A stretch of DNA of 34,912 nucleotides, taken from the NCBI GenBank assembly GCA_947472115.1, contig CANIZU010000003.1, positions 1-34,912 on the forward strand. Reading direction: 5' to 3'. The notes under the pieces are model-generated. The model saw only the letters and a program-made list of their open reading frames with translations. It had not been told where the DNA came from and searched no databases. This document shows positions 1 through 34,912 of the stretch, piece after piece. Position 1 is the stretch's first letter. The number at the start of each line of letters is the position of its first letter. A program made the translations under genes and the position numbers. Source of the stretch: Flavobacteriales bacterium. GTDB taxonomy: Bacteria > Bacteroidota > Bacteroidia > NS11-12g > UBA955.

Positions 1-1013
1 GCAATGTTATTCACTGAGAAACTGCTCTGCAAAGGAGTGTACTTGTATAGCTGATTCAAGATTACGTTTGGAACCGCATCTCTTTTTAGTTCGAAAACTA
101 CGCGCATTCCCTGACGTCCGCTTTCATCGCGAACAGCCGATATACCATCAATCAACTTTTCATTGATCAAATCAACCGCTTTAAGGATAATCTGGGTTGG
201 TGTTACTTGGTAAGGAACTTCGGTAATGATGATCATTTCCTTACCAGTTGAGGTTACTTCGATTTCCGCCTTACCGCGCATTACAATCCTGCCACGACCT
301 GTTTCAAAGGCATCTTTAATACCCTCTACCCCGTAAATGCTACCTCCAGTTGGAAAATCTGGGCCCTTTACGTGATTCATCAACTCACTAATCTCGATGT
401 CTTTGTTATCGATATAGGCAATGATTCCTTCACACACTTCAGTTAAGTTGTGAGGCGCCATATTTGTTGCCATACCCACAGCAATACCGCTTGCTCCGTT
501 CACCAAAAGGTTAGGGATTTTTGCTGGCATTACGGAAGGCTCCTGCAAGCTTTCATCAAAGTTAGGTCTGAAATCAACAGTGTTCTTGTCGATGTCTACC
601 ATCATCTCTTCCGCAATCTTCCTTAAACGTGCCTCAGTATAACGCATCGCAGCCGGTGGATCTCCGTCGATTGAACCGAAGTTACCCTGTCCGTCAACGA
701 AGGGATAACGCAAACTCCAATCCTGAGCCATACGCACCATCGTATCGTATACAGAACTATCACCGTGTGGGTGATACTTTCCCAATACTTCCCCTACGAT
801 ACGGGCTGATTTCTTGTGCGCACGATTTGAAGCAAGCCCCAAGTCTGTCATACCGTATAAAACCCTTCTGTGAACTGGTTTTAAACCATCTCTAACGTCT
901 GGTAATGCCCTGGAAACAATCACCGACATTGAATAGTCGATGTAGGCTGTTTTCATTTCATCCTCAATGTTGATTGAGATAATTCTTTCTGTGTTTTCGT
1001 TTAGTTCATCCAT
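1..1013 (-). CDS. gyrA: DNA gyrase subunit A, N-terminal part (runs off the left edge)
   Basis: Reverse-strand translation from ATG at 1013: [59 protein letters not shown]...[50 protein letters not shown]; characteristic GyrA breakage-reunion domain. Not in the supplied ORF track because it is truncated. Confidence 0.97.
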
Positions 1014-1120
1014 GAAAATAGTCGATTATACAAATAACGCCGAAATCGGGGTTGGTTGGTTGAATTTATTGGGGATGTTGCCCACAAATTTTATACATTT
1101 TTGGGGGCTTGTTGGCTATT

Positions 1121-1160
1121 AAAACAAAAGAGGAAAGGTTGCCCTTTCCTCTTTTGTTTT
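1121..1160 (-). terminator. Intrinsic terminator downstream of the M16 peptidase gene
   Basis: Perfect inverted repeat AAAACAAAAGAGGAAAGG-TTGC-CCTTTCCTCTTTTGTTTT (18-bp arms, 4-nt loop) immediately 3' of the M16 stop codon; T-rich distal arm. Confidence 0.8.
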
Positions 1161-1178
1161 TCGCTATTCCGGAACGAC

Positions 1179-4124
1179 TTATTTTCGCAAGTCGGCCGGT
1201 GGATTGTATTGTACTTTTTTACGTGGCAATGAGGTGGTTCCAGGCTTCATATACTTGATTTTTCCTGCACCCGTAGGCTCCAACATTTGGATTTTGCCCA
1301 TGCCCAAAGCGTCTAACTTCGGCTGAAGATCAATGATATCACCCGCTACAACAACGGTTAGGTTTTCAAGATTCATTTCCTCTTTCGCCAATGTGTTAAT
1401 TTGCTCTTTGGTGATCGACTGTAGGACCTTTAACTGCTGGTCAGCAAAATCCATTGGCAAATTGCGATTGGCCATCTGAAGGATATAACCTGCTTTTTGT
1501 CCAATTGATTCGTATTCCAAAGATTCGCTCGCAATCAAAGCAGATTTTGTGAAATTGAATTCTTCGTCTGTAATGCCACCATTTTTATATCTCACCAATT
1601 CATCAACGATCTCGATAATTGCGCTGTCAGTGGCCCTTGCTTTAACTCCTGCACTGATTGTATAAGTACCTGGCATGTCTTTGTAAGCTGGAGAATATCC
1701 CCCACGAATACCATATGTCCATGCTTTGTCTTCCCGGATGTTCAAATTCAAACGAGAGTTGAAGTTACCAGCCAAAGCAAAGTTCATTATGTTGTTTTGG
1801 AAGAATTTTCCAGCATAATCATAAGGCTGTGACTTAAAGCCCAAGAAGATATCGCTCTGCTCAGCATCATTGTATTTCACGCCAAATATTTGCGGAGTTC
1901 CCATTTTCGTTGCGGCCACCGGCGTAGTGATGGTTACGGACTTCTTCTGCCAGCTATTCAAGAAGGCAAACTTTGTGTAGATTTCATCTTCAGAAACTGG
2001 CCCTACGACAACCATTTTTGTCAAATTGGGTACATAATTCGCCGCGTAATAAGCCTTGCAATTTTCCATGCTCACTTTGTCGTAATCGTCCGACAATAAA
2101 GCCGTTCCCAGTGCATTTTCGCCATTCATCAACCTGCGATAAGCGTTGCTTGCTCCGGTGCCACGGTTTGTTAGACTAGACTTCGCGCCTTCTTTAACCT
2201 GTTTCTTTGCTTTTTTGAATTCTGATTCATCCCAGCGGGGGTTGAACATCATTTCTTGCAACAAGACGATGGCAGCATCCAATTTGTCTTTTTCACAGCT
2301 CAAAGTGATACTAGTTCCTGTTGAACCGCCACCAAAGCCAATATTGACGCCCAATTTCTCAAATTCTTTTTCTAAGTCTTCAGGAGTTTTTGTCGATGTA
2401 CCCGTATTCATCGCAGAAGCGGTCATTTCCGCAGTACCTGCTGGGAATATTTTACCATCTTCCAACAATCTACCGCCTTCAATATTCAATTGTACGATAA
2501 CACGTGGAGTTTCATCGAAGTAGGTCGACCAAATTTCTAAACCATTATCCAACACCTTTTTAGCCACCTTAGGTGATTTTGCAGTTGTGATTTCTTTGGG
2601 TTGAGGGCGTACGCTGCGATCGAAATTGTCTTTTACAGGTCTTGGCGATAAACCTTTGTATTCAGCATCAGCCAAGGCGCTGGTAAATCCAGCATTTGGG
2701 TTAACACTTTGATACTTGGGCTTCTCTTCGCCCTCAGCAACCTGACTCGGGGTGATGATAACGGTAGAAGAGAATTTGTTTTTCAAGTACATGTTGTAAA
2801 CACGCATGATGTCGGCCTTGGTTAAGTTTCTATAACGACTTGCATCATCTTCCAAGTTATAACTGCTACCATCGGCATTCTTAGCATCCAAGTACCAGAA
2901 AGAACTCAAGTAGTTTGCTTTGGTACTAACATCTTCCAAACCGCTAGAATAATTACTTAGGATATTGGTTTTTGCACGATCCAAATCTTCATCAGAGAAA
3001 CCAATGATTCCAAAAGAATCGATGGCGCTTTTCATCATTTTTTGAAGTCTAGGTACATCTGAGTATGGATAACCAACGACAGTGAAAGAAATTTCACCGG
3101 CCAACTCATGGTTGATTGAACTCAATGGATTGTTGCTCGCATTGGCTTGTAATGCCCATTCTGCATCAACAAACTTCTTGTATAATGTAGAACTTCTTGT
3201 TCCACCCATCAAATAGGTCAACACGTCCAAAGCCGCTTCGTCCGCATGTCCAACCGGCACACCTACAAAAGTTGAATAAATCAATGGTACATAAGCATTC
3301 GCATCAGGATATGTCGCTACTTTATTTTCCAATAGTTTAACTCTTGGAACCGCCTGCTTTTTCACTTCCGGGCCGCGTTGAATGGCGCCAAAGAATTTAT
3401 CAACCCAAGCTACTACTTCGCTCGTGTTAACGTCACCGCTAACGATGATACACGCATTGTTTGGAGAGTACCAACGCAAAAAGAAGTTTTTGAGGTCATT
3501 GCTATCCGCGCGATCCAAATCATCAACAAAACCAATGGTTGACCAGCTGTATGGGTGCTCTTTTGGATACAATTCTTGGTCTTTTACCTCCATCAAAAAA
3601 CCATAGGGAGCATCATAACGCTCAGCCTTTTCATTTTTAACGGTACTACGTTGGATTTCAAATTTCTTATTGGTGAAAGCTTCAAGGAAAAATCCCATAC
3701 GATCCGCTTCCATCCAAAGGGCTGTCTCGGTAAAGTTGCTAGGGAAAGTTTCAATATACACGGTACGATCTCTAGTGGTGTTGCCATTGACATCTCCCCC
3801 ATAATTCTTAATGATTTTGAAATGTTCTTCATCGGCGATGTGCTTAGAACCTTGAAACAACATGTGCTCAAAGAAGTGCGCAAAGCCAGATTTTCCTCGG
3901 GTTTCTCTCGCAGATCCAACGTGATAAGTTACATTTAGGTGAGTCACTGGATCGCTGTGATCCTCACTTACCATAAGCGTTAAGCCATTGGGATACTGGA
4001 ATTTCTGGTAAGGGACAATCAATTTACCAGGTTTTGCATCCACCTTTTCGATAAGTGTTGCTTGTGCTTGTGTTAGGGAGATAAATGACCCAATCGACAA
4101 ACAGAGAACTAACAATTTTTTCAT
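1179..4124 (-). CDS. M16 family (pitrilysin-type) zinc metallopeptidase, two M16 repeats, secreted
   Basis: 981 aa, N-terminal signal peptide; HxxEH motif in FAHFFEHMLFQGSKH; second repeat beginning near KVLDNGLEIWSTYFDETPRVIVQLNIEGG lacks the motif, as usual for M16 pairs. Confidence 0.93.
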   Translation of the reverse strand: MKKLLVLCLSIGSFISLTQAQATLIEKVDAKPGKLIVPYQKFQYPNGLTLMVSEDHSDPVTHLNVTYHVGSARETRGKSGFAHFFEHMLFQGSKHIADEEHFKIIKNYGGDVNGNTTRDRTVYIETFPSNFTETALWMEADRMGFFLEAFTNKKFEIQRSTVKNEKAERYDAPYGFLMEVKDQELYPKEHPYSWSTIGFVDDLDRADSNDLKNFFLRWYSPNNACIIVSGDVNTSEVVAWVDKFFGAIQRGPEVKKQAVPRVKLLENKVATYPDANAYVPLIYSTFVGVPVGHADEAALDVLTYLMGGTRSSTLYKKFVDAEWALQANASNNPLSSINHELAGEISFTVVGYPYSDVPRLQKMMKSAIDSFGIIGFSDEDLDRAKTNILSNYSSGLEDVSTKANYLSSFWYLDAKNADGSSYNLEDDASRYRNLTKADIMRVYNMYLKNKFSSTVIITPSQVAEGEEKPKYQSVNPNAGFTSALADAEYKGLSPRPVKDNFDRSVRPQPKEITTAKSPKVAKKVLDNGLEIWSTYFDETPRVIVQLNIEGGRLLEDGKIFPAGTAEMTASAMNTGTSTKTPEDLEKEFEKLGVNIGFGGGSTGTSITLSCEKDKLDAAIVLLQEMMFNPRWDESEFKKAKKQVKEGAKSSLTNRGTGASNAYRRLMNGENALGTALLSDDYDKVSMENCKAYYAANYVPNLTKMVVVGPVSEDEIYTKFAFLNSWQKKSVTITTPVAATKMGTPQIFGVKYNDAEQSDIFLGFKSQPYDYAGKFFQNNIMNFALAGNFNSRLNLNIREDKAWTYGIRGGYSPAYKDMPGTYTISAGVKARATDSAIIEIVDELVRYKNGGITDEEFNFTKSALIASESLEYESIGQKAGYILQMANRNLPMDFADQQLKVLQSITKEQINTLAKEEMNLENLTVVVAGDIIDLQPKLDALGMGKIQMLEPTGAGKIKYMKPGTTSLPRKKVQYNPPADLRK

Positions 4125-4252
4125 AAGTTCTGCGAAGTTAATAAATTATTAAAGTGAGCCGTACAGTTCTCGGCTAATGTGGATTTTTCTTAGATAAATA
4201 TTTGAGCAGCGCCTCCACATTGATGCGTTGGCCCATCATTATTTGGTTTAGC

Positions 4253-7060
4253 TCACTTCAGTTTTTCCATCAAATAAGGACCGGTGATGCTATCGGTCGC
4301 CAAATGGATATCTTCAGGCAGTCCTTGAAACACCAAATTCCCACCCGCATTGCCCGCTTCAGGGCCTAAATCGATGATCCAGTCGGCGCACTTTATGACA
4401 TCCAAATTGTGTTCGATACAAATAACGGTGTTTCCCTGGGCGATTAATGCCTGGAAGGATGCCATCAATTTCTTGATATCGTGGAAGTGCAAGCCGGTAG
4501 TGGGTTCGTCAAAAATAAACAAGGTCCCACCCTCTTTATTTGGACTCGCTTTGCTTAGAAAGAATGCCAATTTTACTCGCTGCGCCTCTCCTCCACTCAA
4601 TGTATTCGATCCTTGTCCTAGTTTCACATAGCCTAAACCTACATCTTGTAATGGCTTTAGGCGATCCCTGACATTTTTTAGGTCATCAAAGAAAATCATC
4701 GCCTCATCCACCGTCAATTCTAATACATCAAAGATGCTTTTGCCATTGTATTCAACTTCAAGGACCTCTTTTTTGTAACGCTGTCCGCCACATGCCTCAC
4801 ATTCCAATTTAATATCGGCCATGAATTGCATTTCGATCACTGTTTCACCTTCGCCCTGACAGTTATCGCATCTTCCACCATCCACATTGAAAGAGAAATG
4901 AGAAGGTTTAAATCCGTTGAATTTAGACGTAGGGGTATTGGCAAAAAGGTCTCGAATTTCATCAAAAGCCTTGACGTATGTCACGGGGTTACTCCGACTA
5001 CTCTTGCCGATGGGGTTCTGATCCACCATTTCGATCGCTTTAATCAATGAAATCGATCCGGATAGTTTTTTGTGTTTGCCAGGCTTTATCGTACTAAACT
5101 GCCCCAATTCACGACTCAATGCGGGGAATAAAACCTGTTTGATTAACGTTGTTTTTCCTGATCCTGAAACGCCTGTGACTGCAGTTAAGGACTCCAGTGG
5201 AAACTTAGCGGTTACATTCTTAAGGTTGTTGGCCGTCGCATCCTCAATTTCGATGAAATGTGGCGTTTTTCTGCGGGTTTTGGGTACCGCTATCTCTTCG
5301 ATATGATTCAGATATTTTGATGTCAAGCTGCTTTCGCAATCTCTCAAACCTTCAAAAGTTCCTTGATACAGCAATTTCCCCCCATGAGTTCCAGCCAAAG
5401 GCCCAATATCAATAAGGTTTTCAGCACTTCGCATAATCTCCTCATCGTGCTCCACAACAATTACAGTATTTCCTTCGTTTTGAAGCGCTTTTAATACCGT
5501 AATGAGTCTTTCCGTATCTCTTGAGTGTAATCCAATACTTGGTTCATCGAGAATATACATTGAACCGGTTAAATTGCTCCCCAACGAAGTCGCCAAGTTG
5601 ATTCTCTGACTTTCTCCACCGCTTAGGGTATTGCTTAAGCGATTCAACGACAAATAGCCCAAACCCACATCGCTCAAGAATTGAAGTCGATTCTGTATCT
5701 CTTCGATGATTCTATAGGCAATGGCTTGGTCGGTTTCGTTTAATTTTAAATGATTGAAATAATCCAAGCCTTTATCAACCTCCATCAATAATAGCTCTTG
5801 AATATTTAGATATTTGGGATGGTTTTGTTCGTCAAAATCGGAAATGATTTTTACGTAGGCTGCTTCTTTTCTGAGTCGTGTTCCCAAGCAATCCGGACAG
5901 GTAGTTTTGCCTCTATATCTAGCAGCAAGTACACGGTATTGAATTTTGTATGATTTCTCTTCGATGTATTTAAAGAAGTCGAAAATTCCTGGTAATGCTT
6001 TGCTCCCATTCCACAGGAGTTGCAGTTGCTCTTCATTCAAATCTCTAATGGCTCTGTGAATTGGGAAGTCCACTTTGTTGGCCAATCGGATAAAATCGTT
6101 GCGCCACTCTCCCATCACTTCGCCTTTCCAAGGCGCCACTGCGCCTTCAAAAACACTCAACGATGTATCTGGAATAATAAGGTCGTTATCTAAACCCAAT
6201 ACTGAACCAAACCCTTCGCAAGTTCTGCAAGCACCATGCGGGTTGTTGAAACTAAGGAAATCTCGGGTTGGAAGTTCGAATTTCATACCATCCATTTCAA
6301 AACGGTTGTTGAATTCTACCTTCTCCTTCGTATCGGTTAAATAAATACTACAATTTCCTTCGCCTTCCCAAAACGCAGTTTCGCAAGCATCAAACAATCT
6401 TGATTGAAATTCTTCATCGTCCTTTTGAATCGTCAAGCGATCTACGATGATAAAAAGTTCAGTTTCAATGGATGTGGCATCATCAATTAGCGTTTGAACA
6501 TTGACTGTTTCATTATTAATCCAAACACGACTATATCCTTTCTGAATGAGTAAATCCCAGTCGGTGTGGGCAAACATTTTTTTTGTTTGCGGGGCTAGAA
6601 TCAGAAATCGTTCGCCATCTTCTCGATTTAGGCAATAATGATAAACATCTTCAGACGATTCTCGTTTCACCTCCCTACCAGAGAGTGGCGAAATCGTATG
6701 ACCGGCTCTGCTGAATAGCAATTTGATATAATCGTAAATTTCCGTTGAAGTAGCGACGGTACTTCTCGGATTTCGAGTGTTCACTTTTTGTTCGATAGCA
6801 ACCGCCGGGCAAAGGCCTTGTATGTCGTCCACCAAAGGCTTTTTCATCCGTCCAAGAAACTGTCTGGCATAGCTGCTTAGGCTTTCCACGTATCGACGTT
6901 GACCTTCGGCGAATAAGGTTTCAAAAACCAAACTTGACTTGCCACTCCCTGAAACTCCAGTGACCACAGTAAATGAGCCATGGTCAATATCAACACTTAC
7001 TTGCTGTAAATTGTGCTGTTGAGCATTGATGATTTTAATTTTCTTTTCTATTGAAGACAC
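4253..7060 (-). CDS. uvrA: UvrABC excision repair protein subunit A
   Basis: 935 aa; two ABC ATPase cores (GVSGSGKSSLVFETLFAEGQRRYVESLSSYARQFLG and GVSGSGKTTLIKQVLFPAL), signature motifs LSGGESQRINLA and LSGGEAQRVKLA, zinc-binding CxxC motifs (CRTCEGFG, CDNCQGEG, CEACGG). Confidence 0.96.
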   Translation of the reverse strand: MSSIEKKIKIINAQQHNLQQVSVDIDHGSFTVVTGVSGSGKSSLVFETLFAEGQRRYVESLSSYARQFLGRMKKPLVDDIQGLCPAVAIEQKVNTRNPRSTVATSTEIYDYIKLLFSRAGHTISPLSGREVKRESSEDVYHYCLNREDGERFLILAPQTKKMFAHTDWDLLIQKGYSRVWINNETVNVQTLIDDATSIETELFIIVDRLTIQKDDEEFQSRLFDACETAFWEGEGNCSIYLTDTKEKVEFNNRFEMDGMKFELPTRDFLSFNNPHGACRTCEGFGSVLGLDNDLIIPDTSLSVFEGAVAPWKGEVMGEWRNDFIRLANKVDFPIHRAIRDLNEEQLQLLWNGSKALPGIFDFFKYIEEKSYKIQYRVLAARYRGKTTCPDCLGTRLRKEAAYVKIISDFDEQNHPKYLNIQELLLMEVDKGLDYFNHLKLNETDQAIAYRIIEEIQNRLQFLSDVGLGYLSLNRLSNTLSGGESQRINLATSLGSNLTGSMYILDEPSIGLHSRDTERLITVLKALQNEGNTVIVVEHDEEIMRSAENLIDIGPLAGTHGGKLLYQGTFEGLRDCESSLTSKYLNHIEEIAVPKTRRKTPHFIEIEDATANNLKNVTAKFPLESLTAVTGVSGSGKTTLIKQVLFPALSRELGQFSTIKPGKHKKLSGSISLIKAIEMVDQNPIGKSSRSNPVTYVKAFDEIRDLFANTPTSKFNGFKPSHFSFNVDGGRCDNCQGEGETVIEMQFMADIKLECEACGGQRYKKEVLEVEYNGKSIFDVLELTVDEAMIFFDDLKNVRDRLKPLQDVGLGYVKLGQGSNTLSGGEAQRVKLAFFLSKASPNKEGGTLFIFDEPTTGLHFHDIKKLMASFQALIAQGNTVICIEHNLDVIKCADWIIDLGPEAGNAGGNLVFQGLPEDIHLATDSITGPYLMEKLK

Positions 7061-7082
7061 GTGTTGGGTAATTCTTTAATTG

Positions 7083-7943
7083 TTATTGAATGGTGTCTTT
7101 TTGGATGGCTGCTCCAGCACAAATGCCACGACCGTTGGTGATGTTGCTATAAACGGGTGATGGGTCTGAGAAAATACCAGATTGTGCTTTATAACTCGCC
7201 AATGACTGCAGGTAACGATAATAATCATCGCTCAGTGATCGAACTTCTACCAAGAATTTATATTGGATGCCTGCGCTTCCGTAACTGGTAATAAAATCAA
7301 ACTGTTTCGCCGATCCGTTAAAACTTCTGTCATCTATTAGAATTCCACCAATATCAGTTTTAATTCCATTTTCATTCAAGAAAGGATCCGTTGTTGTTGG
7401 TGGCATAATTAACCATTCTTGGGTAAAGTCATCAAATCGATATAAATTGATTTCGTAATAGTTTCGCTCAGAGCTTGGATCTGAAATAAAGCATGTCAAA
7501 GTACCCGTTTCAAAACCCAATGAATCAAAACCCGTTTTATTCTTCCAAGTTGATTTTGCACTTACTACTCTATTGGGAATTGTTAATGTGCCAAAAGCGG
7601 TATTGAAATTATTTTTCTCCACTCTAACTGTATATATTCTGCCGGGTGAAGGTTTGAATTTCGCCAAGTATTTCTGTACGGAGAGATCATAAACCAAGGT
7701 CTCTGTTGTGGATCCATCGTTTACCGTCACGATTGCATTTTCAATCATCTTGGGAGGATTGGTATCGTTTATTGGAATCGTAGATGATACTTGCGCAGAA
7801 AACAGTTCATCGCTATTGACAAATGAATTTAATACCAATTTGGGTGTATGTTGAATGCTCGACATATCCAATTCGGTTTCGCAACCCAAGATGAAGGTTG
7901 AAATGATAAAGCCAGTTAGACCAATTAAGTTGAATCGTTTCAT
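7083..7943 (-). CDS. DUF4249-type outer-membrane lipoprotein, partner of the adjacent TonB-dependent receptor
   Basis: 286 aa; lipobox ISTFILGC; N-terminal TPKLVLNSFVNSDELFSAQVSSTIPINDTNPP...ENAIVTVNDG resembles DUF4249; ATG lies 1 nt after the TonB receptor stop. Confidence 0.75.
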   Translation of the reverse strand: MKRFNLIGLTGFIISTFILGCETELDMSSIQHTPKLVLNSFVNSDELFSAQVSSTIPINDTNPPKMIENAIVTVNDGSTTETLVYDLSVQKYLAKFKPSPGRIYTVRVEKNNFNTAFGTLTIPNRVVSAKSTWKNKTGFDSLGFETGTLTCFISDPSSERNYYEINLYRFDDFTQEWLIMPPTTTDPFLNENGIKTDIGGILIDDRSFNGSAKQFDFITSYGSAGIQYKFLVEVRSLSDDYYRYLQSLASYKAQSGIFSDPSPVYSNITNGRGICAGAAIQKDTIQ

Positions 7944-7944
7944 A

Positions 7945-10284
7945 TTAAAATTCTATTCGATAGAAGCCGGAAGGAATAAAAACAAAGGCAGAGGTCCCTT
8001 TTAGAACTACATTATTTGAATTTGGATCAAAAGTTAATTTGGCATTCATTGGATTTCTAACACCTAATATATTGTATACTTGCACACCCCAAAACTCCTT
8101 ATATCCTCGATTGTAGAAAGGTTTGATTTGCTTTGTAAATCCTAAATCAATGCGTCGGTAGGCCGGCATCCTGTAATTGTTTTTCTCGCTGTAGTCGTAT
8201 ACCAATTTGTTGTCGGTGGTAAGATACTTACCCGTTGGAACACTATAAACATTGCCACTCATATACATTGCAGCGAAATTTATCTTAAACCACGTTTCAA
8301 CCTGAAAAGTTAGTTGTGTTTTGAATTGATGCGGACGGTCCCAACGATATCTGAATTCTTCTCCATTATTAATGAATTCGAACGTTCGATTTGATTGCGA
8401 ATACGTATAGCTGGTTAGCCCCGTAACTTTACCTGATTTTTTTGATAGTAGAAACTCGATGCCGCGGCTGTTTCCTATGCCCTGCACAACACTTCTTTCC
8501 CAAAAATTCTTTACCAACGGATCCTCATCAATCCCAGTTAAATCAGTAATTCCTTTGTATTTTTTGTAATAAAATTCTGTCGAGAATTCAATTCCAGCGC
8601 TCACCGGCATGATGTAAGCAGCACTGAATTGAGATGTTTGCTGTGGTTTGAATGTAGCACTACTAGGAAACCAAACATCGCTCGGCAGCACTCCATTCAC
8701 ACTTGATAATTGGTGTAGGCCTTGATTTGCGACAGAATAGCCTAATTGTAATCGTTTTTTGCCTTCAAGTAACTGACTAATGATGATTCTAGGTTCTGGA
8801 CGAAAATAAGTCTTAGTTCCTGTGAAAAACGTCCACAATCTAACGCCGATGTTCATACTTAATCCAATGTTTGGGTGAACGTCTAACTCTGCATAATTAG
8901 CCCATTCCAAATTCGTCTGCACGTTAGCCATGCCGTAGGTGGTATCCGTGTTTCCGGTATTGGTTTGATCAATTAGGTGGAGTTGACCTGGTTGTAAATT
9001 ATGCAATGTTAAATGACTCCCATAATTAATGGTTTGTCGAGGATTTCTAACATAAGAAAAGTCACCATTCACGGTGTAATCGGTAATTGAATTACTCGAT
9101 TTCTCACTCAATTTGGCGGTTTTTGTAGTTCCACCTTGAGTAATACTGCCATCCAAATCGAAGTTGGTGTAGTATTTATATCTCGATAGCCCCATCGTAA
9201 TTGACCCAAAGTGATTGGAGTAAAACTCGTGCGACCATCTGGCACCGATTTGTGTGTTTTGCCAAGAGGTTAGATTCTTTAGGGTATAAACTAAACGACG
9301 TCCCAAGCTATCCGTTTCGTCAACCGAAAAGGAAAGCCCATATTTGTCGCGTCCATTATAAGCCCAATAATTCCATTGCGTGTATTGATTTTTCTTGTAA
9401 TCAACCCTCGCGTTAATGTCATGAATATTGCCAATTAACCCACTGTTGCTGCTACTGCCCGCCCCAACAATCCAATCTAAATAACTTCTGCGAATGGCAA
9501 TTGAACTCGTCACCTTACCTCTGTGATCCAGCGGCCCGTCCATTGCTATTGTTGTGGTTATTGGGTCGATATGTATTTTACCCGTCCAATCTTTTGCGGC
9601 TCCCCCTGATGTTTGGACATCCAATACCCCACCACCGGCTCTTCCTCCATATCTTGCCGGAGCGACACCGCGATAAAACTCAACAGATTTTAGAATGTGA
9701 GGATTGTAATTCGAAACAAATCCAAAAAGGTGCCCATTGCCGTAAAGTGGCAAGCCATTCATCAATTGTAAATTTTGATCGGGGTTGGAGCCACGAACTA
9801 CGAGGCCAGATAAGCCTTCCACACCGCCCGATACCCCTGGTAGAAACTGAAGGTATTTCACGGGATCGGCAACACTTCCGATACTCGGCGATTCAATAAT
9901 TTGCTTCTGAGTAGGAGAATAGAATGACGGCTTCATGTTAAACAACGACAAATACTCTTCCGCGGAATCTAATTCGTTGTATCCGATGGGTTTTAGGAAG
10001 AAATTTTTATTTACAGAAGCCTCTACGTCGATTTCGATTTTCTGAGTTTTAAAACCAGCCGCAGCAACTATGATAATTTTATTGCCATGGGTTGTTCCAA
10101 ATTGATAATAACCATGATCGTTAGATTCAACAGATGCATTTGTAGTGGAATCAATTAAGATTGCACCAGGAATAGTTTCAAGCGTTTTCTTGTTATAAAT
10201 CCAACCCGTAATGGCTGGAATTTGCGCCAAAAGCCCTGCAGCATTCAAACTCAATACCAACGAAAATATTTTCGCAATTCTCAT
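7945..10284 (-). CDS. TonB-dependent receptor with N-terminal carboxypeptidase-regulatory-like domain
   Basis: PAITGWIYNKKTLETIPGAILIDSTTNASVESNDHGYYQFG (CarboxypepD_reg-like) followed by plug motifs (GVEGLSGLVVRGSNPDQNLQLMNGLPLYGNGHLFGFVSNYNPHILKSVEFYRGVAPARYGGRAGGGVLDVQT) and a long beta-barrel region. The ORF track starts at 10314; signal peptide MRIAKIFSLVLSLNAAGLLAQ favours the ATG at 10284. Confidence 0.92.
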   Translation of the reverse strand: MRIAKIFSLVLSLNAAGLLAQIPAITGWIYNKKTLETIPGAILIDSTTNASVESNDHGYYQFGTTHGNKIIIVAAAGFKTQKIEIDVEASVNKNFFLKPIGYNELDSAEEYLSLFNMKPSFYSPTQKQIIESPSIGSVADPVKYLQFLPGVSGGVEGLSGLVVRGSNPDQNLQLMNGLPLYGNGHLFGFVSNYNPHILKSVEFYRGVAPARYGGRAGGGVLDVQTSGGAAKDWTGKIHIDPITTTIAMDGPLDHRGKVTSSIAIRRSYLDWIVGAGSSSNSGLIGNIHDINARVDYKKNQYTQWNYWAYNGRDKYGLSFSVDETDSLGRRLVYTLKNLTSWQNTQIGARWSHEFYSNHFGSITMGLSRYKYYTNFDLDGSITQGGTTKTAKLSEKSSNSITDYTVNGDFSYVRNPRQTINYGSHLTLHNLQPGQLHLIDQTNTGNTDTTYGMANVQTNLEWANYAELDVHPNIGLSMNIGVRLWTFFTGTKTYFRPEPRIIISQLLEGKKRLQLGYSVANQGLHQLSSVNGVLPSDVWFPSSATFKPQQTSQFSAAYIMPVSAGIEFSTEFYYKKYKGITDLTGIDEDPLVKNFWERSVVQGIGNSRGIEFLLSKKSGKVTGLTSYTYSQSNRTFEFINNGEEFRYRWDRPHQFKTQLTFQVETWFKINFAAMYMSGNVYSVPTGKYLTTDNKLVYDYSEKNNYRMPAYRRIDLGFTKQIKPFYNRGYKEFWGVQVYNILGVRNPMNAKLTFDPNSNNVVLKGTSAFVFIPSGFYRIEF

Positions 10285-10289
10285 CCTTA

Positions 10290-10297
10290 CAAATATA
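10290..10297 (-). promoter_or_regulatory. Bacteroidota -7 element TATATTTG upstream of the TonB receptor
   Basis: Reverse strand TATATTTG (TAnnTTTG) with 5 nt to the ATG at 10284; no good -33 TTTG found. Confidence 0.4.
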
Positions 10298-10310
10298 AGC
10301 CTTTCAAAGG

Positions 10311-10676
10311 TCATTGGCCATACCCTTTGGATAGTTCTATTCCAAATCCACTCGCTTCAAATCCTTTCTGTAACATTTGTTTCTTTTCGATTTTAAGCCA
10401 TGTGGATTGATGGGCCGGTATTCTAATTTCTTCAATAGAGGCAATGATGTTTCCACCCAATGTTTCCAGTAACTCCATGGACTTTTTAGATTCCACGGTA
10501 ACAATTTTAGACAAGGTTGAATAGTCTATTGAATTCGATATATCATCTGAAATTGACGATGATTCAAATGAAACCCGAACACTAATCAATAATTCCACAC
10601 CGATGATTCTCTCTATTTCGAAAAATCCAATGTTGGAATGCACAAGTTGTTGGTCAATAAAAATGGTTGTTAACAT
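10311..10676 (-). CDS. folB: Dihydroneopterin aldolase (FolB-like)
   Basis: 121 aa; EIERIIGVELLISVRVSFESS...DDISNSIDYSTLSKIVTVESKKSMELLETLGGNIIASI matches the FolB pattern; diverged from the canonical N-terminus. Confidence 0.75.
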   Translation of the reverse strand: MLTTIFIDQQLVHSNIGFFEIERIIGVELLISVRVSFESSSISDDISNSIDYSTLSKIVTVESKKSMELLETLGGNIIASIEEIRIPAHQSTWLKIEKKQMLQKGFEASGFGIELSKGYGQ

Positions 10677-10717
10677 ATTCTTGTCGTAAAAATCCGATGC
10701 AAAGAAAGTAAGTATAT

Positions 10718-10725
10718 TACATTTG
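10718..10725 (+). promoter_or_regulatory. Bacteroidota -7 element TACATTTG upstream of the acyl-CoA dehydrogenase
   Basis: TAnnTTTG exact match, 13 nt before ATG 10739; no clear -33. Confidence 0.45.
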
Positions 10726-10738
10726 TGGCTACAACATT

Positions 10739-11956
10739 ATGAGTGAACACGATATTTCAGATTTACTAGCGGCAAATCAAGGTAAAGACCGCTATGTAGC
10801 CCCCGATTTCTATGGTGTAGATGATTTACTCACTGAAGAGCAAAAGTTGATTCGTGCCTCTGTGAGAGAATACGTGAAGCGCGAATTGAGCCCAATCATC
10901 GAGCATTATGCTCAACTTGCTGAATTTCCTCGACATATCGTAAAGCAACTCGGTGATATTGGCGCCTTTGGACCTCAATTGCCAATAGAATACGGCTGCG
11001 GAGGCATGGATTATACTACCTATGGAATTATTATGCAGGAGCTTGAACGATGCGATAGCGGAGTTCGATCCACTGCTTCAGTGCAAGGTTCTTTGGTGAT
11101 GTATCCCATCTTCAAATTTGGCAGTGAAGCTCAAAAGCATAAATACCTTCCCAAACTCGCTTCCGGCGACTGGTTAGGCTGTTTTGGTTTGACGGAGCCT
11201 GATCATGGTTCAAATCCAGGTGGAATGACGACGAACTTTGTCGACAAAGGCGATCATGTCGTTTTGAATGGAGCAAAAATGTGGATTAGCAATGCGCCAT
11301 TCGCTGATGTTGCCGTAGTTTGGGCGAAAAATGAGGCCGGTGTTATTCATGGAATAATCGTTGAGCGCGGCATGGAAGGGTTTACCACTCCTACCACCCA
11401 CAACAAATGGAGCTTAAGGGCTAGTTGTACAGGTGAATTGGTTTTCGATAACGTTAAAGTGCCAAAGGAGAATATACTTCCGGGTGTTACGGGGTTGAAA
11501 GGCCCATTAACTTGCCTTAACTCAGCTAGATATGGTATTAGTTGGGGTGCCTTGGGTGCAGCGATGGATTGCTACGATACTGCAGTAAGGTACTCTAAGC
11601 AACGCATTCAATTCGGTAAGCCTATCGGCGGTTTTCAGTTGCAGCAAAAGAAATTGGCTGAAATGTTAACCGAAATCACCAAAGCACAATTGCTGGTTTG
11701 GAGATTGGGACAATTGATGGACAAAGGATTGGCCACACCCGCTCAAATATCGATGGCTAAAAGGAACAACGTAGAAATCGCGATGAATGTGGCCAAAGAA
11801 GCACGTCAAATGCTTGGCGGAATGGGCATTACGGGTGAATATCCGATTATGCGACACATGATGAATTTGGAATCCGTGGTGACTTATGAAGGCACACACG
11901 ATATCCATCTGTTGATATTGGGAATGGAAATTACTGGCGAGAACGCTTTTTTATAA
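10739..11956 (+). CDS. Acyl-CoA dehydrogenase, probably glutaryl-CoA dehydrogenase
   Basis: 405 aa; GCFGLTEPDHGSNPGGM, QMLGGMGITGEYPIMRHMMNLESVVTYEGTHDIHLLILGMEITGENAF closely follows the GCDH C-terminal pattern (catalytic Glu in TYEGTHDIH). Confidence 0.9.
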   Translation: MSEHDISDLLAANQGKDRYVAPDFYGVDDLLTEEQKLIRASVREYVKRELSPIIEHYAQLAEFPRHIVKQLGDIGAFGPQLPIEYGCGGMDYTTYGIIMQELERCDSGVRSTASVQGSLVMYPIFKFGSEAQKHKYLPKLASGDWLGCFGLTEPDHGSNPGGMTTNFVDKGDHVVLNGAKMWISNAPFADVAVVWAKNEAGVIHGIIVERGMEGFTTPTTHNKWSLRASCTGELVFDNVKVPKENILPGVTGLKGPLTCLNSARYGISWGALGAAMDCYDTAVRYSKQRIQFGKPIGGFQLQQKKLAEMLTEITKAQLLVWRLGQLMDKGLATPAQISMAKRNNVEIAMNVAKEARQMLGGMGITGEYPIMRHMMNLESVVTYEGTHDIHLLILGMEITGENAFL

Positions 11957-11973
11957 ATTGAACTAGAAATATA

Positions 11974-13374
11974 ATGTATCAGATTAAGTTTGGAACCGAT
12001 GGATGGCGCGAAATTATCGCCGATGAATTTACTGTGGCGAATGTTAGACGTGTAGCCAATGCCACTGCTCTTTGGTTGAATCAAAGTGATTTGCCAAAAA
12101 GTTGCGTCGTGGGTTACGATTGTCGTTTCGGTGGCGAAATGTTTGCAAAAGAAACAGCCAGGCAGCTTGCGGCACAAGGAATAAAAGTAATTGTGTCAAA
12201 GGGTTTTGTTTCTACGCCAATGATTTCCTTGGCCGCAAACCAACTGCATACCGGCGCTGGAATTATCCTTACCGCAAGTCACAATCCTCCAACGTACAAT
12301 GGGTACAAGATTAAAGCGAATTATGGCGGTCCTGCAGTCCCTTCAGAAGTCAGCAAAGTCGAAAATTTGATTTCCCCCTCATTGGTTGCTGCCTGTGATA
12401 CTTTTGAATCGTATTTTAACAATGGAATGATTGAATATGGCGATTTTGAGACCATGTACTATAATCATTGTTTGAGTTCATTTGATATGGATGCCCTCTC
12501 TTCAATTTCGTCGGGATTGGTTTACGACGCTATGTATGGTGCCGGACTTTCGATTGTAAAAAGATTGTTACCAGATGCAACCATTTTGCACGGAAACTAT
12601 AATCCAGGGTTCGATGGACGTGCGCCTGAACCAATCTTGAAAAATCTGCCAGAAATTGGACCTCTCATTAATTCAAGCCCCTCCTATTTATGTGGATTGG
12701 CTACCGATGGTGATGCCGACCGTATTGGGTGGTTTGATGAAAAAGGGAACTTTATCGACTCACACCATTTGATATTGCTATTGATTGAATACCTAACCAC
12801 ATTTAAAGGTTATTCTGGCAAAGTAGTTAAGAGTTTCTCTGTAAGTGATAAAATCCAAAAGTTGTGTGAACTCAAAGGATTGGAGTCGATTACCACAAAA
12901 ATTGGATTCAAATACATTTGTGAGTACATGGTTACCGAAGATGTGTTGATAGGTGCTGAAGAAAGTGGAGGTATAGCAATCAAAGGACACATTCCAGAAC
13001 GCGATGGCGTTTGGATGGGTTTGGTCTTGATGGAATACATGGCAAAAACTGGTAAGTCAGTATCAGAGTTGATCCAAGACATGTATGCCAAAGTAGGTTC
13101 TTTTGCTGTTGAGCGTTACGATTTGCACTTAACCAATGAATTGAAAGAAAGTATTATAGTCAAATGTAAATCAAGAAGTTATGATTCATTCGGTCCTTAT
13201 AAAGTCGTTGATGTAGAGGATGTAGATGGATATAAATTCCGACTTGACAATGGATCATGGGTTATGATACGTCCAAGTGGTACTGAACCTGTTTTGAGGG
13301 TGTATTCAGAATCCACGGATTCCGCTTCGTCGTTCGCAATTCTTGATGCCACCAAGGCTTCAATATTGGGATAA
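11974..13374 (+). CDS. Phosphoglucomutase/phosphomannomutase family protein
   Basis: 466 aa; active-site GIILTASHNPPTYNGYKIK, metal loop DGDADRIG, sugar-binding EESGG and phosphate-binding RPSGTEPVLRVY. Confidence 0.94.
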   Translation: MYQIKFGTDGWREIIADEFTVANVRRVANATALWLNQSDLPKSCVVGYDCRFGGEMFAKETARQLAAQGIKVIVSKGFVSTPMISLAANQLHTGAGIILTASHNPPTYNGYKIKANYGGPAVPSEVSKVENLISPSLVAACDTFESYFNNGMIEYGDFETMYYNHCLSSFDMDALSSISSGLVYDAMYGAGLSIVKRLLPDATILHGNYNPGFDGRAPEPILKNLPEIGPLINSSPSYLCGLATDGDADRIGWFDEKGNFIDSHHLILLLIEYLTTFKGYSGKVVKSFSVSDKIQKLCELKGLESITTKIGFKYICEYMVTEDVLIGAEESGGIAIKGHIPERDGVWMGLVLMEYMAKTGKSVSELIQDMYAKVGSFAVERYDLHLTNELKESIIVKCKSRSYDSFGPYKVVDVEDVDGYKFRLDNGSWVMIRPSGTEPVLRVYSESTDSASSFAILDATKASILG

Positions 13375-13383
13375 TTAACTACC

Positions 13384-14226
13384 ATGACAGAGAATAAGCC
13401 ACTTCAAGTCAATATTCGAGATGTTATCGCATCAAAGAATCCCAAGATTTTGAAATGGATACCTGGTTTTTTCATCAATTGGTTTGAGCGTTTTGTTCAT
13501 CAGAAAGAGTTAAACGCAATCATGCGCAATCATCACAACGAGGTTGGGATTGAATTTGCAACAAGTGTAGTGAAAGAGTTGGGTGCAAAAGTCAATGTAG
13601 TTAACATCGAAAATATCCCTACCACAGGCAAGTGTGTTTTGGTCGCAAATCACCCAATGGCTGGTTTGGATTCGCTATGTTTATTCAGTTCCGTAGGCCA
13701 AGTTAGAAGTGATATAATGCTTATTGCCAATGATGTACTATCAAACATACCCCCATTCAGTCGTCATTTTGTTCCGGTGAATAAATTAGGTAAATCACCT
13801 AAAGAATCATTGATTCGCATTGACAATGCATATGGAGCAGGTGGTATGATGATGGTTTTCCCGGCGGGCCTTTGCTCTAGAAAAATCAATGGGAAAATTG
13901 TAGACTTGGAATGGCAAAAGAGTTTTTTGATGAAAGCCATTCAGTATGATCTGCAAATTATTCCTGTTCATATCAATGGCGCCAATTCAAATCGCTTTTA
14001 TCGAATCGCAAATTGGAGGAAATTTCTTGGAATCAAATTCAATATTGAAATGATGACGTTGGCAGATGAATTGTTCAAGCAAAAGGACAAGGAATTGACA
14101 ATTACGATTGGCAAGCCTTTCTCACCTTCAATTTTCAAGAAGCAAAATGCCATGGACGATGCGCAAAGAATTAAAGCGCATGTGTACGAATTGTCTCGGA
14201 ATCCATCCGCGATCTTCTCTAGTTGA
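13384..14226 (+). CDS. Lysophospholipid-type acyltransferase (GlsA-like candidate)
   Basis: 280 aa; VLVANHPMAGLDSL (NHPxxGLD active-site box), FPAGLCSRKINGKIVDLEWQKSFLMKAI; followed directly by an OlsB/GlsB-like GNAT. Confidence 0.8.
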   Translation: MTENKPLQVNIRDVIASKNPKILKWIPGFFINWFERFVHQKELNAIMRNHHNEVGIEFATSVVKELGAKVNVVNIENIPTTGKCVLVANHPMAGLDSLCLFSSVGQVRSDIMLIANDVLSNIPPFSRHFVPVNKLGKSPKESLIRIDNAYGAGGMMMVFPAGLCSRKINGKIVDLEWQKSFLMKAIQYDLQIIPVHINGANSNRFYRIANWRKFLGIKFNIEMMTLADELFKQKDKELTITIGKPFSPSIFKKQNAMDDAQRIKAHVYELSRNPSAIFSS

Positions 14227-14277
14227 TAGAAACAATCTCAATAAATTGATTATTTTTACGGCTTTAGTGACAACAAA

Positions 14278-15222
14278 ATGATAGAAAATTTGATTGAACC
14301 CATACCTACAGCTCAGTTAATAAAGGAGCTTACTAGGGATATTTATATAAGGCCTACGAATAATGCGTCCAATGAAATTTATATTTTCAAAGGAGATGAA
14401 AAGCCCCATTTGATGGCAGAAGTGGGTCGCTTGCGCGAATTGACATTTAGAGCTGCTGGTGGCGGGACGGGAAAATCAATTGATATTGATCAATTCGATT
14501 CAGGACCTTGCAGTTATAGTCAGTTAATAGTTTGGGATCCTATTGAAAAACAATTGGTTGGAGGCTATCGATTTGTTATGGTGCCAGAAACCAAAGATTC
14601 TCAAGGACATTTTATTTTATCAACCTCTGAGATTTTTAATTATTCTGAACTATTGAAAGAAAAATACTTCCCATTTGCGATAGAACTAGGTAGAAGCTTT
14701 GTTCAACCCGAATACCAGCCTAGCTTGGGAAGTCGCAAGGGCCTATTTAGTTTAGATAATTTGTGGGATGGTTTGGGCGCGATGGTGGTTATGAATACTG
14801 AATATAAGTATTTCTTTGGAAAAATCACGATGTATACTGACTTCAACAAAGAAGCGCGCGACTTGATTTTGAGTTTTATGGATCATTATTTCCCTGATAC
14901 AGAGAACTTAGTAAGTATCCCATCTCCAATTCTTAGAGAATTTGATTGTATTGAGTTTTTAAATGATTTACAAGGATTAGAATTTAAGGAAGGGCATAAA
15001 TTACTGAATTTAAAAGTTCGTGAATTAGGCGAAAACATCCCTCCACTATTCAATAGCTACATGAATTTAAGTCCAACTATGAGAACTTTTGGGACAGCAA
15101 TCAATCACCACTTCGGCGATGTTGAGGAAACGGGTATTATGGTTACAATTGCTGACATATACGATCAAAAGAAAGATCGACATGTGAATTCTTACATAGA
15201 ATACTTGAAGTCATTGACTTAA
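14278..15222 (+). CDS. GNAT-type N-acyltransferase of the OlsB/GlsB (hemolysin-like) family
   Basis: 314 aa; VGRLRELTFRAAGGGTGKSIDIDQFDSGPCSYSQLIVWDPIEKQLVGGYRFV...FAIELGRSFVQPEYQP, typical of the ornithine/glycine-lipid N-acyltransferase family. Confidence 0.82.
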   Translation: MIENLIEPIPTAQLIKELTRDIYIRPTNNASNEIYIFKGDEKPHLMAEVGRLRELTFRAAGGGTGKSIDIDQFDSGPCSYSQLIVWDPIEKQLVGGYRFVMVPETKDSQGHFILSTSEIFNYSELLKEKYFPFAIELGRSFVQPEYQPSLGSRKGLFSLDNLWDGLGAMVVMNTEYKYFFGKITMYTDFNKEARDLILSFMDHYFPDTENLVSIPSPILREFDCIEFLNDLQGLEFKEGHKLLNLKVRELGENIPPLFNSYMNLSPTMRTFGTAINHHFGDVEETGIMVTIADIYDQKKDRHVNSYIEYLKSLT

Positions 15223-15288
15223 TTCCACTGTTGGAGTGTTAAAAAAGAACTCGGGATCTTTGTTTTTCAGAGCGCAATAAAGTGGCAA

Positions 15289-17616
15289 TTACTTTACAAA
15301 CTTTCCCGACATTTGGGTGATGCCTTGAAGATCTTCAATTTTTATTATGTATACCCCTGATGTAAAGTCTGAAATGTCTATTTTTTCTTTTTCAATCGTC
15401 AATTTTTTATTATACATGATTTGACCATTGCAGTTATATATCGAAATCATATCAGCGCTTGGATTTTTGATGTTTGATACAACGAGCTGTTGATCCCCAT
15501 TTACAAAATAAACCCACCCTTGATTCAATTGCTGCTTGGGAATATTGGCGTATTGGTCAATAATTTTCAATGTCTCAAACGCATCCACTTTGCCATAACC
15601 GCTATTTCCATTAGAATCGTTCGTGGTGAATTGGTCCTTTCTGGCAGTAAGTCGCCATAGATTTCTGATTTCTAACGGTGTAAGCCATTCGTTGGCTTGT
15701 AAATAAAGCGCTACGATTCCAGTTGTATGAGGCGCGGCCATCGACGTTCCTGAAAACATCGCCCAGTAAACATCGTTTCCATTGTACTGCGTTTTGTACA
15801 TCAATTCATTGTTCAACCAACCTGGAACCTGTCTGCGATGCAATGCTGATGTTATACTTTGGCCAGGGGCAATAATATCGGGCTTGATTCTACCATTTGG
15901 GTGTGTCAAACTCTTTGGCATAGGTCCTCTACTACTAAATCCAGCAATATCCCCTACTATATTCCACGGCTGATTAAAGTACTCGCCTTTATAATTAGTC
16001 CATTCGTTTCTGTTTATATAAGCCCCAGCTGTCAACGTATGCGTTCCTGATCCCCCGTTTTCCCCTACCGATCCTTCCGGAGTACCCTCTATGAATTTCT
16101 TACCAAAACTCTGAGCTTTATGACCTTTCCAAAAATGACCTGATGTCCAGCGGTATGCTTGTCCAGAATTCCAAGCATTGAATTCCCCGCTGCTAGTCAC
16201 ACCCAATCTGATATAGCCATTGTAAGGCCTATTGTGTTCTGCAATCACCAAGAAATTGGACTTTCCGTTGAATGGATAGTTCTGCTCCGTGATGACAATA
16301 CTGAGCGTGTCTTTTCCTTTGACATAAATCGATTTGTAAGCTCCACAATTCACACAATCACCTGCCAAATTCCAAGGAGTGCTGATAATTGTATTGCCAA
16401 AAGTATCGACCAGGTTTAGCTGAATTTTTAACTTATCACCGGTGCCATTGGCAATCCCGCCCCAAATATCCATGTAAATATTTTCATGGGGATAGTCTTT
16501 ACGATTGTTATCAACCGCCAATGTGTATGCTGTATCGCCATTCAAAGTTTGATGCACATGCATTTGATTTCTACCATCATTGCCAGCAGCACCTACTATG
16601 ATTCTACCTGGCCCAGTAATCGCTTTCACGGATCGATCGAAAAGTGAAGTGCCATCATGAGGGCCAGTATGCATTCCCCAGCTCAAATTGCAAACACTAG
16701 GCTTGTTATGAATTTCGGCGTATTTAAAGACATAATTATATCCGTCAATGATGGTTGGGTTTGCGACAACATAATCGCCCAAACCACTTCCCCCGAGAGT
16801 ATCATTGGCATATTTAATTCCTACCATCACGATATCTGATTGTGGCGCCATTCCCCGATAACTCAAATTGGGAGAACCCAACCCAGAACCAGCGGCGATG
16901 CCAGCAACATGAGTGCCGTGTGCCCCATCATCGTCGACGGCTGAAGCAATGCTCAATGAATCTGAATACTCAGTACCGTAGCTAAATAATGAAGGTGCAC
17001 TCCCAGACTTCTGTTGATTCCAAAACCGTTGAATTCTATACGTTTTTCCGTCGGGGCTATAAAAAGTAGGATGATCTGTCTGAAAACCGATGTCAACGAT
17101 CCCAACAACAACACCATTTCCAGTATAGTTCTGTGACAAACCATTGGTGATGCCATCTTCGGCTTTGTCGACCCTGCTATGAATCCTAGCAGTATCGTTT
17201 AACGGTTTGGGGCTATTTAATTTTGATGAGACGTCTAAATAAATCAATCCAGGATGCTCGATGATTTGATTCCAACTTTCGGAGGTGAATACAAGATGAG
17301 CAATCCGATAATTCGCGTTTTCTGGATCGATGAAACTACTTTTTATCAAATCAGCATTATCAGCGATAAAAGATTCTCTAACAAGGACTTGGGCGTGATA
17401 TGATCCGTCAAATTTGGGAATTAATTGATTTCTCAACTCGGGATTGGTGAATATTTGTGCGGTTGGACTCAGGATTTGATTGAGTCGAGATGTGGGAACT
17501 GTCAACATCGAGTTTACTAAAGAAATTTCTCTATTACGCTGATTAGATTCAGATTGGGCTGTCACTTGAACAATTGTGCCTACATTTAAAACAATGAGTA
17601 GAAATTTCAGCTTCAT
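15289..17616 (-). CDS. Secreted S8 (subtilisin-like) serine protease with C-terminal T9SS sorting domain
   Basis: Catalytic D in GVVVGIVDIGFQTDHP, H in DDDGAHGTHVAGIAAG, S in FSGTSMAAPHTTGIVALY; C-terminus ISIYNCNGQIMYNKKLTIEKEKIDISDFTSGVYIIKIEDLQGITQMSGKFVK is T9SS type A-like. The ORF-track start at 17631 is a TTG; signal peptide MKLKFLLIVLNVGTIVQVTAQ favours ATG 17616 (ATG 17625 is an alternative). Confidence 0.92.
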   Translation of the reverse strand: MKLKFLLIVLNVGTIVQVTAQSESNQRNREISLVNSMLTVPTSRLNQILSPTAQIFTNPELRNQLIPKFDGSYHAQVLVRESFIADNADLIKSSFIDPENANYRIAHLVFTSESWNQIIEHPGLIYLDVSSKLNSPKPLNDTARIHSRVDKAEDGITNGLSQNYTGNGVVVGIVDIGFQTDHPTFYSPDGKTYRIQRFWNQQKSGSAPSLFSYGTEYSDSLSIASAVDDDGAHGTHVAGIAAGSGLGSPNLSYRGMAPQSDIVMVGIKYANDTLGGSGLGDYVVANPTIIDGYNYVFKYAEIHNKPSVCNLSWGMHTGPHDGTSLFDRSVKAITGPGRIIVGAAGNDGRNQMHVHQTLNGDTAYTLAVDNNRKDYPHENIYMDIWGGIANGTGDKLKIQLNLVDTFGNTIISTPWNLAGDCVNCGAYKSIYVKGKDTLSIVITEQNYPFNGKSNFLVIAEHNRPYNGYIRLGVTSSGEFNAWNSGQAYRWTSGHFWKGHKAQSFGKKFIEGTPEGSVGENGGSGTHTLTAGAYINRNEWTNYKGEYFNQPWNIVGDIAGFSSRGPMPKSLTHPNGRIKPDIIAPGQSITSALHRRQVPGWLNNELMYKTQYNGNDVYWAMFSGTSMAAPHTTGIVALYLQANEWLTPLEIRNLWRLTARKDQFTTNDSNGNSGYGKVDAFETLKIIDQYANIPKQQLNQGWVYFVNGDQQLVVSNIKNPSADMISIYNCNGQIMYNKKLTIEKEKIDISDFTSGVYIIKIEDLQGITQMSGKFVK

Positions 17617-17628
17617 TTTCTGCATAAA

Positions 17629-17636
17629 CAAAGGTA
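17629..17636 (-). promoter_or_regulatory. Bacteroidota -7 element TACCTTTG for the S8 protease
   Basis: Exact TAnnTTTG on the reverse strand, 12 nt before ATG 17616. Confidence 0.45.
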
Positions 17637-17649
17637 ACGAGATAGATTA

Positions 17650-17657
17650 TAACTTTG
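17650..17657 (+). promoter_or_regulatory. Bacteroidota -7 element TAACTTTG for the TcdA-like gene
   Basis: Exact TAnnTTTG, 4 nt before ATG 17662. Confidence 0.45.
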
Positions 17658-17661
17658 TGGA

Positions 17662-18378
17662 ATGGATTTATCGTGGTTAGAGCGCACAGAGCTCATCATT
17701 GGCAAAGAATCGTTGGAGAAATTGGCGAATAGTAAAGTACTAATTGTAGGACTTGGGGGCGTTGGAAGTTTTGCGGCAGAATTTATTGCAAGAGCTGGAA
17801 TTGGTGATTTAACAATCATCGATGGTGATATTGTGGATGTTACCAATAAGAACCGACAGTTGCCGGCGTTAACAAGTACCATAGGGATGAAAAAGGCAGA
17901 TTTGATGGCCGCCAGAATTAAAGACATCAATCCTGGAGTGAAACTAAAGGTGATAGACACTTTTCAACGCCCTGAGCATACAGAAGAATTGGTATCATCG
18001 GAAAAATATGATTATGTTATGGATTGCATTGATTCTGTTACACCAAAGGTTTTTTTGATAAAAACATGTATTGAAAAAGGTCAACGATTGATTTCTAGTA
18101 TGGGTGCCGGAGGCAAAATGGATGCATCGTCGGTTATGGTGGCGGACATCGCAGAGACTTTTAACGACCCTTTCGCAAGGTTGGTTAGAAAAAGATTACA
18201 TAAGTATGGCATATATAAGGGCTTCAAATCTGTGTTCAATACAGAATTGGTGCACAGGGACTCGCTTAAGCTCACTGATGGTAGTAATTTCAAAAGGTCG
18301 TTTTATGGCACAATTTCCTATATGCCGGCCCTTTTTGGTTTGAGAATGGCAGCGGAAGTGATAGAAGACTTGATTTGA
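17662..18378 (+). CDS. tcdA: tRNA threonylcarbamoyladenosine dehydratase-like (ThiF/HesA E1 superfamily)
   Basis: 238 aa; nucleotide-binding VLIVGLGGVGSFAAEFIARAGIGDLTIIDGDIVDVTNKNRQLPAL...GMKKADLM; YDYVMDCIDSVTPKVFLIKTC; RRSFYGTISYMPALFGL-type C-terminus (here KRSFYGTISYMPALFGL). Confidence 0.88.
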   Translation: MDLSWLERTELIIGKESLEKLANSKVLIVGLGGVGSFAAEFIARAGIGDLTIIDGDIVDVTNKNRQLPALTSTIGMKKADLMAARIKDINPGVKLKVIDTFQRPEHTEELVSSEKYDYVMDCIDSVTPKVFLIKTCIEKGQRLISSMGAGGKMDASSVMVADIAETFNDPFARLVRKRLHKYGIYKGFKSVFNTELVHRDSLKLTDGSNFKRSFYGTISYMPALFGLRMAAEVIEDLI

Positions 18379-18381
18379 TTT

Positions 18382-18412
18382 TTTGAGAATTCAAATCGCG
18401 GACATATATTTG
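18382..18412 (+). promoter_or_regulatory. Bacteroidota promoter TTTG-N19-TATATTTG upstream of the lipocalin-like lipoprotein
   Basis: TTTG at 18382-18385 and TATATTTG at 18405-18412; 5 nt to ATG 18418. Confidence 0.6.
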
Positions 18413-18417
18413 GAAAC

Positions 18418-18885
18418 ATGATTATGAAAAAAGCACTCTTAACATTATCGGCTGCGGCTTTATTGTTTATTACAGGATGTGATCCTGGTTCAAAGTCAAA
18501 TAGCAATGCTATTGACATCAGCGGAAAGACAAAACAGGAAGTATTTATGCTTCATTCGTGGGAGTTGAGCTCTTGGTTAGATAGTTCATCTCAGGATCAA
18601 ATTGAGAATATTGAAGCTTGTGCGAAAGATGATTTTTATACATTTAACAGCACATCGCAAGTCCAAGTAAACCGCAATACGATTAAATGTACTGCCGGAG
18701 AAGCGAATGATGTATTTCCTTGGAGTATGACCGACCCCAATTCAACTAAGGTTACAATGTTTACTTACACTTGGGACATTGCCTCAATGACGGGTGAGCA
18801 GGTTGTTTTACGTCGTAAATACTTATTCAATATCGGAGGAACTACAGTGGATATGTTCTCTAAGGTGGTAATGAAAAAGCACTAA
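18418..18885 (+). CDS. Lipocalin-like lipoprotein
   Basis: Signal peptide/lipobox ALLFITGC; HSWELSSW...ACAKDDFYTFNSTSQVQVNRNTIKCTAGEA resembles Bacteroidota lipocalin-like domain proteins. Start may be ATG 18418 or ATG 18424. Confidence 0.7.
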   Translation: MIMKKALLTLSAAALLFITGCDPGSKSNSNAIDISGKTKQEVFMLHSWELSSWLDSSSQDQIENIEACAKDDFYTFNSTSQVQVNRNTIKCTAGEANDVFPWSMTDPNSTKVTMFTYTWDIASMTGEQVVLRRKYLFNIGGTTVDMFSKVVMKKH

Positions 18886-19886
18886 TGAATTGATTTAACA
18901 CCGTCTTTGGCGAGTTCCAAAGCGGGGTTTATTGAAAGAGCGGTTTTGTACGAAAGCAAAGCCGCTTTTTTGTTGCCCAATTTTTCTTGATTGTATCCAA
19001 TTAAACAATGTGCATTGGCATTATTCTCATTTAAATCAAGGGTTTTATTGCACCAATCGATGGATTCTTCGTAGTTATCAAAAAGAGACTGAATAACAGC
19101 AATGTTGTAATGCGCTAAGATGTGATTGGGGTTTACTTTGATTGCCCTATCGTAATATTCGATGGCTACAGCGTATTTTTCTTTTTGCTGCATCACCAAT
19201 GCATAAGTATAAAGCGCCTCATCATTAAACTCATTCATTCTAACCGCTTTTGATGCCCATTGCTCTGTCATTGGATCATGGCTTTGATACAAGAACAGTG
19301 TCTTTTGCATCACGGCATTAAAATTCTCCGGATTTTTCAGAAGGGCATTTTCGATAACTTTCTGGGCAGAAGAGGTGTCTTTTTGCTCTTTGAAAGCGAT
19401 CGACATCAAAACATAGGCGTTATCGGAGAAATCTGTTTGGTCTGTTAATGGTTTCAGCAAGTCGATGGATTTATCATATTCCTGCCTTGCCAAATAGTAT
19501 TTAGCCAACAAAAACGACGCTTCCGGATAGTCGGATTTGATTTTTATGGCTTGAATTAAATGCTCTTTGGTTTTGTTTGAGTTTGTAGAATCCATTGAGA
19601 TCAATGATTCTGCACATTTGTAGTGATACAAGGATTGATTTGGATTGATTGAGATTGCTGTTTCAAAATCTAAGACTGCATCATTGTATTTTTTTTCAAA
19701 ATAGAATGTATTAGCACGTTTGTAATACAATTCAGCATCATTTGGATGGCTGTTGATTTTCAACGAAATAGCTCGAATTTCTTCCGAAAAAGTTGTGTCA
19801 GTTTCACTAATGAATCGGCCGGAATTTCGGTTGCTGTTACAAGAAAGAACAGCGATTAGAACGATTGATAAAACAATCTGCTTCAT
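18882..19886 (-). CDS. TPR-repeat lipoprotein
   Basis: MKQIVLSIVLIAVLSCNSNRNSG (lipobox) followed by TPR units (DAELYYKRANTFYFEKKYNDAVLDFETAISINPNQ, AVAIEYYDRAIKVNPNHILAHYNIAVIQ, NANAHCLIGYNQEKLGNKKAALLSYKTALSINP). Start corrected from 19985: the extra 33 aa in the ORF track are translated tRNA-Leu. Confidence 0.9.
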   Translation of the reverse strand: MKQIVLSIVLIAVLSCNSNRNSGRFISETDTTFSEEIRAISLKINSHPNDAELYYKRANTFYFEKKYNDAVLDFETAISINPNQSLYHYKCAESLISMDSTNSNKTKEHLIQAIKIKSDYPEASFLLAKYYLARQEYDKSIDLLKPLTDQTDFSDNAYVLMSIAFKEQKDTSSAQKVIENALLKNPENFNAVMQKTLFLYQSHDPMTEQWASKAVRMNEFNDEALYTYALVMQQKEKYAVAIEYYDRAIKVNPNHILAHYNIAVIQSLFDNYEESIDWCNKTLDLNENNANAHCLIGYNQEKLGNKKAALLSYKTALSINPALELAKDGVKSIH

Positions 19887-19889
19887 TTG

Positions 19890-19975
19890 TGCTCGGGACG
19901 GGAATCGAACCCGTACTCTCATTACTGAAAACAGGATTTTAAGTCCTGCGCGTCTACCTATTCCGCCACCCGAGC
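19890..19975 (-). tRNA. tRNA-Leu (anticodon UAA)
   Basis: Reverse strand GCTCGGG-TG-GCGGAATAGGTAGACGC-G-CAGGACTTAAAATCCTG-TTTTCAGTAATGAGAGT-ACGGGTTCGATTCCCGT-CCCGAGC-A: complete acceptor stem, D arm, anticodon loop CTTAAAA, long class-II variable region, T arm. CCA not encoded. Confidence 0.97.
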
Positions 19976-19982
19976 TGTACTG

Positions 19983-19990
19983 CAAAGATA
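19983..19990 (-). promoter_or_regulatory. -7 element TATCTTTG of the tRNA-Leu promoter
   Basis: Exact TAnnTTTG on the reverse strand, ending 7 nt upstream of the mature tRNA 5' end. Confidence 0.6.
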
Positions 19991-20005
19991 GAAAATTACC
20001 GACAA

Positions 20006-21232
20006 TTATTTAACAATTTCGTGAATAGAAAAGTTGATGATTTGTAATGCCTCATCAATTTGGTTGGCATTAATCGTTAGAGGAGGTGCGAATCGAATGG
20101 TGTGCGTATGTGTTTGTTTGGCCAGTAATCCATTTGATTTCAAAACGATACATACATCATATGCGGTTTTTCCATTGCCAAACGGATTAATATCGATCGC
20201 ATTTAATAAGCCTTTTCCTCTTACGCTCTTTACGATGGGAGACTTAATTTCTTTGAGTCCTTTTCTGAAACGATCACCCATTTCCGAGGCGTTTCGTGGC
20301 AAAGATTCTTCCACAAGAACTTCCAAAGCGGCTTTAGCGACAGCACAGGCTAGCGGATTTCCACCAAAAGTAGAGCCATGTTGACCTGGGTGCAATACGC
20401 CCATGATCTCATTTGAGGCCAAAACGGCACTTACGGGAAAAACTCCACCGCCTAAGGCCTTACCCAAGATTAAAATATCGGGCTTCACGTTTGCGTGATC
20501 ACAACAAAGCATAGCTCCGGTCCTACCCAATCCTGTTTGTACTTCATCTGCTATCCAAAGCACATTGTATTTGGTACAGAGCATTCTAACTTGTTTTAAG
20601 TAGTCCTCGCTTGGCATAATCACCCCGGCTTCTCCCTGAATGGGTTCTACCATAAATGCGGCGACATTGGTGTCTTGGAATGCGGCTTCTAAAGACATTA
20701 TGTTATTGTATTCTACAATTTCAAATCCTGGAACGAAAGGTCCAAAATCTGAATAGCTATCCGCATCTTGTGATGTTGAAATGGCGGCGATGGTTCTTCC
20801 CCAAAAATTCCCTGATGCAAAAATTACTTTGGCTTGATTTGTTGGAATACCCTTTACCGTATAACCCCACTTTCTCGCCAGCTTAACGGCAGTTTCCCCC
20901 CCTTCTACGCCTGTATTCATTGGTAATACGCGATCATAACCCAAGAGATTTGTAATGTATTGTTCAAAAGGTCCGAGCTGGTCGTTATGAAATGCCCTAC
21001 TTGTAAGAGTTAATTTCTTGCTTTGGACATTTAGGGCTTCGATGATTTTGGGATGACAATGTCCTTGATTGACAGCGGAATAGGCCGACAAGAAATCGAA
21101 GTACCGATTATTATCTACATCCCAAACGAAGATGCCTTCACCTCTATTCAGTACTACTGGTAATGGATGATAATTGTGTGCTCCGTATTTATCCTCAAGG
21201 GCAATGAAATCAGCGCTTTTATGGGTTCCCAT
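20006..21232 (-). CDS. rocD: Ornithine--oxo-acid transaminase
   Basis: 408 aa; [74 protein letters not shown] lysine in [29 protein letters not shown]. Confidence 0.95.
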
Positions 21233-21291
21233 ATTACGAAGGTAGGTAAGAAAAATGATTTGTCTTTGCTATAAAACAATTGTATATTCGG

Positions 21292-24200
21292 ATGTTTGTG
21301 AGGTCTAGGGTGTTAACATATAAGCGACAATTAAAGTCTTGTTTGGTCAAGATTTTATTCAGTATGGTGGTTTTTATTTTCTCTCATAGTTCAGGTTATT
21401 CCAAGTCTCATTCGATTGAATTGAGTTATGGTCGAATTCATTTAAACTTTATCTCATATGATTCCTCTGTTTATCGCAATAAACCTTTTGTTGATTCCAT
21501 TTTTAGAATTGCCGAGATAAATTTTCAAGACTTGGAGGTTTTGCTGGGATATAAGTCCGGATTGCAATATACAGCTACCATTTACAGCGACATAAATGAC
21601 TATCATAGTGCCCTAAAGCAAAATTCTGCTTGGCTTGAGAGAATTTCTGGAACAGTCCAATATTCTCAAGAATATAATTATCCGATTTATGTGAATTCAT
21701 CTTTTGAGCAAATAAAATCACAGTTTGTTTATACCCTCTCACATTTTGTTTTCCATGAATTTTTATTGGGTATTAGTGTGCGTCAAAAACTAAGTCAAAC
21801 CGGCTTTCATACAATGCCCAATTGGTTTTTGCAAGGTCTAGGATCCTATTTGGCCGCTGGTTGGAATGCGAATTCCGCAGATGAATATTCATTTTATGAA
21901 AGCAAAGGTGGTTTCAAGTCTCCAAACCAGATTGTTCCAATGGGAGCTCAAGTATACGGTAAGAAGATTTGGCGTGATTTATTCCAAACCTATGGGAAAT
22001 CAGTTGTTTCAACGATGATGTTCGTACTTAAATACACCGGAAATGCTGAATCCGCCATTGAGTATGTAACGGGAAAATCATTTAATATTTGGAATAATGA
22101 GCGAATTATGGGTCAACAACATTCCTTGGAGACATCCACTACAACCGAAATTGATTTGCCTTTGAAGTATCGTACAATCCCAATTAGTAAGATCACAAAG
22201 CACAATGATAACCTAGTAATTCATTGGTTTAGCCCAGGATTGGTTAAAATATCTCTATATAATTCCATATCGCACAAAGTTGTTGATTTGGTGAATTATG
22301 AATACCCTGTATTATTTAATGAGTTAGACTTTCAGCCGTTAAAATTGGTTGGATTCTTGAGCGATCAGAATTGTTTGCCCAATCCAGTCTATGCTGCAAC
22401 TACACTAATCTCTATAGAGTTAATGCTAGACCACAAACGAACATTAGTGTTTATCGATAGTTTGGGAAAAATACTTCAATGTGTGGATTTGGGTCGGGAG
22501 AAAATATATCCCCTAAATTCTTCACTAACGATTGATTACAAGAGTAAACTGTCAGAACATAATCATCAGAAAATGATCAACCTAACCCATAGTTACACTG
22601 CGGTTGGACATCAAATGGGTGAGAATAATATGATTAAAACTCAGTTTTTTTTTGGTGAAGATTTTTCAACTACGTTCCACAAAACTGGTATTACATTAAA
22701 ACAGTTTCTGAATCAAGGATTTGCTCATTTTTATTACGTTCATCGTCCATCGAGTGTGAATGACCCAATTCCATCAAAAGTAGTGAACGTCGAAAAATTG
22801 CCAACGGAACGCCTCGATTTTGCAAATGAGCCGAAAGATTCAATTTATTACGCAATTGACCTTCAAAAAATCGAAAAAGATCGTTGGGTAATGTTGTTTA
22901 ATCAATTGGATGGCGCGGTTACAAAGACACTTCGGGCTGATACTTTGCTGGAAAAACCTATCGTTCGTGGATTAGTTATTGAAGGACAAGGCCAGTTAAG
23001 TTATGTCCAAAGCGAGGGCGAGGTTTGGCGATTGCGATTTTATCATTTCAAGGACAATTCTGATTATCGTTGGCAATCGGAAGTGAAATATAGTTTTTAT
23101 TCTCAATCACGGGTGGATGGAATGGATAACATTATTGAATCGAGCTTTGGCAGCTCGTTAACCTCAGTGCGTACCTTGGACCCTGCTAAGGAATCTTTGC
23201 GTGAATTAGAATTGCTGGCCAAAAACGATGGTATTGGTAATCTTAATAAATTGGCATCGCCATTGAAAAGACTAATGAAATCTGAGGATATTGACACCAC
23301 TATTAGCACTTGGGAATATTTGGTAGCATTTCCCAAAAGGAATTGGCATTCAGCACTCGAAAATGAAAAATTTAATCATTACAGCGGAAAATATGATAGT
23401 TCAGTCGCAAGAAATACTTTTTATTTAAGTCATGGCGGATTATTTTTTGGCAATGGTGATTATTCTCAATTATCGTATTTAAATGAGATTAGCCCCCATT
23501 TGCTTTACAATCAGCCATTTACTCCAGAAATGCGTTTTTATTTAATGGATAAAAATCACAGTTACCGCTTATCGTTTGGCGTCCTATCAAATATCGCCAT
23601 GAATCGATTGGGGCTGCGATTGAATCAATCATTTAATTGGGGACGATATCAAATAGATCAGCAATTGCTTCTGCGCAATCGAACATTTAATATAAATGAG
23701 ATGGCACTGAAGAAAAACGCGACAAATTTTTTCAGTGTATTGATACGAAGAAATTGGGTTTCAAATTTCACACTGTCGTCTGGAGTTCAAGTTACAGAAG
23801 ATTCATATTTTGACAAAGTTGTTAATCCTGGATTTACATCGTTCAAAAATTATAAATTTCAAACGGCGGGAATGGTTTTTGGCCTCGACTGGAATAATCG
23901 TCAGAAATCGGTGAGACGGGAATATTCATGGCACATTTTATTGAGTTCTACCATCAAAATCAACCGGATAAATACTGCCAAAATCATACCAAATAGAGTT
24001 AATGTCGATGGTAATAGTAAGGGTAATTCCTACTTGTATCAGATCACCTTAAATATTAATAAACAATTGGTTAGAGGGTTTTACTTAAACTCTATAATGA
24101 TGGCTAATAAATCTGCGGGGAATGTATTGACCTTATTTTGGGTAGGTGGATCTGAAGGTTGGATTTCTAAAGATATTTGGCAAACGGGTATCTCTTCAGA

Positions 24201-24636
24201 ATATTCAAATAGTAAATATCTCTACCGCGCCAATGGCGGATTTGTTCGAGGTTTTTTCTTGGGTGATCGAATTGGTACAGGATCAATATCAATCCAAAAT
24301 GAAATCCAATGGCAGCCAGTTAAGCAATTTGGAAAAAAAATCATCAAGCAGAATTTTTATGAGTCGCTCAGTTTTTATGGATTTTTAGATATTGGAACGG
24401 CTTTTATAGGTAATTCACCCGCCAATCCCACCAATCCGTTTAATACTGTTTTAATTACTACGCCAAACTATTTGATGTCCGTGACTTCAAAGCGCAATCC
24501 TTATTTGATTGGTACAGGTCTAGGAGTTAGTACAAATGTACTTCGAACGCCAATACGCTATGAATTGGCTTTTGGTTTAAAAGAAGGCAAATTGAATACT
24601 CCAATCCAACAAGTTTGTATGTCGTGGTTTTTTTAA
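21292..24636 (+). CDS. Large outer-membrane protein: degenerate peptidase-MA-like N-terminus, middle region of unknown fold, Omp85/BamA-like C-terminal barrel
   Basis: Signal-peptide-like KSCLVKILFSMVVFIFSHSSGYS; N-terminal region patterned like peptidase MA but with HFVFH and WFLQGLGSYLA; C-terminal barrel with VRGF motif (FVRGFFLGDRIGTG) and terminal aromatic MSWFF. The ORF-track start 21280 is TTG; ATG 21292 is the first ATG, true start uncertain. Confidence 0.65.
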   Translation: MFVRSRVLTYKRQLKSCLVKILFSMVVFIFSHSSGYSKSHSIELSYGRIHLNFISYDSSVYRNKPFVDSIFRIAEINFQDLEVLLGYKSGLQYTATIYSDINDYHSALKQNSAWLERISGTVQYSQEYNYPIYVNSSFEQIKSQFVYTLSHFVFHEFLLGISVRQKLSQTGFHTMPNWFLQGLGSYLAAGWNANSADEYSFYESKGGFKSPNQIVPMGAQVYGKKIWRDLFQTYGKSVVSTMMFVLKYTGNAESAIEYVTGKSFNIWNNERIMGQQHSLETSTTTEIDLPLKYRTIPISKITKHNDNLVIHWFSPGLVKISLYNSISHKVVDLVNYEYPVLFNELDFQPLKLVGFLSDQNCLPNPVYAATTLISIELMLDHKRTLVFIDSLGKILQCVDLGREKIYPLNSSLTIDYKSKLSEHNHQKMINLTHSYTAVGHQMGENNMIKTQFFFGEDFSTTFHKTGITLKQFLNQGFAHFYYVHRPSSVNDPIPSKVVNVEKLPTERLDFANEPKDSIYYAIDLQKIEKDRWVMLFNQLDGAVTKTLRADTLLEKPIVRGLVIEGQGQLSYVQSEGEVWRLRFYHFKDNSDYRWQSEVKYSFYSQSRVDGMDNIIESSFGSSLTSVRTLDPAKESLRELELLAKNDGIGNLNKLASPLKRLMKSEDIDTTISTWEYLVAFPKRNWHSALENEKFNHYSGKYDSSVARNTFYLSHGGLFFGNGDYSQLSYLNEISPHLLYNQPFTPEMRFYLMDKNHSYRLSFGVLSNIAMNRLGLRLNQSFNWGRYQIDQQLLLRNRTFNINEMALKKNATNFFSVLIRRNWVSNFTLSSGVQVTEDSYFDKVVNPGFTSFKNYKFQTAGMVFGLDWNNRQKSVRREYSWHILLSSTIKINRINTAKIIPNRVNVDGNSKGNSYLYQITLNINKQLVRGFYLNSIMMANKSAGNVLTLFWVGGSEGWISKDIWQTGISSEYSNSKYLYRANGGFVRGFFLGDRIGTGSISIQNEIQWQPVKQFGKKIIKQNFYESLSFYGFLDIGTAFIGNSPANPTNPFNTVLITTPNYLMSVTSKRNPYLIGTGLGVSTNVLRTPIRYELAFGLKEGKLNTPIQQVCMSWFF

Positions 24637-24704
24637 TTAAATACTCGAGAAATGATGTGTGGAAATAGCCAATTTGTGTTTATTTTGCAGATAATATATA
24701 CACC

Positions 24705-25730
24705 ATGAGTTTTTTCAGTTTTCTAACCCAGGAACTTGCCATCGATTTAGGCACAGCGAACACACTTATCATTCATAAAGACAAGGTGGTCGTTGATGAG
24801 CCTAGTATCATCGCAATTGAACGAAATACAGGCAATGTAATTGCCATTGGCAAAGATGCGATGCAGATGTTTGGCAAGGAAAATGAGGGAATTAAGACAA
24901 TTCGACCTTTGAAGGATGGTGTTATTGCTGATTTCCAAGCGGCGGAGCACATGATTCGGGGGATGATTAAGATGATGAATCAGAAACAGCGTTGGATTTC
25001 ACCTCAGCTGAAAATGGTTATCTGTATCCCATCTGGCATCACTGAAGTAGAGAAAAGAGCGGTAAAGGATAGTGCGGAGCGCAGTGGAGCTAAGGAAGTG
25101 TATTTGATTCACGAACCAATGGCAGCGGCAGTTGGAATTGGAATTGATGTAACCCAGCCTCAAGGCAATATGATTGTAGATATCGGTGGTGGTACCACTG
25201 AAATTGCAATTATTGCATTGGGAGGTATTGTTTGCGACGAGAGTATTCGCGTCGCAGGAGACGAATTCAACCTAGATATTTTGGAATACATGCGCAGAGA
25301 GCACAATTTATTGATTGGCGAGCGTACTGCGGAGAAAATTAAAATTCATATTGGTTCGGCGTTACAAGAATTGGATACCCCACCTGAGGATTATGCGGTG
25401 TTTGGTAGAGATTTGATGACAGGCATCCCAAAACAAATTATCGTTAGTTACAGTGAAATTGCCAGAGCACTTGATAAGAGTATCATGAAAGTGGAAGAAG
25501 CCGTTTTGCGTGCATTGGAACAATCACCCCCAGAATTGAGTGCAGATATTTTAACCAATGGTATTTGGTTAACAGGCGGAGGCGCTTTATTAAGAGGGCT
25601 GGATAAGCGCATTGCTGCCAAAACGAAATTAAAGGTTCATATTGCTGAAGACCCACTCCGTGCCGTTGTTCGTGGTACAGGTACTGCCTTAAAGAACATC
25701 GGTCGTTTCAAGTTTTTAATGACCGCCTAA
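24705..25730 (+). CDS. mreB: Rod shape-determining protein MreB
   Basis: 341 aa; LAIDLGTANTLIIHKDKVVVDEPSIIAI, HEPMAAAVGIGIDV, MIVDIGGGTTEIAIIALGGIV, LTGGGALLRGLDKRI. Confidence 0.97.
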   Translation: MSFFSFLTQELAIDLGTANTLIIHKDKVVVDEPSIIAIERNTGNVIAIGKDAMQMFGKENEGIKTIRPLKDGVIADFQAAEHMIRGMIKMMNQKQRWISPQLKMVICIPSGITEVEKRAVKDSAERSGAKEVYLIHEPMAAAVGIGIDVTQPQGNMIVDIGGGTTEIAIIALGGIVCDESIRVAGDEFNLDILEYMRREHNLLIGERTAEKIKIHIGSALQELDTPPEDYAVFGRDLMTGIPKQIIVSYSEIARALDKSIMKVEEAVLRALEQSPPELSADILTNGIWLTGGGALLRGLDKRIAAKTKLKVHIAEDPLRAVVRGTGTALKNIGRFKFLMTA

Positions 25731-25742
25731 TTTTAGTCAATC

Positions 25743-26603
25743 ATGTTGGTGATATTCCGTTGGATACGGAATCAAGCATACCCCCTACTCTATGTTTTAC
25801 TGCTGTTAAGTGCGGTGACTCAGATTTTTAGGTATCATTTTTACCAGCATAGTATTTATTTTGGGCATGCTCTGGGCATTCATCGAAGTATGGATGAATG
25901 GCGATCTGGCATCACGAGTTATTTCAAATTGCGGACAACCAACGAGCAGTTATTAGGCGAGAATAGTATGCTTCGGAATCAATTGAATTGGAATCTGACG
26001 AGCAACTCCCCCAAAGGAGCGATTACTTACACTGATACTTTTACCAAAAGCCTAATAAAGTATGAATATATTCATGCCCGTGTTATTCGAAATTCCGTAA
26101 ACGAGCAGAATAATTTCATTATTTTGGATCGTGGGTACAAGGATGGAATCAAAAAGCACATGTCAGTTATTTGCCCAATGGGGATTGTTGGCGTTGTGGT
26201 AGAATCCGCCGCTCATTACTCCTTGGTTATGTCAGTCCTTAATTCGAAATTCGAAATCACCCCTTATTTCTATAATCTCAAAATTAGTCAAGGTGTAATT
26301 TCGTGGAACGGAGAGGATCCCAACTTTGTGGAACTAGAAGAGGTAAATCGATTTGTGAAATTGAAAAATGGTATGAAACTCTATACCAGTAATTATTCTC
26401 TTCTATTTCCTGCTGGAATTCCCATTGGTACCATTGCAAAATCAGAATCGAATTTAAAATCCAACTTTTATAGTATCAAAGTGAAATTGGCTACGGATTT
26501 TAGTCAATTAGACGTAGTTACAGTGGTGAAAAATATTCATCAAAATGAATTGGACGTACTAAATTCAATCATACCGACAGTAGAAGGAGGCGCAAATGAT
26601 TGA
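25743..26603 (+). CDS. mreC: Rod shape-determining protein MreC
   Basis: 286 aa; N-terminal TM segment, coiled-coil, ARVIRNSVNEQNNFIILDRGYKDGIKKHMSVICPMGIVGVV; follows mreB. Confidence 0.93.
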   Translation: MLVIFRWIRNQAYPLLYVLLLLSAVTQIFRYHFYQHSIYFGHALGIHRSMDEWRSGITSYFKLRTTNEQLLGENSMLRNQLNWNLTSNSPKGAITYTDTFTKSLIKYEYIHARVIRNSVNEQNNFIILDRGYKDGIKKHMSVICPMGIVGVVVESAAHYSLVMSVLNSKFEITPYFYNLKISQGVISWNGEDPNFVELEEVNRFVKLKNGMKLYTSNYSLLFPAGIPIGTIAKSESNLKSNFYSIKVKLATDFSQLDVVTVVKNIHQNELDVLNSIIPTVEGGAND

Positions 26604-27105
26604 GGTAGTGAGATATATTTTGGGCGGGTTGTTTTTTGCCCTCATTCAGACGCTTATTTTCAAGGAGGTAAACATTGCTTGGTGGATTAAGCCGATGCCT
26701 TACGTTTATTTGATGTTAATCCTCCCCCTTTCCACCAATCGATTTGGGGTGCTGATCGGAGCATTCTTCTTTGGCTTAACCATCGATGCCTTTGGCGGAA
26801 GTTTGGGTATGCATACAGCGGCATGTGTAACAACGGTATTTGTAAAAAACTACATCGATTTATATTTTCTGGATGAAAACTCCATGCAATTACAGGGCAT
26901 GAGATATATGCAAATCGATTATAAAGGGTGGCAGTGGTATGGGATTTACTCCTTTTCCATCCTCTTTATACATCATTTAGTGTTTTTCATATTTGATTAT
27001 TTCAGTTGGTCAGCATTGTTTACAATCCTTTTTGTCTCCGTTTGTAGCGCCATCGCGTCACTGTTTTTTATCCAATTATTCCGTTTGCTCTTAGGGCATA
27101 AATAA
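26596..27105 (+). CDS. mreD: Rod shape-determining protein MreD
   Basis: 169 aa polytopic membrane protein between mreC and PBP2; overlaps mreC by 8 nt. Confidence 0.88.
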   Translation: MIEVVRYILGGLFFALIQTLIFKEVNIAWWIKPMPYVYLMLILPLSTNRFGVLIGAFFFGLTIDAFGGSLGMHTAACVTTVFVKNYIDLYFLDENSMQLQGMRYMQIDYKGWQWYGIYSFSILFIHHLVFFIFDYFSWSALFTILFVSVCSAIASLFFIQLFRLLLGHK

Positions 27106-27110
27106 TCATT

Positions 27111-28952
27111 ATGGAAAAAGGCAGTAAACGACAGGTTGTTTATATCGGATTGATTGTATTCGTATTTATCGTCTATTCTCTTAAACTGGCAAGTATTCAG
27201 TTGGGTGAGGTGCCTTACAAAAAGATGGCTATCAACAACGCTTTGAATAAAATTACACTATATCCTTCGCGAAGTAATATTTTTGATCGAAAAGGTAAAT
27301 TGATGGTTTATAGTACACAGATGTACGATTTATCGTCGTTTCCCTATGAAATAATGAAACTAGATACTGGATTGCTATGTTCGATATTAGAGATTGATTT
27401 ACCCACAGTTCGACATTTGATTTTGGATGCTAGGATCCGGGCCAAGAAGCGACAGAAGAATAATTCATTTAATAACAGCGCCCTTTTCTATGCCAATTTG
27501 AGTAACAAGCAATTCACTTTATTACGGGAAAATATTTATAGACTACCTGGTTTTTATATAGAATCTAGGACGGATCGACAGTTTGCAACGACATCAGCGC
27601 CGCATGCTTTAGGGTATTTGGGTGAGGCGGATGAGTCTTTGATTGAATTGGATGGATATAATCAGCCAGGTGATTTGGTTGGTATTACAGGTATAGAGCG
27701 TTTTTATGAAAAGCAAATTCGTGGAATTAAGGGTGTAAAAACAGTTTGGCAGGATCGCACTTATACGGAGCGCGGTGTTGTGAAAGATACCCAATTCAAT
27801 TATCCGTCGACCGCAGGCCCTGATGTGATTAGCTCATTGGATTTTGACTTGCAGGAATATGGTCGTTTGTTGTTGAATGGCAAAAAAGGGAGTATCGTAG
27901 CAATTGAACCCACTACAGGTGAGGTAATAGCATTTATCAACAATCCCGATTACGACCCCAATACGATGGTTGGTAGAGAGAGAGCGAAAACGTTTAAAGC
28001 GCTGTTGAGGGATGATCAAAAGCCTTTGTATAATCGAGCGGTGAAGGGTGTTTATCCTCCAGGGTCCACCTTTAAAACAGTGATGGCCTTGATCGCTATG
28101 CAAGAAGGTGTCCTAACCCCTGAAACTACACATGGTTGTGGTGGCGGTTATCGACTTGGAAGTATTCGTGTGGGGTGCCACGCTCACGGTGGTCCTCTGG
28201 ATTTGCGCGGTTCAATTAGAATATCTTGCAATAGTTATTATTGTCAGGTTTTTAGAGACATTATCGATAATCCTAAATATGGTGATGTTAAAATAGGTTA
28301 TGCTGCACTGGAAAAGCATTTGCGTTCGTTTGGCTTAGGTAGTCAGCTGAATATCGATTTATTGGGCGAATCAAGGGGTAATATTCCTTCCGTGGCTCAA
28401 TTAAATCGAAGACATGGTGATCGATGGAAAAGTAGTACAGTAATTTCCTTAAGTATCGGACAGGGCGAGATATTATTGACACCCTTACAAATTTGTAATG
28501 TTGCCGTTATTATGGCCAACAGAGGATGGTATTACGCGCCTCACTTAGTAAAAAAAATCGATGGATTTAATGATACTTCATGGGATCGCAAGTATCGTAT
28601 CAAGAAGTTTACTTCAATTAACCCAACCTACTTTGCTACTATTATCGATGGCATGAGCGATGTTACCAAACCAGGAGGTACAGCCAATGGTACTGGAATT
28701 AACGACATCGAAATTTGTGCTAAGACTGGCACCGCGCAGAATCCTCATGGTAAAGATCACTCTATTTACATGGCATTTGCACCCAAAGACAATCCCAAAA
28801 TAGCCATCGCGGTGTTGGTTGAAAACGGTGGATTTGGCGCAACTTGGGCTGCACCGATTGCAAACTTGATGATAGAAAAATATCTAAAGCCCGGCGCAGA
28901 AACTTCCAAACCCGCAATGGAAGAACGCATCAAAACCAGTGTAATCAAATAG
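27111..28952 (+). CDS. mrdA: Penicillin-binding protein 2 (peptidoglycan transpeptidase)
   Basis: 613 aa; YPSRSNIFDRKGKLM, SxxK in YPPGSTFKTVMAL, SCN in IRISCNSYYCQV, KTG in EICAKTGTAQNPHG. Confidence 0.95.
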   Translation: MEKGSKRQVVYIGLIVFVFIVYSLKLASIQLGEVPYKKMAINNALNKITLYPSRSNIFDRKGKLMVYSTQMYDLSSFPYEIMKLDTGLLCSILEIDLPTVRHLILDARIRAKKRQKNNSFNNSALFYANLSNKQFTLLRENIYRLPGFYIESRTDRQFATTSAPHALGYLGEADESLIELDGYNQPGDLVGITGIERFYEKQIRGIKGVKTVWQDRTYTERGVVKDTQFNYPSTAGPDVISSLDFDLQEYGRLLLNGKKGSIVAIEPTTGEVIAFINNPDYDPNTMVGRERAKTFKALLRDDQKPLYNRAVKGVYPPGSTFKTVMALIAMQEGVLTPETTHGCGGGYRLGSIRVGCHAHGGPLDLRGSIRISCNSYYCQVFRDIIDNPKYGDVKIGYAALEKHLRSFGLGSQLNIDLLGESRGNIPSVAQLNRRHGDRWKSSTVISLSIGQGEILLTPLQICNVAVIMANRGWYYAPHLVKKIDGFNDTSWDRKYRIKKFTSINPTYFATIIDGMSDVTKPGGTANGTGINDIEICAKTGTAQNPHGKDHSIYMAFAPKDNPKIAIAVLVENGGFGATWAAPIANLMIEKYLKPGAETSKPAMEERIKTSVIK

Positions 28953-28958
28953 TGAACC

Positions 28959-30230
28959 GTGAAATATTCGCCACTAAATAACAATACTCAGGAGAAAATC
29001 GACGGGTTATCGATCTTTCTGTTTATAGTTTTGGTTATTATTGGTTTTTTGAGCATCAGCTCGGCGACATCAGAAGTCAATCAAGAGTTTTATTCCCTAT
29101 CTCCTATCGCAATTAAGCAATTGATTTGGATTGGCGGATCCGTAGTAATCATTTTTACGATTCTCTATTCTAATGTCGTGGTGATTGATTATTTCACCTA
29201 CGGATTCTATGCTTTTGCTATTTTACTGAATATTGCGGTTTTGTTTCTAGGTCGAGAAGTTTCAGGTGCAAAGTCTTGGTTTGGATTTGGCGGAATTGGT
29301 ATTCAACCAAGCGAGTTTGCAAAAGTCGCTACAGCTATGGCACTGGCGAAATATTTAGGAACCTACGGCATTCGTTTCCAAGGAGCCAGAAACATCGCAA
29401 TTTGCTTGTTTATTTTCCTCCTCCCTATGGCGATTATTCTGATTCAGAACGATACGGGTAGCGCCTTGGTATTTTTGTCGTTTTTCCTAGTTTTATACAG
29501 AGAAGGTTTACCTGGATTTATTTTAATATCAGCAGTATGGTTGATGTTTCTAGCCATTTGCAGAATTGTAAGTGAAGCTACTGGAATATCGAGTTATTAC
29601 GGATACGGACTGCTTTTAGGTATCGGAAGCATTATGGTGTTTTTTGCCCGTAAGGATAAAGGTATTAGTACACTGATTACAGTTATTGCCGTGGTGTCTG
29701 CGGCTTTTTATACGATCGTAGGAACCGTATATTCAAGTATTCTTCAACCCTATCAAAGAGATCGCATTGAATTGGTTCTTGGATTAAAATCAGATGACCG
29801 TGGTTTGGGCTTCAATTTACGTCAATCTAAGATTGCCATCGGCGCTGGAGAATTGTGGGGACGTGGCTACTTAAAAGGAACCCAAACGAAAATGGGATTC
29901 GTCCCTGAACAACATACAGATTTTATTTTCGACACAATCGGAGAAGAATGGGGATTTGTGGGCGCAACCGTATTTCTTCTGATATTCTGTGGCTTGCTTA
30001 CGAGAATTGTGATTTTAGCGGAGCGACAATCGACCACATTTGGAAGGGTTTTGGGCTATTCGCTGGCATGTGTCTTGTTCTTCCACCTTTCGATAAATAT
30101 CGGCATGACAATCGGTTTGGTCCCAACAATTGGTATCCCTCTCCCATTTATTTCATTTGGAGGAAGTAGTTTGTGGGCCTTTACCTTGTTTTTATTTACC
30201 TTTTTGAGGGTAGATCAGGTAAGAAAGTAA
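28959..30230 (+). CDS. rodA: Rod shape-determining protein RodA (SEDS glycosyltransferase)
   Basis: 423 aa polytopic; VSGAKSWFGFGGIGIQPSEFAKVATAMALAKYL, LIQNDTGSALVFLSFF, GFVPEQHTDFIFDTIGEEWGFVGA, GIPLPFISFGGSSLW. Confidence 0.96.
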   Translation: MKYSPLNNNTQEKIDGLSIFLFIVLVIIGFLSISSATSEVNQEFYSLSPIAIKQLIWIGGSVVIIFTILYSNVVVIDYFTYGFYAFAILLNIAVLFLGREVSGAKSWFGFGGIGIQPSEFAKVATAMALAKYLGTYGIRFQGARNIAICLFIFLLPMAIILIQNDTGSALVFLSFFLVLYREGLPGFILISAVWLMFLAICRIVSEATGISSYYGYGLLLGIGSIMVFFARKDKGISTLITVIAVVSAAFYTIVGTVYSSILQPYQRDRIELVLGLKSDDRGLGFNLRQSKIAIGAGELWGRGYLKGTQTKMGFVPEQHTDFIFDTIGEEWGFVGATVFLLIFCGLLTRIVILAERQSTTFGRVLGYSLACVLFFHLSINIGMTIGLVPTIGIPLPFISFGGSSLWAFTLFLFTFLRVDQVRK

Positions 30231-30263
30231 ATCGATAAATCATTAATATTGTAGGAATAAATT

Positions 30264-33200
30264 ATGAATAAGTTTCACTGGTGTGGCTTTTCGCTATTGG
30301 GTATAATGGCGATGTCTATGATGGTTTCCTGTGGGAAATCTTCAGATGAAAATGTAGATAAGCTTTTCGAAAAAATGGAATCTGATGTCACAGGCATTGA
30401 TTTCGTGAATATGGTGCCTGAAAACGACACGTTGAATCAGTTTATTTACCATTACTTATATAATGGTAGCGGCGTTGCCATTGGCGATATCAATAACGAT
30501 GGTCTAAACGACTTGTATTTTACTGGGAATGAACAATCATCTCGCTTGTATTTAAACAAAGGAGATTTCAAGTTTGAAGACATCACAGAGAAAAGTGGTA
30601 CCGGCACAAAGCAATGGATTAGCGGTGTCACGATGGTGGATGTCAACAATGATGGCTGGCTAGATATTTACGCTTGCTCATCGGGGCCATTAAAAGGCAA
30701 AGACTCGAAACGAAATCGACTGTTTTTGAATCAAAAAAATGAGACTTTTAAAGAGGTAAGTGCCCAATGGGGTGTGGATGATGCAGGAAATGCAACGTGT
30801 GCCACTTTCTTTGATTATGATAACGATGGGGATTTAGATTTTTACTTAGGTAATCATGCCGATCAGTTCTTTTCCAATATCAATACGCCATTCACGCGTA
30901 CTTTGAACATGACGGAATCAAGTCAGCAGCATTTTTATCGCAACGACGGAAACAAATTTACGGATGTCTCAAATAAAGCAGGTGTGGTAACCATGGGTTA
31001 TTGCTTGAGCGCAGCCGCGGCAGACTACAACAATGATGGCTTCATGGACTTGTATGTTTGTAATGATTATCATGTACCCGATTGCTATTATATCAACAAT
31101 GGAGATGGGACTTTTACCGACAAGTTTGATGAGTTCTTTAAACATTCTAGCACCAATTCTATGGGCTCGGATGTGGCTGATGTTAATAATGATGGCTGGA
31201 GTGATTTGATCACCGTTGATATGCTTTCTGAAAGTCCTAGACGCTATATGAGCCTAATGGGACCAAAGGATTATGATTATACAATGGTCGGCATCAAAAA
31301 CGGGTACAAGCACCAGTACATGAAAAACAACTTGCAAATGAATTTGGGTAATGGTCATTTTTCAGACCTCTCCTACTTATATGGAGTTGCTAAGTCTGAT
31401 TGGAGTTGGAGTCCATTATTATCGGATTTCAACGATGATGGTTTCGTTGATCTGTTTATTTCTAATGGATATTACAGAGATGTAACCAATTTGGATTTCA
31501 TTTTATATCAGTCACGATATGAACAGCAGCAAAAACAAGGACTAAATCATGAGCAATTGCTAAAAAAACTGCCATTTGAAAAGATTCAGAACTTCTTTTT
31601 TCTCAACAACGCAGGTCAAGGCTTTACCAATCGATCTTCTGATGTAGGATTAGACGATTTAAGTTCTAGTACGGGTTCTGCCATCGGCGATCTAGATGGC
31701 GATGGTCGCTTTGATCTAGTTGTATGTAACCAAGGCGAAAAACCCTTCATCTATAAGAATGTGAATACAAGTAACAATTATTTGAATGTCCGATGCCGAG
31801 GTGAAAAAAATCAAAACCATTTTGGGGTTGGCTGTCAACTAATTGTTGAGGATAGCGCGGGCAAAATCCGCAAATTCGAAATCCAACCCAGCAAAGGGTA
31901 CCAAAGTTCATCGGAACACATGGTACATATCGGAATGGGCAATCAATCTTCATTGCAAAAACTTACCATTGTTTGGCCCAATGGTAGCTCTCAAGTCGTA
32001 ACAGATATCAAAGCGAATCAAACGTTGACAGTAAAATCAACTGATGCCACAAGTAAGTTTAATTGGGTAAATTATAGTAATCACGACAAATCACTCTATT
32101 TCAGAGATAATGCGAGTGATTGGAGTTTCAATTTCGTTCATAAAGAACAAGAAAACCCTGATTTCAAGCGTGAACCCCTACTACCTCATAGGTATACAAC
32201 CTTGGGTCCTGGAATGGCTTCTGCCGATGTTAATGGCGATGGCACAATAGATGTTTTTATTGGCGCTGCAAGAGAGAGCAGTGGATCCACCTTGATGCTG
32301 CAAGAAAATTCAGCGGGTGGCAAGTTGAGTCATGCAAAATCTCAGCCATGGAGGGCGTTAGATGTAGATGTGATGGGTGCTGTGTTTTTTGATGCCGATG
32401 GCGACAATGACCAGGATTTGTATGTTGCAGTGGGTGGATCTGAGTTCAGTTGGCCATCGAATAAATATGAACATAAACTATACACTAACGATGGCAAAGG
32501 AAATTTCACCGAATCCAAAGGTGCACTTCCTGGTGTGGTTAGTAGCGCAAGTTCCGTTACATCATCGGATTTTGATGGTGATGGCGATTTAGATCTTTTC
32601 GTAGCCGGTAGAATAATGCCAGGTAACTGGCCAGCATTGGGTGTGCGAAGCTATTTACTTCAAAATAACGGAGGAAAATTCAAAGATGTTACAACCGCGT
32701 TAGCGCCTGATTTAGAAAATGCGGGAATGATTTGTTCAGCCGTTTTCTCAGACTATAATGGCGATGGTAGACCAGATCTTGTTTTGGCCGGAGAATGGAT
32801 GCCATTGATCTTTATGGAGAATACAGGCGGGAAATTCATCAATAAGACCGGGGATGTAGGTGATATGTCGTTGTCTGGTTGGATGAATAGTATTTTACCT
32901 GTTGACATCGATAACGACGGTGATATGGATTATATCGTAGGTAACAAAGGAAACAATAGCTTTATTCAGGCAAAGTCCGGCAGCCCTACCAAAGTGTATT
33001 GGGCAGATTTTGATGGCAATGGAAGTCAGGACGTGACGATGAGTTATTCTTATAATGGCGCCGACTACCCTATCTTCACGATGGATGAAATGGGAAAGGC
33101 ATATCCATTTTTCATCAATAAGAAATTCACTACCTATGGCGATTTTGCAGGCAAAACGATGGATGAAATTTTTGGTGCCGAAGTGCTAAAACAGAACCAA

Positions 33201-33776
33201 TTAACTGTCAATTACTTCTCGAGTTTTGTCGCCATAAATAACGGAGGAAAATTCAGTATGGTCGAACTTCCTATGTGGGCGCAGGCTGGTCCTTTGTTTG
33301 GAATGACGGCTTTTGATGTGGACGGGAATGGATTTGATGATATCATATGCACAGGAAACAATTACAATACGCGAGTACCTCATGGCAGAGACGATGCAAT
33401 TCCATCCTTTGTGTTGATGAATAATGGTGGTAGTTTTGAGTATAAATCCGGAGCCCAATTGGGACTGTATAACCAAGGCGATGGCAAATCCTTAATCTCA
33501 TTACCTACCAAGGGAAAAGCGGTTAGATTTATGATCGCCAATAACAATGGTCCCGCCAAAGGTTTTGAACTTCAAGGATCTGGCAAAACGGCAGCCATTG
33601 AATTCGTAAAAGCACCTTCCCTCGCGTCTTATGCTAAAGTTACTGTAAACGGTTCTATCAAGATGGTAAACCTCAATCAAGGACAAGGATATTTATCATC
33701 CCAAGCTCCCGGAGTCTATAAAACCAAAGGGGTTTCGAAGATTGAATTCTATAACTCTAATGGCAAACGAATCTAA
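30264..33776 (+). CDS. VCBS/FG-GAP repeat lipoprotein with ASPIC/UnbV domain
   Basis: 1170 aa; lipobox MAMSMMVSCGK; about 14 DxDxDGxxD-type calcium-binding repeat motifs; ASPIC/UnbV-like NYLNVRCRGEKNQNHFGVGCQLIVEDSAGKIRKFEIQPSKGYQSSSEHMVHIGMGNQSSLQKLTIVWPNGSSQVV. Confidence 0.93.
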   Translation: MNKFHWCGFSLLGIMAMSMMVSCGKSSDENVDKLFEKMESDVTGIDFVNMVPENDTLNQFIYHYLYNGSGVAIGDINNDGLNDLYFTGNEQSSRLYLNKGDFKFEDITEKSGTGTKQWISGVTMVDVNNDGWLDIYACSSGPLKGKDSKRNRLFLNQKNETFKEVSAQWGVDDAGNATCATFFDYDNDGDLDFYLGNHADQFFSNINTPFTRTLNMTESSQQHFYRNDGNKFTDVSNKAGVVTMGYCLSAAAADYNNDGFMDLYVCNDYHVPDCYYINNGDGTFTDKFDEFFKHSSTNSMGSDVADVNNDGWSDLITVDMLSESPRRYMSLMGPKDYDYTMVGIKNGYKHQYMKNNLQMNLGNGHFSDLSYLYGVAKSDWSWSPLLSDFNDDGFVDLFISNGYYRDVTNLDFILYQSRYEQQQKQGLNHEQLLKKLPFEKIQNFFFLNNAGQGFTNRSSDVGLDDLSSSTGSAIGDLDGDGRFDLVVCNQGEKPFIYKNVNTSNNYLNVRCRGEKNQNHFGVGCQLIVEDSAGKIRKFEIQPSKGYQSSSEHMVHIGMGNQSSLQKLTIVWPNGSSQVVTDIKANQTLTVKSTDATSKFNWVNYSNHDKSLYFRDNASDWSFNFVHKEQENPDFKREPLLPHRYTTLGPGMASADVNGDGTIDVFIGAARESSGSTLMLQENSAGGKLSHAKSQPWRALDVDVMGAVFFDADGDNDQDLYVAVGGSEFSWPSNKYEHKLYTNDGKGNFTESKGALPGVVSSASSVTSSDFDGDGDLDLFVAGRIMPGNWPALGVRSYLLQNNGGKFKDVTTALAPDLENAGMICSAVFSDYNGDGRPDLVLAGEWMPLIFMENTGGKFINKTGDVGDMSLSGWMNSILPVDIDNDGDMDYIVGNKGNNSFIQAKSGSPTKVYWADFDGNGSQDVTMSYSYNGADYPIFTMDEMGKAYPFFINKKFTTYGDFAGKTMDEIFGAEVLKQNQLTVNYFSSFVAINNGGKFSMVELPMWAQAGPLFGMTAFDVDGNGFDDIICTGNNYNTRVPHGRDDAIPSFVLMNNGGSFEYKSGAQLGLYNQGDGKSLISLPTKGKAVRFMIANNNGPAKGFELQGSGKTAAIEFVKAPSLASYAKVTVNGSIKMVNLNQGQGYLSSQAPGVYKTKGVSKIEFYNSNGKRI

Positions 33777-33798
33777 TCGAGGTAATTATTCGATAAAA

Positions 33799-33829
33799 TT
33801 GCATTCTTCAATGAATTTCATTATTTTTG
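33799..33829 (+). promoter_or_regulatory. Bacteroidota promoter TTG-N20-TATTTTTG
   Basis: TTG at 33799-33801, TATTTTTG at 33822-33829, 18 nt before ATG 33848. Confidence 0.6.
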
Positions 33830-33847
33830 CGTCCTAATTTTAAGAAA

Positions 33848-34003
33848 ATGGCTGTTACTAAACTCAAAAGAAAAGAAGCAAAAAACAGAAGCAGAATGAC
33901 CAAGCGCGTTGATAACATCAAACGTTTAAAAATGGTTACGAACATTGCTTCTCCATACAAAGGCGTTTCAGGAATTATCTTGGAAGATCAAGAAAACCAA
34001 TAA
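33848..34003 (+). CDS. Small, highly basic protein (51 aa), function unknown
   Basis: MAVTKLKRKEAKNRSRMTKRVDNIKRLKMVTNIASPYKGVSGIILEDQENQ; has its own promoter and is followed by an intrinsic terminator; below the ORF-track size cutoff. Confidence 0.8.
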   Translation: MAVTKLKRKEAKNRSRMTKRVDNIKRLKMVTNIASPYKGVSGIILEDQENQ

Positions 34004-34024
34004 ATGTCATTGTTTTAGATAGTT

Positions 34025-34053
34025 AAGGCACGCAACTTTGCGTGCCTTTTTTT
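34025..34053 (+). terminator. Intrinsic terminator after the 51-aa gene
   Basis: AAGGCACGCA-ACTT-TGCGTGCCTT stem-loop followed by a T run (TTTTTTT). Confidence 0.92.
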
Positions 34054-34074
34054 ATATATTTACATCTTAGAGTC

Positions 34075-34912
34075 ATGAAAAAAATCTACCCTATTTTAAC
34101 CATTGCCCTTATTTACCTAGCCACGTCTTGTGGTAAACCTGCTGAAAAAGAAAATAAAATCATTCACAACGACATTCTGACGACATGCAACCTCGCTATA
34201 CAAAATGCGATTGTAGTTGATCACGTAGCTGCTCCAGTGGGTTCTAGACGTTATGTCTACGCTTCTATTGCTGCGTATGAGGCGCTTGTACCCTTCTATT
34301 CTGAATATCAAAGCGCAGCGCCCATGATGAATGGATTAAAGATGCCTCCATCCCCTGATACATCAAAAAGATACTGCCTGGATTTAGTGGCCTTGGCTGC
34401 ACATACCTATGTCAGTCAAAAATTGGTCTATAAGGAAGATAGTATCATCAACTTTAGAAAACGTATGCTCGATGAATATAAATCTCAAATGTCGAACTCG
34501 ATGTTTGAATCTTCCATCGCTTATGGTGATTCAGTGGGGAATCATATTGTAAAATGGTCAAAAAAGGATTCGTTTGCATATTATAGAGGACGTGAATTTT
34601 TCTTAACTCGTAATAAGCCCGGTTCTTGGGAGCCTACACCACCCGACTTCATGGAAGCCATCGAACCCAATTGGGGTAAAATTAGACCCGTATTGGTTAG
34701 GTCGGTCCGTGATTTCACTTGGGAACAACCCGAACCATTCTCAACCGATAAAAAGTCCCGTTTTTACCGTATTACCAAAGAGGTTTATGATACAGTAAAT
34801 GCTAAAAATCCCGCCAACCTGCAAACTGCTTTGTATTGGGATGATAATCCGAATGCGTCGGTTCACTACGGACATGCTACCATAAACATTTTGAAGGTAA
34901 GTCCAGCCGGAC
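34075..34912 (+). CDS. Vanadium-dependent haloperoxidase / PAP2-related lipoprotein, N-terminal part (runs off the right edge)
   Basis: MKKIYPILTIALIYLATSCGKPAEKENK lipobox; RRYVYASIAAYEALVPF, YYRGREFFLTRNKPGSWEPTPPDFMEAIEPNWGKIRP (pattern of VHPO family); catalytic C-terminus is outside the window. Confidence 0.75.
   Translation, partial: MKKIYPILTIALIYLATSCGKPAEKENKIIHNDILTTCNLAIQNAIVVDHVAAPVGSRRYVYASIAAYEALVPFYSEYQSAAPMMNGLKMPPSPDTSKRYCLDLVALAAHTYVSQKLVYKEDSIINFRKRMLDEYKSQMSNSMFESSIAYGDSVGNHIVKWSKKDSFAYYRGREFFLTRNKPGSWEPTPPDFMEAIEPNWGKIRPVLVRSVRDFTWEQPEPFSTDKKSRFYRITKEVYDTVNAKNPANLQTALYWDDNPNASVHYGHATINILKVSPAG

Follow-up and report, generated by a model that had tools for sequence, protein, structure and literature searches.

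Barrels of the Omp85 superfamily assemble or move polypeptides, and the machinery that assembles the envelope of the Bacteroidota has been described only recently. The closest named group to the protein considered here is WD40-Omp85, of unknown function, for which the main text of Heinz and Lithgow (2014, PMC4104836) describes a TolB-like propeller and an Omp85 barrel, with no POTRA domain reported there. The same text names an Omp85 subfamily 'Metallo', which it calls a metalloprotease and yet defines by PF00149. In Pfam, PF00149 is Metallophos. We take it to be a phosphoesterase family, unrelated to the HExxH peptidases. Our literature search found no paper in which Omp85 is combined with Peptidase MA or PD40, and no published functional study of, or experiment on, the family described below; a term search of the pseudopeptidase review PMC11266112 found neither 'outer membrane' nor 'gluzincin'.

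The gene lies in a window of 34,912 nucleotides, i.e. the whole stretch of DNA that was analysed (contig CANIZU010000003.1, positions 1 to 34,912 of the forward strand, from the Flavobacteriales bacterium assembly GCA_947472115.1). It is an open frame at 21280-24636 (+) of 1118 codons, with a TTG start and no internal stop; an alternative in-frame start, ATG at 21292, is found just ahead of a basic, hydrophobic N-terminus, a probable signal peptide or N-terminal hydrophobic helix (residues 5-42, 21292-21405, +; helix 2-39 in the AlphaFold2 model). The frame is that given in an earlier note made from the nucleotide sequence alone, and LSHFVFHEF, PNWFLQGLGSYLA, VRGF and the terminal Phe all lie where that note had placed them. 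Since the 1118-aa protein has no sequence match in Pfam, NCBIfam or the PDB, its identification rests wholly on its relatives and on structure prediction, the full-length AlphaFold2 model being of moderate confidence (pLDDT 73.5, pTM 0.71). The layout, a pseudo-gluzincin domain followed by a (diverged) propeller and an Omp85 barrel, is found again in orthologues from 54 of the 58 related genomes of the window's genus, family and order and is therefore not due to chance; usually there is one copy per genome, of about 970-1140 aa when complete. The nearest orthologues come from metagenome-assembled genomes of freshwater Flavobacteriales/Bacteroidota (from Baikal and elsewhere), the farther ones from Chitinophagales and Saprospiraceae. 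Domains recognised in the relatives, together with structure matches, establish the three-part architecture as real, namely a gluzincin-fold N-terminus and a BamA-like barrel, both of which the earlier note had proposed, with a beta-rich middle between them.

The N-terminal region (residues 44-285, 21409-22134, +) is predicted to have the Peptidase MA, or gluzincin, fold. Modelled alone (pLDDT 83.7, pTM 0.81), it matches a range of gluzincins in Foldseek, including the peptidase domain of collagenase H (4ar1), IRAP, ERAP1, tricorn factor F3 and M61, as well as the TFIID entry 7edx_B, which we take to be the pseudo-aminopeptidase TAF2. With a best Foldseek E-value of only 2.3e-3 (best probability 1.00; TM 0.40-0.55, i.e. 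modest), it matters that an independent HHalign comparison matches the N-terminal profile of the window's genus to that of homologues with an intact catalytic motif at 98.2% (E = 5e-14). Pfam recognises Peptidase_MA_2 in 3 of 47 close relatives and in all 38 motif-intact homologues of other classes. The gluzincin fold that the earlier note had read from the residue pattern is thus supported both by the predicted structure and by the profile match to the intact domain.

The catalytic signature of Peptidase MA, HExxH with a downstream Glu ligand, is replaced in this domain by Y151-T-L-S-H155 and Q185. HHalign (genus profile versus motif-intact profile) and a 165-row multiple alignment agree on the register, placing the HExxH position at Y151-T-L-S-H155 (21730-21744, +), where the first His and the catalytic Glu are lost. 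The third zinc ligand, a Glu in the intact form, has become Q185 within P-x-W-F-L-Q-G (residues 180-186, 21817-21837, +), the WFLQG being contained in PNWFLQGLGSYLA at 21823-21855. The earlier note was therefore right that both the catalytic and the ligand glutamate are replaced, WFxEG having become WFLQG, but its HExxH register was off by four residues: HFVFH (residues 155-159, 21742-21756, +), which it had read as the degenerate HExxH, is rejected as the equivalent site, as both alignments place HELVH four residues earlier. H155 corresponds to the second His of HExxH, and HFVFH sits one helical turn further along, with H159 aligned to the Asn, and E160 to the Asp, of a conserved 'ND' of the intact relatives. 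Only a few close species possess both H155 and H159, and the sister pair of loci L090/L091 keeps only the first of them. A motif search of the entire 1118-aa protein found no HExxH elsewhere, and of the refuting cases that the note had named neither arose. Across 69 aligned rows of the class, six residues do not vary: P180, W182, G186, W195, G227 and W231.

The C-terminal part (residues 715-1118, 23422-24633, +), which ends in Phe, is an Omp85-like beta-barrel, as the earlier note had surmised from VRGF and the terminal Phe: in the full-length model it matches many BamA entries (Foldseek probability 1.00, E down to 1.1e-10), and its profile aligns with motif-intact barrels at 98.0% in HHalign. 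The protein thus combines the two features of the Omp85 superfamily, a BamA-like C-terminal barrel and the L6 motif (V/I/L)RG(F/Y), here VRGF (residues 989-992, 24244-24255, +), with R990 and G991 invariant and F992 kept in at least 90% of the 69 rows. The Pfam family Omp85 itself is detected in 15 of 38 homologues of other classes and 1 of 47 close relatives, and is absent from the window protein; POTRA domains gave no Pfam match in the window protein or its relatives. Because the same genome encodes two further Omp85 proteins on other contigs (L285 and L286; one of about 460-490 aa with no obvious N-terminal domain, the other a 791-aa frame), this protein is not its sole Omp85.

The middle region (residues 296-640, 22165-23199, +) stands at the position of a TolB-like beta-propeller and is beta-rich in the model. 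Close relatives match PD40 (10 of 47) and TolB (17 of 47), all 38 motif-intact homologues of other classes match PD40, and the middle profile of the latter aligns at 98-100% in HHalign with those of the rest of the class, of the second family of the order and of most of the window's family. For the window's genus, together with four of its near relatives, the middle scores about 1% or less against the motif-intact and main family profiles, with weak matches to near relatives. The TolB-like propeller that precedes the barrel in WD40-Omp85 is present in the relatives; the window's sub-clade has at its place a region that is beta-rich in the model. The window's own middle has no Pfam, NCBIfam or PDB match and scores 0.1% against the propeller profile, and an assignment from its own residues is accordingly rejected. 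Its position, and its topology in the model, where about six four-stranded groups are seen, make it plausible that the region is a propeller that has decayed or strongly diverged; the decayed propeller proposed in the earlier note holds insofar as the middle of the relatives is homologous to a TolB-like propeller, but the likeness is no longer detected by profiles of the sub-clade. Separately, we observed that species of the genus that share 99-100% identity in MreB and about 96% in PBP2 share only 60-73% in this protein, an unusually fast evolution for a neighbour of the mre operon, concentrated in the middle region.

How widespread are the intact and the dead forms? The family profile was matched in 223 of 248 genomes across the phylum, where the weakest matches may be to the propeller alone, and the N-terminal domain in 284 of 346 genomes of the class, a few of these being a second, motif-intact subfamily. 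All of the 40 homologues from other classes of the phylum keep the motif (H-H-E-L-V-H...P-L-W-F-N-E-G-L-A-E-Y) and, judging by these residues, are presumably active peptidases. In the window's own class, taken to be Bacteroidia, H151 and E152 occur in none of 125 aligned rows (a few of which are one genome present twice, via two collections); the second-His position is His in 11 rows, and position 185 is Glu in 16 and mostly Gln, Asp or others in the rest. The longest frames of 30 further class loci also lack HExxH (30 of 30). These counts reject a loss private to this genome. The earlier note had considered that HFxxH might be fixed in the clade or that relatives might keep HExxH: HFVFH is not fixed, the loss of the motif is class-wide, and HExxH is indeed kept in other classes. 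Among low-scoring class loci, 26 of 30 lack HExxH in the longest frame, and the remaining four, with HELVH (L311, L312, L315 and L316), carry HVLGHELVHAFQYH and belong to the second subfamily, which has the same layout and an intact HVLGHELVHAFQYH/SFQYD motif (also L235-L241 and L249). This subfamily occurs in some genomes of the class (families f3 and f99) that apparently have no dead form, which it might possibly replace there. The HVLGHELVHAFQYH proteins of f3 and of genome G486 were considered as members of the dead clade and rejected, being motif-intact and grouping outside that clade where tested.

A tree built from the propeller and the barrel (57 rows and 685 columns, with the N-terminal domain omitted) and rooted with the second subfamily unites the 42 motif-less rows, without exception, in a single clade with SH-aLRT 100, so that one change is needed, although the search was quick and some branches are long. 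Since the motif is intact in both of the adjoining groups, a loss explains the pattern more simply than a gain. The alignments and the tree thus indicate that the zinc site was lost once, anciently, in the common ancestor of the family within the class.

In the window, mreB, mreC, mreD, PBP2 and rodA follow directly downstream (24705-30230, +; identified by Pfam, mreD by position) after a gap of 68 bp, in an order conserved in relatives. In the window's family, many members have the gene immediately before mreB-mreC-mreD-PBP2-rodA, and most have 35-104 bp between it and mreB. On the other side, a divergent class-III aminotransferase (20006-21232, -; Pfam) is a conserved head-to-head neighbour, a link that reaches through much of the order; in some members the mre genes are about 1.7 kb downstream. 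Beyond the order, the neighbours differ and the mre genes are not adjacent; clustering of neighbourhoods found no consistent functional partner there. The commonest neighbour outside the order, in 55 of 83 loci (L102-L164 and L175-L194), is a divergent upstream hydrolase of the metallo-beta-lactamase fold, named by eye. Two further observations concern the window: rodA is followed by a 1170-aa FG-GAP / ASPIC-UnbV repeat protein (30264-33776), whose position is kept in 26 related loci, and a subtilase that carries a C-terminal sorting domain for type IX secretion (15289-17631, -) is conserved nearby in close relatives.

When considering what a protease domain with no catalytic site might do, its mode of evolution is informative. 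In NG86 comparisons of close species, dN/dS is 0.04-0.14 in the dead domain, 0.15-0.32 in the middle and 0.06-0.21 in the barrel; the dead-domain value is below that of the middle in each of the four pairs that can be compared (one pair, with saturated N-terminal dS, was excluded for this domain), and the most constrained part is always the dead domain or the barrel. The view that the domain is a relict, decaying with no function while selection acts on the barrel alone, could draw on the loss of the catalytic residues and on the further loss of recognisable propeller sequence in the window's sub-clade, but it is rejected as exceedingly improbable on the purifying selection just described, and the six invariant residues across 69 rows and the presence of the domain in most of the 346 class genomes argue against it as well. 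Since dN/dS is low and six residues are invariant throughout the class, the dead domain is not decaying; having long been held under strong selection, it therefore probably binds something rather than cutting it. Hardly more credible is a hydrolase that has kept its metal at a shifted site made of H155 and H159, which are spaced by one helical turn: HFVFH does supply such an i,i+4 pair in this protein and in those of a few close species, but H159 is missing in the sister species and both His in more distant members, and neither a conserved third ligand nor a conserved general base can be seen, residue 185 being Gln.

We therefore turn to binding, and consider it rather probable that we are dealing with an extra Omp85 protein, devoid of POTRA domains, with a propeller-like module and a dead gluzincin domain, the latter binding a polypeptide or some partner as the envelope is assembled. 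The ancestral form would probably have been an outer-membrane-anchored metallopeptidase that captured extended polypeptides in its cleft; when the zinc site was lost in the common ancestor within the class, the cleft would have been retained and its chemistry given up. Most likely, the present form would still use that cleft to capture a polypeptide or a partner, with no cutting, and present it to the barrel, or scaffold it there, during assembly of the envelope. The role would be that of a binding protein, a chaperone or a surface-assembly factor, as the earlier note had suggested. N-terminal domains of Omp85 proteins are normally in the periplasm, and by analogy the soluble part of this protein is most likely periplasmic too. 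This habit of Omp85 proteins, the strong constraint on the dead domain, unlike that of a variable adhesin head, and the mre operon next door, which suggests envelope growth, make it unlikely that the barrel moves its own pseudoprotease and propeller to the outside as an adhesin or receptor, even though the middle evolves fastest, as a surface-exposed part might, and the patatin-Omp85 protein PlpD is described in the text of PMC4104836 as delivering its domain to the surface. The proximity to mreB in most of the window's family could instead mean that the protein is dedicated to linking the MreB elongasome with the assembly of the outer membrane, in which case the dead cleft would bind peptidoglycan or a protein of the elongasome; TolB-type propellers, according to the same text (PMC4104836), act beside peptidoglycan. 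We regard this as quite improbable, as operon position by itself is weak evidence and the mre association is not seen outside the order. A wider scheme, in which an outer-membrane protease became a non-catalytic peptide- or peptidoglycan-binding Omp85 scaffold once at the base of Bacteroidia, and in which that scaffold now ties the assembly of the outer membrane to MreB-directed elongation of the cell wall in the window's family, is likewise doubtful.

Taken together, the binding role in envelope assembly that we favour concerns a conserved, usually single-copy, uncharacterised predicted outer-membrane protein of most sampled genomes of the class, and for this reason the role of an extra Omp85 protein in Bacteroidota is directly testable. 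With this family, the Omp85 superfamily gains a true HExxH-type peptidase domain, and a clean conversion of a protease into a pseudoprotease can be followed along a bacterial class, with intact outgroups at hand for comparison. With the WD40-Omp85 group, as portrayed in the main text of PMC4104836, the family shares an N-terminal TolB-like propeller (here in the relatives), the lack of recognised POTRA domains and a C-terminal barrel; that text mentions only WD40 repeats and no peptidase domain, whereas here the propeller is preceded by a gluzincin domain, intact in other classes and dead in the window's own. The 'Metallo' subfamily of that text likewise joins a barrel to a putative metal-dependent domain, but one defined by PF00149, with no kinship to HExxH peptidases. 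BamA and TamA/TamL have the same barrel fold and the L6 VRGF; they differ in their POTRA domains, and the window protein exists in addition to other Omp85 proteins. No named subunit of the BAM complex of F. johnsoniae, as described, corresponds to it. TolB and BamB propellers are matched by the relatives in sequence (TolB), the likeness being undetectable in the window's sub-clade, but here the propeller is fused between a pseudopeptidase and a barrel. Finally, with the Peptidase MA/M1-type pseudopeptidases, such as TAF2 (PMC11266112), the protein shares a gluzincin fold devoid of catalytic residues, and, unlike them, it is bacterial and fused to an outer-membrane barrel.
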